This document shows, in pieces, positions 1 to 64,000 of a DNA stretch of 64,000 bases (the stretch's first letter is position 1; every line of letters begins with the position of its first letter). The stretch comes from an uncultured Fretibacterium sp. (GTDB lineage: Bacteria; Synergistota; Synergistia; Synergistales; Aminobacteriaceae), in the NCBI GenBank assembly GCA_946186205.1, contig CAMHMH010000009.1:1-64000 (forward strand). The letters run 5' to 3'. The notes under the pieces are model-generated. The model worked only from the letters and a program-made list of their open reading frames with translations. It was not told the origin of the DNA and did no database searches. The translations under genes were made by a program, and so were the position numbers.

Positions 1-8
1 TGCTCGGT

Positions 9-425
9 TCATTTATGCTGCCCTTGTCTTTCTATGTACTTCCTTATTGCTTCTATCGGTGCGCCTCCTGTAGTTAGCAAACAAAAACTTCTTGACCAAA
101 ACATTTCCTTCCAAAGTTTACGCCGTACAGCAGGAAAATTTTCCTTTATGAGACGGGATGAGGCACTTTTATAGGCATTCATAAACTTGGATATTTCAGT
201 ATTAGGATGAGCGCGGAACATTATATGAACATGGTCTTTGTCGTGGTTCCATTGCTCCAAAGTAATGTTATAGAGTTTAGAGATACGGAGAAAAATATCT
301 TTAGCAAACTCGTCTTTAGCAAACTCGCTCATAGTATCATCGAAAACTTGACGGCGATACTTTATGACAAGAACCAAGTGATAATATAATGAGAATACTG
401 AATGATTATTAGTGTCTAATTTCAT
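9..425 (-). CDS. tnpA: IS200/IS605-family transposase TnpA (Y1 transposase)
   Basis: Single-strand DNA transposase of the HUH/Y1 class that cuts and rejoins insertion-sequence ends through a tyrosine-DNA link. The protein shows the family opening (YHLVLVIKYRR), the metal-binding HVH motif (HDKDHVHIMF) and the C-terminal tyrosine in IRKYIERQ. I chose the ATG at 425, giving about 138 residues, the usual size for this family; the upstream 21 residues that the open frame also allows are not family-like. An in-frame 15-bp tandem duplication adds five residues (FAKDE repeated). No tnpB is visible; it could lie left of the window or be absent. Confidence 0.9.
   Translation of the reverse strand: MKLDTNNHSVFSLYYHLVLVIKYRRQVFDDTMSEFAKDEFAKDIFLRISKLYNITLEQWNHDKDHVHIMFRAHPNTEISKFMNAYKSASSRLIKENFPAVRRKLWKEMFWSRSFCLLTTGGAPIEAIRKYIERQGQHK
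298..327. repeat. 15-bp tandem duplication inside tnpA
   Basis: The 15-mer TCTTTAGCAAACTCG occurs twice head to tail. It is in frame and duplicates five residues between the first beta strand and the HUH motif of the transposase. It may be tolerated or may impair the enzyme. Confidence 0.9.
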
Positions 426-497
426 GTTATAACAACCTATAAGAATAATAACGACTGAATTATAACATATCAAGATAAGTAGGCGCAATTCATCTCA

Positions 498-522
498 CCG
501 CCTACGCTACGCTTAGAGGCGG
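498..522. mobile_element. Hairpin typical of an IS200/IS605 element end
   Basis: CCGCCT at 498-503 pairs with AGGCGG at 517-522 around an 13-base loop and is followed by GGAGACTTCTTGCG-like sequence. Subterminal imperfect hairpins of this kind are the recognition sites of Y1 transposases. It lies on the 5' side of tnpA, so it marks the right-hand boundary of the element as drawn here. The exact cleavage site cannot be fixed from one copy. Confidence 0.6.
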
Positions 523-651
523 GAGACTTCTTGCGCAGTTATGTTAAAGCCTGAACAAAACACATCGGCTCATGATGCCAAAAACTGATTGAATTTATGC
601 CTTAATGAACATAAAATAAATTTTATCCTTAAATGGACGGTGATAAAAATT

Positions 652-1635
652 ATGCCTGTCAGTGAAGACGCTTACAAAATATTTCTGAGCTATCCTTCAA
701 GCCGACTTCCTCAGGTTGTGCGACTCTCAAAATTTTTAGAGAGCAAAGGCTTCATAACTTGGTACGCTCCTAGAGATATACCGGCAGGATCAACATGGTA
801 CAAAGAAATTCCCCCCGCTATCGAAAGCTGCGATGCCCTTGTGCTGCTCTTCTGCAAAAAGGCTGACGAAAGCGAAGACATAGGCGACGAAATAAGAATA
901 GCCAGAAAAAACAAGAAGTCCAGATTTTATTTGAGAGTTGAAGAGGACGTTTTCCCGGAAGGACTTGATTACCTTATCGGCTCATCTCAATGGCGAGACT
1001 GGTTTGACGAAAACAATGAAGCTCCCTTAAATGAAATCGTAGCACTGATTCGCAAGAAACTTAATGCCACAGTAAAACAAAGCAGCACAGAAAATATATT
1101 CTTGTCAGACTCTCTCGCTAAACGCACGGAGAAATTCATCGCAAGCATTAACTCCAATTCAGCTCTGGCACAAATCAGAGGAGGAAACTTCCAGCAATTT
1201 ATTACGGCAGGAACTGAAAACTTCTCTGCAAGTCAGAAAACATACCTAATATTTCTGAGCTGCCCGAACACAAAAACAGAGTCAGCTAAAATTATCGCTG
1301 AGTTTCTAGAAAGCAAAGGCTTCAAATCATGGTACGCTCAAAGAGACATAAAAGTAGCCGCAATGCTGTATGAAGAAATATCCGCCGCGATTGAAAGGTG
1401 TGATGCGTTTGTGTGCGTCCTGTCTTCCGAAAGTGATAAAAGTGAAGACTGCACAGACGAATTAGTTTTCGCCGTCGACCAAAGCAAACCAGTTTTCACA
1501 GTAAGAACAGAAAATTTTGTGAGTGAAAAGCGTTTGAGCCTTTATCTCGGAACGCAATATATTGACTGGTTCAGCCCAAAGGACATTAAGCCGCTTGAAA
1601 GATTAGCTGACGTTTTGAGGCATCAGCTGCAATAA
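652..1635 (+). CDS. Tandem double-TIR domain protein
   Basis: Two Toll/interleukin-1 receptor (TIR_2-like) domains make up almost the whole 327-residue protein: about residues 8-140 and 190-325. Each has the opening IFLS box, the helix SKGFxxWYAxRDI, an IxxAIExCDA segment and a conserved acidic position (DEIRIA and DELVFA) where TIR NADases carry their catalytic glutamate. No membrane segment or other effector domain is seen. The ATG at 652 is preceded by GGACGGTG at a good distance; an upstream in-frame ATG at 589 lacks a site. Bacterial TIR proteins often act in anti-phage defence by making or degrading NAD-derived signals; here that role is inferred. The two copies remain similar at DNA level, so this is an internal duplication. 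It sits alone next to an insertion sequence. Confidence 0.8.
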   Translation: MPVSEDAYKIFLSYPSSRLPQVVRLSKFLESKGFITWYAPRDIPAGSTWYKEIPPAIESCDALVLLFCKKADESEDIGDEIRIARKNKKSRFYLRVEEDVFPEGLDYLIGSSQWRDWFDENNEAPLNEIVALIRKKLNATVKQSSTENIFLSDSLAKRTEKFIASINSNSALAQIRGGNFQQFITAGTENFSASQKTYLIFLSCPNTKTESAKIIAEFLESKGFKSWYAQRDIKVAAMLYEEISAAIERCDAFVCVLSSESDKSEDCTDELVFAVDQSKPVFTVRTENFVSEKRLSLYLGTQYIDWFSPKDIKPLERLADVLRHQLQ

Positions 1636-1675
1636 TAAAAGCGAGGCAAGACAGCTCAATTCACACAGGTGTTAA

Positions 1676-1708
1676 AGAAAATTCCCGGTCTCAGACTTCA
1701 AGGCCGGG
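1676..1708 (-). terminator. Bidirectional rho-independent terminator
   Basis: CCCGGTC (1684-1690) pairs with GGCCGGG (1702-1708). On the minus strand the stem is followed by AATTTTCTTT, so it ends the ABC-transporter operon; on the plus strand ATATTTCTTT follows, so it may also serve the TIR gene. Confidence 0.75.
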
Positions 1709-1720
1709 ATATTTCTTTGG

Positions 1721-2806
1721 CTACTGTATTGATATTTTGACCCTGTTCGTGAAACCGTCTGACTCTCCAGCCATGTACTGAATATCAGATGACTCTGCCT
1801 TAACAAGTGAGTATGACACATCGTCGCCCTCTGAGATATTCATCATTGGACCGTCATATTTCACATCAAGCATTATCTCTCCGCTCCCTTCGGAATATTC
1901 GACTGCCGCATAAATATTCTTCACGTTCAGCGAGGAAAGCAATATACCCTGCATCAGTTCTTCAAAGACAAGCTGTAGTTTCATCTCCTGTTTCGCTCCG
2001 GCCATGTTCTTCCGGCAGAACGCATCTATCTTTGACACTGACCCGGGAAAATCAAACACTCCGTTTCGTATCGTGAACTCCGTAACATGAAGATGCTGTA
2101 TAAATCTACGCGTCTTTTCACGCTTCGGATTCGTGAATATCTCATTGGGCGTTCCTTCCTCATATATTCCGCCCTCGTCAAGATAAAATACTCGGCTGCA
2201 AATCGCACGCGCAAAATTCATCTCATGAGTCACTATCATCATCGTTTTTCCTGAACGCGCTAGCTCACGTATTACTGTCTGAACTTCTCCGACCATCGTG
2301 GGGTCTAATGCGCTCGTGGGTTCGTCAAGAAGAATCACATCAGGATTCATTGCGAGGGCTCGTGCAATTGCGATTCGCTGCTTCTGTCCGCCGGATAATT
2401 CATCGGGGTAATTCATGTATTTTTCCGGGAGGCCGACTTGCCGCAACAATCTCATGCCGTTTTCGTACGCTGACTGACGCGACTCTCCTTTGAGCTTTAC
2501 GGGAGCAAGCATGATATTCTCAATGACCGTCAAATTCCCAAACAAGTTGAACTGCTGAAACACCATTCCCATTTTCTGACGTATCTTGTAGATGTCGCAG
2601 CGCGGACTCGTTATCTCCTCATCACCAAAATATATTTTCCCTCCGTCGGGACGCTCTAGAAGATTTATGCACCTAAGCAACGTAGATTTCCCAGTTCCTG
2701 AAGGCCCTATCACTGAGATAACATCTCCAGCGTTTATTTCTGCGTTCACATCACAAAGCGGCGTTACATTCGGGTATACTTTCTTCACATGCTCAAGCCT
2801 AATCAT
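1721..2806 (-). CDS. Polar amino-acid ABC transporter ATPase (GlnQ-like) with extra C-terminal domain
   Basis: Cytoplasmic ATPase subunit that drives the fused binding protein-permease encoded just upstream. Residues 1-240 form a typical GlnQ/HisP ATPase: Walker A GPSGTGKST, Q-loop FQQFNLF, signature LSGGQ, Walker B ILLDEPTSALD and switch histidine VTHEM. Family members end near residue 245; this one continues for about 115 residues (from about 247) with an ELMQGILLSS helix and alternating strands that look like a degenerate GHKL/RsbW-type ATPase fold. I chose the third ATG of a cluster (2806) because GAGGGGGA sits about 9 bases before it; the first ATG (2815) is too close. It overlaps the upstream gene by 8 bases, implying coupled translation. 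Confidence 0.88.
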   Translation of the reverse strand: MIRLEHVKKVYPNVTPLCDVNAEINAGDVISVIGPSGTGKSTLLRCINLLERPDGGKIYFGDEEITSPRCDIYKIRQKMGMVFQQFNLFGNLTVIENIMLAPVKLKGESRQSAYENGMRLLRQVGLPEKYMNYPDELSGGQKQRIAIARALAMNPDVILLDEPTSALDPTMVGEVQTVIRELARSGKTMMIVTHEMNFARAICSRVFYLDEGGIYEEGTPNEIFTNPKREKTRRFIQHLHVTEFTIRNGVFDFPGSVSKIDAFCRKNMAGAKQEMKLQLVFEELMQGILLSSLNVKNIYAAVEYSEGSGEIMLDVKYDGPMMNISEGDDVSYSLVKAESSDIQYMAGESDGFTNRVKISIQ

Positions 2807-5800
2807 GCTCATCATTCCCCCTCGTATCTATTCCACGCAGTATGTCTTCTGGCTTCCTCTTTGACGGCGTAATCCTCGTTTGAATGATATTGACGATGAT
2901 ATTCAGCATTCCAGCAAGAACAAAATATATCAACGCTACCGCTATAAGAGGGAAGAACGCTTCATATGTCCTGCTCCTCACTATATCGCCCATCTTCGTT
3001 AAGTCCTGCACCGCTATATATCCCACAACTGATGTCGACTTTATTAGCATCGTTACTTCCTCTTTGAACGACGGCATGAAATGCAAAGCCGCTTGAGGTA
3101 GTATCACCGTGAAGAACGTACGCATGTCCGTAAATCCTAATGCATATGCCGCTTCTGTTTGACCCCTGTCAACTGCTCCAGTCCCAAACGTAAGCATCCT
3201 GTATACCGATGTCCCGAATGTCAGTGTAAACGCTATTATTGCTACGACGATTCCGCTTATGTTCACATGGCCGAATATAACATAATACAGTATCATTAAC
3301 AGCACGACTATCGGTGTACCTTTGATGAGCCACACAGAAAATTTTGTGATGACGTTTGCGACTCTGCTCCCGGTCCGGCAGAACATGAACGCAATGAACC
3401 CTAAGAGCATTCCGCAGAAGATCGCTGACACTGTGATAATCATCGTGTTCATTATCCCTTCCGCAAAAAGTCTCCATCTGTCCTCGCGGATAAAAGTCTT
3501 CCTGAAACTTGAGGCTATATCTTCCCAGAAGGACGGCGCATCATTTGCGTGATTGTCTGCGCGTGAGACTGTAACGGGGGGCGGTGTTTTTGCTGACGGC
3601 TTCATTACGACAAGAATGTTATCGGCCTCGACGTTAGGGACTTCCGAGAAGAGTAAGGACTTTGCGCGCTCATCTGTGTATTCAATCGCGTAAGAGAAAT
3701 CGCACTTCCCGGACGCTAAAGCCGCTAGAACTCCTGAATGCGACATCCGCACAAGCTCAAGACCATACCCCTTAGCCTTGCAGAACATTACAGCCAATTC
3801 TATATCGTAGCCAATGATTTTATTGTCCCTGACGTAAACAAACGGTATCATTGCAGGGTCAACAGCCATTTTCAGAGTACCTTTTGTTGACGGAAGATGT
3901 GAATAATCCTCGATGCTTGTTGAGTCGTCATTGTTCAGAATCCATTTGTCATAAAGTTTCCTGATTGTGCCGTCCTCCCATAAAGTTTTGAGAAATTCGC
4001 CGTATTCATTTCTGAGATTGTTCCCTTTGTCCGACGATACGAACGCTACAGAGTGATAATTCTTCCTGACAGGCTCAGAGACTCGCGCAAGCCCGTCATT
4101 TTCCCTCGTCAAGAAAACTGATGTTGCAGCTCCGCATGAAAGCGCGTCAATTTTACCCTGCTTAAGAGCCATGAGAGTATCAGCGGGCGACTCATAGTAG
4201 ACGAGATTTGCTGACGGTATTTTCTCCTTCACAATAATTGCGTTGTTCGTTCCTGTAACTACTCCGATTTTCTTACCCGCAAAATCTGAGAGCTTCATAT
4301 TCACTCCTGTCATCACGGGTCTCTCTACAAGAAGTACGCTCCCTGTTATAGCGTTAGGAACTGGCGAGAACAATACGGTATTGTCGCGCTCCTTTGTCCA
4401 TTGAACACTGTACGAGAAATCACTTTTACCAGTTTTCAGCGATGACAGAACGCCGTTATGATTCGTAAGCTCTATCTTAAGCCCGCATCCTTTGTGCTTG
4501 CAGAACATTACAGCAAGGTCAATATCATAGCCCTGTATCCTTTTGTCCTTCACGAAAACGAAAGGCATCAATCCTTCTGTAACAGAAAGAGTCAGAGTTC
4601 CATTTGTGGCCGAAAGGTGTGAATAATCTTCCGTTACTTGTCTGCTGTCGTCAGTGCCTGAAATCCATTTTTCCGTGAGTGTGTCTATTGTTCCGTCATC
4701 ACTAAGTGTCTTGAGAAAGTCTGCATATTCCGCGCAAAGTTTTCGTCCTTTAGCTGTCTTCGGGAACATTGTCGTATGTCTCGTAATGCTCACGTAATCG
4801 GGAATGTATGCTAAATCGCTGTTGGTCTGAATGATGTTGACTGCTGTAGGTTCTGCGCAATAGAAAGCGTCAATTCTTCCTGATCTCAAAGCGGGAAGAA
4901 CGTAGCCGGGTGCGTCAAAGTATCTCAGCTTAACGCCTGGTATTTTGTCCTCGATGGCCTTTGCGCTGTCTGATCCGATGAGGAGGCCGACTCTTTTGCC
5001 CGTGAAATCTGACAGGGGTATATTGACAGTGCGGGGTGATTCATGAGACTTCATAGTGAGGAGGACATTGCCGGATTTTATTGTGGGTGTTGAAGTGAAG
5101 AGTGTATTTTCTGCGCGTTCGGGTGTTTGGTTCATTGACTGCGTGAAGTCGCACTTTCCTGCTTTGACGGAAGCAATTACGCCCGTGAACGTCATATTCT
5201 CAACCTCAAGCGAATAACCTTTAGCCTTGCAGAATCTCACAGCCAAATCAATATCATATCCCACAATCCTGTTATCCCTAACGTAAGCAAAAGGAATCAT
5301 TGAAGCGTCGACAGCCATTTTTATTGTGCCGTTTGTTGACGGGAGCTGTGAATAATCATCGAGAGTCTTTTTGCCCTCATCTTTTCCGAGCCATTTTGCA
5401 TTAAGAGAGTCAATAGTGCCGTTATCCCACAAGCCTTTGAGAAACTCTGAATACTCATCGCAAAGTTTTTCCCCTCGTTCTGTTCGTGCGAAAATCGGAT
5501 AGAGATATGTTTCACGCAAAGGAGGATTGATTCTTGTGAGTCTTGAGTCTTCATTCTCAGCGAAAATTGCGGCAGGAAGTGAGCAGCATATAGCGTCAAC
5601 TTTCCCGGCCTTTAACGCGGTAAGTTCGTCAGTGAGTGTGTCATAGTATGATAATTTTGATGACGGGATTTTTTCGGGAACTAACTCGGCGCAAGTTGTA
5701 CCGGTTTGGACTCCGATAATTTTCCCCGCGAGGTTTGCTGAAGGTGTGCTGACGTTTTGCGACTCATCCTTCAGGCATGCTATGACCGAACGAGCGTTGC

Positions 5801-8800
5801 AGTAAGGCTCAGAGAAATACACGGCTTCTTGATGCTCTTCTGACGGCGTGAAGTCCCCTGCAAAATCTACTTTTCCCGAATTAATAGCAGGAATCGTAGC
5901 GTCAAACAACATCATCTGAACACCGAGTCCGTAACCATATTCGCGGCAGAATCCGGCAGCAATATCAATATCAATTCCGGCTAGTTTCGTTCCTTTGTAG
6001 TATGAGAATGGTGGGTAACTTCCTTCAGCGGCGTATGTCAATGTTCCATTTTTAGCTGGAAGGCTCTTGAAGTCTGGCGGAATTTTTGCGTCTTCGTCTG
6101 CACCCTGCCATTTCGAGAGTATAGCGTCAAGTTCACCGCTCGCCTTAATTTTGCGTATATACTCGCTCATCTCATCACATAATTTTTTCCCCGCTTCTGT
6201 CTGAGCGCAAAAGAATGAATATCCGAAAGGTTCTCCGACAGGCTCATCAATATAGGCAAGAGTGTTATCCTCAGCGGCCATGAGAGCGAGAACAGGAAAG
6301 TCAATAAGTAAGCCTTCAATTTTGTGAGTCTTCAGAGCTGCAACTAAATCGGGGTAAGTGTTATAGTATAGAATTTTCGAGTGAGGTAGATTTTTAGCTG
6401 CCCATTCCTCCCACTCAATTATGCCCGGCTGCATTCCTATTGTTTTTCCGTCTAATTCTGAGAAGCTCTTATATTTCGGAGTTGACTCATTTTTTTTGCT
6501 GACGGCTGTAGCGTGTGAGTCTTCAGCTTTGAGGCAGGCGATAACTGAGCGGCCATGCACGTAAGGTTCTGAGAAATACATATTATCCGTATGAGCTTCA
6601 GCAGGATCCAGATAAGCCCCGGCAAAGTCATATTTCCCGGAAACTACTGCGCTGATTATCGAGTCCCAAGCCATAGACGCAACATCAAGCCCGTAACCGT
6701 AAGACTCACAGAATCTCGCGGCAATGTCAATCTCAAGCCCGGCAATCTCATTCCCCCTGTAATAGTTGAAAGGTGGATACTCGCCTTCAGTCGCCATAGT
6801 GAGAACACCATTAGGCGCGGGGAAATGTTTATAGTCAGGTAGAGTCTTTGCGGATTCGTCATTTCCTTCCCATTTTGCTGTTATCGCGTCAAGTTCACCG
6901 CTTGCTTTAAGTTTGCGTATATACTCGCTCATTTCATCGCATAACTTTTTGCCCTTTGAGTTTTTCGGGAAGCCGTAAGCAATGTCATATGTATCGTCAA
7001 TTTTTGCGTCAATTCTTGCCAGCTTCTTATCTTCTGCGGCCATGAGGTTATATACAGGCTCATCAACGAGGAACGCCTCAATCTTGTGAGTTTTAAGAGC
7101 TGCGGCGATGTCTGCAAAAGTGTTAAAGTAAACAATCTGCGAATGCGGCATAGTCTTTTCAACGAAATCGGCCCACTCAAAAACGCCCGTCTGAACTCCT
7201 ATAGGTTTTCCGTCAAGCTCGGCGAGAGTCGTATATTTTGGTTTTCGTGAAGCGTATGTGTTTTGTGAGTTTTGCTTCTGAGATGTCTGATTCAGTTCTG
7301 ATGACTTTAGAATGAGCATGAGAGTTTTCACACTGCATACAGGCTCTGAGAATCTCACGGAGTCAGCTCTTTCTTCTGTCATTGAGATTGCGCCTATTCC
7401 CATGTCGCATTTCCGTGAGCTTACGGCAGGAATAACGGAGCTGAAATTCATCTCGCTGAAGTCCGGCCTGTAACCTTTCTCGCGGCAGAACCTCAGAATA
7501 ACATCAACGTCATACCCTGCTAATCTTCCGTCCTTTATGTATGAGAACGGCGGAGTGTCATTGTTAGTCGCGATTCGTATTGTGCCTTTAGTGCCGGGAA
7601 AATTTTTGTAGTCGGGTACAGTCTTGCGCTCCTCATCGCCTCCGAACCATATTGCGCGGATCTCATCAAGTGTCCCGTCTGACCTCATGCGCCGTATGTA
7701 CTCGTTAATCTCATCAGCGAGGGGATTATTTTCAGGGGACTTAGAGAAGATGAAAGCATTGTTGACGCTTCCGAGATTTTTATCCGAATGTGTATACCTG
7801 CTGTTTTCCCTCTCAAGCATATAGATTATCGGCTCATCCATAGCGAAGGCATCAATTTTCCGTGACTCAAGAGCTGCTATGAAGTTTGCGAGCATGTCAA
7901 AGTAATATATTTCAGCGTCCGGGATTCTTTCCTTCACCATCTCAGAAATTACAGACCCTACAGGAACGCCGATTCTTTTCCCTCTGAACGCCTCAAAATT
8001 TCCCGTCTCATTCTTAGGTATTGCGGGCGTTTTATTCTCATCATAAACAGCGGCAATGCAGTTAATGTCGAAAACAACATCGGAAAAAGTTACGCTTTCT
8101 GCGCTTTCTTTTGTTACGTAGAGATTTGAGAGAGCAATATCAACAGCACCGCTTTTTATGGCCATCAAAATGCTTCCGAAGCCGTAAATTTTGAACTCAA
8201 CAGTAGCTCCGAGATAAGCCGCGAATCTCCTGCCAAGCTCAATGTCAAAGCCAGTAACATCACTATTAATGAAGAAGCTGAACGGCATTACGACTCCAGT
8301 AGTAGCGACAGTGAGATGAACGTCTGAATTTTCCGGGACATCAATCGCCGGCATATTCGTATCGTTGTCGTATACCCAGCGTTTGTACATGGCCGATAAT
8401 GTTCCGTCAGACTTAAGCCCTGCTATGAATGCGTTGAATTTCTCCTTGAGGCCGGGTATCTTTGAGTTGTCAGAAATCCCTGCTGCTGTCGGCACTGGTT
8501 TTCCTACGTAGCCCGGAAGGATTCTTACATGTTCGAGTCCGTTATTGATGGCCGAAATAAATTCAGACTCGTTAGCTATGAGCGCGTCAATCTTCCCTGA
8601 CTGAAGCGCAAGATACTGGCTGAGAAAATCATTGTACCTGAGGATTTGAGCGTCTGGAAAATTTTCCCTCGTTCTTTCGAGGACAGGCCCGCCGGAGTCA
8701 GAACCGACTCTGTAACGCGGATGATTGAGCTGTGATATTGATGTGATTTCTGAGGATGAAGAGAGGCATATTCCCGGCAGGAAGAGGACTGCAGCGACGA

Positions 8801-8837
8801 TTGCGGGAAGCCATGAAACAATTTTGCGGATGGGCAT
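2799..8837 (-). CDS. Giant fused amino-acid ABC binding protein-permease (tandem SBP_bac_3 modules + GlnP-type permease)
   Basis: About 2012 residues, where ordinary binding proteins have about 260 and permeases about 220. Order: signal peptide (1-28); a half module corresponding to the second lobe only (about 30-170); six full binding modules starting near residues 175, 415, 675, 930, 1170 and 1410; a final first-lobe half module (about 1650-1760); then an inner-membrane permease (about 1766-1990) with the EAA loop (EAAYALGF...LPQAAL). Modules are joined by KW-x(n)-D-x(n)-DYSHLP-like linkers. The carboxylate-binding arginine context (ER) is present in modules 2, 5, 6 and the last half but is absent in modules 1, 3 and 4. 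The ATG at 8837 has AAAGGTGG five bases upstream; the GTG at 8846 does not. Binding modules would sit outside the membrane, feeding one permease. Ligands cannot be assigned, though the family suggests polar amino acids. Confidence 0.9.
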   Translation of the reverse strand: MPIRKIVSWLPAIVAAVLFLPGICLSSSSEITSISQLNHPRYRVGSDSGGPVLERTRENFPDAQILRYNDFLSQYLALQSGKIDALIANESEFISAINNGLEHVRILPGYVGKPVPTAAGISDNSKIPGLKEKFNAFIAGLKSDGTLSAMYKRWVYDNDTNMPAIDVPENSDVHLTVATTGVVMPFSFFINSDVTGFDIELGRRFAAYLGATVEFKIYGFGSILMAIKSGAVDIALSNLYVTKESAESVTFSDVVFDINCIAAVYDENKTPAIPKNETGNFEAFRGKRIGVPVGSVISEMVKERIPDAEIYYFDMLANFIAALESRKIDAFAMDEPIIYMLERENSRYTHSDKNLGSVNNAFIFSKSPENNPLADEINEYIRRMRSDGTLDEIRAIWFGGDEERKTVPDYKNFPGTKGTIRIATNNDTPPFSYIKDGRLAGYDVDVILRFCREKGYRPDFSEMNFSSVIPAVSSRKCDMGIGAISMTEERADSVRFSEPVCSVKTLMLILKSSELNQTSQKQNSQNTYASRKPKYTTLAELDGKPIGVQTGVFEWADFVEKTMPHSQIVYFNTFADIAAALKTHKIEAFLVDEPVYNLMAAEDKKLARIDAKIDDTYDIAYGFPKNSKGKKLCDEMSEYIRKLKASGELDAITAKWEGNDESAKTLPDYKHFPAPNGVLTMATEGEYPPFNYYRGNEIAGLEIDIAARFCESYGYGLDVASMAWDSIISAVVSGKYDFAGAYLDPAEAHTDNMYFSEPYVHGRSVIACLKAEDSHATAVSKKNESTPKYKSFSELDGKTIGMQPGIIEWEEWAAKNLPHSKILYYNTYPDLVAALKTHKIEGLLIDFPVLALMAAEDNTLAYIDEPVGEPFGYSFFCAQTEAGKKLCDEMSEYIRKIKASGELDAILSKWQGADEDAKIPPDFKSLPAKNGTLTYAAEGSYPPFSYYKGTKLAGIDIDIAAGFCREYGYGLGVQMMLFDATIPAINSGKVDFAGDFTPSEEHQEAVYFSEPYCNARSVIACLKDESQNVSTPSANLAGKIIGVQTGTTCAELVPEKIPSSKLSYYDTLTDELTALKAGKVDAICCSLPAAIFAENEDSRLTRINPPLRETYLYPIFARTERGEKLCDEYSEFLKGLWDNGTIDSLNAKWLGKDEGKKTLDDYSQLPSTNGTIKMAVDASMIPFAYVRDNRIVGYDIDLAVRFCKAKGYSLEVENMTFTGVIASVKAGKCDFTQSMNQTPERAENTLFTSTPTIKSGNVLLTMKSHESPRTVNIPLSDFTGKRVGLLIGSDSAKAIEDKIPGVKLRYFDAPGYVLPALRSGRIDAFYCAEPTAVNIIQTNSDLAYIPDYVSITRHTTMFPKTAKGRKLCAEYADFLKTLSDDGTIDTLTEKWISGTDDSRQVTEDYSHLSATNGTLTLSVTEGLMPFVFVKDKRIQGYDIDLAVMFCKHKGCGLKIELTNHNGVLSSLKTGKSDFSYSVQWTKERDNTVLFSPVPNAITGSVLLVERPVMTGVNMKLSDFAGKKIGVVTGTNNAIIVKEKIPSANLVYYESPADTLMALKQGKIDALSCGAATSVFLTRENDGLARVSEPVRKNYHSVAFVSSDKGNNLRNEYGEFLKTLWEDGTIRKLYDKWILNNDDSTSIEDYSHLPSTKGTLKMAVDPAMIPFVYVRDNKIIGYDIELAVMFCKAKGYGLELVRMSHSGVLAALASGKCDFSYAIEYTDERAKSLLFSEVPNVEADNILVVMKPSAKTPPPVTVSRADNHANDAPSFWEDIASSFRKTFIREDRWRLFAEGIMNTMIITVSAIFCGMLLGFIAFMFCRTGSRVANVITKFSVWLIKGTPIVVLLMILYYVIFGHVNISGIVVAIIAFTLTFGTSVYRMLTFGTGAVDRGQTEAAYALGFTDMRTFFTVILPQAALHFMPSFKEEVTMLIKSTSVVGYIAVQDLTKMGDIVRSRTYEAFFPLIAVALIYFVLAGMLNIIVNIIQTRITPSKRKPEDILRGIDTRGNDEHD

Positions 8838-8973
8838 TGAGACCACCTTTCATTACATAGGGATTAACGTAGCGCATTATACACTGAAAAATTATTGCTG
8901 ATGAACTATGCACAATGCGATTTGTTTTCGTAATATAATTTTGGGACTCTCAGAATAAAAGGGGCGATTTATT
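8838..8973. promoter_or_regulatory. Divergent promoter region between ABC operon and GGDEF gene
   Basis: A minus-strand TATAAT lies at 8881-8876 for the ABC operon and a plus-strand TATAAT at 8934-8939 for the GGDEF gene. Neither has a convincing -35 box. No operator-like palindrome was recognised between them. Confidence 0.45.
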
Positions 8974-10200
8974 TTGCCGTTTTCAGATTTAATTTTGTCG
9001 ATATGGAATGAAACAGCCGCAGTGTTTTCAAATGCCGGATATTCATTCTTCAAGATTGAAGCTCACTTAGTATGCGCCGCTGTTGTTGTGATATTGTTAT
9101 ACCGTCAGCAAAATTCTTCAGACCAGACGGAAGCGCGATTAGTTTGGAGTCGTTTATTGTTCGTGCAAGTTTTGTACTGTATTGCGGGAGTGGTGCGAGT
9201 GCTTGTTGACGTTGCGATAATCCCTAAGAATTACGCGACGAGATACACGGCTGCCGCATTAACTTTCGGACTTTTCGCCGCGATGTGCTGGCTTGTGTTT
9301 GAGTACATAGAGTTTTACCAGCGGTCCGAGATGATGAAGTCAAAGCGTTTGAGATTTCTGGCAGCAGTTCCGTTTGTCTTCAATATCATCATGCTGATAG
9401 TAGCGGGGTTCTTTCCTGGACTGTTTGCGGATTTTTCCGGGAGGACATACACACGCGGTGTTCTTTACCCTGTAATGATGCTGATAAATTTTGTTTATCC
9501 TGTAGCGGCTGTTATTCTCTCAGTGAGGCGGCGCGCGAAGATGACCCGTTACGAGCGTGATACTGTTCCAGTGATGGCGACATACCCGGCATTCTTCATG
9601 ATTGCCGGCCCTCTTCAGGATTTGAACTGGCGAATACCATTCTTGTGCTACATAATAATTATCTCAGATATATTTGTGTACATGTCATACGCAGACAGCC
9701 TCGTATCTATTGACCCATTGACGAAGATAGCGAACAAGAACGCGCTCATGCAGAGATTATCCGAACGGTTCAAGATGGGAGACCCTGAAACGCTTCATGT
9801 ATTTGCGGTTGATGTTGACTCGCTCGGAAGGATTAACGGAACATACGGAAGGTCTGAAGGAGACAGAGTATTAATCCTCATAGCGGAAGCCCTTCGCAAG
9901 TTCAGCACGGACGAGCATCAATGCGACGTGTTCAGGTATTACGGCGATGAGTTTATACTGACGGCGGATATTGAGACCGACGAAGAGCGTGAACTTTTCA
10001 TTGAGCATATAAGAAATTATGTGAGCAACGCGGCCATGTCAGCAAAGTTGTCTTACCACATACGAATCACGATAGGGTGCGCTAAGTTCAAGGCATACAG
10101 TAAGACGGAGACAATATCAGGACTGATAGAGGAGGCAGAAAGGACACTTTACGAGAAGAGGGAGCAGCAGAATTTTCAAAACTTGTGGAAGAGCGCGTAA
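8974..10200 (+). CDS. Membrane-anchored GGDEF protein (probable diguanylate cyclase)
   Basis: The first ~235 residues hold six or seven hydrophobic helices resembling a membrane sensory module; residues ~240-405 are a GGDEF domain starting with the usual DPLTKIANKNAL box. The active-site loop reads YYGDEF, so the first glycine of GGDEF is tyrosine. Many such variants are still active, but activity is not assured. No I-site RxxD is evident just before the loop. The domain would make the second messenger cyclic di-GMP at the inner membrane in response to an unknown signal. The start is TTG at 8974 with AAGGGG nine bases upstream; nearby ATGs are out of frame. Monocistronic, ended by a hairpin at 10210-10237. 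Confidence 0.85.
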   Translation: MPFSDLILSIWNETAAVFSNAGYSFFKIEAHLVCAAVVVILLYRQQNSSDQTEARLVWSRLLFVQVLYCIAGVVRVLVDVAIIPKNYATRYTAAALTFGLFAAMCWLVFEYIEFYQRSEMMKSKRLRFLAAVPFVFNIIMLIVAGFFPGLFADFSGRTYTRGVLYPVMMLINFVYPVAAVILSVRRRAKMTRYERDTVPVMATYPAFFMIAGPLQDLNWRIPFLCYIIIISDIFVYMSYADSLVSIDPLTKIANKNALMQRLSERFKMGDPETLHVFAVDVDSLGRINGTYGRSEGDRVLILIAEALRKFSTDEHQCDVFRYYGDEFILTADIETDEERELFIEHIRNYVSNAAMSAKLSYHIRITIGCAKFKAYSKTETISGLIEEAERTLYEKREQQNFQNLWKSA

Positions 10201-10201
10201 C

Positions 10202-10237
10202 AAAAAAAAAATCCCCCGGCCCGAAAGTCAGGGGATT
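10202..10237 (-). terminator. Terminator between GGDEF gene and PTS operon
   Basis: AATCCCC (10210-10216) pairs with GGGGATT (10231-10237). The run of A at 10202-10210 is a T-tract on the minus strand, so it ends the PTS operon; on the plus strand AATTATTTT follows. Confidence 0.8.
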
Positions 10238-10260
10238 AATTATTTTCCGAGTGTCAATCG

Positions 10261-12126
10261 TTAAATGTCTGCTCCAAATTTCACGCCGTCATAATCGTCG
10301 CTGTTAGTGAGGAGCAACACTACAGTGTCAGGATGTCCGGCCTTCTTTATTTTCTCGCGGTCGAACTTCATTATGCGCTGGCCTTTCTTCACCTTGTCGC
10401 CTTCCTTCACAAAGTCCTCGAACCCGTCGCCTTTCATTTCAACGGTGTCGACACCAACGTGAATAAGCACCTCCATGTCCTGAGCTCCTGTGATACCGAT
10501 TGCGTGCTTACTTTCAGCTACCGATGAGATTTCGCCGTCAATGGGGGCGTAAACGTATTCATCTTCAGGCTGAATGCCAACGCCCTGGCCGAGCGTCCCT
10601 GCTGCGAATGTAGGGTCAGGGATGTCAGTATAGGGTATGACTTTTCCCGCTGTGCACTGTGCGATGTCTCCTGCTGATGATGTTATGACCGTTCCGAACT
10701 CGATAGCCTTTTCGGGTTCTGTTGCTGACGGAGCCGGGGCTGCTTCAGCTTCTGGTGCATCCTCATGCCACATTACCCAAGCGAGGACGAACGCAATACC
10801 GCCGGAAATAGCGAGGAGAATTGAATACTGCACGGGCTGAGCGATTGTGAGATAGCCGGGGATACCTGTAACGCCGTAAGCCTTTGCGCCGATTCCTGAC
10901 ATTGCGCCGTAGAACGCTCCGACAGTGCCTCCAATCATGCCCGCGATAATGGGCTTGAAGAAACGAAGGTTGATACCGAAAATAGCAGGCTCAGTGATAC
11001 CGAGAGCGGCAGAGATTGACGAGGGAACAGCAACGACTTTTGTGCGTGCGTTTCGAGCCTTGAAGCCGATTGCGAGACATGCGCCGAACTGCGCGAAGTT
11101 TGCCGCTGAAGCTATTGGCATCCATGTATTAAGTCCGCCTTCAACCGCAAGCATACCGGCCTCGATTACGTTGTACATGTGGTGAAGTCCCATAACGACC
11201 GTCCAGGGGTAAATAGCTCCCATTATTGCCGAACCGATTGGATTCTTGACGAGGATTTTTGCGCCCTCAAGCACCCACGTTTCAAGCTGAGAGAATATCG
11301 GCCCGATTACCGTGAAGGTGATGAATGTCGTAAGCAATACCGTTGTGAAAGGAACGACAAACAAGTCAATCATTTCCGGCGTGTGTTTGTGAAGCCACTT
11401 CTCAATTGCGCACATTAACCACACAGCAATGATGACGGGGATAACATGTCCCTGATAGCCGACTTTCTGAACGTTGATGACGAAATTCAGAATGCCGAAG
11501 TTCCATGACGGAATAGTCTCCATTGTGCCGACAACCCACGCATTGACGAGGTTAGCATGAATCATAGCGAGGCCGATAACAGCACCCAAGAACGTATTGC
11601 CGCCGAAGACTCTGGCCGCTGAGATAGCGACAATGACAGGAAGATAAGCAAACGCGGTGTTAGCTACCATGTCTAAGAAGTCGTACCATGATGTTGACGC
11701 AAATTCGGGGTAAACTTTACCGAGAGCCTCAACAAGTCCCATCATCAAACCTGAAGCAACGATAGCTGGGAGAATGGGAACAAAGACATCGCCGACAGCC
11801 TTTAACATTCTCTTCCATATTGGTTGACCTGCAGCAGCAGCGGCTTTAACGTCATCTTTTGTTGCCTCTGTCATTCCCGTAACGCTGAGAAATTCCGCGT
11901 AAACTTTGTTGACTGTTCCTGTGCCGATTATGAGCTGAAGTTGTCCGTTGTTTTCGAACATTCCCTTTACGCCGTCGACGTTCTCAAGTGCTTTCTTGTC
12001 GACTTTTCCGTTGTCCTTGATGACGAGTCGCAAACGAGTAGCGCAGTGAGCTGCCTGGACGATATTCTCACGTCCGCCGATGTGGGAAACGATTTCTTCC
12101 GCACATTTCCTGTAATCCAATGCCAT
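10261..12126 (-). CDS. PTS transporter EIIBCA, sucrose/beta-glucoside type
   Basis: Inner-membrane sugar phosphotransferase permease that imports and phosphorylates a sugar. Domains in order: EIIB (1-90) with the phosphorylated cysteine in AAHCATRLRL; EIIC (about 105-450) with many membrane helices and the GLHHMYNVIE and GITEPAIFGINLRF signatures; EIIA of the glucose class (about 490-621) with the active-site histidine in LIHVGVDTVEM. The EIIB sequence and GYQGHVIPV segment resemble ScrA/SacP sucrose permeases more than glucose ones. No sucrose-6-phosphate hydrolase lies nearby, so the substrate is open. It follows the HAD phosphatase gene by 21 bases in one operon; SD GGGAGG precedes the ATG. 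Confidence 0.88.
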   Translation of the reverse strand: MALDYRKCAEEIVSHIGGRENIVQAAHCATRLRLVIKDNGKVDKKALENVDGVKGMFENNGQLQLIIGTGTVNKVYAEFLSVTGMTEATKDDVKAAAAAGQPIWKRMLKAVGDVFVPILPAIVASGLMMGLVEALGKVYPEFASTSWYDFLDMVANTAFAYLPVIVAISAARVFGGNTFLGAVIGLAMIHANLVNAWVVGTMETIPSWNFGILNFVINVQKVGYQGHVIPVIIAVWLMCAIEKWLHKHTPEMIDLFVVPFTTVLLTTFITFTVIGPIFSQLETWVLEGAKILVKNPIGSAIMGAIYPWTVVMGLHHMYNVIEAGMLAVEGGLNTWMPIASAANFAQFGACLAIGFKARNARTKVVAVPSSISAALGITEPAIFGINLRFFKPIIAGMIGGTVGAFYGAMSGIGAKAYGVTGIPGYLTIAQPVQYSILLAISGGIAFVLAWVMWHEDAPEAEAAPAPSATEPEKAIEFGTVITSSAGDIAQCTAGKVIPYTDIPDPTFAAGTLGQGVGIQPEDEYVYAPIDGEISSVAESKHAIGITGAQDMEVLIHVGVDTVEMKGDGFEDFVKEGDKVKKGQRIMKFDREKIKKAGHPDTVVLLLTNSDDYDGVKFGADI

Positions 12127-12147
12127 AATGATATTACCTCCCGAAAA

Positions 12148-12987
12148 TTATACTAACTTTAATTTTGCAAACGCCCTCGCAAGACCGTCATCACTCACTG
12201 AAGGACATACCATATCAGAGAGGGACTTCAGTTTTTCGGAGCCGTTCGCCATACAGACGCTGTAGCCTACTGTCTGTATCATTTCTAAGTCATTCATGCT
12301 GTCCCCGAAGCCTATTGTGTCAGAAATTGGGACATTGAACCGCTTGCAGATTATCTCAACGCCAAGTCCTTTGTTGAAAGCCTTGTTGATGATTTCACCG
12401 TTAATACATGTTGAAGATGACCCGCCTACTTTGACTTCCTGCATGACAAAGTTGAACTCATCGCCTAATGCTGCTTTTGCCTCATCGAGCTGCTTAATGT
12501 CGGTGCACATTATGACGACTTTGTAGACCGGGCTTCCGTCATACTGGCTCATAGGTTTAATGCCTAAGTTAGCGGACAATGCTTTTCTCCATCGTTCTAT
12601 CTCGCTGTTTCCCTCGCCTTGTGAGCTGAGGAAGTCTCCGAGGTTCTCATCACCCCATGAGCCTTTCTCCGCCTCAATCGTGCAGAAGACTCCCTGATTG
12701 TGCAACGCCGTCAATGCCGCGTCCCTCTGTGCGTCAGTCATAGGATGGTCGTAAAGTATCTCGGAATAATTTTCGCCTATTGCTACGTAGCCTCCTGCGC
12801 ACGATATGAACCCGTCAAACTGGTAGCGCAATAACGGCCTTAACATGTCGGGATTGCGGCCAGTGCAGAGAAAAACTTTGTTGCCTTTCTCGCGAGCCTT
12901 TGCGATAGCGTCAACAGCACTTTGAGGGGGAGTGTTTTCTCCTGGTGCGGTCAATGTGCCGTCAATGTCCAGAAATATCAGCTTCAA
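12148..12987 (-). CDS. Cof-type HAD-IIB sugar-phosphate phosphatase
   Basis: Haloacid dehalogenase-superfamily phosphatase of 279 residues. Motif I is DIDGTL near the N-terminus, motif II TGRN, motif III a conserved lysine region before the end and motif IV GFGDSMNDLEM. Cof-type members dephosphorylate sugar phosphates or similar small metabolites in the cytoplasm. It is the first gene of an operon with the PTS permease, so a sugar phosphate delivered by that permease is a reasonable but unproven substrate. The start is TTG at 12987, supported by a perfect AGGAGG eight bases upstream. Confidence 0.88.
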   Translation of the reverse strand: MKLIFLDIDGTLTAPGENTPPQSAVDAIAKAREKGNKVFLCTGRNPDMLRPLLRYQFDGFISCAGGYVAIGENYSEILYDHPMTDAQRDAALTALHNQGVFCTIEAEKGSWGDENLGDFLSSQGEGNSEIERWRKALSANLGIKPMSQYDGSPVYKVVIMCTDIKQLDEAKAALGDEFNFVMQEVKVGGSSSTCINGEIINKAFNKGLGVEIICKRFNVPISDTIGFGDSMNDLEMIQTVGYSVCMANGSEKLKSLSDMVCPSVSDDGLARAFAKLKLV

Positions 12988-13059
12988 GATTCGTTCCTCC
13001 TGTAAAATTTTTGATGAGCTGAAATTTTGTTGTGTGAAAAATTTTTTGTGAATGGAAAA

Positions 13060-13088
13060 ATTATATCCGCAATCTTTTTATGAGGCAA
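13060..13088 (-). promoter_or_regulatory. Promoter for the HAD-PTS operon
   Basis: Minus-strand TATAAT at 13065-13060 with TTGCCT at 13088-13083, spacer 17. The 5' leader holds TGTGAAAAATTTTTTGTG-like near-palindromes (about 13034-13052) that could be an operator. Confidence 0.5.
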
Positions 13089-13117
13089 CAAAAAAGCCGG
13101 ACTGTTTATTACCCGGC
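13088..13117 (-). terminator. Terminator of the GTPase operon
   Basis: GCCGG (13096-13100) pairs with CCGGC (13113-13117) and is followed on the minus strand by TTTTTTGTT. It overlaps the -35 region of the HAD-PTS promoter. Confidence 0.7.
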
Positions 13118-13154
13118 CATGTGAAAATTTTTTGCGTGAGAAATTTTTTGCGCT

Positions 13155-14144
13155 TCAACTGTGAGAAGGAAAGCCGATAAGATCCCTTCCGCAGAAAATC
13201 TCAAAGCCCGCCGATAAATCATTGTCCGATTTTATTCCCTTGCGTATGTATTCTGCAACTTCTTTCAAGTCGCCCCTGAAAGTTACGCGGTGAAATAATT
13301 TTCTCCACCAAGAGGCTCTCTTTTCGTCTCTTGCTGACTGCTCAATAAGAAAGCTCATCATGTAGCGCATAGGCTGATCAACATTCACCGGCCTGAAAAC
13401 ATCGCTTGATTTGTCCTTCCTGTAAACTTCAGCCGTTATTCTCTCATCCCTGCCGCGCTTGAACCGCCAGAACTTTACGCTTCCTACTGTCTGAACAGGA
13501 AGCATTGCCATTGCGAGTCGTCCGCTGTAACGTGGATCTGAGGAAAGATTCAGCACTCGTTCAAATGCCCATCTCACAGTGCTGACAAGGGCGCGGCTTA
13601 TGTCCCGGCTTTCGAGATAACGCTCGCACTTTATCGGCACAAAAAGTATGAGCCTCTCACGTTTGCTTTTGTCGGCAGTTAGGGCAGTTTCGAGCGCAAA
13701 TGATATTTCCTCCGTCGCGCAGCCTGTGTCTTTGTATCTTCCGTCAAGCTCCATCAAGTATGGCGTGTTTATAGCAATGATGATCACGGAAGCGTCCTTC
13801 ACGATGTCGATAACTTTTTTGTTCTCTGAGCTGCCCGGATTCATCCATTCACCCGGAAAATCGCAGAACTTAACGGGCATTGAGGCGCGCTCACCGTTTA
13901 TCGTGAAAGCATATTCCCTGAGCGAAACGCTTGGTGCTATGGGACGCTCAAACGACATTTTCCGGGGATCGTCGGCTTCGTCCTTCAATGCTCTGTAGGC
14001 ATTCAGAAGTGACTCCATTGTCTTCCCTGACTCAGGCAGAATTATTCCGGGCTTCTGTCTCGCAAACTCCTGAGCCATGCACGCAAGGAGGGTAGTTTTT
14101 CCCGCGCTGGCCGGGCCTAATACGGCAAATTTCATCTCATCCAT
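13155..14144 (-). CDS. Small P-loop GTPase-like protein, third gene of GTPase cassette
   Basis: 329 residues with a P-loop GPASAGKTT (10-18) and a Walker B/G3 motif DFPG (95-98), the layout of TRAFAC-class GTPases. A clear NKxD (G4) is not obvious, so nucleotide preference is uncertain. The rest is predicted alpha/beta with a basic helical C-terminus and no membrane segment. Similar stand-alone GTPases occur in predicted GTPase-centred conflict systems, where they are paired with a membrane or all-helical partner; the neighbours here fit that pattern. The start overlaps the upstream stop (TAATG), so translation is coupled. Function unproven. Confidence 0.7.
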   Translation of the reverse strand: MDEMKFAVLGPASAGKTTLLACMAQEFARQKPGIILPESGKTMESLLNAYRALKDEADDPRKMSFERPIAPSVSLREYAFTINGERASMPVKFCDFPGEWMNPGSSENKKVIDIVKDASVIIIAINTPYLMELDGRYKDTGCATEEISFALETALTADKSKRERLILFVPIKCERYLESRDISRALVSTVRWAFERVLNLSSDPRYSGRLAMAMLPVQTVGSVKFWRFKRGRDERITAEVYRKDKSSDVFRPVNVDQPMRYMMSFLIEQSARDEKRASWWRKLFHRVTFRGDLKEVAEYIRKGIKSDNDLSAGFEIFCGRDLIGFPSHS

Positions 14145-14893
14145 TAATGCGGCCTCCTGTCCTGCGAATAAAACAACGATATTTTCCCCGGCTTAGTTGA
14201 TATTCCGTGCCGCTGCAATGAGAGCTTCCCATGAAATTTTTGCTGACTCGGCCAGAACATTACCGCCAGCATTACCGCGAGTCCTGCAAAAAGAATCATC
14301 ATCATATTTCTGAGCGTGTGAGACTCTCCCGGCTCTCTTGAAGATATTGTTATGACTCCTTCTCCGTAGCAGTACTTGAGGATTTTTCCGGCTTGAGGCA
14401 GAGAATATCCCGCAGGTTTTTCCTCAAGCCATCCGAGAAATTCACAGCTTGGGAAGCTGACATCTTCTCCGGGAGTTTCCTTCCCCGTGAAATTTTCGAG
14501 GACAACAGGAGGACGCATTACCGGTATTTCTTCTATGAGGCTGTCTACTTTCTTTTCTGTTTCGCGCCACTCCTCACAAACCCGCGTAAAAGCGTTCATT
14601 GCTTTCCCGGCTTCTGATTTCCTGTATATACGGCAGAATGAGAATCTTATTGTCCGCCCGGCTCTGTCGTGTGCTTTGCGTTTCAGTCCGAAAACAGCTA
14701 GATATATTCTTCCGTCTTCCTCAAAGATTACCGCGCTTCTTTCTGCGTCATCTGCTGTCTGTGCTTTATTCATCACGGGATCAAACTCTTCTGTGAATGA
14801 CAAAGTTTCTCTGCCGTCATCATAAAATACTCTGTGTCCCTCAGAAAGAGTCTTCGTGCAGAACCTGAACTCTATAATTCTGTCGATGTTCAT
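14144..14893 (-). CDS. Uncharacterised C-terminally membrane-anchored protein of GTPase cassette
   Basis: 249 residues that I do not recognise. Residues 1-190 look soluble and mixed alpha/beta; a single hydrophobic helix at about 197-214 is followed by a short basic tail, so the N-terminal part probably faces the cytoplasm with the tail crossing the membrane. It lies between two GTPase genes and overlaps both (ATGA with the upstream stop, TAATG with the downstream start). This tight coupling suggests it is the membrane dock or adaptor for the two GTPases. No catalytic motif is visible. Confidence 0.55.
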   Translation of the reverse strand: MNIDRIIEFRFCTKTLSEGHRVFYDDGRETLSFTEEFDPVMNKAQTADDAERSAVIFEEDGRIYLAVFGLKRKAHDRAGRTIRFSFCRIYRKSEAGKAMNAFTRVCEEWRETEKKVDSLIEEIPVMRPPVVLENFTGKETPGEDVSFPSCEFLGWLEEKPAGYSLPQAGKILKYCYGEGVITISSREPGESHTLRNMMMILFAGLAVMLAVMFWPSQQKFHGKLSLQRHGISTKPGKISLFYSQDRRPH

Positions 14894-17136
14894 ATCCTTG
14901 CCACCTGAAAATCATTAATGAGCCGTGAAATTTCTTCAGCATGTCCATTTATCGCGGCGGCAGCGTCTCTTTTCTTCTGGGAAATCCCGAACTTTTCCGG
15001 CCATACATCACCCTGCAAAGGACGATATAGACTCCTCCATTCATTTTTCACTCCGCCCGAACGTATCATTATGTCTTTGAACTCTTCTGCGGCTGCGAAT
15101 GTCGCGTTGTTAGGCTCGTTATATATTCCGCCGGGTCCGTCGAATTTCCTCCGCATTTCGTATACAGACTGCTCATAAAGATTTCTCAGCATGTCCATAA
15201 TTCCGGGCGCGTCATGCGGGACTTCCTGAGACTGATTGCTTTTGTCTAAACGGTCAAGGCAGTTCAGTGCCTCCCGGATTTTGTGCTGTGCGAATCCCCT
15301 GTAGCTTAAACGCCAGCCGTCAAGAAGCGCAAGCCCGTGAAGCAATGTCGGGACTCTCCCTTCTAGTTTATTCTGCCTGATGTACTCGATGAGCCGCCCT
15401 AAAATTTCGTGATCCTCACAGCCGAATTTCCCGGAAAGTTTCCCGGCATTAGCGAGAATGCTGCCGAATTTATCCTTCATGGCCGTAATAACCTCGCTCA
15501 ATATATCGTCCATATCCATCTGCATACGCGCTCCCAACTGTGTGCGGAGAATATGCAGTGCCTCAAAGTAAACGTTCTCATCTCCGTCGGCCGTAATCTC
15601 ACGCTGTATACTTTCCTCAGTGAACGGGAAATTTTCACCGCTCTCAGCTTCCTCGAATATTGACTCTATTTTTTCTTTCATTGGAAGGCAGGGTGTATTT
15701 CTTGCGTTCCTAAGCTCTGAGTTTTTTCCAACGCATGACTGTATTTCAAAGCTAAGATCTTTCCAAAGTTTGTCGAAAAGTTTATCAAACATATACGCAT
15801 CATCATCGGAGGCTCGATCTTCCCTTGTGATTTCTTTCAAGTGTGAGAGATTTTCTTTCAGCTGAGACAATGCCCGCGATATTTCGTCCTGCAAATGCCC
15901 GGCGTATTCTGAGTCATTCCGCTCAATATTGCCCGCAAGGAAATCAAGCACTTTGTCGAGAAGCAGCGAGTCAACTTCTTCACGGTTTGTACAGTCAGCA
16001 ATAACCGTATCTGCAACACTAATTTGCGCCCGGCTTATCGAGTCCCGCAATAATTCGCACTGTGTGAGATTGTCCGCGCCTGGTCTTGAGTCTCTGTTGA
16101 ATACCCAGAATGACCAATGCTCAATCGGCAGCTTGTCGCCTAATGCCCTTCTTGCCTGACTGTATAAGGATATTTCATTGTCCTCCCATGCCGCCCCGCT
16201 GTTCTGAGGTTTCGAGAGGAATAACACTAAGTCAACCTGATCGCTTAACGCCTTAACGAGCTGTTCTGTGTCTCCTTTGCGAGTGTCGCCGAGTCCGGGA
16301 AGGTCTATGAGCCGCAATTTTCCTGCGTCAGAATTTGGGAACGCGCAATATATTTCTACGTTCGCTACGGCCATGTGTTTGAAGTAAACGCGATCGCCTT
16401 TTGTGTTGTCCTGTGCTACATATTCGCGTATTTGTGAGCGTTCGATTCTGATTGGACTCTTCCCTAAGTAATCTTGATACTGCGGCAAATGTTCCTGAAG
16501 GTCTCTCAAGTGCTGAAGGTGAAGATTCATTTGCGTAGATGCTTCCGGTCTTGCCTTGAACGTTCCCGGCTCAGGGAGTCTCATTGACGCGAAATCGTAG
16601 ACGCTTGACGGTGAAAATAAATCGGGCTTGTACTCCTGCAAATCGTGGAAGTAGGGTGCGACTCTCTCGTCGATAAACTGTCTTTCGGTGAGGAAGTTTA
16701 CCTGTGCGAATGCTGCTGCAAGATTAGAGTCGTTAATGATGTCGCTGCGGACTCCTGTGCAAAATTCTTTATTGCCGTCGGGAATCTCTTCAGCAGTTAG
16801 TCCTGTAATCGTCTGAAGGAGTCGTGATTTTCCCTGACGCGCACGGCCAATAACCGCAATGTTCAGAGTGTCGCGTGAGAATCTATTCTGTATCAGCGAG
16901 AGATCTCCGCTCAAACGCTGCAATTCATTCAACGGCTTTCCACACGACGCGAGTATCTCAGACATTCCCGGAAATTCTGAGGCTATAGACTCGTCATTGA
17001 GTATTGCGCTGCACAACGGAGTCATTCTTTCGTAAGCTGATGAGATTTTTGCGATTGATGAGCGTATGTTGCTGATATTTTCTGCGAGGGGTTTTCTTCT
17101 TGCGATGATGGATTCGATTCTTTCTGTTCTGCTCAT
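14890..17136 (-). CDS. Large dynamin-like/TRAFAC GTPase, first gene of GTPase cassette
   Basis: 748 residues. A helical N-terminus (1-85) precedes a GTPase domain with G1 GRARQGKS (97-104), G3 DLPGLGD (about 276-282) and a G4-like NRDS in FWVFNRDS. The region after about residue 430 is largely helical, as in dynamin-like proteins, but no membrane-insertion paddle is obvious. Such proteins remodel membranes or act as NTP-driven switches in bacterial conflict systems; which applies here is unknown. The ATG at 17136 has AAGGGG about ten bases upstream. It is transcribed from a strong promoter (17274-17247) whose start region contains six TTGAC repeats. Confidence 0.72.
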   Translation of the reverse strand: MSRTERIESIIARRKPLAENISNIRSSIAKISSAYERMTPLCSAILNDESIASEFPGMSEILASCGKPLNELQRLSGDLSLIQNRFSRDTLNIAVIGRARQGKSRLLQTITGLTAEEIPDGNKEFCTGVRSDIINDSNLAAAFAQVNFLTERQFIDERVAPYFHDLQEYKPDLFSPSSVYDFASMRLPEPGTFKARPEASTQMNLHLQHLRDLQEHLPQYQDYLGKSPIRIERSQIREYVAQDNTKGDRVYFKHMAVANVEIYCAFPNSDAGKLRLIDLPGLGDTRKGDTEQLVKALSDQVDLVLFLSKPQNSGAAWEDNEISLYSQARRALGDKLPIEHWSFWVFNRDSRPGADNLTQCELLRDSISRAQISVADTVIADCTNREEVDSLLLDKVLDFLAGNIERNDSEYAGHLQDEISRALSQLKENLSHLKEITREDRASDDDAYMFDKLFDKLWKDLSFEIQSCVGKNSELRNARNTPCLPMKEKIESIFEEAESGENFPFTEESIQREITADGDENVYFEALHILRTQLGARMQMDMDDILSEVITAMKDKFGSILANAGKLSGKFGCEDHEILGRLIEYIRQNKLEGRVPTLLHGLALLDGWRLSYRGFAQHKIREALNCLDRLDKSNQSQEVPHDAPGIMDMLRNLYEQSVYEMRRKFDGPGGIYNEPNNATFAAAEEFKDIMIRSGGVKNEWRSLYRPLQGDVWPEKFGISQKKRDAAAAINGHAEEISRLINDFQVARI

Positions 17137-17215
17137 GAGATGATTCCCCTTGAGCGTGAAGCGTTTTTCTGTGAAAGTGATGCGTTACTTACTGTGCAGG
17201 AAAAAAGACAATAGG

Positions 17216-17245
17216 TTGACTTGACTTGACTTGACTTGACTTGAC
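17216..17245. repeat. Six perfect TTGAC pentanucleotide repeats
   Basis: TTGAC is repeated six times without error. On the minus strand (GTCAA x6) it begins two bases after the -10 box of the GTPase promoter, so it covers the likely transcription start and the first ~25 transcribed bases. On the plus strand its last unit creates a TTGACA box. Confidence 0.95.
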
Positions 17246-17246
17246 A

Positions 17247-17274
17247 ATTTTAGCGGCCAAAATCATATTGTCAA
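17247..17274 (-). promoter_or_regulatory. Promoter of the GTPase operon
   Basis: Perfect TTGACA at 17274-17269 and TAAAAT at 17252-17247 with a 16-base spacer on the minus strand, about 110 bases before the first GTPase start. One of the best sigma70-like matches in the window. Confidence 0.65.
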
Positions 17275-17332
17275 CACCTCTCTATAATTTATGGATACGA
17301 GAATTATACACTAACAGCGCGTTTAATGACGG

Positions 17333-17341
17333 TGCTATAAT
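17333..17341 (+). promoter_or_regulatory. Extended -10 promoter of the MATE gene
   Basis: TGCTATAAT, a full extended -10 element 36 bases before the MATE start codon. No -35 box is visible, which is usual for extended -10 promoters. Confidence 0.6.
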
Positions 17342-17376
17342 CCCGTAAATCACAAACTCAGGAGAAATAATTTCAC

Positions 17377-18735
17377 ATGGCACAATTACGCCTTCACAGA
17401 CACGGCACAAGCATAGACATGTTACACGGCTCACTGCTCGACAAAATATTATTGTTCTCATTACCCTTAGCGGCGAGCATGATACTTCAGCAGCTGTTCA
17501 ACTCAGCAGACGTAGCAGTAGTAGGACGGTTCGACTCACCTCAGGCAATGGCGGCAGTCGGCAGCAACGGAGCAGCAATAAATCTCATGGTCAACATTTT
17601 CGTGGGACTCTCTGTCGGCGCGAATGTCGTTGTCGCACGGTGCATAGGTCGCAACGAAACCGAAAAGATTCACGACGCTGTTCACACATCAATCTCACTC
17701 GCATTAATCAGCGGGGTAATATTATTGATATGGGGACTCGCAGTCGCAAAACCGATTCTGACTCTCATGAACACTCCCGATGATATTATTGATTTGGCGG
17801 TCGTATATTTCCGGGTTTACTTTCTCGGAATGCCATTCATCATGCTGTACAATTTCGGCTCGGCAGTCTTACGCAGCAAAGGAGACAGCAAGCGGCCATT
17901 ATGGAGTCTCGGCCTCGGCGGAGTGATTAACGTCATACTCAACCTGATTTTTGTCATCGGGTTAAAACTCAGCGTTGTAGGAGTCGCATTGGCTACCGTC
18001 ATGTCAAACGCAGTAAGCTCAATCATGATTATGTACTTCCTTATGACTGAGGAAGAGCCGTACCGATTCAGATTCTCTCATCTCTCACTGAAGCGCGAGC
18101 ACATTTCACAAATCCTGAAGATAGGACTCCCGGCGGGGCTTCAGGGGTCTTTATTCTCAATCTCAAACATGACGATACAGACAGCAATAAATTCATTGGG
18201 TTCATACGCGAGTGCAGGAAGCGCGGCGGCTCTCAATTTCGACTTCCTTACGTACTACGTTGTCGCGGCGTTCACACAGGCGGCAGTAACATTCACTTCA
18301 CAGAATTACGGCGCAGGAGATTACGCGAGGTGCAGAAGAGTCTTCAATCTCACGATGTCAGCGGGAGTGATTCTCACCGGGCTTGCATGTTTCGTGTGCG
18401 CTTTCTGGAAGACGGAAATATTATCGCTCTATACTGTGAATCCTGAAGTGCTTCGTTTTGCTGAAGTGAGAATGATACATGCGGTTGCGTTCTTGTGGAT
18501 GTGCAACATTTACGAGGTCAGCGGCGGCTGCTTGCGCGGAATGGGATACTCTATGCTTCCTTCTGTGCTTGTGCTGTTAGGGTGCTGCGTGCTTCGAATC
18601 GTTTGGGTGTATACGGTCTTCACTTGGGAGAATGATTTTGCAATGTTGATGAACGTTTACCCGGTCTCGTGGGTGATAACTGGAACTGCTACGACGATCG
18701 CGTACTACATTGTGAGGCGCAAACTTTTCGCGTAA
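17377..18735 (+). CDS. MATE-family multidrug/sodium antiporter
   Basis: Inner-membrane efflux protein of 452 residues, the usual family length, with about twelve hydrophobic helices. The N-terminus (LPLAASMILQQLFNSADVAVVGRF) and the repeated half around LPAGLQGSLFSISNMTIQ are characteristic of MatE domains. Members export cationic drugs or metabolites in exchange for sodium or protons; substrate cannot be read from sequence. AGGAGA lies upstream of the ATG. Transcribed alone, divergently from the GTPase operon. Confidence 0.9.
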   Translation: MAQLRLHRHGTSIDMLHGSLLDKILLFSLPLAASMILQQLFNSADVAVVGRFDSPQAMAAVGSNGAAINLMVNIFVGLSVGANVVVARCIGRNETEKIHDAVHTSISLALISGVILLIWGLAVAKPILTLMNTPDDIIDLAVVYFRVYFLGMPFIMLYNFGSAVLRSKGDSKRPLWSLGLGGVINVILNLIFVIGLKLSVVGVALATVMSNAVSSIMIMYFLMTEEEPYRFRFSHLSLKREHISQILKIGLPAGLQGSLFSISNMTIQTAINSLGSYASAGSAAALNFDFLTYYVVAAFTQAAVTFTSQNYGAGDYARCRRVFNLTMSAGVILTGLACFVCAFWKTEILSLYTVNPEVLRFAEVRMIHAVAFLWMCNIYEVSGGCLRGMGYSMLPSVLVLLGCCVLRIVWVYTVFTWENDFAMLMNVYPVSWVITGTATTIAYYIVRRKLFA

Positions 18736-18769
18736 CAAAAAGGGGCTGCGAATTTTTCACACAGTCCCC
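18736..18769 (-). terminator. Terminator between MATE and toxin-antitoxin units
   Basis: GGGG (18742-18745) with CTG pairs, with one bulge, to CAGTCCCC (18762-18769). On the minus strand TTTTTGTT follows, ending the restriction enzyme/toxin-antitoxin operon. Confidence 0.6.
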
Positions 18770-18783
18770 CGTAAATTTCTGCG

Positions 18784-19077
18784 TCAGAGTCCGAAAAGCT
18801 CCGAATGACTCCCAAGCCTCTCAAGTATCAGCAAGTCTTCTCCCTCAAGCGTATACACAAGCACCAAGTCAGGCCGTATATGACAGTCCCGCGATCCTTC
18901 CCATTCACCATGAAGCGGATGATCCCGGTACTTTGCCGGAAGAGGAATGCCATTCGCAATAGCCGCTACAACCTTCCACAGCTCACCACTGCCAGGCTGA
19001 AGAATGCTTCTGTATTCTCCCCTGCCCACGCGCTTGAAATCTTGCCGAAACTTATTGCGCTGCTCTACTTTCCTCAT
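18784..19077 (-). CDS. YafQ-family toxin (mRNA interferase), intact copy
   Basis: RelE-superfamily ribosome-dependent RNase of 97 residues. The family's conserved tract is complete: DHPLxGEWxGSRDCHIRPDL and the C-terminal ERLGSHSELF holding the catalytic His and Phe equivalent to E. coli YafQ H87 and F91. I chose the ATG at 19077 because GGAGG lies six bases before it; the longer frame to 19122 adds residues unlike the family. It overlaps the 3' end of its antitoxin gene by 26 bases. It is the last gene of the operon. Confidence 0.88.
   Translation of the reverse strand: MRKVEQRNKFRQDFKRVGRGEYRSILQPGSGELWKVVAAIANGIPLPAKYRDHPLHGEWEGSRDCHIRPDLVLVYTLEGEDLLILERLGSHSELFGL
18791..18955. repeat. 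Direct repeat copy 1 (toxin 3' half)
   Basis: About 165 bp nearly identical to 19401-19565 (roughly 10-15 mismatches by eye). It covers the conserved C-terminal half of the toxin gene and shows recent duplication of the toxin-antitoxin unit. Confidence 0.85.
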
Positions 19078-19363
19078 AATCAACCTCCGCAAGCATCTGC
19101 TCCCAGTCCGCCGCAAGCTCATCCAGCGTCATCGGTCCCGTTCCTATGTCGTGCCTGTCCTCGTACAATGCCCGGATTGTAGCCTCTGTAGGATTCCCGA
19201 ACTTGTCCCATACAGGCTCAAGCTCCGTTCCTCCGTCATCATAATCAGGGTCAAGATATTTCGGGTTATAGTCGTAATTCTCGATGAGTTGCTCTATCTC
19301 TTCGTCCGTCAGCTTGCGGTCAAATACATAGCTCTGCTTCTTCTTCTGAGTCGCATTCTCCAT
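19052..19363 (-). CDS. Putative antitoxin 1 (acidic, non-RelB-like)
   Basis: 103-residue acidic protein placed directly upstream of and overlapping the intact YafQ-like toxin, the standard antitoxin position. It shares FGNPT and MTLDEL segments with the second antitoxin at 19647-19961. No ribbon-helix-helix or other DNA-binding fold is apparent, unlike DinJ/RelB partners of YafQ, so it may neutralise without autoregulating or belong to an undescribed antitoxin family. ATG at 19363 follows a GAGGTGAG site; the GTG nine bases upstream is less likely. Confidence 0.7.
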   Translation of the reverse strand: MENATQKKKQSYVFDRKLTDEEIEQLIENYDYNPKYLDPDYDDGGTELEPVWDKFGNPTEATIRALYEDRHDIGTGPMTLDELAADWEQMLAEVDYEESRAAQ

Positions 19364-19393
19364 TTCTCTCACCTCACTTCCTATGCACAGCCC

Positions 19394-19684
19394 TTACAGC
19401 CCGAAAAGCTCCGAATGACTCCCAAGCCTTTCGAGTATCAACAAGTCTTCTCACTCAAGCGTATACACTAGCACCAAGTCAGGCCGTATATGACAGTCCC
19501 GCGAGCCTTCCCATTCACCATGAAGCGGATGATCCCGGTACTTTGCCGGAAGGGGCATGCCGCGTTCGAGCATACTCACTACTTTTGCTAGTTCGCCGTC
19601 CCCTGTCAGAAGGTTACGGTATATTCCCCTTCTTTCGCGCTTAATGTCATGCCGAAATCCGCTTGTTGCTTCTGCGTGCCTCAT
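19394..19684 (-). pseudogene. YafQ-family toxin, second copy, truncated by a nonsense codon
   Basis: Paralogue of the toxin at 18784-19077. A G-to-T change on the coding strand turns the glycine codon GGA into TGA (19453-19451), cutting off the last 19 residues. The lost tail, still readable in frame down to TAA at 19394, includes GSHSELF with the catalytic His and Phe, so the product should be inactive. The start is uncertain: ATG at 19684 aligns with copy 1, ATG at 19699 is nearer the GGAGG. Confidence 0.85.
19401..19565. repeat. Direct repeat copy 2 (toxin pseudogene)
   Basis: Second member of the direct repeat shared with 18791-18955. Confidence 0.85.
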
Positions 19685-19961
19685 CTTCAATTTCTGCATC
19701 AGCCTCCGCGCATACTTCATCCAGCCAGGCACTGAACTCTTCAGGCGTGAACGGCCCTTCTATTATTCCGTGTTCCTTCTCGTACCACGCGCAGAGAGTC
19801 CCGTACGTAGGATTCCCGTACCTATCGTAAAACGCGCGGTCATACGCCAAGTCCCCGGTCTCATAATCAGGGTCATACGTGAAACGCTCCCAAAGCTCGT
19901 CCATCGTCATTTTGCATGTCGGACGCTCCCATACCTTTTTGCGTTCTGCTGTCGCTTCCAT
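19647..19961 (-). CDS. Putative antitoxin 2 (partner of the broken toxin)
   Basis: 104-residue acidic protein, paralogous to antitoxin 1 (shared YGNPT, DELxxxFTYDPDYE-like and C-terminal acidic helix). It starts 10 bases after the restriction enzyme stop; its GAGGTGAG ribosome site overlaps that stop, so it is translated in the same operon. Its own toxin is broken, so it may now act as a spare antitoxin. No DNA-binding fold recognised. Confidence 0.65.
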   Translation of the reverse strand: MEATAERKKVWERPTCKMTMDELWERFTYDPDYETGDLAYDRAFYDRYGNPTYGTLCAWYEKEHGIIEGPFTPEEFSAWLDEVCAEADAEIEDEARRSNKRISA

Positions 19962-19971
19962 TTCTCTCACC

Positions 19972-22809
19972 TCACTTCCCCGTAAGCATATGATACAGCC
20001 CGAACAACTTACTCACTATATCTTCCTCGCTGATATTCTCATCCCATCCGTAAGCCCGGCACACAGCACGGTCATTCCTCTCATGCGCCCGGCGCAGCTC
20101 AACCGGCATTAGTGAGTCATCATACAGTCCCGCGAAACTCGAAGAAGGGTACAGACTCCGGGCATCAAGAATTTCTTGTGCTGTCGACTCTATCTTTGCG
20201 CGCTGACTCTCCGTCGGACTCGGCCATGCAAACGTGTTGTATACGATCGTGTTTGCGTACCTGTAACGCATTTCGAGCCGACCGCAGACTCTCCGAACCC
20301 ATGCCATATGCACACGGCTTGTCAGGACTCCGAAATGATAGAGTGTTGCGCCGGGGATAATGTGTAATGAGTCGCCGGGTATAACATCAGGAGTCATGAA
20401 GCCCATCGGAATATATATGCGAGTCTCTGATGATACACGCGGGACAATGACATACTGCGTTTTGCACTCTACAATCTCATCGAAAAGAGTCGGAGTCTTT
20501 GCTTTCTTCCGTGTTGCTGCTTTCGTGCTTGCGAGCCTGAATGCCTTTACCCTGTCTACACGCTCCTTAACTTTCGGGCATCTCTTTATGTCGTCCGGGT
20601 TCGCCCCGACAAGCCACAAACAATAGCGCGGTGTCCTCCGTATAAAATCATCAGCTCCCATATAACGCCGTATGAATTTCTCCGCTTCAGGGTTGACTCT
20701 CAAAAGCTCGTTCATTTCTTCAGACGTCATGATGAGGTTGCCTCTCTTTTTCCCGGACTCATCTTTCGTTGCGCCGTCTGTTACTTTTCCTCCTTCAATC
20801 ATGGCCGGGGCATTCGCGCAAATCGGAGTGTCGGTTGACTCTGCTATATCCTCGTCAGGGTCTTCATGAAGATAGAAATTTATGTTGTCCGCTTCCCTGT
20901 ATGCTGTGTGTGTTTCTCCGTTCTCGTCCGTATAGTCGTAATAGAGCCTGCGTTTTTCCGGCGGGTCTGTGCTGAAACCGATAATGACGACGTGAACATG
21001 AGCCATCTTGCTTTTGTCGGGCAGTTCATTTTTCCACACGAAAGACTCATGCGCGAAATCTATTTTTATGTGCCAGGTTTCACTAAGCGGCTTGAATATT
21101 CCCGAAGGCTGTTCACCCTGACACACGGAATTTGTTGCGACGAAAGCGGCCTTTACATTTTCATCCTGCAAGACTTTCGAGGCCTCGTAGAACCATCCCG
21201 CAACGTAATCAACTTTCCAGTTCTTGAACATTGTGCTGAGGATTTCTTTCTGACCGCTGTTTTTCTGCGAATATCCCAAGAAAGGAGGATTGCCCATAAT
21301 GTAGAGCATATCTTCATGTTCAATCTTCCAGCCTTTAATGAGAGCGTCAGACCTAAGCGCGTCGCCGTACTCTATGCCGTCGTATTCTTCAAGGGGCAGG
21401 GGGTCTTTGTCCGGGCGCATAATCTTTTGAGTCGCTTTCCACATCTGATGATCTGAGATCCATAACGCTGTCTTTGCGATGTTGACTGCGAAATTATTTG
21501 CTTCTATTCCGTTGAACTGAGTGATTTTGACTTTTACGGAGCGTTTTTCTGTTACTGGTAGCGCGTGAAGCAGGCTGTTTTCGAGTTTGCGCAATGAAGT
21601 GAAAGACTCTGTGAGGAAGTTGCCTGAACCGCACGCAGGGTCTAAGAATCTCAGCGAGGCTAATTTGTCCTGAAAGTCGAGGAGCTTTTGAGTCCTTGCG
21701 GGGGACTCCGGCTCATCAAGAATAGTGCTGAGAGTCTCTGTGAGTCCGTCGAGGAATAACGGGTCAATGAGCTTGTGAATGTTGGCTGATGATGTGTAGT
21801 GTATACCTTCCTGCTTTCGTGTATCGTCATTGAGTGTTGCTTCAAAGATTGCGCCGAAAATTGTCGGGTTGATTGGCGACCAGTCGAACCCGGCCATGTC
21901 GTTAAGGATTATTTTCATTGCCTCGTCATCAAGAAGCGGGAATTTCACATCATCATGAAAGAGTCCTCCGTTTACGTATGGAAATTCTTTGAGTTCCGGC
22001 TTGATTGATGAGTCGCGTTTAGGGTAATCGGTTCTTAGGACGGAGAATAGATTTCTGAGAGCGTCTTCGGCCATGATTGCGCGTTCTCTGAGGTAATTTG
22101 TGAACTGGGACTTGCGGAATAACCCGGCATCCTCAGCATAAAGTAAGAATACGAGTCTGACGCAGAAGACGTTAATCTCATCGCGTGCCTTGTCGTATTG
22201 TTCTTTGTCGTAATGATTCTCTCGTGCAATGTCATCGAGTGAGTCGAGGAGATAATCATATAGCTTTCTGATGTGCTGCCCTGCCTCAACGGAGATTCGT
22301 ATTTCGCGGTGAAGAGTCTCGCCTGGTGTGAGAAGGAATCCGAGATTGCCGGGTGAAGCGTCTTTGCGCGGAATGATTACGGGCGGCGCAGTGGGCTTCT
22401 CCATGTCGTGAACGTGAATCTCGTCAAAGTTGCTTGTGAGAATGTAGCCACCTTTCTGCGAGACCGGGAGCCAGTCATAATAGCGTTTGGCCTGCTCAAA
22501 TGGAGTGAGCATTGAGCCGTCCGACTGTCTTTCGGGCAATGTGAGGTCAACGCCCTGTGATTTTTGTTCTATCACGATGCCTGTTGAGGGTATATATGCG
22601 TCGATGAATTTCGTTCGTCCGACTAAGACTCTTTTCTCGAACTCTATGTACTCGTCTTGATTGATGATTCCGAAAACGTCAAAGATTAACTTGCGCCAAA
22701 ATTTTTGGGTGTCCTGCCTCTCACTTAACGGTTCAATTTCGGAATGCTGATTCGGTTCTGGAGTCCCTGCTATGTTTTTGGACTCTGAGTTTTGCTCCTG
22801 GCGATTCAA
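19972..22809 (-). CDS. MmeI-like type IIL restriction-modification enzyme
   Basis: Single-chain enzyme joining nuclease, N6-adenine methyltransferase and target recognition. Near residue 75 a PD-(D/E)xK site is seen (FIDAYIP...VIEQKSQ); methyltransferase motif I is DPACGSGNF (about 394) and motif IV NPPF (about 505); the C-terminal ~300 residues form the DNA-recognition domain. Length 945 fits MmeI relatives (about 920). I favour a TTG start at 22809 with GGAGG eight bases upstream; an ATG at 22848 has only a weak site. The first ~40 residues are Q/N/E-rich and are encoded by the same GATTC-TTTTGAGTC repeat seen at 34.9 kb. Two toxin-antitoxin units follow in the operon. Confidence 0.88.
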   Translation of the reverse strand: MNRQEQNSESKNIAGTPEPNQHSEIEPLSERQDTQKFWRKLIFDVFGIINQDEYIEFEKRVLVGRTKFIDAYIPSTGIVIEQKSQGVDLTLPERQSDGSMLTPFEQAKRYYDWLPVSQKGGYILTSNFDEIHVHDMEKPTAPPVIIPRKDASPGNLGFLLTPGETLHREIRISVEAGQHIRKLYDYLLDSLDDIARENHYDKEQYDKARDEINVFCVRLVFLLYAEDAGLFRKSQFTNYLRERAIMAEDALRNLFSVLRTDYPKRDSSIKPELKEFPYVNGGLFHDDVKFPLLDDEAMKIILNDMAGFDWSPINPTIFGAIFEATLNDDTRKQEGIHYTSSANIHKLIDPLFLDGLTETLSTILDEPESPARTQKLLDFQDKLASLRFLDPACGSGNFLTESFTSLRKLENSLLHALPVTEKRSVKVKITQFNGIEANNFAVNIAKTALWISDHQMWKATQKIMRPDKDPLPLEEYDGIEYGDALRSDALIKGWKIEHEDMLYIMGNPPFLGYSQKNSGQKEILSTMFKNWKVDYVAGWFYEASKVLQDENVKAAFVATNSVCQGEQPSGIFKPLSETWHIKIDFAHESFVWKNELPDKSKMAHVHVVIIGFSTDPPEKRRLYYDYTDENGETHTAYREADNINFYLHEDPDEDIAESTDTPICANAPAMIEGGKVTDGATKDESGKKRGNLIMTSEEMNELLRVNPEAEKFIRRYMGADDFIRRTPRYCLWLVGANPDDIKRCPKVKERVDRVKAFRLASTKAATRKKAKTPTLFDEIVECKTQYVIVPRVSSETRIYIPMGFMTPDVIPGDSLHIIPGATLYHFGVLTSRVHMAWVRRVCGRLEMRYRYANTIVYNTFAWPSPTESQRAKIESTAQEILDARSLYPSSSFAGLYDDSLMPVELRRAHERNDRAVCRAYGWDENISEEDIVSKLFGLYHMLTGK

Positions 22810-22931
22810 TTTTGAGTCCTCCGTTTGATTTTGGGAATTTTGAGTCATTCTATCACGGTGGAATCTGTCAATTTTTCTGTAGAATATCAAGAACAGAATC
22901 GGCAATATAAAACTCAGGAGGCAGCGAGGCA

Positions 22932-24071
22932 ATGAACAGTCTGATAATTGAGAACGGAAAAATATTCAGGGCGGACAATAAGTTTCACGCGGGAACGGTT
23001 TCAGTCACGAACGGGCGAATCGCTGACGGGCTTCCCGATGACGCGCAACGAATCAACGCTGAAGGATTGTACGTTATACCGGGGCTGACGGACATACATT
23101 TTCACGGGTGCAAGGGTCATGACTTCTGCGAGGGGACTAAGGAGTCATTCGCGGCGATAATGGACTATGAAGCGATGAACGGAGTCACTACGATATGCCC
23201 TGCGACGATGACATTGCCCGAAAACGAGCTTGCACGAGTCATGAGAGCGGCAAAAACTTTCAGCGAGTCGAATCCTTCACTTGTCGGAATAAATCTTGAA
23301 GGGCCTTTCATTTCACACGCAAAGAAAGGAGCGCAGAACCCCGCGTATATAGTCCCGCCTGACTCGGCCATGTTAAGAAGGCTTCAGAGTGAATCGGGAG
23401 GATTAATCCGGGTCGCAACGGTCGCGCCTGAAACTGACGGTGCAATCTCATTCATCAATGACGCAAAGGACATCGCAAGAGTCTCAATAGCACACACGGC
23501 ATGCGACTACGAGACGGCAAAACGGGCATTCGAGTCGGGAGCCTCGCACGTTACGCACATCTACAACGCGATGAACGGAATCAATCACAGGAATCCCGGG
23601 CCAATTGTCGCGGCGTTTGAGTCTGGCGCAATGATTGAGATGATTGCTGACGGAGTACACATTCACCCTTCTGTTGTTCGGATGACGCTGAAACTTTTCG
23701 GATCTGACAGGGTGATATTTATCTCTGACTCACTTGAGGCTGCCGGGATGCCTGACGGTGAATATATGTTAGGAGGTCAGAAGGTCATAAAGCGCGGGAG
23801 GGTTGCGACTCTTTCTGACGGCGTAACGATTGCCGGGAGCGTCTCGAATCTTATGGAGTGCATGAGGCTGGCTGTTCGTGAAATGGGAGTCCCTCTTGAA
23901 GATGCTGTGAAGTGTGCGTGCGTGAATCCTGTGAAGGCGATCGGGCTTGATGATTCTTACGGGCGAATAGAGTCCGGGAGGATTGCGAATCTTGTTTTGC
24001 TTGACGGGGATTTGAACGTGAAATGTGTTTTGCGTGAGGGAAAAATTTTAGCGTCTGAAATTTCGTTATAA
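22932..24071 (+). CDS. nagA: N-acetylglucosamine-6-phosphate deacetylase
   Basis: Removes acetate from GlcNAc-6-phosphate to give glucosamine-6-phosphate, feeding amino-sugar catabolism or cell-wall recycling. 379 residues. Metal and substrate motifs are in place: DIHFHGC near the N-terminus, the glutamate in GINLEGPFIS, histidines in AHTACD and VTHIYNAMN, DGVHIHP and the catalytic aspartate in FISDSLEAAG. AGGAGG lies upstream of the ATG. No nagB is adjacent. It diverges from the MmeI-like gene. Confidence 0.93.
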   Translation: MNSLIIENGKIFRADNKFHAGTVSVTNGRIADGLPDDAQRINAEGLYVIPGLTDIHFHGCKGHDFCEGTKESFAAIMDYEAMNGVTTICPATMTLPENELARVMRAAKTFSESNPSLVGINLEGPFISHAKKGAQNPAYIVPPDSAMLRRLQSESGGLIRVATVAPETDGAISFINDAKDIARVSIAHTACDYETAKRAFESGASHVTHIYNAMNGINHRNPGPIVAAFESGAMIEMIADGVHIHPSVVRMTLKLFGSDRVIFISDSLEAAGMPDGEYMLGGQKVIKRGRVATLSDGVTIAGSVSNLMECMRLAVREMGVPLEDAVKCACVNPVKAIGLDDSYGRIESGRIANLVLLDGDLNVKCVLREGKILASEISL

Positions 24072-24105
24072 TTATGCACATACCACAATCACAGGAGGAA
24101 TCATC

Positions 24106-25094
24106 ATGAAGACTCGAAAGCTCCACAACATAACCGTGTCTGAGATAGGCATGGGCTGTATGGGATTCTCACATGGTTACGGAGAAATCCCCCGGAAGAT
24201 TACGCGGTCGATGCGATTCGCAAGGCTCATGATTTCGGCTGCACGTTCTTTGACACTGCGGAAATTTACGGCCCTAACCTTTCAGAACCCGGCCACAATG
24301 AATTGATTGTAGGAAGAGCAGTAGAAGACTTCCGGGACAAAATCACATTAGCCACAAAATTTTTCATCAAGGGCGAGGAAGTGAAGAAGGACGGCTCTGT
24401 GTTAGGAACGATAACGCGGCATCTTGAAGCATCATTGAAGCGGCTCAGGACAGATTACGCGGATATATACTACCTTCACAGGATAAGCCCTGACGTAAGA
24501 GTCGAGGACATAGCAGAGGCAATGAACGCATTAATCAGCAGGAAGATTATACGGGGCTGGGGCTTGTCGATGGTGAACGCGGAAATTCTCGAACGCGCTA
24601 ACAATATATGTCATCTTGCGGCGGTTCAGAATATATATTCCGTGATGGATCGCGATTACGAGAAGGGAGTCATTCCGTTTTGCCTGAAGAATGATATAGG
24701 CTTCGTGGCATTTTCGCCGACCGCGAGCGGGTATTTGTCCGGGAAAGTGAAAGCGTCAGCGAAATTTGAGGGTGATGATGTCCGCAAATGGGTTCCGCAG
24801 ATGAAGAGCGAGAATATCACAGCTAACCAGCCGTTGATTGACCTTCTGAAAGTTTTTGCTGAGAGGAAGCACGCCACAAATACGCAGATAGGACTCGCGT
24901 GGATGCTGAAGAAATATCCGCATGTTGTTCCGATTCCCGGCTCAAAGAATCAGGAGCGTATACTTGAGAATCTCGGAGCGTGCAATGTAGTGCTGAGTGA
25001 TGACGAGTTCGGAGAGCTTGAAGAGGCTTTGAAGGGAATAAAGATTCATGGCTCAAGAAAAGATGTCGGAATGCCGCAGGAGTTTATAGACTGA
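24106..25094 (+). pseudogene. Aldo/keto reductase, frameshifted at a C run
   Basis: The family start (SEIGMGCMGFSHGYGEIP) is read in one frame from ATG 24106 (AGGAGG upstream). After a run of five C at 24189-24193 the family continues one frame over: PEDYAVDAIRKAHDFG, then the catalytic FFDTAEIYG, LATKF, YYLHRI and PIPGSK. One C missing from the run explains it. Together the frames encode a full ~329-residue NAD(P)H-dependent reductase with its Asp-Tyr-Lys-His set. It may be a recent pseudogene, a slippage site, or a sequencing/assembly error. Confidence 0.85.
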
Positions 25095-25103
25095 GAATAT
25101 TTC

Positions 25104-25129
25104 CCCCCGGTGTTAATCATGGCCGGGGG
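25104..25129. terminator. Hairpin terminator after the aldo/keto reductase
   Basis: CCCCCGG (25104-25110) pairs with CCGGGGG (25123-25129), loop 12. CTTTCGTGCTTCTTT follows on the plus strand. It also overlaps the end of the small minus-strand gene. Confidence 0.6.
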
Positions 25130-25192
25130 CTTTCGTGCTTCTTTATCCAGCTCACAAGGTCATCAAATGTTACTTCAGAGGCCGCGAGCTTG

Positions 25193-25453
25193 TCAGGAAT
25201 TAGCGAGTGTACGATATGCCTCCATATTCTGCTCTATAAGCTCATCAGATATTGCTTTTACGTCCTCATAGGTCAAAAGTTCACCCGTTTCCGCTGAATT
25301 TTCTTCATTCGTAAAATATTTTTTCCCGTCCTCTATGCTTTCTGCATTGGCAAGCGCAATAAATGCACGTCTGTATTTCTTCAGCAGGTAATCTGAAATC
25401 CTCATAACCTCATCGGAGTCCATGTCTGTATATTCCTCGTGTAATGCCTCCAT
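25193..25453 (-). CDS. Small acidic hypothetical protein, possibly C-terminally truncated by a frameshift
   Basis: 86 residues, mostly charged helices, no recognised family. ATG at 25453 has GGAGGG seven bases upstream. Just after the sequence MEAYRTLA the frame stops, but the next frame continues without break for about 29 codons (PDKLAASEVTFDDLVSWIKK...) to a stop at 25117, in matching amino-acid style. That suggests a one-base loss near 25207-25215 and an original product of about 115 residues. It lies divergent to the type ISP enzyme. Confidence 0.5.
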   Translation of the reverse strand: MEALHEEYTDMDSDEVMRISDYLLKKYRRAFIALANAESIEDGKKYFTNEENSAETGELLTYEDVKAISDELIEQNMEAYRTLANS

Positions 25454-25520
25454 CAATCAGCCCTCCTTTGTGAATTTGCTATCATTATACATATCCACAT
25501 AACGAAGGGAAAATCTCAGC

Positions 25521-28500
25521 ATGTCCGCATTAGACAGTATCATACAGACAATACACGACAGCCCCGACTCCGACAAAGGGACTCTGTTCGAGAAGTTATG
25601 CCTCTATTTTCTCAGGAACGACCCGACACAGCAGCAAAGACTCTCGAACGTTTGGCCCTGGCGTGAATGGCCCGGCAATGAAGGACAGCCCGATACAGGC
25701 ATCGACATAGTAGCGAGAGTCCGCGACTCCGAATCGTATTGCGCGGTTCAGTGCAAGTTCAGAGAGGACGACTCATCAATCACAAAGGCCGAAATCAATT
25801 CATTTCTCGCATTAAGCAGCAAAGAAATTTTTTCAGCACGCATTCTTTTCACACTCACTGACAACTTCAACTCACACGCACGCAGCGCACTCACAGACCA
25901 GTCGCCCGGCGTAACAATTCTCACACGCAAAAATCTTGAGGACTCTAATATCGATTGGGACTCGTTCGACTTCAGCAAGCCCGGCCATGTCTCTCACATC
26001 GTCAAAACGTTACGGCCTCACCAAATCAAAGCTATTGATGACGTTATGAAAGGACTCGCAGCTCATGACCGGGGCAAATTAATCATGGCCTGCGGAACCG
26101 GCAAAACGTTTACTTCCCTCAAGATCGCCGAGAGATTCGCGGGGAAGGGCGGAGTCGTTCTCGTTCTCGTTCCGTCAATCTCGCTCATGAATCAAACCGT
26201 CATCGCGTGGAACAATGACCATGATGACAAACTACCCTTGATACAGTTCGCAGTGTGTTCTGACTCTACCGTCGGAAGATACCCGGAGGAAGATTTGAGT
26301 CCCGCTGATCTTGCTTTCGAGGCAACAACAGACTCAGAGAGTCTCATATCGACATGGCGAAAACAGACTCACATCTCCGAGTCAATGACCGTCGTTTTCT
26401 CAACGTACCAGTCACTTCACAAAGTCAAAGAGCTTCAGGATAACGGCTTCCCAGTTTTTGACCTCGCAATTTGTGATGAGGCTCACAGGACAGCAGGAGT
26501 CAGCAGCAACAGCGATAACGATTACGACAAAAATTTTCAGCTCATTCATGACGACTCATTCATCAAAGCGCGCAAACGACTCTACATGACCGCAACGCCC
26601 AAAGTTTTTGGCGACACTCAAGCACGCAAAGCCGCAATCAAGAAGAAAGCACAAGAACATAACGCCGTCCTTTACTCGATGGACGATGAGAAAATTTACG
26701 GCCCGGAGTTTCATACGCTCTCCTTCAAGAAAGCCATTGAGGGAAAATTACTGACCGATTACAAGGTGATTATATTCATGGTCGAAAAGGGAAGCGATGA
26801 TGACCCGGATTTACCTGCAAAGATTCAGGGAGTCCGAAAAGCACTCGCAAAAGACATAAGCCCCGCCGATTTCGATTTCATTCAAGGCGATGAAGAACCG
26901 ATGAAACGCGCCGTCGCTTTCTCAAACACCATAAAAGCCTCGCAGGAGTTCACGAATAATTTTCCTCAGACCGACTCACCAATATCATGCGGAGTCAAAC
27001 ACATTGACGGTACATTGTCAGCCTCAAAACGCGCCGCAAAAATTCATTGGCTCGCTTCAGACTCACAACCCGGCGAGTGCCGAATACTCTCAAACGCACG
27101 GTGCTTAAGTGAAGGTGTTGACGTTCCCGCATTGGACGCAGTTATTTTCCTCAACCCACGAAGCTCACAGATCGACATCGTACAGAGCATAGGCAGAGTC
27201 ATGCGAAAGTCTGAAGGCAAGAATTACGGCTATGTCATTCTCCCCGTCATCATTAACGCAGACGAGTCCCCCGAAAAAGCTCTCGACAAAAACGAACGCT
27301 ATCAAGTCGTCTGGAAAGTATTGCAGGCTCTCCGCGCTCATGATGAAAGATTCACAGCAATCGTGAACTCCATCGAACTGCGCGACAAAGTGAGAGTCAC
27401 AACAGGCGGCGGCGACTCTTACTCGCTGAATGACATTCTCGCGGACAAATACAGGGAGGAAATATATATACGCCTCGTGAGGAAATGCGGCGGCGGTTAC
27501 TGGGAGTCGTGGATAAAAGATTTCGTTGCGGCGTTCAAAGAAATATCTGCGCGAATTACATCGTCAGCAAAAATACCCGGCATCAAGGAACGATTCGACT
27601 CCTTCACTGATGAGCTTAAGTCCGTAATCAATCCTTCAGTGAATCATCAGCAGGCTGTCGAAATGTTAGCGCAGCACATAACAAGCAAAGAAATTTTTGA
27701 CGCTATATTCTCCGGGTTCTCGTCTCAGAATCCAATCTCAAAAGCCATGCAGGAAATGAGGAAGTTTATCGAGTCAAACGGAATCGACTTAGACCCAAAA
27801 GGACTCGAAGACTTTGACAGCCACATACGCACTGAAGCCGCAAAAGCTGACACGGGCGCAAAGAAACAGCTTCTATTAGTCAAAATCTACAATAACTTCT
27901 TCAAGCACGCTTTCCCCGAAACAGCCGAAAAGCTCGGAATCGTTTACACCCCTCCTCAGATCGTTGACTTCATTCTCAGAAGCTCGGACTGGGCAGCGCG
28001 TAATGAACTCGGAATCACTGAGGGACTCGGCGCAAAGGGAGTACACATTCTTGACCCCTTCAGCGGAACAGGAACTTTCACGGCGAGACTCATTCAGCTC
28101 GGACTTATACCGCTGTCGAATCTCGGACTCAAGTATCAGGAAGAAATACACGCCAATGAATTGCTGCTCATCGCCTACTACATTTCAGCCGTAAACATTG
28201 AGGCATCATTCAGCCAGGCCTGCGGGGTAAATGTTCCGTTCATGGGTATGGTACTCGCTGACACATTCAGGCTCAACAAGGACAGAACACCTCCGTTAAT
28301 GGGCAAGGACAAAATCCCCCTGCTTTACGAGGACGGAAGGAGAGCTTACGAGGAAGAAACGACAGACATACACGTGATAATCGGCAACCCTCCGTACAAC
28401 GTCAGCGGAAAGATCCCGGGCTATGAAGCAGTCGACGAAAGAATCTCCGGGACTTACTCAGAGGACAGCGACGCGACAAACAAAGGCTCGTTATACGACA

Positions 28501-30002
28501 GCTACATACGCGCTATAAGATGGGCATCGGACAGAGTGAACGAAAAGGGCGGAATAGTATGCTTCGTAACAAACGCTTCATTCATTGACGGGGCAGCAAT
28601 GGATGGAATGAGATACAACCTCGCGAAGGACTTCACATCTATTTACGTCTTCAACCTCAGAGGCAACGCGAACACAAGCGGAGAATTACGGCGGAATGAG
28701 GCGGGAAATGTTTTCGCTGACGGTACAAAGCTCCCTATAGCGATAACACTGTTCGTGCGGGATGTCAGCAAGGCGAGTCCGAATCATGATTGCGGGATAT
28801 GGTATTACGAGTGCGCGGACGGAATGAAGCAGGAGGAAAAACTTCTTGAGCTTGAAGAGCGCGTTTCATTCGGCGAGATGATGAGGGAAGGAATCATGAA
28901 GAGTGTTGCGCCTGATGACATACACAGCTGGATTAATCAGCTCAGTGAGTCATACGGGGGATTCTTTTCTCTTGGCAGCAAGAAGAAGAACTCAAAGCAC
29001 GGAACAAGGCCGACGATTTTTGATGACAGGTATTCGCGCGGAGTCGAGTCGGGCTGCGATGCACTGCACTGTAATTTTTCGCGTGATGAATTGTGCGCTA
29101 ACATAAAGGCAAAATATCCTGACGCTGTAATAAGTGATGACACTGTAAGAGATGTGCTTTACAGTCCGTATGTCAGAATGATGATGTACTTCAGCGATGA
29201 TATAACGTACAGGGTTTACCAAATGCCCCAGATTTTTCCGAAGCATGACACAAAAAATTTGCTGATATGTGTTACAGGTGTAGGGAGCAAATATTTCTCT
29301 GCGGTTATGGTTGATAGACTCCCGGCACTAACCATCATGGAAAAGAGTCAATGCTTCCCGCTGTACTGGTACGAGGAGACAAAGAGTCCGCTTCTCGGCG
29401 TTCACAAAAAGCAGCGCGACGGAATAAGCGACTCGGCTCTTGGGGTTTACCGTGAGAGATACGGCGATGAGATAACGAAGGAAGATATATTCTTCTACAT
29501 TTACGGTGTGTTAAGCTCGCGTGAGTATGCATTGCGTTTCGGGAATGACACGAGGAAGGCACTTGCGCGAGTACCGTTTGTGAAGGACGCAGAGACGTTC
29601 CGGGAATTTTCGCGTGCCGGGCGTGAGCTTGGAGCTTTGCACGTTGGTTACGAGTCTGCGGAGGAATGGCCGGTAGATGTGAGATATGACGGAGTGCGAA
29701 TCACAAAGCTGACTGTGAACAAGAAGGACAAGGACGACAAAAGCACGTGGGAAATTGCCGGGCCGGGCGTAACGGTGAGTGAGATTCCTGCGTGTGCGTG
29801 GGAGTATCGTGTGAACGGGAGAAGCGCGCTTGAATGGATCGTTGAACGTTACCGTGATGATGTTGACAAGGCGAGCGGGATTCGGAATGACTGCAACGAA
29901 TGGAACGGAGCGGGGTATGTTGTGAGCTTGATACGTCGAGTCGTAACAGTGAGTGTTGAGACTGTGAGAATATTGGAGGGACTGCCGGAATTGGGAATAT
30001 GA
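25521..30002 (+). CDS. Type ISP single-polypeptide restriction-modification enzyme
   Basis: 1493 residues combining all restriction functions, as in LlaGI/LlaBIII. Order: N-terminal Mrr-like nuclease (1-150; GIDIVARV...AVQCKF); superfamily 2 helicase/translocase (about 160-660) with Walker A ACGTGKT (190), CDEAHR (318) and motif VI QSIGRVMR (555); a helical coupler; N6-adenine methyltransferase with DPFSGTGTF (844) and NPPYN (955); target-recognition region to the end. Such enzymes methylate one strand, translocate along DNA and cut after head-to-head collision. No separate specificity subunit is needed or found. All catalytic motifs look intact. Confidence 0.92.
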   Translation: MSALDSIIQTIHDSPDSDKGTLFEKLCLYFLRNDPTQQQRLSNVWPWREWPGNEGQPDTGIDIVARVRDSESYCAVQCKFREDDSSITKAEINSFLALSSKEIFSARILFTLTDNFNSHARSALTDQSPGVTILTRKNLEDSNIDWDSFDFSKPGHVSHIVKTLRPHQIKAIDDVMKGLAAHDRGKLIMACGTGKTFTSLKIAERFAGKGGVVLVLVPSISLMNQTVIAWNNDHDDKLPLIQFAVCSDSTVGRYPEEDLSPADLAFEATTDSESLISTWRKQTHISESMTVVFSTYQSLHKVKELQDNGFPVFDLAICDEAHRTAGVSSNSDNDYDKNFQLIHDDSFIKARKRLYMTATPKVFGDTQARKAAIKKKAQEHNAVLYSMDDEKIYGPEFHTLSFKKAIEGKLLTDYKVIIFMVEKGSDDDPDLPAKIQGVRKALAKDISPADFDFIQGDEEPMKRAVAFSNTIKASQEFTNNFPQTDSPISCGVKHIDGTLSASKRAAKIHWLASDSQPGECRILSNARCLSEGVDVPALDAVIFLNPRSSQIDIVQSIGRVMRKSEGKNYGYVILPVIINADESPEKALDKNERYQVVWKVLQALRAHDERFTAIVNSIELRDKVRVTTGGGDSYSLNDILADKYREEIYIRLVRKCGGGYWESWIKDFVAAFKEISARITSSAKIPGIKERFDSFTDELKSVINPSVNHQQAVEMLAQHITSKEIFDAIFSGFSSQNPISKAMQEMRKFIESNGIDLDPKGLEDFDSHIRTEAAKADTGAKKQLLLVKIYNNFFKHAFPETAEKLGIVYTPPQIVDFILRSSDWAARNELGITEGLGAKGVHILDPFSGTGTFTARLIQLGLIPLSNLGLKYQEEIHANELLLIAYYISAVNIEASFSQACGVNVPFMGMVLADTFRLNKDRTPPLMGKDKIPLLYEDGRRAYEEETTDIHVIIGNPPYNVSGKIPGYEAVDERISGTYSEDSDATNKGSLYDSYIRAIRWASDRVNEKGGIVCFVTNASFIDGAAMDGMRYNLAKDFTSIYVFNLRGNANTSGELRRNEAGNVFADGTKLPIAITLFVRDVSKASPNHDCGIWYYECADGMKQEEKLLELEERVSFGEMMREGIMKSVAPDDIHSWINQLSESYGGFFSLGSKKKNSKHGTRPTIFDDRYSRGVESGCDALHCNFSRDELCANIKAKYPDAVISDDTVRDVLYSPYVRMMMYFSDDITYRVYQMPQIFPKHDTKNLLICVTGVGSKYFSAVMVDRLPALTIMEKSQCFPLYWYEETKSPLLGVHKKQRDGISDSALGVYRERYGDEITKEDIFFYIYGVLSSREYALRFGNDTRKALARVPFVKDAETFREFSRAGRELGALHVGYESAEEWPVDVRYDGVRITKLTVNKKDKDDKSTWEIAGPGVTVSEIPACAWEYRVNGRSALEWIVERYRDDVDKASGIRNDCNEWNGAGYVVSLIRRVVTVSVETVRILEGLPELGI

Positions 30003-30008
30003 TATAAT
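30000..30008 (+). promoter_or_regulatory. Convergent (antisense) extended -10 promoter, unit A
   Basis: TGATATAAT, overlapping the stop of the type ISP gene and pointing towards the 3' end of the small minus-strand ORF of unit A. The same nine bases occur at 30423-30431 in unit B. No matching -35 box was found. Confidence 0.45.
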
Positions 30009-30023
30009 TTTTTCGTAAGTAAA

Positions 30024-30055
30024 GGGGAAACAGCCGAGAGAGAAAGCTAATCCCC
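30024..30055. ncRNA. Hairpin of unit A: 5' stem-loop of a putative antisense RNA and/or 3' end of the peptide mRNA
   Basis: GGGGA (30024-30028) pairs with TCCCC (30051-30055), inner AGC with GCT, leaving a purine loop CGAGAGAGAAA. Read on the minus strand it is a hairpin followed by TTTACTT, terminator-like. It matches hairpin B at 30438-30467 in position and loop type. RNA existence is inferred. Confidence 0.4.
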
Positions 30056-30084
30056 CGCAAAAACATTAAGGTGTTACCATCGGA

Positions 30085-30233
30085 CTACCGGGTGAACCAG
30101 TCCCACACAAGCAGAACGATTCTTAAGACCCAGTAAAGAGCAGCGGCTGAATGAGCGATCACGGGAAGATACTCACGCCACTGCTTTTTTTTGAGGCTTT
30201 CTTGCGCTTCTTTGCACGAGGCTTAACACGCAA
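30085..30233 (-). CDS. Small cationic membrane peptide, unit A (frameshift at an A8 run)
   Basis: TTG start at 30233 with AGGAGGTGATC, an almost complete match to the 16S anti-SD. The first frame encodes a basic head (RVKPRAKKRKKASKK). After eight A (30192-30185) the matching tail is in the -1 frame: REYLPVIAHSAAALYW then a hydrophobic helix ending WDWFTR, stop at 30085. The joined 48-residue product aligns with the intact 42-residue peptide of unit B. Its 0-frame holds A AAA AAA, a classic slippery string, so -1 frameshifting or transcript slippage could make the full peptide; otherwise it is a pseudogene. Confidence 0.5.
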
Positions 30234-30349
30234 GGCTGATCACCTCCTCTCCACAGAGCGGTTCTCCGTTGAACGATGAGCCTCTGCAACTCACCCACGT
30301 TGTGGGCTTCCCAGCGGCCCGAAGCTCCCTCTTGCAAAATATTATGACA
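30234..30349 (-). promoter_or_regulatory. Promoter and structured leader of unit A peptide
   Basis: Minus-strand TGTCATAAT (30349-30341) is an extended -10-like box. The ~100-base leader contains CCCAC-AAC-GTGGG (about 30296-30308) and other GC-rich complementarity. Long folded leaders are typical of type I toxin mRNAs. Confidence 0.4.
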
Positions 30350-30422
30350 GATGAGAATTTATGACTTGAATGTTCTTTTTGTAGCGTTGTGTCTAATATG
30401 TATCAGCGTGTACTAATGTGTG

Positions 30423-30431
30423 TGATATAAT
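30423..30431 (+). promoter_or_regulatory. Convergent (antisense) extended -10 promoter, unit B
   Basis: TGATATAAT, pointing into the 3' end of the unit B peptide gene; the counterpart of 30000-30008. Confidence 0.45.
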
Positions 30432-30437
30432 TTGAAT

Positions 30438-30467
30438 GCAGGGTCAGAGAAGAGGAAACTGCCCTGC
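30438..30467. ncRNA. Hairpin of unit B: putative antisense RNA stem-loop and/or mRNA 3' end
   Basis: GCAGGG (30438-30443) pairs with CCCTGC (30462-30467); inner CAG with CTG after one bulged T; loop AGAAGAGGAAA. The loop is purine-rich like that of unit A, and its complement on the minus-strand mRNA would be pyrimidine-rich, allowing loop-loop contact. Confidence 0.4.
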
Positions 30468-30497
30468 GTTGAAAGGTTTAATGATTACCCGGTCCGA

Positions 30498-30626
30498 TTA
30501 ACCTATGAACCTATCCCATAACAGGATGGCCAGTCGGATCAACCAGTAGAGAGCAGCGGCGATTATATCCAGACGAGGGGATTTGTTCGCCGCTTTTCTT
30601 TTCCGGGATTTTTTCTTAGGAGCCAT
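30498..30626 (-). CDS. Small cationic membrane peptide, unit B (type I toxin-like)
   Basis: 42 residues: a lysine/arginine-rich head (MAPKKKSRKRKAANK) and one hydrophobic helix (about 20-38, IIAAALYWLIRLAILLWDRF). This build, a short basic segment plus a single membrane helix, is shared by several type I toxins and holin-like peptides. ATG at 30626 has GGGAG nine bases before it; the longer open frame to 30683 starts in the leader. It is a paralogue of the unit A peptide 0.4 kb away. Membrane-damaging activity is inferred only. Confidence 0.55.
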   Translation of the reverse strand: MAPKKKSRKRKAANKSPRLDIIAAALYWLIRLAILLWDRFIG

Positions 30627-30707
30627 GTAATTCAACTCCCTCCCGCACGACAAGCTCCCCTTGTGGTGATGCGTGCTACTCACCCGAGGCCTCTTCGATG
30701 TGAGGAT

Positions 30708-30716
30708 ATTATATCA
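30708..30716 (-). promoter_or_regulatory. Extended -10 promoter of unit B inside the end of folK
   Basis: Minus-strand TGATATAAT. The folK stop codon TAA lies inside this box. A leader of about 75 bases with GGTGAGTAGC...CACC-type complementarity separates it from the peptide start. Confidence 0.5.
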
Positions 30717-31203
30717 GACTCGTAACTCTCAGCGGCCAGCTTTCACCGTCAACCCTTTCTATCATTTCGCGAACCGTCAAATCATTCTCAGGATGCCGCC
30801 AATCCTCCGGGACAATCTGACTCAATGGCACAAGGACAAACAAACGCTCCGGGATTCTCACGTGCGGAATGTCTAAATCCTGCGAGTGAAGTATCACGTC
30901 ATCCATCAGCAGAATATCAATGTCAATCTTCCTTGCGCCCCACCGAACTGACTCGGCACGTCCTATTTCGCGCTCAAAATTTTTGACGGCCTTCAAGACT
31001 TCGTGAGGCTCATAACATAATGGCGACTCGACTCTCACACATGCGTTGAGATAGTCGGGCTGTTCGACTCCTCCCCAAGGGACTGTGCTGAATACGTCGC
31101 TTGACTTTGAGACATGGCCGAATCGTTTCAGCTTCTCCGCTGCGAGTCTGAGACTCTGTAACCTGTTGCCCAAGTTCGAGCCCAAAGCAAAATATATGTT
31201 CAT
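30709..31203 (-). CDS. folK: 2-amino-4-hydroxy-6-hydroxymethyldihydropteridine pyrophosphokinase
   Basis: Transfers pyrophosphate from ATP to hydroxymethyl-dihydropterin in folate synthesis. 164 residues, the usual HPPK length. Signatures: N-terminal ALGSNLGNR, the YLNACVRVES strand and the family box RWGARKIDIDILLMDD with the two metal-binding aspartates, then IPHVRIPERLFVLVPL. No folP or folB adjoins it. Its stop codon is embedded in the promoter of the downstream small-peptide unit. Confidence 0.93.
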   Translation of the reverse strand: MNIYFALGSNLGNRLQSLRLAAEKLKRFGHVSKSSDVFSTVPWGGVEQPDYLNACVRVESPLCYEPHEVLKAVKNFEREIGRAESVRWGARKIDIDILLMDDVILHSQDLDIPHVRIPERLFVLVPLSQIVPEDWRHPENDLTVREMIERVDGESWPLRVTSLI

Positions 31204-31259
31204 GAAAAATCACGCTCCCTTTAGAGAATATACTTACGGAAAAATTACGCTGATTGAAA

Positions 31260-31265
31260 TATAAT
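31260..31265 (+). promoter_or_regulatory. -10 box of the trehalose operon
   Basis: TATAAT about 58 bases before the treP start, in an AT-rich gap. No clear -35 and no recognised TreR operator. Confidence 0.4.
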
Positions 31266-31317
31266 TATCACACCTAATTGTTAATCCCCAAAAAATTTAT
31301 ATCGGAGGCGTTTGCTT

Positions 31318-33249
31318 ATGGGCAAATTTTTGTCTGACGCAAAAGAGCTTCTCGCTGCTATCGGCGGGAAGGAAAATATCACAGCGGTATCACACTGCAT
31401 AACACGTATGCGGTTCGTTCTGACTGATCCGAAAATCGCGGACATGAAACGCATCGAGTCTATCAAGTCGGTGAAGGGAACATTCACGCAGGCCGGGCAG
31501 TTTCAGGTCATCATAGGAAATGAAGTTGCTGACTTCTACAAGGACTTCGCGGAGGTGTCCGGGGTATCTGGAGTCTCAAAGTCTGAAGTAAAAGCGATGT
31601 CGAAACAGAATCAAAATATTCTTCAGCGGCTCATGACATCAATCGCAGAGATATTCGCGCCGTTAATCCCTGCTATCGTTGTGGGAGGTCTCATTCTCGG
31701 CTTCAGGAATGTTATTGACAGCATGGAGATATTCAACGGTGCTACGCTTGTGAGTCAGAGTCAATTCTGGGCGGGCGTGGATCATTTCTTGTGGCTGTTA
31801 GGCGAGGCAGTCTTTCACGTCGGAATCCCTGTAGGAATCTGCTGGACGATAATGCGGAAGATGGGCGGGACTGAGATGCTCGGAATCATTCTGGGACTCA
31901 CGCTCGTATCTTCACAGCTCACGAACGCATACGCAGTAGCCGGGGCAATGGCAAGCGGGACTCTCAACCAGTGGAATTTCGGCTTTATCAAAGTGAACAT
32001 GATCGGCTATCAGGCTCAAGTACTCCCGGCAATGTTAGCGGCTTTCACGCTGGCATATCTTGAGCGTTTCTTCAAGAAGATTATTCCGCAGGTTGTGCAG
32101 ATGATTCTTGTTCCGTTCTTCAGCTTATTGTTTGCGGTGATGGCTGCTCATTTCGTGCTTGGGCCGATCGGCTGGCGTATTGGCTCGTGGATTTCGGCGG
32201 CTGTCTACGCGGGCATATCGGGTTCATACCGTGTTGTGTTCGGCGCAGTGTTCGGGTTCTTCTATGCTCCGTTAGTGATTACGGGACTCCATCACATGAG
32301 CAACGCAATCGACATTCAGCTAATCGCGGATTTCGGCGGGACAATGTTATGGCCTATGATCGCGTTGTCGAACATCGCACAGGGAAGCGCGGTTCTCGGT
32401 ATGATTTTCCTTCAGCGTAAAAGCGCAAAGGCTAAGGAGCTTAACATTCCTTCTTGCATATCTTGTTATCTCGGTGTTACGGAGCCGGCCATGTTCGGAG
32501 TCAACCTTAAGTATGTATTTCCGTTCATATGCGGTATGACTGGCTCATGCATCGCGGGAATCATCAGCACAGCTACGAGCGTTACAGCAAGCGCGATAGG
32601 TGTCGGAGGATTACCCGGTATACTCTCGATTCAGCCCGGGTCAATTGCGTGGTTTGCTATATGTATGTGCGTGGCCGTTGCAGTACCTTTTGTGCTGACA
32701 TACGGAATGGGCAAGCGCAAGGGAATCGACAAGGAAGCCGCTGACGAAGCCTCAAAGGAGGAAGCGTTAGAGCGTGCGAGAAGTGAACATGCTCCCGTTG
32801 ATTTCATGGCGTTCCTGACGGGAAAAACTGTAGCAATAACTGAAGTGCCTGACGCTACATTTGCTGAGAAAGTTTTGGGCGACGGAATAGCGATTGAGCC
32901 AACGGATAATATACTCGTCTCGCCTGTTGACGGAGTTGTGGAGCAGACAATGGAAGGCAGTAATCACGCAATAGGCATAACGATGGACAACGGACTCGAA
33001 ATTCTTTTGCACATCGGGCTTGATACTGTCTCAATGAACGGTGAAGGATTCGTGATGCACGTTGCAAAAGACGACAGAGTCAAAACAGGCCAGGAATTAA
33101 TCTCGTTTGACCCGGAGAAAATCAAAGCCGCAGGTCATTCCGTCATAACGATAATGGTAATCACGAATGACGCAGGATATGAGTCTTTCAGGTTTGACGC
33201 GGGTATTCAGGTCAAAGCCGCCGAGAACGTAATAGCGCACGCGGAGTAA
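31318..33249 (+). CDS. treP: Trehalose PTS permease EIIBCA
   Basis: Imports trehalose as trehalose-6-phosphate. EIIB (1-90) carries the phosphocysteine in AVSHCITRMRF; EIIC (about 105-465) has the trehalose-type FHVGIPVGICWTIMRKMGGTEMLGI and GLHHMSNAID segments; a glucose-class EIIA (about 500-643) holds the histidine in LLHIGLDTVSM. Many TreB/TreP proteins lack EIIA, so this three-domain form is self-sufficient apart from EI and HPr. ATG at 31318 has GGAGG nine bases upstream; the TTG at 31312 is too close. Five bases separate it from treC. Confidence 0.92.
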   Translation: MGKFLSDAKELLAAIGGKENITAVSHCITRMRFVLTDPKIADMKRIESIKSVKGTFTQAGQFQVIIGNEVADFYKDFAEVSGVSGVSKSEVKAMSKQNQNILQRLMTSIAEIFAPLIPAIVVGGLILGFRNVIDSMEIFNGATLVSQSQFWAGVDHFLWLLGEAVFHVGIPVGICWTIMRKMGGTEMLGIILGLTLVSSQLTNAYAVAGAMASGTLNQWNFGFIKVNMIGYQAQVLPAMLAAFTLAYLERFFKKIIPQVVQMILVPFFSLLFAVMAAHFVLGPIGWRIGSWISAAVYAGISGSYRVVFGAVFGFFYAPLVITGLHHMSNAIDIQLIADFGGTMLWPMIALSNIAQGSAVLGMIFLQRKSAKAKELNIPSCISCYLGVTEPAMFGVNLKYVFPFICGMTGSCIAGIISTATSVTASAIGVGGLPGILSIQPGSIAWFAICMCVAVAVPFVLTYGMGKRKGIDKEAADEASKEEALERARSEHAPVDFMAFLTGKTVAITEVPDATFAEKVLGDGIAIEPTDNILVSPVDGVVEQTMEGSNHAIGITMDNGLEILLHIGLDTVSMNGEGFVMHVAKDDRVKTGQELISFDPEKIKAAGHSVITIMVITNDAGYESFRFDAGIQVKAAENVIAHAE

Positions 33250-33254
33250 CGGCC

Positions 33255-34865
33255 ATGCAGGACAAATACAAATCATCGACAGTCTATCAGATCTATATCA
33301 AGTCATTCTGCGACTCAAACGGGGACGGTATCGGCGACATCAACGGCATACGCTCAAAGCTCCAGTACATTCACTCGCTCGGTGTCAAATACATCTGGGT
33401 AACTCCTTTCTTCTGCTCTCCGATGGCTGATAACGGCTACGATGTCTCAGATTACCGCAATGTCAATCCCATGTTTGGGACAATGAATGACTGCGAGAAA
33501 ATGATAGCTGAGGCTGACGCGCTCGGGATGGGCTTCATGTTCGATATGGTATTCAATCACACATCGGACGAGCACGAATGGTTCAGGAAGGCTCTTGCAG
33601 GAGACTCGAAATATATCGACTACTACATATTCAGGGACAATCCGCCGGAATGGTCATCAGTTTTCGGGGGATCTGCGTGGGAATTTGTACCCTCACTCGG
33701 AAAATATTACTTGCACTTGTTCCACAAAAAGCAGCCCGATTTGAACTGGGACAATCCGCAAGTGCGCGAGGAGCTGAAAGACGTTCTCAGATTCTGGAAA
33801 GCAAAAGGCGTTAAGGGATTCCGTTTTGACGTTCTCAACCTGACATCGAAACCCGCGAATCTCGAATCACTTCCGGCCGGGGCAGGCGCACAATTCTGCA
33901 AGGACGGCCCGCACATTCACGAATATATACGCGAGTTAGTCCGCGACTCCGGCATCGGCGATATGATTACTGTCGGCGAAATGTCATCAACAACCCTCGA
34001 CAACTGCATACAGTACGCTAACCCGTCAGGCTCTGAGCTTTCTATGTGCTTCAACTTCCATCATCTGAAAGTCGACTACAAAGACGGCGGAAAATGGACT
34101 CTCATGCCTCCCGATTTGCACGAGTTACGGCGGATATTCTCACAATGGCAAGAGGGAATGTCGAACGCGGGAAGCTGGCAGGCTCTCTTCTGGTGCAATC
34201 ACGACCAGCCGCGAATAGTCTCAAGATTCGGTGATGAGGGCGAGTACTGGAAGCAGTCAGCAAAAATGCTCGCAACTTTCGTACACCTCATGCGCGGGAC
34301 TCCGTATATATATCAGGGCGAGGAGCTCGGAATGACCAACGCGCACTTCACGGACATAAAGCAGTATCAGGATGTCGAGTCGCTGAACTACTACAAAATC
34401 ATGACGGATAACGGAGTCTCAGAGTCTGACGCGCTTAAAGTTTTGGCCGCAAAATCTCGCGATAACGCACGCACGCCAATGCAATGGACTCCCGGCCATG
34501 AAGCTGGATTCACTGAGGGCGAGTCATGGCTGAGTGTTACGGAAAATTTCACGGACATCAACGCACAGTCAGAAGAGTCAGACCCCGACTCAATCCTCAA
34601 TTACTACAGGCAGCTCGTTCAGCTCAGAAAGGATTACCCGGTAATCTCGGACGGTGATGTGAGATTCATTGAGACCGGCAACAGCAAAGTTATCGGCTAT
34701 GAACGCAGGCTTGACGGTGAAAGGCTAATAGTGCTGTGCAACTTCAGCGGAAATGATGAGACCGTAACGGGAGTTAATGCGCATGGCCGTGTGTTAATCG
34801 GGAATTATTCCGGCTCTCACAAGATGATGAAACCGTATGAGGTGCTTGCGATTCTTGAGGGCTGA
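33255..34865 (+). CDS. treC: Trehalose-6-phosphate hydrolase
   Basis: GH13 enzyme that splits imported trehalose-6-phosphate into glucose and glucose-6-phosphate in the cytoplasm. 536 residues. GH13 regions are clear: VYQIYIKSFCDSNGDGIGD at the start, DMVFNHTSDEH, GFRFDVLNL (nucleophile Asp), TVGEMSS (acid/base Glu) and NHDQPR (transition-state Asp). It is translated with treP from one transcript, whose terminator lies beyond the repeat array at 35083-35127. Confidence 0.94.
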   Translation: MQDKYKSSTVYQIYIKSFCDSNGDGIGDINGIRSKLQYIHSLGVKYIWVTPFFCSPMADNGYDVSDYRNVNPMFGTMNDCEKMIAEADALGMGFMFDMVFNHTSDEHEWFRKALAGDSKYIDYYIFRDNPPEWSSVFGGSAWEFVPSLGKYYLHLFHKKQPDLNWDNPQVREELKDVLRFWKAKGVKGFRFDVLNLTSKPANLESLPAGAGAQFCKDGPHIHEYIRELVRDSGIGDMITVGEMSSTTLDNCIQYANPSGSELSMCFNFHHLKVDYKDGGKWTLMPPDLHELRRIFSQWQEGMSNAGSWQALFWCNHDQPRIVSRFGDEGEYWKQSAKMLATFVHLMRGTPYIYQGEELGMTNAHFTDIKQYQDVESLNYYKIMTDNGVSESDALKVLAAKSRDNARTPMQWTPGHEAGFTEGESWLSVTENFTDINAQSEESDPDSILNYYRQLVQLRKDYPVISDGDVRFIETGNSKVIGYERRLDGERLIVLCNFSGNDETVTGVNAHGRVLIGNYSGSHKMMKPYEVLAILEG

Positions 34866-35054
34866 TTCGTTTTTGCGACTCTGACTCGTGATTGTCGATT
34901 CAGTTTTGAGTCGATCGATTCGTGATTGCCGATTCGGTTTTGACTCATTGATTCGGTTTTGACGCTTTGAATTTTGACTCGGCGATTCGCTTTTGACTCA
35001 TAGGCTCGGTTTTGATACGCCCGGTTTTGACTCGTCGATTCGGTTTTGAGTCAT
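34863..35054. repeat. Array of about ten degenerate ~18-bp repeats
   Basis: Consensus about CGATTCGGTTTTGACTCAT. Clear copies start at 34896, 34930, 34949, 34983 and 35036; others are partial. Most abut with no spacer, unlike CRISPR. The array fills most of the treC-NhaC gap upstream of the terminator, so it would be in the treC mRNA tail. Related sequence occurs at 22747-22848 in the MmeI-like gene start. Confidence 0.8.
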
Positions 35055-35082
35055 CAATATCATTCCAGGCATTTCGATTCGT

Positions 35083-35127
35083 AACCAGCGGTTTAATTTC
35101 GCAGCTTTCAAACTGTGCCCGCTGGTT
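35083..35127 (+). terminator. Terminator of the trehalose operon
   Basis: AACCAGCGG (35083-35091) pairs perfectly with CCGCTGGTT (35119-35127), followed by ATAATTTTAT. The 27-base loop is long for an intrinsic terminator, so it could have another role. Confidence 0.6.
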
Positions 35128-35152
35128 ATAATTTTATGTGAGGGAATAAATC

Positions 35153-35161
35153 TGCTACAAT
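35153..35161 (+). promoter_or_regulatory. Extended -10 promoter of the NhaC gene
   Basis: TGCTACAAT, 43 bases before the start codon. Confidence 0.45.
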
Positions 35162-35204
35162 AATTCGCACAATTCAATCTTAAACTTTTCAGGAGTGATA
35201 GTTT

Positions 35205-36680
35205 ATGTTAGCTCTGATTAAGTTAAGCCCCGTTCTTGTGCTCGGCATACTAATGAGGCTTGGACTTGATATTCTTCTTGCTGCTCCTCTCTCAATGGTC
35301 TACGCGATCGCAATCGGAATGATTTTCGCTCACGTCCGCTTCAATGACTTGATGGACGCTGCAATAGAGAACCTGAAGCATATCCTCATAGTGTTTCTGA
35401 TTCTTCAGATGGCTTACGCTGTAGCAACGTGCTTCATGGAGACGGGAGTCGCGGCTGAGATAATCACAATCGCGCTGAATCTCGGAATAACCGCGAAACT
35501 GATCCCGGCTGTAGCTCTCATAGTTACTGCAATACTATCAATCGCGACGGGAACATCATGGGGAACATTCGCGGCTTGCGCTCCGATATTCTTGTGGCTT
35601 AATCACATTGTCGGAGGGAGTTTAGTCCTCACAATTTCGGCCATTGCCGGCGGCTCATGCTTCGGCGACAACATCGGACTCATCTCAGACACAACGGTCG
35701 TAAGCTCAAGCCTTCAGGGAGTCCAAATCACTGACAGGGTAAGGCATCAGGGTGTATGGTCGTTCCTTTGCTTAGTGTGCGGGGTCGCGGCGTTCTACTT
35801 TTCGGCTGCAAGCATGGGACTTCCTGATACTGTAGGCAACGCGAACGAGGCAATAGCGCAGATACCCCAAACAGTTTGGGACGCATTGTCTGAGAAGAGA
35901 GCAGCTGCCGTAACACTGCTGAAACAAGTCCAGGCGGGCGGGCTTTCGTGGTATATGATTCTCCCGTTAGTAGCTGTTCTTGTTCTTGCGGGAATGGGCG
36001 TAAACACTCTCATTTGTCTCGGCTCCGGGATTCTTGGCTCGCTGATTTGCGGCTACATTGCCGGGACTGTTACGGATGTCATGAAATTTCTTGAGATGGT
36101 GCAGTCAAGTTTTGCTGACGCGGGAAGCTGGGTTATCGTCATGATGATGTGGATCGGCGCGTTCGGCGGAGTAATGCGGAGGATGGACGCTTTCGGGGCG
36201 ATTGCGACTCTCGTCATGAAGTTCGTACACAGCGTGAGGCAGCTGATGTTCGCGAACGGACTCTTATGCCTCGTGGGCAATGCCGCTCTTGCTGACGAAA
36301 TGGCGCAGATCGTAACAATGTCCCCAATCATCAAAGACTTGACCGACAGGCACGTGAAGGGCGACGAAAAATCAATGTACAAACTTGCGCTGAGAAATGC
36401 AACGTTTGCTGACGCGATGGGGGTATTCGGCTCACAGTTAATCCCGTGGCATGTATATCTTGCGTTCTTTGCGGGAATCGCTTACGCCGTTTACCCTGTC
36501 GCAGAAGGCACCGTAACAATTGCTGATATTATCCTTCACAATTATTTGGCGTGGATTGCTGTATTGTCTATGCTGATTCTTACGGTAACAGGGCTTGACA
36601 GATTCGTGCCGTTATTCCGCATTCCTTCTGAACCTGAAGTGAAGCTCGTGAAGGACAGCGAAATAACACTGGCAAAATAA
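35205..36680 (+). CDS. NhaC-family Na+/H+ (or organic acid) antiporter
   Basis: Inner-membrane ion transporter of 491 residues with about 11-12 hydrophobic helices. Family marks are IATGTSWGTFAACAPIF and the conserved GGSCFGDNIGLISDTTVVSS. NhaC proteins exchange sodium for protons; some relatives carry malate/lactate or amino acids, so substrate is only provisional. AGGAG precedes the ATG. Monocistronic. Confidence 0.88.
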   Translation: MLALIKLSPVLVLGILMRLGLDILLAAPLSMVYAIAIGMIFAHVRFNDLMDAAIENLKHILIVFLILQMAYAVATCFMETGVAAEIITIALNLGITAKLIPAVALIVTAILSIATGTSWGTFAACAPIFLWLNHIVGGSLVLTISAIAGGSCFGDNIGLISDTTVVSSSLQGVQITDRVRHQGVWSFLCLVCGVAAFYFSAASMGLPDTVGNANEAIAQIPQTVWDALSEKRAAAVTLLKQVQAGGLSWYMILPLVAVLVLAGMGVNTLICLGSGILGSLICGYIAGTVTDVMKFLEMVQSSFADAGSWVIVMMMWIGAFGGVMRRMDAFGAIATLVMKFVHSVRQLMFANGLLCLVGNAALADEMAQIVTMSPIIKDLTDRHVKGDEKSMYKLALRNATFADAMGVFGSQLIPWHVYLAFFAGIAYAVYPVAEGTVTIADIILHNYLAWIAVLSMLILTVTGLDRFVPLFRIPSEPEVKLVKDSEITLAK

Positions 36681-36706
36681 TCACAAAGGGCCGGGAAATT
36701 TCAGCC

Positions 36707-36750
36707 TGATATAATCTGAGCAGGGCTTGAAGTTTACGGCTCTGCTTTTA
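36707..36750 (+). promoter_or_regulatory. Extended -10 promoter with immediate hairpin before trpF
   Basis: TGATATAAT (36707-36715) is followed at once by AGCAGGGC (36719-36726) pairing with GCTCTGCT (36739-36746) and TTTTATTTT. The hairpin can be the NhaC terminator; but transcription from the -10 box would start at its foot and give a leader resembling an attenuator. No leader peptide rich in Trp is seen. Confidence 0.5.
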
Positions 36751-36785
36751 TTTTACCCAAGAAAAGAATCACGAGGCTAATAGAA

Positions 36786-37409
36786 ATGGTGAAAGTAAAA
36801 ATCTGCGGTATATGCCACGAGTCCGAGGTCGCAATAATGAATGAGCTAGTCCCGGATTTTGTCGGCTTTGTCTTTGTGCGAAAGAGTCGGCATTTCATTT
36901 CCCCCGAACACGCAAGCTATTTGCGCTCGAAACTGAAGCCGGGCATTAAGTCTGTAGGAGTCTTCAACAACGAATCACTTCACGGCGTGGCAATGTGCGT
37001 TGAAACGGCCGGGCTTAGCATGGTTCAGCTTCACGGAGATGAGACCGGCGAATACATTGCGGCATTGCGTGAGTACATTCGCTGCCCGATAATGAAAGTC
37101 TACAGAGTCGCGAAACCTATCGACGCTGAGAAGGCGTTGTATTCCACAGCTGACTATGTGATGCTTGACGGAGGGAGCGCGGGCGACGGAAGAACTTTTG
37201 ACTGGTCAATGTTGGGACGAATGAGACGGAAATTCTTTCTTTCAGGAGGTCTTAACCCCGACAACATTCAGCAGGCGTTATTGTTAGATCCTCAGCCTTA
37301 CGCACTCAGCACAAACTCAGGAGTCGAGTCTCACAGGACAAAAGATTTCCGCAAGGTCATGAAGTTCATTCAGACGGTCAAGAGCTTCAAGAAATCGGGC
37401 AACAGGTAA
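36786..37409 (+). CDS. trpF: Phosphoribosylanthranilate isomerase
   Basis: Converts N-(5-phosphoribosyl)anthranilate to CdRP in tryptophan synthesis. 207 residues, TIM barrel. Catalytic cysteine in VKICGI, then DFVGFVF, VQLHGDE, the acid aspartate in VMLDGGSAGDGRTFDW and LSGGLNPDN. The phosphate-binding end reads LSTNSGVES where DVSSGVE is usual. No other trp gene is near. It is followed after one base by a DMT-family exporter gene, so the two are probably one transcript. Confidence 0.92.
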   Translation: MVKVKICGICHESEVAIMNELVPDFVGFVFVRKSRHFISPEHASYLRSKLKPGIKSVGVFNNESLHGVAMCVETAGLSMVQLHGDETGEYIAALREYIRCPIMKVYRVAKPIDAEKALYSTADYVMLDGGSAGDGRTFDWSMLGRMRRKFFLSGGLNPDNIQQALLLDPQPYALSTNSGVESHRTKDFRKVMKFIQTVKSFKKSGNR

Positions 37410-37410
37410 A

Positions 37411-38268
37411 ATGATTCAGCTTTTATTAGCGGGTATTCTCTGGGGGACGATAGGAGTCTTCGTGAAGGGGCTTTCGTCTCTCGGTGCTGACGGAACACTG
37501 ACAGCCTTCCTTCGTATGTTCTTTGCGTTCGCTGTCATTCTTTCGGTCTCACTCTTCAGGCATGGCCGCAAAATTATTCTTCATGACAAAGCCGCGCTGT
37601 TTTACTGCGTGTTATTAGGGCTTGTCTCAAACGGACTCTTCAACGTCTTCTACACATCATCGATACGCATTAACGGAATGGGAATCGCAAGCGTGCTTCT
37701 GTATACGGCTCCTGTCTTCACGGCTATAGCTTCAGCAATAATCTTCCGGGAAAAATTCTCTGCGCTCAAAATTTCTGCGCTCGCTGTGAACATCATCGGC
37801 TGCATTCTCACAGTAACGGGCGGCAATCTCTCACTGAACAGTATCAACATGGCCGGGGTTCTCGCAGGACTCGGTTCGGGTTTCTGCTACGGAATGGCGG
37901 CGGTAATAGGGCGGCTTGCTGGTGAAAGGACTGACTCATTAACCGTGAGCATGTACAGCTATCTTTCGGCGTTAATGTTTCTCGTGATATTCATGAGGCC
38001 GGATATATCTTTTGCATTGAGTGAGACGAAAATTTTGGGACTGGGATTACTTTACGGGCTAATACCTACCGCGCTTGCATACTTGGTGTATTATAACGCC
38101 CTGAAGGTGATACATGACACGTCAAAAGTTCCTGTGATAGCTTCCGTTGAACCTGTAACGGCGGTGCTGATAGGGACGATAATATATAATGAGCGAATCG
38201 GAACGGCGAATCTTGTCGGGGTTGCAGTTGTAATGATTTCAATTATCATAATGGCAAAGGCAAAATAA
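37411..38268 (+). CDS. EamA/DMT-family transporter
   Basis: 285 residues with ten hydrophobic helices in two EamA repeats (first starting LLAGILWGTIGVFVKGL, second LAGLGSGFCYGMAAVIGRL). Such proteins usually export amino acids or other small metabolites across the inner membrane. The ATG follows the trpF stop by one base; coupling suggests a tryptophan-related substrate, an inference only. Confidence 0.88.
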   Translation: MIQLLLAGILWGTIGVFVKGLSSLGADGTLTAFLRMFFAFAVILSVSLFRHGRKIILHDKAALFYCVLLGLVSNGLFNVFYTSSIRINGMGIASVLLYTAPVFTAIASAIIFREKFSALKISALAVNIIGCILTVTGGNLSLNSINMAGVLAGLGSGFCYGMAAVIGRLAGERTDSLTVSMYSYLSALMFLVIFMRPDISFALSETKILGLGLLYGLIPTALAYLVYYNALKVIHDTSKVPVIASVEPVTAVLIGTIIYNERIGTANLVGVAVVMISIIIMAKAK

Positions 38269-38295
38269 ATTTTACACATACAGGTGATATATAAC

Positions 38296-38982
38296 ATGTC
38301 GAAAATTGCAGTGGCAGTACTGAACCGCAAAGGCGGAGTCGGCAAAACAACAATAGCGTTGATACTCGCTGAAATAGCCCTTGTGAGGCATAACAGAGTC
38401 CTCGCAATAGACCTTGACCCCTCGCGGAACTTCTCTGACGCTCTCGGCTTCATGAAGAATTACTTTCACTCCTCACTGCGCGTAAAAACTACCCTCGAAG
38501 ACAAAGACGCAGATGCCCCGGAAGAATGGATCGTGATCGACTGCCCTCCCACTGTAGGCGAAACAGAAAAGTACGCAATTGATTTCGCGGATATAGTTAT
38601 TGTTCCTGTGAGGCCGGATTTCTTTTCGCTGTCGAATTTGGGCGTGATGTACAACGTCGCAAAGAAAGCATACAAGGGAAAAGCACAGCTCCCGCTCGCC
38701 AAAGTCGGCTATGACAATTCAGTGATGGCGAAAATCTCAAATCAGCTTATCTCCGAGCGTGATTACCCCGTCGCAGAAGATCTCCCGCTTCACAAGCACA
38801 TACCCTTCAACATAACGTCCGGGCGAATCTGGTCAACAGGATTAATTGCACGTTCGCGACAGCCCTATGAGCGTCTCTATGACAAGATAATAATTGCCGT
38901 CGACAAGGTGAGGAGCGGAATAACGGACATCAAAGAAGTATGGACAGACAGAAAAGAGGAAACGCCTGACGATGAGAACTAA
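38296..38982 (+). CDS. ParA/MinD-family ATPase
   Basis: 228-residue P-loop ATPase with the deviant Walker A KGGVGKTT near the N-terminus, switch AIDLDPS and Walker B IVIDCPP. Members position DNA, protein clusters or appendages by ATP-driven patterning on nucleoid or membrane. No C-terminal amphipathic MinD helix and no N-terminal DNA-binding domain are seen. ATG at 38296 has AGGTGAT seven bases upstream; the GTG at 38284 falls inside that site. The next gene overlaps it by 11 bases, so the acidic protein there is likely its partner. Not a chromosomal parAB locus: no ParB is present. Confidence 0.82.
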   Translation: MSKIAVAVLNRKGGVGKTTIALILAEIALVRHNRVLAIDLDPSRNFSDALGFMKNYFHSSLRVKTTLEDKDADAPEEWIVIDCPPTVGETEKYAIDFADIVIVPVRPDFFSLSNLGVMYNVAKKAYKGKAQLPLAKVGYDNSVMAKISNQLISERDYPVAEDLPLHKHIPFNITSGRIWSTGLIARSRQPYERLYDKIIIAVDKVRSGITDIKEVWTDRKEETPDDEN

Positions 38983-40237
38983 ACCCAGAAGATTCCAGGG
39001 GCTTGAGAATTTACGCTCGGCAATTGACTTACGTGAAACAGACTGGCGCATAGAAAACGGAGAAGACCCCGAGACAGTTGAACAGGAAGTAAAAGACAAG
39101 ATCAGGGAAATCAATTCACAGTTTGAAGATTTTGCCCCGCGCAGACCGTCAAGAACCGAAGCAAGAACACCCGCGCACGCAGAGAAGGAATTACCCGGAG
39201 AACCTGAAGTTTCACGTGAGCAGACAGAGTCAGCCCGCATGAAACTTTCAGCAGACAGATTTTTGGGCGTGAGCAATGAGCCTGTTGCGCTGGAAGAGTC
39301 TGAAGCACCTGAAATCACGAATGAAGCAGACAATGAGCCGGAAGCAGCAGAGATCATCCCTAACAAAGAAGGCCGGCACTCATGGCTTTACAACGAGGTA
39401 ATGAAGGCCATCAATGACGCGGCAAAAGGAAGCCCCGCAAAAATTATCGCCGTATTCATTCCTGTCGTGCAGAACGGAAAAGAGTTTGAAGATTTGCCCG
39501 CCGATGAAACCGTAACAACTTCCCCGATTGATATTAGCCTCGCGAAAATTGAAGCTCACGGAAATGAATCGCACGCTGAAGATGAGTCGCCCGAAATTGA
39601 ATCACCCTCAGAAGATTTCAACCTTATACCCGAAATTCAGCCCGAACAGAAAGCCGAGATTGCAGAAACTTTCAGGGAGATGGAAGAAAAACTTGACGAG
39701 CTTCAAGAGGACAAAGAAGAATCAGAAGCCTTGACGCAGGATAACGCGACGGATATTTCACCGTCAGAAGAAACCGTAACTGTCATTGAGGAATCAGAGC
39801 CGGAAATCTCAGAGGAAGAGTCAGCAGTTGTTACGGAGGACTCAGCGCAGGAAGTTTTCACGGACGAATCAGACTCAGCATTTGTTACTGAGGACTCAGC
39901 AGATGACATTGACACATTGACGGAAGAGTCAGAGCCGGAAATCACGAAGCCTGAAGATGAAGCCGAGTATGAAGTGGAAGATGATGACGATATTCTTCAG
40001 GACGGCGAGCCTATGGAGTATGAAGAAATAAGCACGGATGAAAGCACAGCGAATGAATCAGGCCATGAAGAATTAATGCTGACCGATGAGCTTGATGATG
40101 ATGAAATTTTTGATGAATCACTGACTGAAGTACACAAAGCCGATGACGATAAAGCAATCATTGTTGAGGAGGACGGAATTTTTATAGCTCCTGATGATGA
40201 AGACGAAATAGAAATTATCCCTGACCCCAAACGCTAA
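38972..40237 (+). CDS. Highly acidic disordered protein coupled to ParA-like ATPase
   Basis: 421 residues. Residues 1-60 are basic/helical (RRFQGLENLRSAIDLRE), about 130-170 form a small folded stretch (HSWLYNEVMKAINDAAKG...IIAVFIPVV), and the remainder is low-complexity Glu/Asp/Ser with repeats such as ESEPEI and VTEDSA. No family recognised. The start lies inside the ParA gene (11-base overlap), so the two are made together; the basic N-terminus could bind the ATPase as ParB-like or McdB-like partners do with their short charged N-termini. Role unknown. Confidence 0.6.
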   Translation: MRTKPRRFQGLENLRSAIDLRETDWRIENGEDPETVEQEVKDKIREINSQFEDFAPRRPSRTEARTPAHAEKELPGEPEVSREQTESARMKLSADRFLGVSNEPVALEESEAPEITNEADNEPEAAEIIPNKEGRHSWLYNEVMKAINDAAKGSPAKIIAVFIPVVQNGKEFEDLPADETVTTSPIDISLAKIEAHGNESHAEDESPEIESPSEDFNLIPEIQPEQKAEIAETFREMEEKLDELQEDKEESEALTQDNATDISPSEETVTVIEESEPEISEEESAVVTEDSAQEVFTDESDSAFVTEDSADDIDTLTEESEPEITKPEDEAEYEVEDDDDILQDGEPMEYEEISTDESTANESGHEELMLTDELDDDEIFDESLTEVHKADDDKAIIVEEDGIFIAPDDEDEIEIIPDPKR

Positions 40238-40252
40238 ATAACGAAAAGGATT

Positions 40253-40292
40253 CCTCCGCAAGTCAGCAGGATTCAGCGGAGGGATTTTTTTT
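40253..40292 (+). terminator. Terminator of the ParA operon, inside the end of ksgA
   Basis: CCTCCGC (40253-40259) pairs with GCGGAGG (40276-40282), then eight T (40285-40292). The arm and T-run also encode the last residues of the convergent ksgA (KKNPSAESC). Confidence 0.9.
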
Positions 40293-41030
40293 GCGCCCGT
40301 AAATTTCAAGCCATTCATTGACTGTGAGATCTTCAGCCCTCATTGAGCCGTAATTCAGAACGTCAGCAAAATCTTTCAGGTTGTTCGAGAGAGTCTTGCG
40401 CCTGTGTGAAAATCCCCTGTGCAGAATCTCACTCCACAATGAGTCGCAGGCAAGCTCAAAATTTTTCTCTAACACAATTTCAGCGAGAACAGAGTCGACA
40501 TTAGGAACCGGCCTGAAACATTCGCGGGGAACATTGCGGACAATAACAGCATGACCCATCGCCTGAACCGTAACGCCGAGGGGATAACGTTCTTTCGTGT
40601 CTTCCGGGGCAATAATCCTCATGGCCGACTCTTTCTGAAGCATATAGAGGTGATACTTCATGCCGCGAGCCGCAAATCTCAGAAGCTCCCAAAGAAGCGG
40701 GGTCGTAATGTTGTAGGGAATATTAGCGATGACTTTATTCGGGAAGGGACTCAATGACGAGTAATCGAACTTCACAGCATCACCCCAATGAAGAGTCAGG
40801 CGCGAGTCATTTCCGGCAGTCTCTTCAAGCTCCGGCCTCATTCGCTCGTCAATCTCCACAGCGTGGACGCACTTCACATTTTCAGCAAGAAGAGCGCGAG
40901 TCAGCACGCCATGCCCCGGCCCAATCTCAAGAACAACATCATCAGGCGACAAACAAGCACGGCGAATTATGCAGGCAAGAATATTTTTGTCGACAAGAAA
41001 ATTCTGCCCGTAACGCTTCAACGCCCTCAT
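40263..41030 (-). CDS. rsmA: 16S rRNA adenine dimethyltransferase
   Basis: KsgA/RsmA: dimethylates A1518 and A1519 of 16S rRNA during 30S maturation. 255 residues. SAM site VLEIGPGHGVLT, then HAVEIDERM, the adenine-handling VIANIPYNITTPLL and the C-terminal GFSHRRKTLSNNL. Starts in a 4-base ATGA overlap with the upstream PAS-GGDEF gene and is the last gene of a six-gene operon. Confidence 0.95.
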   Translation of the reverse strand: MRALKRYGQNFLVDKNILACIIRRACLSPDDVVLEIGPGHGVLTRALLAENVKCVHAVEIDERMRPELEETAGNDSRLTLHWGDAVKFDYSSLSPFPNKVIANIPYNITTPLLWELLRFAARGMKYHLYMLQKESAMRIIAPEDTKERYPLGVTVQAMGHAVIVRNVPRECFRPVPNVDSVLAEIVLEKNFELACDSLWSEILHRGFSHRRKTLSNNLKDFADVLNYGSMRAEDLTVNEWLEIYGRKKNPSAESC

Positions 41031-42307
41031 AAACTTCTCGCAAGCACCGTGATATTTCCCCCGCTGTTCACGGCTTCTGTCATTGCGTCATAAGCTGCCC
41101 CGACGAACTCACTTACGCTCATATATCCCCCGTCTGACAAGTCAGCAGCACCGGCACTGAACACGACATCTTTAGCCTTTGCGCGGATCTCATTTGCCAT
41201 CACTACAGCCGCAGCCCCCGAACAATCACAAAGCACCATAAACTCATCATTGCTCCATCGTCCCAGCATGCTCCCGGGCCGTGAAGATATTTGCCTCTGC
41301 ATTGAGCGTACGAAACCGCGTATGATTCTCCCTCCGGCCATGTAGCCCCGAGCGTCGTGTATTATTCTGTAGTTGTCGACACGAATCATTATTAGGCTCA
41401 AATGCTCGCCGCTCTGTATCGTATCGCTGAGCTTGCGACGAATCATATGCTCCATTCCGCGGCGGTTAAGGACTCCCGAATATGTGTCAGACGTTAATAG
41501 CCTCCTCAGCTGGTCATGAGTCCTCCGAAGCTCCGTAACGTCCTCGAACGTAAGAAGGATACACTGACTCCCGTTCCATTCGATTGGTGAAGCGTGAATG
41601 ATTATGCGCCTCATCGAATCAATCTCAGCATCTTGGGGAATCTCGTTAAGTTCCTCGTCAATAAACGGCATAAGGTCAAAGGGACTGAAATTTTCAGCGG
41701 CAGAAATATCCGGCATTGTGCATTCCGCTGACCCTGCGCGCCGCAAAAGCATGTGAGTTATCTCAGAGTTTACTTCAGGCGAGACAAGCTCAACGATATT
41801 CCGTCCGACAAGAGAAGCCCTCACGCATGAAGCAAGAAATTTGTTGACCGCTAGAAAGACTCCGTTGTGATCCACTATGCCCGCCCTGAATGGCACGGAG
41901 TTAAGTATTTCGGGGTCGCTGTGAATCACCGGGGGCAGCGCGGGTGAATTTTTCTTGGGACTCTCTGAAGATATTCGCAGGACGACTCCCGCTATGCCCT
42001 GACCGTCAAGCCTTAATGGTGAGGCAGTAAGCTCCCAGATTTTGCCGTTCTCGGAAATTTCGATAGCGTTCGAGTCTCCGAGACATGCCGCCGTAAGTGC
42101 CTCGTGAATCCCTATGTCTATGTCTGTGATTAACGGGGGGTAGCTTCTTCCTTCCTCGCATTTGTGGCCGAACAGTCTTGCCGCAACAGCTTTATACCCG
42201 TTTGTAGCGTGAAGGAGTTTTCCCTTTATGTTAATGACACAGCAGAGGAGTCCCGGACATGAATCCAGAACTCCGCCCCATACTGTTGAGCTAGTCTGCG
42301 TAGCCAT
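41027..42307 (-). CDS. PAS-containing protein with degenerate GGDEF domain
   Basis: About 426 residues, cytoplasmic. Two PAS-like segments (about 10-115 and 150-270) precede a GGDEF domain (about 285-425, DTYSGVLNRRGMEHMIRR). The active loop reads WSNDEF, so both glycines of GGDEF are changed and diguanylate cyclase activity is unlikely; it may bind nucleotide or act as a receptor. ATG at 42307 overlaps the galE end by 17 bases and matches the coupling seen across this operon; the longer frame to 42466 would run inside galE. Confidence 0.8.
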   Translation of the reverse strand: MATQTSSTVWGGVLDSCPGLLCCVINIKGKLLHATNGYKAVAARLFGHKCEEGRSYPPLITDIDIGIHEALTAACLGDSNAIEISENGKIWELTASPLRLDGQGIAGVVLRISSESPKKNSPALPPVIHSDPEILNSVPFRAGIVDHNGVFLAVNKFLASCVRASLVGRNIVELVSPEVNSEITHMLLRRAGSAECTMPDISAAENFSPFDLMPFIDEELNEIPQDAEIDSMRRIIIHASPIEWNGSQCILLTFEDVTELRRTHDQLRRLLTSDTYSGVLNRRGMEHMIRRKLSDTIQSGEHLSLIMIRVDNYRIIHDARGYMAGGRIIRGFVRSMQRQISSRPGSMLGRWSNDEFMVLCDCSGAAAVVMANEIRAKAKDVVFSAGAADLSDGGYMSVSEFVGAAYDAMTEAVNSGGNITVLARSL

Positions 42308-43280
42308 TAGGGTGGGACTGATGCCACTTCCACGCCGTAGCAATAATATCTTCCATGCTGACGATTTCCGGCTTCCAGTGAAGAATATCATGTGCCTTTG
42401 TGCTGTCAGCCACGAGCCTCGCGGGGTCTCCCGGTCTCCTTTCGCCGATTTTCGCGGGAATTTCATGGCCTGTAACTTTGCGGGCTGCCGTTATCATCTC
42501 CATGACTGAATATCCGTCTCCGCTGCCGAGGTTGAATATATTGCTTTCACCGCCGGAACGCAGGTATTCAAGCGCGAGAATGTGAGCTTTTGCGAGGTCT
42601 TCTACGTGAATATAGTCTCGTATGCATGTTCCGTCCTTCGTGGGGTAATCATCGCCGTAAATAGTAACGTGATCTCTTTTTCCGAGCGGCACTTGAAGGA
42701 TAAGCGGTATCAAATGAGTCTCGTTCCTGTGATCCTCTCCTATAGTCCCGTCGTGCCATGCTCCTGCAACGTTGAAATATCTCAGTGATACATAACGGAT
42801 GTCATATCGCCGTGATACCCAGTTCATCATTTTTTCCATGATGCGTTTGCTTTCGCCGTAAGGGTTAGTCGGTTCTGTCGGGTCTGTCTCAAGAATGGGA
42901 ATCCTTTTCGGCTCACCGTATGTCGCTGCTGTTGACGAGAATATTATCCTCATGACATTGTGTCTCTGCATCGCTTCAAGAAGGGTAATCATTCCGCCCA
43001 CGTTGTTGTTGAAGTACTTCAGCGGCTTATCAACGCTTTCACCGACGAGAGAATACGCGCAGAAATGTATTACCGCCTCGATTTTGTTCTCCGTAAAAAT
43101 TCTGTCAAGGACTTCTGCGTTTCGTATATCGCCCTCGTAGAATTTTATTCCTTCCGGCACTGACGCTTTATGACCTGTTTCGAGATTGTCGACAACGATA
43201 ACATCATCGCCGTGCTGAGTGAATGCCCTTACGTTGTGGGAGCCTATGTAGCCTGCTCCGCCGCAAATTAATACCGACAT
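42291..43280 (-). CDS. galE: UDP-glucose 4-epimerase
   Basis: Interconverts UDP-glucose and UDP-galactose, for galactose use or surface polysaccharide precursors. 329 residues, extended SDR. NAD site GGAGYIGSH at the N-terminus, SSTAATYG serine region and catalytic PYGESK. AGGAGG precedes the ATG. It sits after a glycosyltransferase and lipoprotein gene in the same operon, which points to envelope glycan synthesis. Confidence 0.94.
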   Translation of the reverse strand: MSVLICGGAGYIGSHNVRAFTQHGDDVIVVDNLETGHKASVPEGIKFYEGDIRNAEVLDRIFTENKIEAVIHFCAYSLVGESVDKPLKYFNNNVGGMITLLEAMQRHNVMRIIFSSTAATYGEPKRIPILETDPTEPTNPYGESKRIMEKMMNWVSRRYDIRYVSLRYFNVAGAWHDGTIGEDHRNETHLIPLILQVPLGKRDHVTIYGDDYPTKDGTCIRDYIHVEDLAKAHILALEYLRSGGESNIFNLGSGDGYSVMEMITAARKVTGHEIPAKIGERRPGDPARLVADSTKAHDILHWKPEIVSMEDIIATAWKWHQSHPNGYAD

Positions 43281-43296
43281 GATAAAAATTCCTCCT

Positions 43297-44025
43297 TTAA
43301 TTGTTATCCCTATAGTTTGTTCTTGGTATCGGGTTGAATATTACATCGCCCATGTTTACATCGTAGCTTTCGCCGAACTCGCGCCTTCTCCCTGTGTGAA
43401 TGTCTGCTGGCTTGCTGACTGCTGACGGTCTCACTTCGTCATAGATGCTGTGTCTTCCTCCTTCAGGCTTGTGAAGTCCGACTGCCTCGACTCCCCAGAG
43501 CGTCAAGATTTCCTGTGATGATTTCTCGTTCAGTGACGGGTAAGACTGCCACCAGTTAGAATCGTCCGGGCTGAAAAATATTGTCCCTGAGTCATTCCCT
43601 GAACCTTTTGCGGCTTTCAGCGTTATCGGAGTCAGTCGCACGCCGTTCACGCTTCCTGCTTTGAGCCAGGCATAATCACCGCTCATCCATGAGTCGCCAG
43701 CAGGCTTGTCAGTTATGCCGAGCTCGTGAGAATTCGCGCGAAGATATTTGCGGGCTGTTGAGTACTTGCCGACGGAGACTCCCGCCCATAAATCATTTCC
43801 GACTCTCTCAACCTTTATTGTGTCGAGCCAGTTATTTGGGGTGTCAGCAAAGTAATTCCGCAGTATTCGTAGGTTCGGTGCTGACTGCCCGTTCATGGCC
43901 AGAGCTGAGACGAGAGAATAGAGTCCGCCGATTACCCTGTGAATTTCGGGGTCAGGGTTTATTTCAGCAGAACATGAAGCGCACATGAAAACGCAGAGTA
44001 TTAACGCTGTAAAAATTTTACGCAA
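43297..44025 (-). CDS. Exported hypothetical (probable lipoprotein)
   Basis: 242 residues, no family recognised. N-terminal signal MRKIFTALILCVFMCASC ends in a possible lipobox with the cysteine at about 18. The mature part has Trp- and Gly-rich stretches and ends in a Arg/Asn-rich tail. TTG start at 44025 is supported by GGAAGG nine bases upstream. It lies 17 bases after the glycosyltransferase and 16 bases before galE, so an envelope role is likely. Confidence 0.6.
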   Translation of the reverse strand: MRKIFTALILCVFMCASCSAEINPDPEIHRVIGGLYSLVSALAMNGQSAPNLRILRNYFADTPNNWLDTIKVERVGNDLWAGVSVGKYSTARKYLRANSHELGITDKPAGDSWMSGDYAWLKAGSVNGVRLTPITLKAAKGSGNDSGTIFFSPDDSNWWQSYPSLNEKSSQEILTLWGVEAVGLHKPEGGRHSIYDEVRPSAVSKPADIHTGRRREFGESYDVNMGDVIFNPIPRTNYRDNN

Positions 44026-44042
44026 AATGATTTACCTTCCTT

Positions 44043-45614
44043 CTATTGGTTGCTTAACAGCAAAAGCCCGTTTCCCTCCGTGATGTGAAAGACATTCTGC
44101 GGAAGAGGGTTATCAGGCTTGAAATCTGACGGCATGAGGAGAAATACGCGGTACTTGCTCGCCCATGCGGTATTTATCTCTGACTCCTGCGCTGAAAATT
44201 TCCGTTCCGCGACTCCTTCTGTGAAATCCGCGCTGATTATCCGTGAATTTCTCAGAGTGTAGAAATACATTGACGGATGATTTATCCCATACTGCAAAAC
44301 TACATCATTGCCCCGGATAATTTCCCTCAGTTTCATTCCCGCGTCATGACATGAGTAGAGTCCCGACGAAAGATTGAAGACTCCCGCAAGGGGCATGAGA
44401 CATATCAAGGCTGAAGCTGAGACATTGCGCGCCCATTTCACCGGCTGGCGAGTCTTTGTGTAGTACCATGACGCAAAGAGAAATAATCCCTCAGTCAGTC
44501 CCCAGGGAATAAGCGACATCAAAGAGGCTTTAAGCACCGGGAAATTGTGAAGCGTAAACGGAAGGAACAAAAACAGAACGGGAATAATAATCACAGTGTT
44601 GAACATCACAGCATAGCGCATAGAGTTAAAGCTCCTCTGACGAAGCCACGAGTCAATCTTTCGGCCTAACAGCGCAGACAAAGCCGGAACGCACGCGCCC
44701 AATGACAGAAAATCACCCGTAAGCAGTGAAGACAGAGCAAAGACTGCCGCCCATACCATCATGAAGAACTCGCATGACTTCTGAGCAGGAAATTCACGCG
44801 GAAAAACTTCATACAAAGCCCGCACAATAAAGCCGTGAAAGGGCACGAATGACACGAACAATAACATCGAGACTCCCGCAATGCCTCCGAATGTGTACGT
44901 GTAATTCTGGCATCTCATGAAGTGAATGATTTCCGGGTTTGTGATAACGAGAGTCACAAAGTAGAGGCACGAAATTATGATGGTGAAGATTACTCCGCCC
45001 GGCCATGTGAAGAAGTCGCGCATAACTTCCCAGTCCTCAGAAAGTATGCAGTAAATCAGAACCGCCAGCAACGGCAGGTACAATCCCTCGAAACCGTAAG
45101 CAATGAACGCGAACGATATAGCAAGGTGTGAAGATCTGAGCTTGCGTTTGTTTTCGGTTGAACGGACAATCCCGGACATAGCGATACCCATCAGCCACGC
45201 ATAGAGTGAATGAGGCGAGTCGAACTGAGCGACAATGAAGCAGAGAGTCATGCTTGCACATACGCACGCGGCGAGCCATGATTTTCGCGCAGGATCATCA
45301 GCATACGGCCTTGCGGCTTTCGCGGAAGCCCAGACCATTCCGAGACCAGCGAGAGCCGGGAAGAATCTTACGGCAAATTCACTCCATCCGAGCAGCTTTA
45401 TTGCGATGACAGAGAGCCACCAGAATCCCATTGACCTGCCCGACGCTAAAGACTCTCCGATTTTGGGAACGAAATAATTTCCCCCTGCTGCCATGTGTAC
45501 AGCAACAGAAGCATTCACGCCCTCTACGGGATCTATTAAGCCGTGAGAGCCTATACCCCTGAAAAATATGTAGAACAAAAGAAGCCCGAAAAGTGCAGCG
45601 GGTTTTATTCGCAT
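44043..45614 (-). CDS. Membrane glycosyltransferase, PMT/ArnT-like
   Basis: 523 residues with about 11-13 hydrophobic helices. The first periplasmic loop has the acidic motif GLIDPVEG, corresponding to the catalytic D-E/E loop of GT-C enzymes, and RFFPALAGLG is typical of GT39/GT83. Such enzymes move a sugar from a lipid carrier to lipid A, protein or glycan outside the inner membrane. The C-terminal ~90 residues look like the family's soluble domain. Located before galE in the operon. Confidence 0.78.
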   Translation of the reverse strand: MRIKPAALFGLLLFYIFFRGIGSHGLIDPVEGVNASVAVHMAAGGNYFVPKIGESLASGRSMGFWWLSVIAIKLLGWSEFAVRFFPALAGLGMVWASAKAARPYADDPARKSWLAACVCASMTLCFIVAQFDSPHSLYAWLMGIAMSGIVRSTENKRKLRSSHLAISFAFIAYGFEGLYLPLLAVLIYCILSEDWEVMRDFFTWPGGVIFTIIISCLYFVTLVITNPEIIHFMRCQNYTYTFGGIAGVSMLLFVSFVPFHGFIVRALYEVFPREFPAQKSCEFFMMVWAAVFALSSLLTGDFLSLGACVPALSALLGRKIDSWLRQRSFNSMRYAVMFNTVIIIPVLFLFLPFTLHNFPVLKASLMSLIPWGLTEGLFLFASWYYTKTRQPVKWARNVSASALICLMPLAGVFNLSSGLYSCHDAGMKLREIIRGNDVVLQYGINHPSMYFYTLRNSRIISADFTEGVAERKFSAQESEINTAWASKYRVFLLMPSDFKPDNPLPQNVFHITEGNGLLLLSNQ

Positions 45615-45617
45615 GAA

Positions 45618-46187
45618 TTACTTCAACAGGGGCAACAATGCTTTGAACTGCGGAGTGCCTGCTTTGCCCAAGAGCTGATATATCACCGTTTCAGTCGGAA
45701 CTACGAAGCACCCTGCCGACCTCACAGCCTCAAGAGCGAGTGAATGATTATCAGGCGAACGGCTTCCGCATGAGTCAGCAGCGACAACTACATTAAGGTT
45801 GTATTTCTCCTGAAGGTCTAACGCTGTCGAGAGGACGCAGATATGAGTCTCAATGCCGAACAATATCACGGTGTCTTTTGTGCCAGAATTGAACCGCAAG
45901 TTGAGGAACGCATCACCGAATCCGGGATTAGCGGCGCAGGAAAATTCTACTTTGTCGATAACGGGCGAGTCATCCGGGGTTAATGCTTTGAGTTCGGGGA
46001 CAGTAGAGCCGATTCCCTTTGGGTATTGCTCAGAGAGCATGACGGGTATAGAAAGTTCGCGGGCTGAAGTGAGGAGCTTTTGAGAATTTCTGAGTACTTC
46101 ATCTTTATTGTACATGGCCGGAAGCAAGCGTTCCTGAATGTCAATCATGAGCATGAAAGATGACATTGCCTCTATGGACTTATGCAC
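45618..46187 (-). CDS. Isochorismatase-family cysteine hydrolase (YcaC-like)
   Basis: 189 residues. The Asp-Lys-Cys triad is visible: MLMIDIQERLL (Asp), VIDKVEFSC (Lys) and GIETHICVLSTALDL (Cys). These hydrolases act on amides or isochorismate-like substrates; the true substrate is unknown. GTG start at 46187 with AGAGG nine bases upstream; ATG at 46166 is an alternative. First gene of the operon running to ksgA, three bases before the glycosyltransferase. Confidence 0.85.
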   Translation of the reverse strand: MHKSIEAMSSFMLMIDIQERLLPAMYNKDEVLRNSQKLLTSARELSIPVMLSEQYPKGIGSTVPELKALTPDDSPVIDKVEFSCAANPGFGDAFLNLRFNSGTKDTVILFGIETHICVLSTALDLQEKYNLNVVVAADSCGSRSPDNHSLALEAVRSAGCFVVPTETVIYQLLGKAGTPQFKALLPLLK

Positions 46188-46269
46188 GTGAAACAGCCTC
46201 TCAATCTGTGAAAATTTTGTGTGAAAATTATTATATACTATGTGAAAAAATGAAAGGGGATTACAACCT

Positions 46270-46554
46270 ATGAGCGCGAAAAAAGTTATGGCGTTTTACC
46301 TCGAGGGCTGCCCGTATTGCAGACAGGCTCGCGAGGCCGTGAAGGAATTGACAGAAGGCAATGCGGAATATTCATCCGTAAAAATCGAATGGGTAGAAGA
46401 GAACCAGAACCCGGAAGTTTCAGCGCAGTATGATTACTACCGTGTGCCGACGTTTTTTGTTGACGGCGTGAAAGTGTCAGAGGCGAGGCCGGGCGAGAAG
46501 TACGAGGAGTGCCGCGAGAATGTGAAGCGAGTCTTTGAGGAGGCATTAGCGTAA
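46270..46554 (+). CDS. Glutaredoxin/thioredoxin-like protein
   Basis: 94 residues with the active site CPYC near position 15 and the cis-proline VPTFFVDG near 60, a complete glutaredoxin-type fold. It would reduce disulfides or act as electron donor in the cytoplasm. A -10-like TATACT lies at 46234-46239. Its stop overlaps the start of the RelB-like antitoxin gene (TAATG), an unusual coupling. Confidence 0.88.
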   Translation: MSAKKVMAFYLEGCPYCRQAREAVKELTEGNAEYSSVKIEWVEENQNPEVSAQYDYYRVPTFFVDGVKVSEARPGEKYEECRENVKRVFEEALA

Positions 46555-46808
46555 TGCCAGAAGTAAGCGTGAATATCATGATGGATGAGGAACTGCGCGA
46601 CAGATTCGGGAATTTCTGCGCGAAAATCGGCCTGAGCATGTCCGCTGTGATTTCACGTTTAGCTCGCCAGGCAGTGAACACGAACATGATACCGTCAGAA
46701 GATCCCTTTTACAGCGCGGCAAATATTCGGAGGCTTGAGAGGGCAGCTGATGATGTCCGCTCAGGAAGGGCAGTATTAACAGAACATGAACTGATTGACG
46801 CTGACTGA
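46554..46808 (+). CDS. RelB/DinJ-family antitoxin
   Basis: 84 residues. N-terminal ribbon-helix-helix (VSVNIMMDEELRDRFGNFC...LSMSAVISRLAR) for operator binding and dimerisation, then a charged tail that would wrap the toxin. It overlaps both neighbours, glutaredoxin before and toxin after (ATGA), so its level is tied to both. Confidence 0.88.
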   Translation: MPEVSVNIMMDEELRDRFGNFCAKIGLSMSAVISRLARQAVNTNMIPSEDPFYSAANIRRLERAADDVRSGRAVLTEHELIDAD

Positions 46809-47071
46809 TGATAAAGAAATGGCATGATGACGCATGGGAAGATTATCTTTACTGGCAGTGTCAGGACAAAAAGACTCTCAGGAAAATTAACAAGCTGATA
46901 AAAGACATTGAGCGCAACGGCTATAACTGCATCGGCAAACCTGAACCGCTGAAAGAGAATCTCACAGGCTGGTGGAGCGTAAGAATTGATGACTGTAACA
47001 GAATCGTATTCAGGATTTCAGGTGATGAGCTTGAAATTCTGCAATGCGGTTCTCACTACAGAGACTCATGA
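46808..47071 (+). CDS. YoeB/Txe-family toxin
   Basis: Ribosome-dependent mRNA interferase of 87 residues. Family core is intact: HDDAWEDYLYWQ, KPEPLKENLTGWWSVRIDD (catalytic Glu), NRIVFRI (Arg) and the terminal CGSHYRD (His-Tyr). It forms a type II pair with the RelB-like antitoxin directly upstream. Confidence 0.92.
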   Translation: MIKKWHDDAWEDYLYWQCQDKKTLRKINKLIKDIERNGYNCIGKPEPLKENLTGWWSVRIDDCNRIVFRISGDELEILQCGSHYRDS

Positions 47072-47145
47072 CGGACTAAAGCGGGGGGGTATTGTCCGAC
47101 AGTCATAATGATGACACTACTACACTGCAAGGAGCATCAAACATC

Positions 47146-47934
47146 ATGGAAATTCAGAATCTGTTAAGCAGTCCGATCTACAATGAGACTCTCTCAAAGC
47201 TCAGAGACAAAGCACGGGAAAACGCAAGACAGTCATTCGCAGATTTCATTGACGCCGACAACGGAGTCAAATCCGCCGCAATGATGAGCCGGCTCTCTTC
47301 ACAGGAGGCACAGAACACAGGCACAATGACGACCGTGAAGCTGACGAAAGAAGAAGCAGACTCATGGAAAAGCGGCAAACTTCCCGAAGGATTGAGATTC
47401 ACAAACGCGGGCGGAGTGATTTTCAGCGGAGGCAGAAAAGCATATAACGATTATTTCAATGTGTACTACACCGACGGCATGGATTATGATTATTCGTTCG
47501 CGGCATTCTATGATGAAAATTCGCCCGAAGACAATCCCGTGATTTATCTCACGATGTCCGCCTCAGGCCCTGACTCACTACACTATGATGACTTCATCAA
47601 CAATAATGAAATCGTTAAAGTAGAAGTCAGCAGAGTGAACCCCGCTAACGCAACTTACGAGGAAATGATAGCCCTTGCAGCATATATTTACCGCGATGAT
47701 CCTATGGGCGCAAGTGAAGCGTGTGAGGCTATAGACATGGCGCGTGAATACATGCAGGCTGACGGACTCGACTGGCAGAACGGGACGCATGATTACACGA
47801 GCTACTATCTTCCCGAAGTCGTAAGACGCAACAGAGACAGCACTAACCCGGCAAATCAGGCACTCGCAAAAGCCGCCGAGCCTCTGCTGGAATACCTGAA
47901 GGATTATCCTCGCGGAAAAACGGAGAACGCATGA
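47146..47934 (+). CDS. Uncharacterised protein A of a three-gene set
   Basis: About 262 residues, unrecognised. The N-terminal half is helical and Ser/Ala-rich, the C-terminal half mixed with acidic and Tyr-rich stretches (YFNVYYTDGMDYDY). No signal peptide or membrane helix. ATG at 47146 follows AAGGAGC; an upstream in-frame start at 47092 has no site. Overlaps gene B by 4 bases (ATGA). Confidence 0.5.
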   Translation: MEIQNLLSSPIYNETLSKLRDKARENARQSFADFIDADNGVKSAAMMSRLSSQEAQNTGTMTTVKLTKEEADSWKSGKLPEGLRFTNAGGVIFSGGRKAYNDYFNVYYTDGMDYDYSFAAFYDENSPEDNPVIYLTMSASGPDSLHYDDFINNNEIVKVEVSRVNPANATYEEMIALAAYIYRDDPMGASEACEAIDMAREYMQADGLDWQNGTHDYTSYYLPEVVRRNRDSTNPANQALAKAAEPLLEYLKDYPRGKTENA

Positions 47935-48854
47935 TGATACATACGAACCGTTACGCAGGACTGATGAGCCTGTACAAACAGATACAGAACGCAAAGTATC
48001 ATCACATTAACCCTGCGGAAATCTTCAACAGCAGACTTCATGACAGATTCATGCACATGGAGATTAACGGCGCGGACATCACCGGCATATACTCGCGCAA
48101 AGGCAGCACGATAACGATACCTGAACGCGAAATCACTGACGCAATTACTGACGCGGTGAACTTCGGAAATGTCAATTGTCCCGGCGGCTGGCCTGATGAC
48201 TTACTGGACAGGTTTGAAGCGTTTGCGGCAACCCTTCCGCCTGTGAGGCCTGAACGTGCAACAGAGTTAAAAGCTGTAGGCAATCACATAAACTTTCAGA
48301 AAGGACTTTACTACAAATTTACGGATGAAAACGGGAAAACAAGAGTCCTTGCTTCAACGGGCGAAAATAAATTGTCATTGCTCGAAACGGATGTACTTGC
48401 AGGCAGGGTAGACGGTGAAACGAAAATGATTGCGAATTTCTGGTCAGGATTGTATTGGCACGCATGGAGAGATATTCCGGCCTCAAAGCAGACAGAGTAC
48501 CTTGAAGCAGCAGGAGTCCAGCCTGGATTTTTTACGTTCACGGCGCATGACAAAACTATGGAGCTGTATTTCAATCCTGAATGCAAAGGTTATCCCCTAA
48601 TGGACAGAGAAGAATACGACAGCTACTGGAGGCCGTTCCAGAATGATAACTGGTGCAAAAAGTTTTGCGACACTGACGGTGAAAATTGGTGCGAACCCGG
48701 GGACAAGCCCCGCCCTTACGGGGTCGGCGACATCGTAGAAGGCAATAACGGCAGGCAGTTTGTGGTCAATCAGGACGGAAAAATTGATGTGCAATACGGC
48801 GATGATGTACTCAGTCTGCACCAGCTGAAGGTTGTCGGCCATATTGATATGTGA
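47931..48854 (+). CDS. Uncharacterised protein B of a three-gene set
   Basis: 307 residues, unrecognised. A central soluble domain is followed by a Cys/Trp cluster (NWCKKFCDTDGENWC) that could bind metal and a C-terminal strand-rich stretch with a KOW/SH3-like look (GDIVEGNNGRQFVVNQDG). Starts in an ATGA overlap with gene A. No signal peptide. Confidence 0.5.
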   Translation: MMIHTNRYAGLMSLYKQIQNAKYHHINPAEIFNSRLHDRFMHMEINGADITGIYSRKGSTITIPEREITDAITDAVNFGNVNCPGGWPDDLLDRFEAFAATLPPVRPERATELKAVGNHINFQKGLYYKFTDENGKTRVLASTGENKLSLLETDVLAGRVDGETKMIANFWSGLYWHAWRDIPASKQTEYLEAAGVQPGFFTFTAHDKTMELYFNPECKGYPLMDREEYDSYWRPFQNDNWCKKFCDTDGENWCEPGDKPRPYGVGDIVEGNNGRQFVVNQDGKIDVQYGDDVLSLHQLKVVGHIDM

Positions 48855-48872
48855 GAACTGTTGATTTTTTAT

Positions 48873-48922
48873 CGCGCTATAATGACACAAGACAATTCCC
48901 GCGCTATAAAGGCATAAGACAA
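48873..48922 (+). promoter_or_regulatory. Duplicated -10 region before gene C
   Basis: CGCGCTATAATGACACAAGA (48873-) is repeated with few changes 27 bases on (48900-), giving TATAAT at 48878-48883 and TATAAA at 48905-48910. A promoter duplication, just before AAAGGAGG of gene C. Confidence 0.55.
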
Positions 48923-48936
48923 AGGAGGATTCCCAC

Positions 48937-49989
48937 ATGCATATTAACGGTCTCACAAGTTACACCGCGCAAATGCCTCATTTACAGCGCACTCATCACA
49001 CATCAATCACAATCCCGACTCCGAATGACCTTCAGGACTCCGTCTCAATCTCTGAGCTTGGCAAGCGACTCACAATGAACAGGACGCACAAATCAAACCG
49101 TCTCACAGGCGGAAGCTCACAGGTTCAGGACGTTGCCGAACTGATGAGCAAATCGCTGTCGAAAGTCGAAAGCACCCTCGAAAAAATGTACGAGCTCGTG
49201 AAGAAAGCCTCAAATACTGACCTTACCGCCCTTGACCGAATCAATATGCAGATTGAGTACGAGGAACTCCGCGAATCTCTCGCCGGAGCATCGCTGAAAA
49301 TGAATGAGGGACTCGCTCAGATTTCGGGCCAGAAAGTGGACAAGCCTTATACTAACCTCACGAATGAAAGCCCCGACGGTACGAAAGTTCTTGAACGCGC
49401 AAGAGACAGATTGATGCGCGGTGAAGAATGGAATGTTGCGGAGGCATATGGGATTAAATATGACGATGAAACAGGCGAAGAAATTTCCGGCTACTGGGTA
49501 ACAGGCGAAAAGATGACACATTTCATTGACGGCTCTGAAGTATCAACGGTGAAGGACAAAATCAACGGTTCTGACACGATAAACCTGATGAGCAGTGTTA
49601 CCGCCAAAAAAGGAGTCGAACGTGTTGAAGAGCAGCTGACACGTGTTAAGGACATGCGCGAAAAATTCAGCTCGTTCATTATGAGCTATGACGGTGAGGA
49701 CTTGGACAGCGGCGTGAAGGTCAAGGATTTGGACGAGTATGCGCGTCAGAATAAGTTTGACAGTGTGCTGGGCATTGTTGAATTTCAGGGAGCAAGATGG
49801 GAACTGCCGGAATACGCACATTCAGAGCCGAAACTCATCACTCCCACAAACGGAATGGGCTTCATGTTCTCGCGTATTGATGAAATGTTCGGTGATATTG
49901 CCGGGAAACTTGCGGCGAGTCCGATTCATGAGGGAGTTGAGGACGCAAGATTAGTTGATTACGCGCAGGGTAGTCCCAAAATTTTATAG
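48937..49989 (+). CDS. Uncharacterised protein C with flagellin-like helices
   Basis: 350 residues, no firm family. The opening MHINGLTSYTAQ and the helix around 70-115 (LSKVESTLEKMYELVKKASN...DRINMQIEYEEL) resemble the N-terminal helices of flagellin, which carry the same coiled spacing; the rest is unlike flagellin and no flagellar gene is near. AAAGGAGG precedes the ATG. It has its own promoter region but is co-oriented with genes A and B. Could be a filament-like or secreted structural protein; low confidence. Confidence 0.5.
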   Translation: MHINGLTSYTAQMPHLQRTHHTSITIPTPNDLQDSVSISELGKRLTMNRTHKSNRLTGGSSQVQDVAELMSKSLSKVESTLEKMYELVKKASNTDLTALDRINMQIEYEELRESLAGASLKMNEGLAQISGQKVDKPYTNLTNESPDGTKVLERARDRLMRGEEWNVAEAYGIKYDDETGEEISGYWVTGEKMTHFIDGSEVSTVKDKINGSDTINLMSSVTAKKGVERVEEQLTRVKDMREKFSSFIMSYDGEDLDSGVKVKDLDEYARQNKFDSVLGIVEFQGARWELPEYAHSEPKLITPTNGMGFMFSRIDEMFGDIAGKLAASPIHEGVEDARLVDYAQGSPKIL

Positions 49990-50069
49990 GTTATATTTCA
50001 TCAAAAGTCAGTAAAAGTTATTAGTCAATAATAATAAATTTCCCCGATATAGTTAAAGAAAGTCAGTAA

Positions 50070-50111
50070 TATAATTCTCCGTGCTGTGAGGGAAAAAGAG
50101 ACCTTCACGGA
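50070..50111 (+). promoter_or_regulatory. Hsp20 promoter and leader hairpin
   Basis: TATAAT (50070-50075) is followed by TCCGTG (50078-50083) pairing with CACGGA (50106-50111). The hairpin lies at the transcript start, 10-15 bases before AAGGAG. It could be a stress-response operator or a simple RNA thermometer; CIRCE is not present. Confidence 0.45.
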
Positions 50112-50136
50112 AATAACACAAAGGAGATTGATTACT

Positions 50137-50577
50137 ATGGCAAGATACCCAATGATGAGAATGATGGATCCTGAAAATATGATTGATACGTTCATGAGGG
50201 GATTCAATGAGCCGTTTTTCACAGAAGGCTTCACAGAGTTCGGCGCAAAAACTGACCTTTACAGGAAGGACGGAAAGATCTACGCGGAGGCAGAACTGCC
50301 CGGAATTAATCCCGATGACGTAGAGTTACACGTTTACGGCGACAGGCTCACACTTTCAGCAGAAAAGAAATCAGAGTCAACAGAAGGCGCAAAAGATAAA
50401 AGCTACTTCCGCAGTGAGAGACGTTACGGAAAAATTGAGCGCGTTATCTCATTCCCCGTTGAAGCTGACCCCGAGACCGCAAAAGCTACCTTCAAGAACG
50501 GAGTCTTAACCGTCGAAATCGCAGAAAAGAGTCAGGACAAAGCTCACAAGAAAGTCGCAATAACTTCTGAAGCATAA
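50137..50577 (+). CDS. Small heat-shock protein Hsp20
   Basis: ATP-independent holdase chaperone of 146 residues. Alpha-crystallin domain from about 38 to 135 with ELPGINPDDVELHV and the closing FKNGVLTVEIAE (family A-x-x-x-n-GvL). ATG at 50137 follows AAGGAG; the longer frame to 50086 starts in the leader hairpin. Single gene with its own terminator. Confidence 0.93.
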   Translation: MARYPMMRMMDPENMIDTFMRGFNEPFFTEGFTEFGAKTDLYRKDGKIYAEAELPGINPDDVELHVYGDRLTLSAEKKSESTEGAKDKSYFRSERRYGKIERVISFPVEADPETAKATFKNGVLTVEIAEKSQDKAHKKVAITSEA

Positions 50578-50599
50578 CCCCTTAACCAAAATCAGAAGG

Positions 50600-50630
50600 C
50601 CGCAGTCTGAAATATGGCTGCGGTTTTTTT
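50600..50630 (+). terminator. Terminator of hsp20
   Basis: CCGCAG (50600-50605) pairs with CTGCGG (50618-50623), followed by seven T. Confidence 0.9.
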
Positions 50631-50635
50631 GTGCG

Positions 50636-51454
50636 TTACTTCACGTACTGGGATATGAATAATCTTCTCTCGGAGGTCGTTATCTTTCGGACTCTCACAA
50701 ACTGACCCGATATGCTGTAATCCGGGACTGTCTTTAATCTTCCGTTTACGATTCTCCCGGCAACACGATACCAGCCGTTACTATCATCCTCAACAAGAAG
50801 AATGTCCCCCCTTGACCTGCTCACCTGAAATTTGACTCTGCCGCTAGGAGCATACTCACGCACGTTGACTTTCTCACCCGTAACTTCACCAACACGAAGC
50901 GAAGAATACAAATCAAACAGGAAATACATTCGGGTGGTCTGGTTATGGTAGAGGTTACAGCCGATTGATGTTACTTTGCCATTCTCGACTGAAAACATAA
51001 GCAAAGCTCCGCCGTCTGCCTCTTCAAACTGGTACACGTGATATGTTTCCGAATAGATAGAAAACAAATGCTCCTTGCCGAAATATGACTCTACTTTGCT
51101 GAAAGGCGCACCGACTTTTATCCCGTCAGCAAAAATTAATTCCCCGCTGTCCGTCCAGAAGCTATAGAGATAACTGCTTGACCAGTCCCCGCCGTTATAC
51201 TTGCGAGTGAGAAAATAATCATCACTGTACCAAGCTCGCTCGTAAACTGTCTCATCTCCGTACATCTTATCCCTCACAAACTCGACATCCTGAATGTCAT
51301 ATTCACCGCTTCTGCTTATCGAGTTCGCTGCCTTCTCAATGCTGCTCCAGAATGCCGCAAACTTTCTTTCATGATCGTCAGCAAATGAACAAAACGGAAG
51401 AAGCAAAACCATCACAACAGCAGCGCACAAAAATTTACAACGCAACAATAACAC
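50636..51454 (-). CDS. Exported protein with C-terminal SH3b-like domain
   Basis: 272 residues. Signal peptide about 1-25 (hydrophobic, ending CSFADD). Central domain unrecognised and rich in aromatic residues; the last ~75 residues fit a bacterial SH3 domain (VNVREYAPSGRVKFQVSRSRGD...GWYRVAGRI), usually used to bind cell wall or peptides. The start is unclear: GTG at 51454, or TTG at 51448/51445, with GGGG just upstream. Convergent with hsp20. Confidence 0.65.
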   Translation of the reverse strand: MLLLRCKFLCAAVVMVLLLPFCSFADDHERKFAAFWSSIEKAANSISRSGEYDIQDVEFVRDKMYGDETVYERAWYSDDYFLTRKYNGGDWSSSYLYSFWTDSGELIFADGIKVGAPFSKVESYFGKEHLFSIYSETYHVYQFEEADGGALLMFSVENGKVTSIGCNLYHNQTTRMYFLFDLYSSLRVGEVTGEKVNVREYAPSGRVKFQVSRSRGDILLVEDDSNGWYRVAGRIVNGRLKTVPDYSISGQFVRVRKITTSERRLFISQYVK

Positions 51455-51517
51455 CCCTGTGTCAAAATTTGGATTGGGCGATTATATCATCATGTCAGCA
51501 TATGGTAATATTGCCTC

Positions 51518-53407
51518 ATGATAGACATCAAAAATTTATCCCTTTCATTCGGTGAACACGTTATATTTCGAGGGCTTAATTTGCAGATAACAAACACGGC
51601 CCGGCTTGGCATTGTCGGCTCAAACGGCGCGGGAAAAACTACGCTGCTTCGAGTCATAACCGGCGAGATCGAATCAGACTCAGGAGTCATTGAACGCTCA
51701 AAGGGACTCACTGTCGGCTGTCTCCCTCAAGACCTCGCGGAATTGGAGTCAGTCCCATTGATGCAATACCTTAAGGACAAAGCCGGCATATCACGTATCG
51801 AGTCGAAGCTGCGAAACGTTGAGGAAAAATTATCACAGACAGATGCGAATCATGATTCACTTTTGCAGGAGCATTCACGGCTTGAAAAAATGTTCGAGGA
51901 CTCCGGGGGCTTCGCGTTCGAGTCGATGGCCATGAAAGTTTTGCACGGACTCGGATTCAGGAAGGGCGATGAGTCGAAAAACTGCCGGGACTTTTCTGGC
52001 GGATGGAAAATGAGAATCGCTATGGCCGGTTTGCTTCTGTCGTCTCCTGATGTGTTATTGCTTGACGAACCGACAAATCATCTTGACACTGAGTCTATGG
52101 AATGGCTTGAAGGATGGCTGAGAACTCACAAAGGCGCGGTAGTCTCAGTATCACATGACACACGCTTCCTTGAGAACACTGCCGACTCAATCGCAGACCT
52201 TGAACACGGAGTCATTACTCTTTACCCTTGCAGCTACGATGAATATATTGCCGCAAAAGAACAGAGCCGCGAACTTTTAGAGAAAGCGTTTTCACGCCAG
52301 CAGTCAGAAATCAGAAGGATAGAGTCATTCATTGACCGCTTCAGGTACAAGGCAACGAAAGCCGCGCAGGTACAGAGCCGAATAAAGCAGCTTGAGAAAA
52401 TAGAGCGCATAGAAATCGCACAGGGCGCAAAATCCGTGAAGCTCACAATCCCCGAAGCGCCTCCGAGCGGGCGTGAAGTCCTCAAAGTCTCAGGGCTCGC
52501 GAAATATTATGACGGCGTGAAAGTCTTTGACGGCGTTAATTTTTCGGTTGAACGTGGAGAAAGAGTCGCTCTCGTAGGCGTAAACGGCGCGGGAAAATCG
52601 ACTCTGTTACGCTTGCTTAGTCTCAACGAGCCGCCCACATCAGGAACGGTGAAGCACGGCCATAACGTGAAGTTCTCGTACTACTCACAGGAAAGCGCAC
52701 AGAACATCAACTACTCAAATACAGTATGGGAGGAAGCCCGATCCGTTTCGTCAAAGCTGAATGATGTTGAACGGCGTAATCTTTTGGGTGCGTTCCTGTT
52801 TTCGGGTGATGAGATCTACAAGCCCGCAAGCGTTTTGTCAGGCGGGGAAAAAGCAAGGCTTGCGCTCTATAAGCTCATGCTTGAGTCGACAAACTTCTTG
52901 ATTCTTGATGAGCCTACGAATCATCTTGACACTGACACGCGGGAAATTGTCGAACGCGCACTGCTCAAATATCAGGGCACATTGCTGATAGTCTCACATG
53001 ACAGACATTTTCTTGATGCCCTCGCTGAAAGGGTGCTTGAGATCCGCGACGGGAATTTGTACGATTATCCCGGAAATTACTCATGGTTTCTTGAGAAGAG
53101 AGAAGAGACTCTGACTCCTGTCGATGACTCTAAGCCGTCAGCAAAAACTAAATCCCCTAAGCGTGATGATAATTTGCGTGAGATTCGAGAGGTCAAGAAG
53201 TCCATATCGCAGACTGAGAAAAATATTTCCGGCCATGAGTCGAGAGTCGCAGAGATTGACGGGCTTTTGTGCCTCCCTGAAACCCTGAAGGACTCGCAGA
53301 TGATTCAATCCCTGATGACTGAACGCGCTAATCTTTCACGAGAGCTTGAGGAATTTTATTCACGCTGGGAGGAACTGAGCCTGAAACTTGAAGAATTGCA
53401 GCAGTAA
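51518..53407 (+). CDS. ABC-F family ATPase (YdiF/Uup-like)
   Basis: 629 residues with two ATPase domains and no membrane part. Walker A boxes GSNGAGKTT and GVNGAGKST, signatures FSGGWKMR and LSGGEKAR, Walker B LLLDEPTNHLD and LILDEPTNHLD, a P-site-tRNA-interaction-type linker between (about 230-310), and a C-terminal coiled coil (about 560-629). ABC-F proteins act on the ribosome, some giving antibiotic resistance; this one looks like a housekeeping type. The ribosome site is weak. Confidence 0.9.
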   Translation: MIDIKNLSLSFGEHVIFRGLNLQITNTARLGIVGSNGAGKTTLLRVITGEIESDSGVIERSKGLTVGCLPQDLAELESVPLMQYLKDKAGISRIESKLRNVEEKLSQTDANHDSLLQEHSRLEKMFEDSGGFAFESMAMKVLHGLGFRKGDESKNCRDFSGGWKMRIAMAGLLLSSPDVLLLDEPTNHLDTESMEWLEGWLRTHKGAVVSVSHDTRFLENTADSIADLEHGVITLYPCSYDEYIAAKEQSRELLEKAFSRQQSEIRRIESFIDRFRYKATKAAQVQSRIKQLEKIERIEIAQGAKSVKLTIPEAPPSGREVLKVSGLAKYYDGVKVFDGVNFSVERGERVALVGVNGAGKSTLLRLLSLNEPPTSGTVKHGHNVKFSYYSQESAQNINYSNTVWEEARSVSSKLNDVERRNLLGAFLFSGDEIYKPASVLSGGEKARLALYKLMLESTNFLILDEPTNHLDTDTREIVERALLKYQGTLLIVSHDRHFLDALAERVLEIRDGNLYDYPGNYSWFLEKREETLTPVDDSKPSAKTKSPKRDDNLREIREVKKSISQTEKNISGHESRVAEIDGLLCLPETLKDSQMIQSLMTERANLSRELEEFYSRWEELSLKLEELQQ

Positions 53408-54140
53408 TTTCTTTGATGATTTATCGCTGGCCTTGCGGAATGTTCCTGACTCGCACGTATCACGACTCATTCTCGGATGGCACGCAAGCTATATACTCTC
53501 GGAGGACGGGCGCAAAGGTGTCGGGTTTGTCCCTGACTCGCGCATTGAGCCTCACACATCACGCCCCGTTCACACGAACTCTCTTTTATCGTCAACACTC
53601 AAGGAATTAGCCGGGCTTTACGTCTCGCCATTTCCCCAAGAATTTGCCGCCGCAAGTGCTGCATGTTCGACTCTGATTCCGTTTGATGACGGTGGGCAGT
53701 ATCTCGATGCTGTCATGACCTGCGCGAGGGGTGATAAAGTTGCGGTGCTTGGGTATGAACGCGATCTTGTTCCGTTTATGCGTGACTGGGGCTGGCGTTC
53801 TGCGTTCTTTGATGACAGGTTCGCAGGGAGGCAGGATTGTTTTCAGCAGGAAGAATTTTCGCGCGCTGTCCGTGAAGCTGAATGGGTATGGCTCTCACCT
53901 GAAGCAATCCGGGATCGCTGGCTTTTGTCGACTCAGAATATTTTGCGTGATAAGAAGGGCTGCTTTCTACAGGGGCCGGGCATACCTGCTGTGATTGAAG
54001 CGTTCTCAGAATTGGGAGTAACTCATCTCGTTGTGCCTCTGGGTGATGACGGAGGAAAGATTGAGGCTCATATTTCGGCGGGGGGAAGCGCGTGGCTTTG
54101 CGAGGCTTTAAGATGGCGTGTCTTTGTGTCCTCTGTGTGA
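53388..54140 (+). CDS. DUF364-like protein (putative)
   Basis: About 250 residues. An N-terminal part with a GWHASYIL-like segment and a C-terminal Rossmann-like half (KVAVLGYERDLVPFMRDW...LVVPLGDDGG) recall DUF4213/DUF364 proteins, suspected in metal or cofactor handling; the match is by eye only. The frame opens with TTG 20 bases inside the ABC-F gene, and the true start is uncertain. Confidence 0.5.
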   Translation: MKNCSSNFFDDLSLALRNVPDSHVSRLILGWHASYILSEDGRKGVGFVPDSRIEPHTSRPVHTNSLLSSTLKELAGLYVSPFPQEFAAASAACSTLIPFDDGGQYLDAVMTCARGDKVAVLGYERDLVPFMRDWGWRSAFFDDRFAGRQDCFQQEEFSRAVREAEWVWLSPEAIRDRWLLSTQNILRDKKGCFLQGPGIPAVIEAFSELGVTHLVVPLGDDGGKIEAHISAGGSAWLCEALRWRVFVSSV

Positions 54141-54146
54141 TTTGCG

Positions 54147-57672
<3,526 letters not shown>

Positions 57673-57748
57673 GTATTAATCTCCTTTGTTAATGTGGATA
57701 TGTCTGCTATATTTTATTACACGCTCAAAATTAAGGAGGCAATCAAGA

Positions 57749-58480
57749 ATGAAAGAGTTATGTATCGTTTTGATGATGTTAATTTTTTCTGCCCGCTCTG
57801 CTTCTGCAACAACAATGCACAGACAAAAATTCAAATGCTCGGTCTGCGGTTCTGAAAATGAATACAGCGTATTGACCAGTACTAACGCATTCGGCGCGCC
57901 CGATCTCGATTTGCGTCCGCCTGAGATGCAGAGAAGCACAATGCCTATGTGGGTTCAAGAGTGCAGGCAATGCGGCTATTCTGCGTCAGAAATTTCTGAT
58001 CCCTGCAAAGTGAGTCCTGACTTCCTGAAATCTGAATCGTATATCAGATGCGAGGGCATAAAGTTTGAGTCAAAACTTGCGGCTGCGTTCTACAAAGAAT
58101 ACATGATCGAGAGGGAATGCGGAGAAATTATTGATGCGTTCTATTCTGTTCTTCATGCTGCGTGGTCATGCGATGACAAGAAAGACAAAGAGAGCGCGAA
58201 AATTTGCCGTGAAAAAGCTGCCTCCCTTGCGTCGGAACTCACATCAAGCGGGAAACTTAATGACTCACGGCGTGAAAACATTATGTTAATGAGGGCTGAC
58301 ATTCTGAGGAGGGCAGGACATTTCGAGGAAGTAATCAGCGAGTATTCGTCCGTAACATTTAAAGGGGACAAAAGGAATAATCCTGACATTATGAATGCAA
58401 TCTTGAAGTTTCAGATTGAGAGAGCGCACGCAAAAGACTCAAAGTGCTACACGATTCAAGACGCAGTGAAGGAACAATGA
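57749..58480 (+). CDS. Exported zinc-ribbon protein (DUF2225-like)
   Basis: 243 residues. A short signal-like N-terminus (MKELCIVLMMLIFSARSASA) leads to a zinc ribbon built from CSVCGS and CRQCGY, then helices. The ribbon and the helical tail recall DUF2225 proteins, whose function is unknown; an export signal is unusual for that family. ATG at 57749 has AAGGAGG nine bases before it. Followed after four bases by the deacylase gene. Confidence 0.6.
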   Translation: MKELCIVLMMLIFSARSASATTMHRQKFKCSVCGSENEYSVLTSTNAFGAPDLDLRPPEMQRSTMPMWVQECRQCGYSASEISDPCKVSPDFLKSESYIRCEGIKFESKLAAAFYKEYMIERECGEIIDAFYSVLHAAWSCDDKKDKESAKICREKAASLASELTSSGKLNDSRRENIMLMRADILRRAGHFEEVISEYSSVTFKGDKRNNPDIMNAILKFQIERAHAKDSKCYTIQDAVKEQ

Positions 58481-58484
58481 CGGA

Positions 58485-58964
58485 ATGAATGAAGTACTCG
58501 AACGCTTAAAGGCTTTAGGGATTCAGTATGAGCTTGATGAACATGAAGCAGTCTTTACGATTGAGGCGATAATTTCTCACGGTCTCAACAAGAAAGGAAT
58601 GATGCCCGTAAATTTATTCCTGAGAGACTACAAAGGCAAGCGGCATTTCCTCGTGATTCATGACGGCGAAAAGCACACGGACTTGACGACCTTGCGGAAT
58701 CAAATCGGCTGCACGCGATTGAGTTTCGGATCTGAAGAAAGACTCATGAAACATTTGGGACTGACTCCCGGTTCTGTGTCGCCATTCGGACTCATCAACA
58801 ATGTGAATCATGATGTCGAAATTGTGATTGATGAGAGCATACGAGGCCGCGAAAAATTAGGCTTTCACCCGAACATTAACACCGCTACAGTGTGGATAAG
58901 CTACGATGACTTGATGAAGTTCGTGAAGTCTTGCGGGAATCCCGTTACGTTTGTGAACTGCTGA
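58485..58964 (+). CDS. Cys-tRNA(Pro)/misacylated prolyl-tRNA deacylase (ProX/YbaK)
   Basis: 159-residue YbaK/EbsC-fold editing enzyme that removes the wrong amino acid from tRNA-Pro. Marks: HEAVFTIEA, NLFLRDYKGKRHFLVI with the functional lysine, GLTPGSVSPFGLINN. Length and the VSPFG box fit ProX (PrdX). Probably co-transcribed with the preceding zinc-ribbon gene. Confidence 0.9.
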   Translation: MNEVLERLKALGIQYELDEHEAVFTIEAIISHGLNKKGMMPVNLFLRDYKGKRHFLVIHDGEKHTDLTTLRNQIGCTRLSFGSEERLMKHLGLTPGSVSPFGLINNVNHDVEIVIDESIRGREKLGFHPNINTATVWISYDDLMKFVKSCGNPVTFVNC

Positions 58965-58974
58965 AGAATGAATG

Positions 58975-59000
58975 CCCCCTCCGCTTTGTGTGGAAGGGGG
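58975..59000. terminator. Terminator after the deacylase gene
   Basis: CCCCCT (58975-58980) pairs with AGGGGG (58995-59000), followed by ATTTATTTT on the plus strand. It also faces the end of the M24 peptidase gene. Confidence 0.7.
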
Positions 59001-59010
59001 ATTTATTTTG

Positions 59011-60111
59011 CTACACAATAATAATGCTCTGGTTGTCATTCACCGTCAGGCACTCGCAGCCGTCCTCCGTAATAAGATAGTCATCCTCGATTCTGAGTCC
59101 TCCCCAGCCTTCAATGTATATACCCGGCTCAACAGTAACTACATCACCGGCCATGAGAGTATCTTTTGACGTTCGGGACAGCCTCGGCGACTCGTGAACC
59201 TCAAGGCCGAGTCCATGTCCGAGTCCGTGAAGAAACTTATCGCCGTAACCAGCGTCATCAATCACCTTTCGTGCTACAGCGTCAACATCAACTCCCTTAA
59301 CGCCAGGGCGCAAAGCCTTCACTGCCTCATGATGTGCCTTGAGAAGTATTGCGTTAATCTCAAGTGCTTTGTCGCTTGCATGGCCGAGAGCAAAATTCCT
59401 CGTTATGTCGCTCATGTACCCTCCGAACATTGCTCCGTAGTCAACCGTAACAATCTCGCCTTCCGCAAAAACTTTTGACGTTGCGGGAGCGTGGCACATT
59501 GCGGAGCGTTCACCCGATGCCACAATGAAATCATCATGCGCCCATCCCTTTTCAGCTCCGAGCCTCTTTATCTCGCCGTTAAGAAGAATGTCGAACTCTG
59601 TCTCACTCATTCCCGCGTGCGCAAGTTTCAGGACATTGCCCAGAGCATCACGCGCAATTCTCCCGGCCTCGCGAATCAATCCGGCCTCGTGGGAGTCTTT
59701 TGTGCGTCTCAGTTTCGGAATCATTTCGGAAGCGTCAACCCATTCACACTTTACGGGAGCAAAATATTTCGTGTAAGTCGCGTGAGAAATCTTTTCAGCC
59801 TCAAAGCCCACGCGCAAATATCCTCCGTCTGAAACTGCCTGAGCTAAATATTCCGGCATTGTCTTTTCTGACTGTATGATTATCCTGAAGGGGGTCTGCT
59901 GTTTTGACTGGGTAATATATCTTCCGTCAGTTATGAGTGTTGCTTCATTCATTGTGATGATGAGTCCCGCTGAGCTTCCCCGGAATCCTGAAATGTAATG
60001 ACAGCTTTCGGAGTTGGCCCGCTCGTTCACAATCAGTACAAACGAATCGAGACTCTTGCCTGCCATCAAAGCGCGTAATTTTTCGACTCTTGCCATAATG
60101 TTACTGTTCAT
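59011..60111 (-). CDS. M24 metallopeptidase (Xaa-Pro aminopeptidase/dipeptidase)
   Basis: 366 residues: a creatinase-like N-domain (1-130) and a pita-bread domain with all five metal ligands: Asp in TVDYGAMFGG, Asp in MSDITRNF, His in LHGLGHGLGLEVHE, Glu in TVEPGIYIEG and Glu in LRIEDDYL. It cleaves peptides at proline in the cytoplasm. Start may be 60111 (overlapping the DUF4268 gene by 11 bases) or ATG 60096. Last gene of the run that begins with the HaeII-like system. Confidence 0.93.
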   Translation of the reverse strand: MNSNIMARVEKLRALMAGKSLDSFVLIVNERANSESCHYISGFRGSSAGLIITMNEATLITDGRYITQSKQQTPFRIIIQSEKTMPEYLAQAVSDGGYLRVGFEAEKISHATYTKYFAPVKCEWVDASEMIPKLRRTKDSHEAGLIREAGRIARDALGNVLKLAHAGMSETEFDILLNGEIKRLGAEKGWAHDDFIVASGERSAMCHAPATSKVFAEGEIVTVDYGAMFGGYMSDITRNFALGHASDKALEINAILLKAHHEAVKALRPGVKGVDVDAVARKVIDDAGYGDKFLHGLGHGLGLEVHESPRLSRTSKDTLMAGDVVTVEPGIYIEGWGGLRIEDDYLITEDGCECLTVNDNQSIIIV

Positions 60112-61054
60112 TTTCTGACTCCTTTATGTATCTCCCGAATGTCTCACGGATATTAAGCACTGTGCTCATGATCCAGTCGAATTGATTCGGCCATGATGAT
60201 TTGTCTGTGATGAGTGCGGATTTCTTTGCGCGGATTCGGTTTCCTTTCTTGCTGGGTAATTCGAGCCAGTCGAAATTCATTCCGCATTCTGACTCTATAT
60301 CGTCCTTGCGCGTGAACAAGTACGTGAATAACTCTGAGTCATCTGCGATGTTGAGTCCTGCTTCTATTTCGTCTCGTGTCTTTGCTATGATTATGCTGAC
60401 ACCGGGGCGGCCTGTACCGAAGACGACTCCGTAATTCGCTGATGTCTGCCATCGCCTGTAGCTTGCCGCGAATTTCTGGTTGCTTCCTCCGTCAAAAGCG
60501 TAATCCTGAAACGCGTTCCAGTAGTCAAAGCGTAATTTCTCGATGTTAGTTGCATCCTCAGAAATTTTGCGGACTTCTTTGGCCCAGTTGTTTGGGCGTG
60601 AGATGACCTCGAACTTTGCGGCGGGTTCAGAGTCTCCTATGCGGAATAACTTTATCTCGCAGAGAAATATTCCCGTGCTGTTTGCTGTACGTGAGTTGAG
60701 CCATTCAACGGCGGCTTTATGCTCCTCGTTCGCATGACGTACGATCCATATGACAACGTCAGCATTTTTCCCGGCTGCTAAAGTCATGAGTCTTCCGAGA
60801 GATGAGTCTTCAGTCTGCGAAAAATTGTTGATGATGATGATTCGTCTGTTAGTTCCTGATTCTGACGCTAGAATGTCGGCGTGATATTTCCCGACGGGTG
60901 ATTGAGTTTCTTCTGCTGAGATTTCGAGTCCGGCCGCGTGTGAAAGTATGTTCATGTTCTCTTCTTTTGCGAGCCATTCGGTGAAGTCTTTTGCGTCATT
61001 CTGCCATACTGCGCGAAGGTCTGTGATTTCTTCCAGCCTTCCTAGTGCTGCCAT
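60101..61054 (-). CDS. DUF4268 protein, nuclease-like
   Basis: 317 residues matching the DUF4268 pattern: opening LRAVW...DFTEWLA, core VGKYHADILASES then IINNFSQTEDSSLGRLMTLAAG and VVIWIVRHANEEHKAAVEWLNSRT, and a C-terminal RFDYWNAFQDYA. The core resembles a restriction-nuclease fold (D-I-L-A ... N-x-x), and such genes often lie in defence loci, as here next to a HaeII-like system. Forty-nine bases separate it from the endonuclease gene. Function unproven. Confidence 0.72.
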   Translation of the reverse strand: MAALGRLEEITDLRAVWQNDAKDFTEWLAKEENMNILSHAAGLEISAEETQSPVGKYHADILASESGTNRRIIIINNFSQTEDSSLGRLMTLAAGKNADVVIWIVRHANEEHKAAVEWLNSRTANSTGIFLCEIKLFRIGDSEPAAKFEVISRPNNWAKEVRKISEDATNIEKLRFDYWNAFQDYAFDGGSNQKFAASYRRWQTSANYGVVFGTGRPGVSIIIAKTRDEIEAGLNIADDSELFTYLFTRKDDIESECGMNFDWLELPSKKGNRIRAKKSALITDKSSWPNQFDWIMSTVLNIRETFGRYIKESENEQ

Positions 61055-61103
61055 GATTTAGCATTCCCCGTTTCAGTGATAGTTCAATAGGATATTAGCA
61101 TAA

Positions 61104-61991
61104 TTATACTTTCATCATAGGGCTTAATTTTTCGTAATGTCTCGATTTCAGAATGTCAGGTATGCTGCTTGTTACGGGAAATTCTCCGGCTATTTCTTCA
61201 CGGAGGCACGACAATAATTTTTCGCCTGTGAGATTCGCATATTTTCCGCGCAATGCTTTTTCGTACCACAATATTAAATCCTGCTCCGTAATTATGCTCT
61301 GAATATGACTCCGCCATCCGATTTGAGTCAGCCTCATTACGCCCGCACGGTAAATTTTCGCGGGTTCAGAATGACAAGGGCAGGAAGGATTGAGACGCAT
61401 AACTTTTTCTGCAAAGTCTTCAAACTCATAAAGCAGATCTGATTTTGACTCGTCAACAGAAATTTTCACCTGCAAATTCATAGCCTCCGCAAGAGCCGAG
61501 AAGAGCGCGTAAACTATTATCTCGTAAATTTTATCGAGACTCCTCTTTAGCCCTGCTTCATACCTGAACGAGTCAATGAATTTCTTTACGTCAAAATTTT
61601 TTGGTGATGATGTATTGCAGTACTCTAACGCTTCATGTAACTGTGAATGCCTGTCTATGAACCTGCTGTATATATGAGCTTCAATGCTTCCGCCTGTCTC
61701 ACGGTTAATTTTTCCGAGAACGCTCAAGACTTCCGGGGGGATTGCGTTTGCGTCAAAAAGATTATCCTGAAATCGTGAGCTGCTTGTGCATACTCTGCCT
61801 AATAATTCTGTGCTGATTTCGTCCCTCCATTTTTTGCTCTGAGTTCTGTACGTCTCAAGCAAGGACAAATCCACGTCATGAAACACTCTGTCGTGATAAA
61901 GAATCTCCGCAATCTGTATAGGCTTGTAGAAATGCACCCGTGATTTTCGTATCAGCCTGTCTAACGCTTCTCTTGCTTCTGTGATATTCAT
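61104..61991 (-). CDS. HaeII-family type II restriction endonuclease
   Basis: 295 residues. The N-terminus (ALDRLIRKSRVHFYKPIQIAEILY), LETYRTQSKKWRDEI and TSSSRFQDNLF segments match my memory of the HaeII family, which recognises RGCGCY. Starts in an ATGA overlap with the cytosine methyltransferase gene, so the enzyme is translated after its protective partner. Assignment is by motif memory; specificity is inferred from the family. Confidence 0.68.
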   Translation of the reverse strand: MNITEAREALDRLIRKSRVHFYKPIQIAEILYHDRVFHDVDLSLLETYRTQSKKWRDEISTELLGRVCTSSSRFQDNLFDANAIPPEVLSVLGKINRETGGSIEAHIYSRFIDRHSQLHEALEYCNTSSPKNFDVKKFIDSFRYEAGLKRSLDKIYEIIVYALFSALAEAMNLQVKISVDESKSDLLYEFEDFAEKVMRLNPSCPCHSEPAKIYRAGVMRLTQIGWRSHIQSIITEQDLILWYEKALRGKYANLTGEKLLSCLREEIAGEFPVTSSIPDILKSRHYEKLSPMMKV

Positions 61992-62905
61992 TCTGACTCC
62001 CTCATAGCCTTTAACATTTCACGCGCTACTGCCTCTATCACAGGGACTGCTACAGAGTTCCCGCACTGCTGCTTCATTTTTCCGTAAGGCACTACGATTC
62101 TGAAACTCTCAGGAAATCCCTGCAAGCGTAACATTTCCCGCTCCGTCGGCCTGCGTTCGTCATTAATCAGGATATAGTTTGCTGACGCTCCCGCACGTAA
62201 TGCCGCTGACCATTCATGTGGCGTAATAGTGCCCGCAACATTTTCATGTGATATATACGGCTTGGGAAAATTTTTGTCCTTCAGTCGTGAAAGACGTGAT
62301 GCCCTTATCGAATCGCTGACGTAATATTTTCTTTCAGGATTCATTTCTAGAATGTCAGATAATTTTTTGCGCTCGCATTCGGGAACAGGTGAAGGAAATG
62401 TGAACAGCACATTTTCACGGAAGCCCGCAATAATTATTCTCTCACGTTTCTGAGGGAGTCCGAAATCCAATGCGTTAAGAATTTTTGCGTGAACGTTATA
62501 GCCGAGTTCCTCAAGATGATTCATAATGATCTTGTACGTTCTGCCTTTGTCGTGAGCCGTAAGATTCTTCACATTCTCAAGCATAAAGGTTCTTGGCTTT
62601 TTATCGCGCAATATCCTCTCAATCTCAAAGAAGAGAGTCCCTCTTGTCGTGTCTGCAAATCCCTCGCGCTTGCCTATAACAGAAAATGCCTGACAGGGGA
62701 AGCCGGCCAAAAGTATATCGAACTCGGGAATATCCTCCGACTTTATGTCGCGAATGTCCCCGCATGGCCGCTCGTTGAAATTTGCGCTGTAAGTCTCACA
62801 TGCTGACCTGTCAATCTCAGATGAGAATACGCAATTGCACCCGGCATTCTCAAAAGCGAGTCTTATTCCCCCAATCCCCGCAAACAAATCTATTACCCTC
62901 ATCAT
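61988..62905 (-). CDS. DNA (cytosine-5) methyltransferase
   Basis: 305 residues with the ordered C5-methyltransferase motifs: I DLFAGIGG, IV GFPCQAFS (catalytic Cys), VI MLENV, VIII QKRERI, IX TEREMLRLQGFP and X QCGNSVAVPVI. The variable region between VIII and IX sets the target. Paired with the HaeII-like endonuclease. GGGAGG sits six bases before ATG 62905. Divergent from argG. Confidence 0.95.
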   Translation of the reverse strand: MMRVIDLFAGIGGIRLAFENAGCNCVFSSEIDRSACETYSANFNERPCGDIRDIKSEDIPEFDILLAGFPCQAFSVIGKREGFADTTRGTLFFEIERILRDKKPRTFMLENVKNLTAHDKGRTYKIIMNHLEELGYNVHAKILNALDFGLPQKRERIIIAGFRENVLFTFPSPVPECERKKLSDILEMNPERKYYVSDSIRASRLSRLKDKNFPKPYISHENVAGTITPHEWSAALRAGASANYILINDERRPTEREMLRLQGFPESFRIVVPYGKMKQQCGNSVAVPVIEAVAREMLKAMRESE

Positions 62906-62985
62906 TAACAGCCTCCCGCAAAATTAATCCGCGTGTGATATTATCATGCTCATCACAAAATTTTCATGAGAGAAGGAATCCTCAC

Positions 62986-64000
62986 ATGCCGGAAAAGAAA
63001 GGCAAGGCAGTGCTCGCATACAGCGGAGGGCTTGACACTTCCGTCGCTGTAATGTGGCTCACTGAACAGGGCTATGACGTTATCACAATGACTGCTGACG
63101 TAGGACAGAAAGACGTTGACCTTCAGGCCGCGAAATCAAAAGCGCTTCACAGCGGAGCAATCAAGGCATATATATTTGACCTCAAGAAGACGTTCACGGA
63201 GAATTATGTTTATCCCGCGCTGAGGGCAAACGCTATGTATCAGGGAACGTACCCGCTTGTGTCAGCATTATCACGCCCGTTAATAGCAAAGACGCTCGTT
63301 GACATCGCGAACAAAGAAGGAGCTGTAGCAGTAGCGCACGGCTGCACGGGAAAAGGGCAGGACCAGGTAAGAATCGAAGTATGCGCGACGGCACTCAATC
63401 CCAAAATCAAAGTGTTAGCCCCCGTAAGAGACTGGCACTTCACACGCGAGGCCGAAATCGAATACGCGAACAAGCACGGTATACCCGTAAGAGCGACAGC
63501 GGCATCACCATACAGCACGGACGATAATCTCTGGGGACGCTCGATTGAATGCGGCTTGCTTGAAGATCCTTGGAACGAACCCCCCGAAGACGCTTACGAG
63601 ATGACAGCGAATCCCCTCGAAGCACCTGACACGCCGGAATTTGTAGAGATAGAATTTGAAGGCGGAATCCCCGCTGCAATTAACGGTGAGAGGATGCACG
63701 GCGCGGAATTGATTCTGAAGCTCAACAAGATTGCGGGCCGTCATGGCATTGGCCGTATTGATATGATTGAAGACAGGCTTGTGGGATTCAAGTCGCGCGA
63801 GGTTTACGAATGCCCCGGCTCTACGGTGTTGCTTGCGGCTCATCGTGCTATTGAGACTCTGACTCTCGACAAGCAGGTACTCAAGACGAAACGCGAGCTT
63901 GAAGTGAGATTTGCGGAACTGACTTACGAGGGTTACTGGTTCTCGCCTCTTCGTGATGCGATTAACGCATTCATGAATGACACACAGCGTTATGTGAATG
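62986..64000 (+). CDS. argG: Argininosuccinate synthase (5' part, runs off the window)
   Basis: ATP-dependent joining of citrulline and aspartate in arginine synthesis. The frame is open from ATG 62986 (AGAAGGA upstream) to the window end, 338 codons of about 400. Signatures: AYSGGLDTSV P-loop-like ATP site, ADVGQ, VAHGCTGKGQDQVRIE and the citrulline/aspartate region TDDNLWGRSIE. No frameshift seen. Confidence 0.95.
   Translation, partial: MPEKKGKAVLAYSGGLDTSVAVMWLTEQGYDVITMTADVGQKDVDLQAAKSKALHSGAIKAYIFDLKKTFTENYVYPALRANAMYQGTYPLVSALSRPLIAKTLVDIANKEGAVAVAHGCTGKGQDQVRIEVCATALNPKIKVLAPVRDWHFTREAEIEYANKHGIPVRATAASPYSTDDNLWGRSIECGLLEDPWNEPPEDAYEMTANPLEAPDTPEFVEIEFEGGIPAAINGERMHGAELILKLNKIAGRHGIGRIDMIEDRLVGFKSREVYECPGSTVLLAAHRAIETLTLDKQVLKTKRELEVRFAELTYEGYWFSPLRDAINAFMNDTQRYVN

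Follow-up and report, generated by a model that had tools for sequence, protein, structure and literature searches.

A candidate type I toxin-antitoxin family in Synergistota: tandem genes for a small cationic membrane peptide, each faced by a predicted convergent antisense RNA gene

The window analyzed here, the whole stretch of 64,000 nucleotides, carries two tandem minus-strand units between a type ISP restriction-modification gene and folK (Table 1). The earlier note described each unit as the gene of a tiny cationic membrane peptide opposed by a promoter and a hairpin on the plus strand. The plus-strand TGATATAAT boxes and the hairpins that follow them are indeed present in both units, and unit 2 has the minus-strand -10 box, the strong Shine-Dalgarno (SD) sequence and the 42-codon reading frame, whose product has a Lys/Arg head and a single helix. 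Unit 1 departs from that description in two respects: its minus-strand extended -10 box is the weaker TGTCATAAT, and it has no intact 48-residue reading frame.

Table 1. Positions of the two units, their elements and the flanking genes in the window; extents of RNAs are predictions.
Feature	Position	Strand	Remark
Type ISP restriction-modification gene	25521-30002		Pfam Type_ISP_C
folK	30709-31203
Unit 2 peptide-gene extended -10 box TGATATAAT	30708-30716	(-)	overlaps folK 3' end
Unit 2 leader, ~75 nt	30627-30701	(-)	from sequence and leader-set alignment
Unit 2 leader 5' motif GAAGAGG	30690-30696	(-)	same letters as antisense hairpin loop
Unit 2 leader pseudoknot	30645-30689	(-)
Unit 2 pseudoknot stem c	30686-30689/30657-30660	(-)
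Unit 2 pseudoknot stem a	GGTGA 30680-30684/TCACC 30665-30669	(-)
Unit 2 pseudoknot stem b	GCACG 30672-30676/CGTGC 30645-30649	(-)
Unit 2 SD GGGAGGGAG	30636-30644	(-)
Unit 2 peptide reading frame, 42 codons, intact	30498-30626 (codons 30501-30626)	(-)
Unit 2 antisense extended -10 box TGATATAAT	30423-30431	(+)
Unit 2 predicted antisense RNA, ~165 nt	30438-30602	(+)	predicted from promoter and terminator
Unit 2 antisense 5' hairpin	30438-30467	(+)	purine-rich loop GAAGAGG 30449-30455
Unit 2 antisense intrinsic terminator AGCGGCGA...TCGCCGCT TTTCTTTT	30553-30602	(+)	within peptide coding region
Unit 1 weak extended -10 box TGTCATAAT	30341-30349	(-)
Unit 1 leader, ~101 nt	30234-30334	(-)
Unit 1 leader motif GAGGGAG	30325-30331	(-)
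Unit 1 leader 24-nt insert	30294-30317	(-)
Unit 1 strong SD GAGGAGGTGATC	30238-30249	(-)
Unit 1 peptide gene, frameshifted	30085-30233	(-)	A8 run 30185-30192
Unit 1 antisense extended -10 box TGATATAAT	30000-30008	(+)
Unit 1 predicted antisense RNA, ~178 nt	30015-30192	(+)
Unit 1 antisense 5' hairpin	30024-30055	(+)
Unit 1 antisense intrinsic terminator AGCAGCGGC...GCCACTGCT TTTTTTT	30139-30192	(+)	inside peptide gene

The peptide of the intact unit 2, MAPKKKSRKRKAANKSPRLDIIAAALYWLIRLAILLWDRFIG, carries a net charge of +9, with a Lys/Arg head followed by one helix, which AlphaFold2 places from a single sequence at residues 17-41 (mean pLDDT 74). The antisense -10 box of this unit points into the 3' end of the peptide gene. 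In unit 1 the antisense promoter, hairpin and terminator are all intact, and its start frame (TTG at 30231-30233) reads LRVKPRAKKRKKASKKSSGVSIFP and then meets a stop, 24 codons in all; the membrane-helix part, QWREYLPVIAHSAAALYWVLRIVLLVWDWFTR, lies in a different frame after the A8 run. The frameshift at this run, together with the weak -10 box, makes it probable that unit 1 is decayed or phase-variable. Programmed -1 frameshifting at the A8 run was considered and is disfavored, since relatives are intact without any frameshift, reading ASKKQWREYLP at the same site (L020). Because these relatives read through intact, decay or phase variation is the preferred, though unproven, explanation.

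The 42-residue peptide of unit 2, used as a query, has relatives in 38 of 61 related genomes, and a family profile built from 30 sequences matched 51 of 188 genomes from the phylum, in 7 of 63 genera, all belonging to one family of Synergistales. The home genus is nearly saturated (40 of 43 genomes positive), single genomes hold up to about 9-10 matches, and about 100 distinct units were collected. When some 85,000 species genomes were scanned with the antisense-hairpin pattern, matches came only from Synergistales/Synergistaceae, namely from uncultured members sampled in goat, sheep, deer and reindeer gut; the same pattern had no match in viral contigs, and tblastn against phage and plasmid collections found no relatives of the peptide. 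About nine of the loci sit after a type ISP gene and many others beside housekeeping genes. The position next to the type ISP gene is therefore read as one conserved chromosomal site, and a link to restriction-modification was dropped.

Family peptides have a median length of 46 aa, a net charge of +9 and a hydrophobic helix, contain Trp and follow the consensus ...KKQRRxxLxxIxxxAAALYWLVxxxLLLWDRF. This is the build of most type I toxins, which are peptides of fewer than 60 aa with one membrane helix (PMC8309996). Judging from seven close pairs, with pN/pS of 0.10-0.42 per pair and about 0.27 pooled, the peptides are under purifying selection. They form two subfamilies, between which leader and loop differ jointly. 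The suggestion that the peptide is unlike known families held: Pfam, NCBIfam, PHROGs and PDB sequences returned only stray weak matches, each to one or two members, and Rfam gave no match for the region at a permissive threshold or for the whole window.

The two-strand arrangement is far more regular than chance would produce. Among home-genus units with enough sequence, 93 of 95 have a convergent extended -10 box on the opposite strand (pattern TGNTA[AGT]AAT, searched up to 130 nt beyond the stop codon; shuffles predict 1.5), at a median of 59 nt past the stop. Retention of the convergent promoter and hairpin by homologues, by which the earlier note proposed to judge its own reading, extends to six other genera: the box is exact in 14 of 18 complete units and near-exact in two (by eye), and hairpin, in-gene terminator and leader are kept, likewise by eye, though the letters differ widely. 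The arms of the antisense 5' hairpin covary, none of 2000 permutations reaching the observed score in a test that, like the other covariation tests here, keeps shared ancestry in the data. At its other end the predicted antisense RNA has an intrinsic terminator that lies within the peptide gene; it consists of an inverted repeat with T's behind it, one arm being made of the codons for KKQRR and the other of those for IAAALYW. Over 91 units this terminator is stronger than synonymous recodings of the same peptides (mean 21.9 vs 15.2, Wilcoxon p=3e-15), in unit 2 its strength is matched by 1 of 60 synonymous shuffles, and its arms covary as well (63 distinct arm pairs, 0/2000 permutations); some units of subfamily B (L033, L085, L058) have weak terminator scores. 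A generic scan for promoters and terminators picked up neither element, because it required a -35 box and short loops.

With the in-gene terminator the antisense RNA gene is complete. At the sequence level it has what the antitoxin gene of a type I pair should have, its own promoter and terminator and complementarity to the toxin mRNA. The predicted RNAs of about 165-180 nt span the 3' hairpin of the mRNA and roughly two thirds of its coding sequence.

The sense strand is equally well conserved. Of 92 units, 84 have a TATAAT box (5.1 expected), placed some 82 nt before the start codon, and start codon and SD are kept across the family. The leader holds three interleaved stems, in the order c a b a' c' b', directly upstream of the SD. 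A free search for H-type pseudoknots was too permissive to be of use (31.0 vs 28.7 in shuffles). In the anchored covariation test used instead, stem a (48 distinct arm pairs) and stem b (39) were each matched by 0/2000 permutations and stem c, with weak covariation, by 14/2000. Going by this covariation, the leader of the peptide mRNA folds as a pseudoknot upstream of the ribosome site.

Ahead of the pseudoknot stands a first motif that varies among units (GAGGGAG, GAGGGG, GAGGAAG, GAAGAGG and others) and that agrees with the antisense loop of its own unit beyond the loops of other units (0/5000 permutations). Since the loop of the mRNA's own 3' hairpin is the complement of the antisense loop, the 5' and 3' ends of the peptide mRNA could pair with each other; the match between leader and loop, taken alone, leaves the partner RNAs undistinguished, and the test is suggestive of such pairing and not proof because the permutations keep shared ancestry. 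In 60 of 92 units (13.1 expected) the complement of the antisense -10 box forms a T-rich stretch behind the sense 3' hairpin, which may therefore act as a terminator of the peptide mRNA as well.

From these features we consider it likely that the units are type I toxin-antitoxin pairs and make up a new family, the reading which the earlier note had put forward and which the in-gene antisense terminator, then not described, further supports at the sequence level. With less assurance, though still on balance, we favor a specific design for this Synergistota family, in which toxin codons double as the antitoxin's terminator, the complement of the antitoxin promoter supplies the T-rich tail of the toxin-mRNA 3' hairpin, and the mRNA is locked by the leader pseudoknot together with 5'-3' pairing. 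The sense promoter would give a short mRNA. Its pseudoknot would form immediately before the ribosome site, and its GAGGGAG-like motif at the 5' end could pair with the 3' hairpin loop of the same molecule; the two structures together would likely keep the full-length mRNA poorly translated. From the convergent promoter, located some 60 nt beyond the stop codon, would come an antisense RNA with a kissing hairpin at its 5' end and a terminator formed in the toxin codons (KKQRR...IAAALYW) at its 3' end. It is predicted to pair with the mRNA from the kissing loop through some two thirds of the coding sequence and, because it spans this much of the mRNA in addition to the 3' hairpin, to block translation and/or recruit RNase III. 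Once the antisense RNA was lost, the cationic one-helix peptide would be made, insert into the cell membrane and act there; it is probably toxic.

A small membrane protein under antisense control that is no toxin, such as one that regulates a membrane complex, kept in several copies, would account for the same sequence evidence, and purifying selection suits any useful peptide. We nevertheless regard such a protein as unlikely, as type I toxins are typically marked by multicopy tandem arrays, unrelated chromosomal neighbors, a broken copy next to an intact one and several RNA locks stacked on a cationic helix. An exported, leaderless bacteriocin-like peptide whose dose is tuned by the antisense RNA would likewise be cationic, Trp-containing, about 46 aa long and encoded in tandem copies, but no exporter or immunity gene recurs beside the loci, the neighbors being mostly housekeeping genes (functions assigned partly by eye), and this explanation appears very improbable.

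Two further possibilities, which we both regard as highly improbable, concern the plus-strand RNA. It could be the functional product itself and the peptide an accident, the T run of the terminator encoding part of the Lys head; the state of unit 1, where the RNA elements are kept and the reading frame is broken, would suit this. The pooled pN/pS of about 0.27, the preserved start codon, SD and upstream sense promoter, and the conserved C-terminal LLLWDRF, which lies outside the terminator, all speak for a peptide that is used. Conversely, the RNA could be inert and the convergent promoter could act by transcriptional interference only, as the promoters of unit 2 stand face to face within about 280 nt; a covarying 5' hairpin and a selected 3' terminator, however, point to a defined RNA product.

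The family represents a strongly conserved multicopy type I candidate in a further phylum, and we found no type I pair from Synergistota in the open-licence literature. According to a 2025 paper, type I pairs were described, before the cyanobacterial case it presents, only from Proteobacteria, Firmicutes and Tenericutes, a range for which it proposes search bias as the cause (PMC12390103); the present candidate came to light through its two-strand layout, without resemblance to known toxins playing a part. Its roughly 100 natural variants provide a ready covariation set in which the folding of a toxin mRNA, by pseudoknot and 5'-3' pairing, can be followed together with antisense pairing, and the family suits the study of one DNA stretch that serves as codons and as an opposite-strand terminator. 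Such a compact two-strand design, if true, was not reported in the open-licence literature searched, where we found no described family that combines an in-gene antisense end, 5'-3' locking and a leader pseudoknot.

Single elements of the design do have parallels. TxpA/RatA of Bacillus subtilis, with which the earlier note compared the units, and its relatives BsrG/SR4 and BsrE/SR5 share with them the small membrane peptide, the convergent cis-antisense RNA at the 3' end and the multicopy state, and a loop-loop start of pairing is plausible in all. The resemblance to TxpA/RatA stops at the layout, because RatA, as far as described in PMC4147584, overlaps the txpA mRNA by about 75 nt and stops short of the coding region, whereas the Synergistaceae antisense RNA is predicted to enter it, cover about two thirds and end there. 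The Synergistaceae units also have a pseudoknot leader, of which the portions of the literature consulted on the TxpA/RatA group make no report. Fst/RNAII (par of pAD1) resembles the units in its small membrane toxin and in converging RNAs with a 3'-end overlap, RNAII too remaining short of the coding region according to PMC4147584. AapA/IsoA of Helicobacter pylori is likewise chromosomal, multicopy and controlled by a cis-antisense RNA, and the full-length aapA mRNA is kept inert by a long-distance 5'-3' interaction (PMC6733600), to which the pairing suggested here is similar; the 5' motif of our units, however, lies upstream of the pseudoknot and not at the ribosome site, and AapA1 has 30 residues (PMC8322730) compared with a median of 46 aa. 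A leader pseudoknot controls translation of the toxin in TimP/TimR (PMC11228461) and in TisB/IstR-1 (PMC7708055) of enterobacteria; the present family shares a leader pseudoknot, by the covariation of stems a and b, but here the antitoxin would pair with the coding region and the 3' end, and the predicted RNA never reaches the leader. On present evidence we place the family in neither TxpA/RatA nor AapA/IsoA, the searches for toxin homology having covered Pfam and NCBIfam, with no convincing match. Like MsoT1/MsoA1 of Microcystis (PMC12390103), it would extend type I pairs beyond the classic phyla, the host being a cyanobacterium there and a member of Synergistota here.

In about nine related species the peptide units adjoin homologues of the type ISP restriction-modification gene, in the same position as in the window. 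A 24-nt insert interrupts the unit 1 leader in the window (unit 1 being the frameshifted copy), and an identical insert is present in the leader of L007, the relative of unit 2 in another species. Within the home genome, the 22-nt core of the insert has a single occurrence. The insert may have been transferred between tandem units. Short inserts with inverted repeats, differing from the 24-nt one, were also observed in the leaders of four other family units (L010, L134, L137 and L138). Judging from the sequences, it is as if the leader loops of family units tolerated insertions.

Features in the window
Feature	Position	Strand	Remarks
Type ISP restriction-modification gene	25521-30002		1493 aa
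Leader insert CCGCTGGGAAGCCCACAACGTGGG	30294-30317	-	24 nt; inside leader of unit 1
Unit 2 promoter box	30708-30716	-	shares bases with final codons of folK
folK	30709-31203		3' end overlapped by unit 2 promoter box

A further unit lies in a 3123-base stretch of the home assembly (G000), found in identical copies at C2:35338-38460 (L003) and C10:30414-33536 (L004). Because the stretch is identical on two contigs, one of these copies may be an assembly duplicate.
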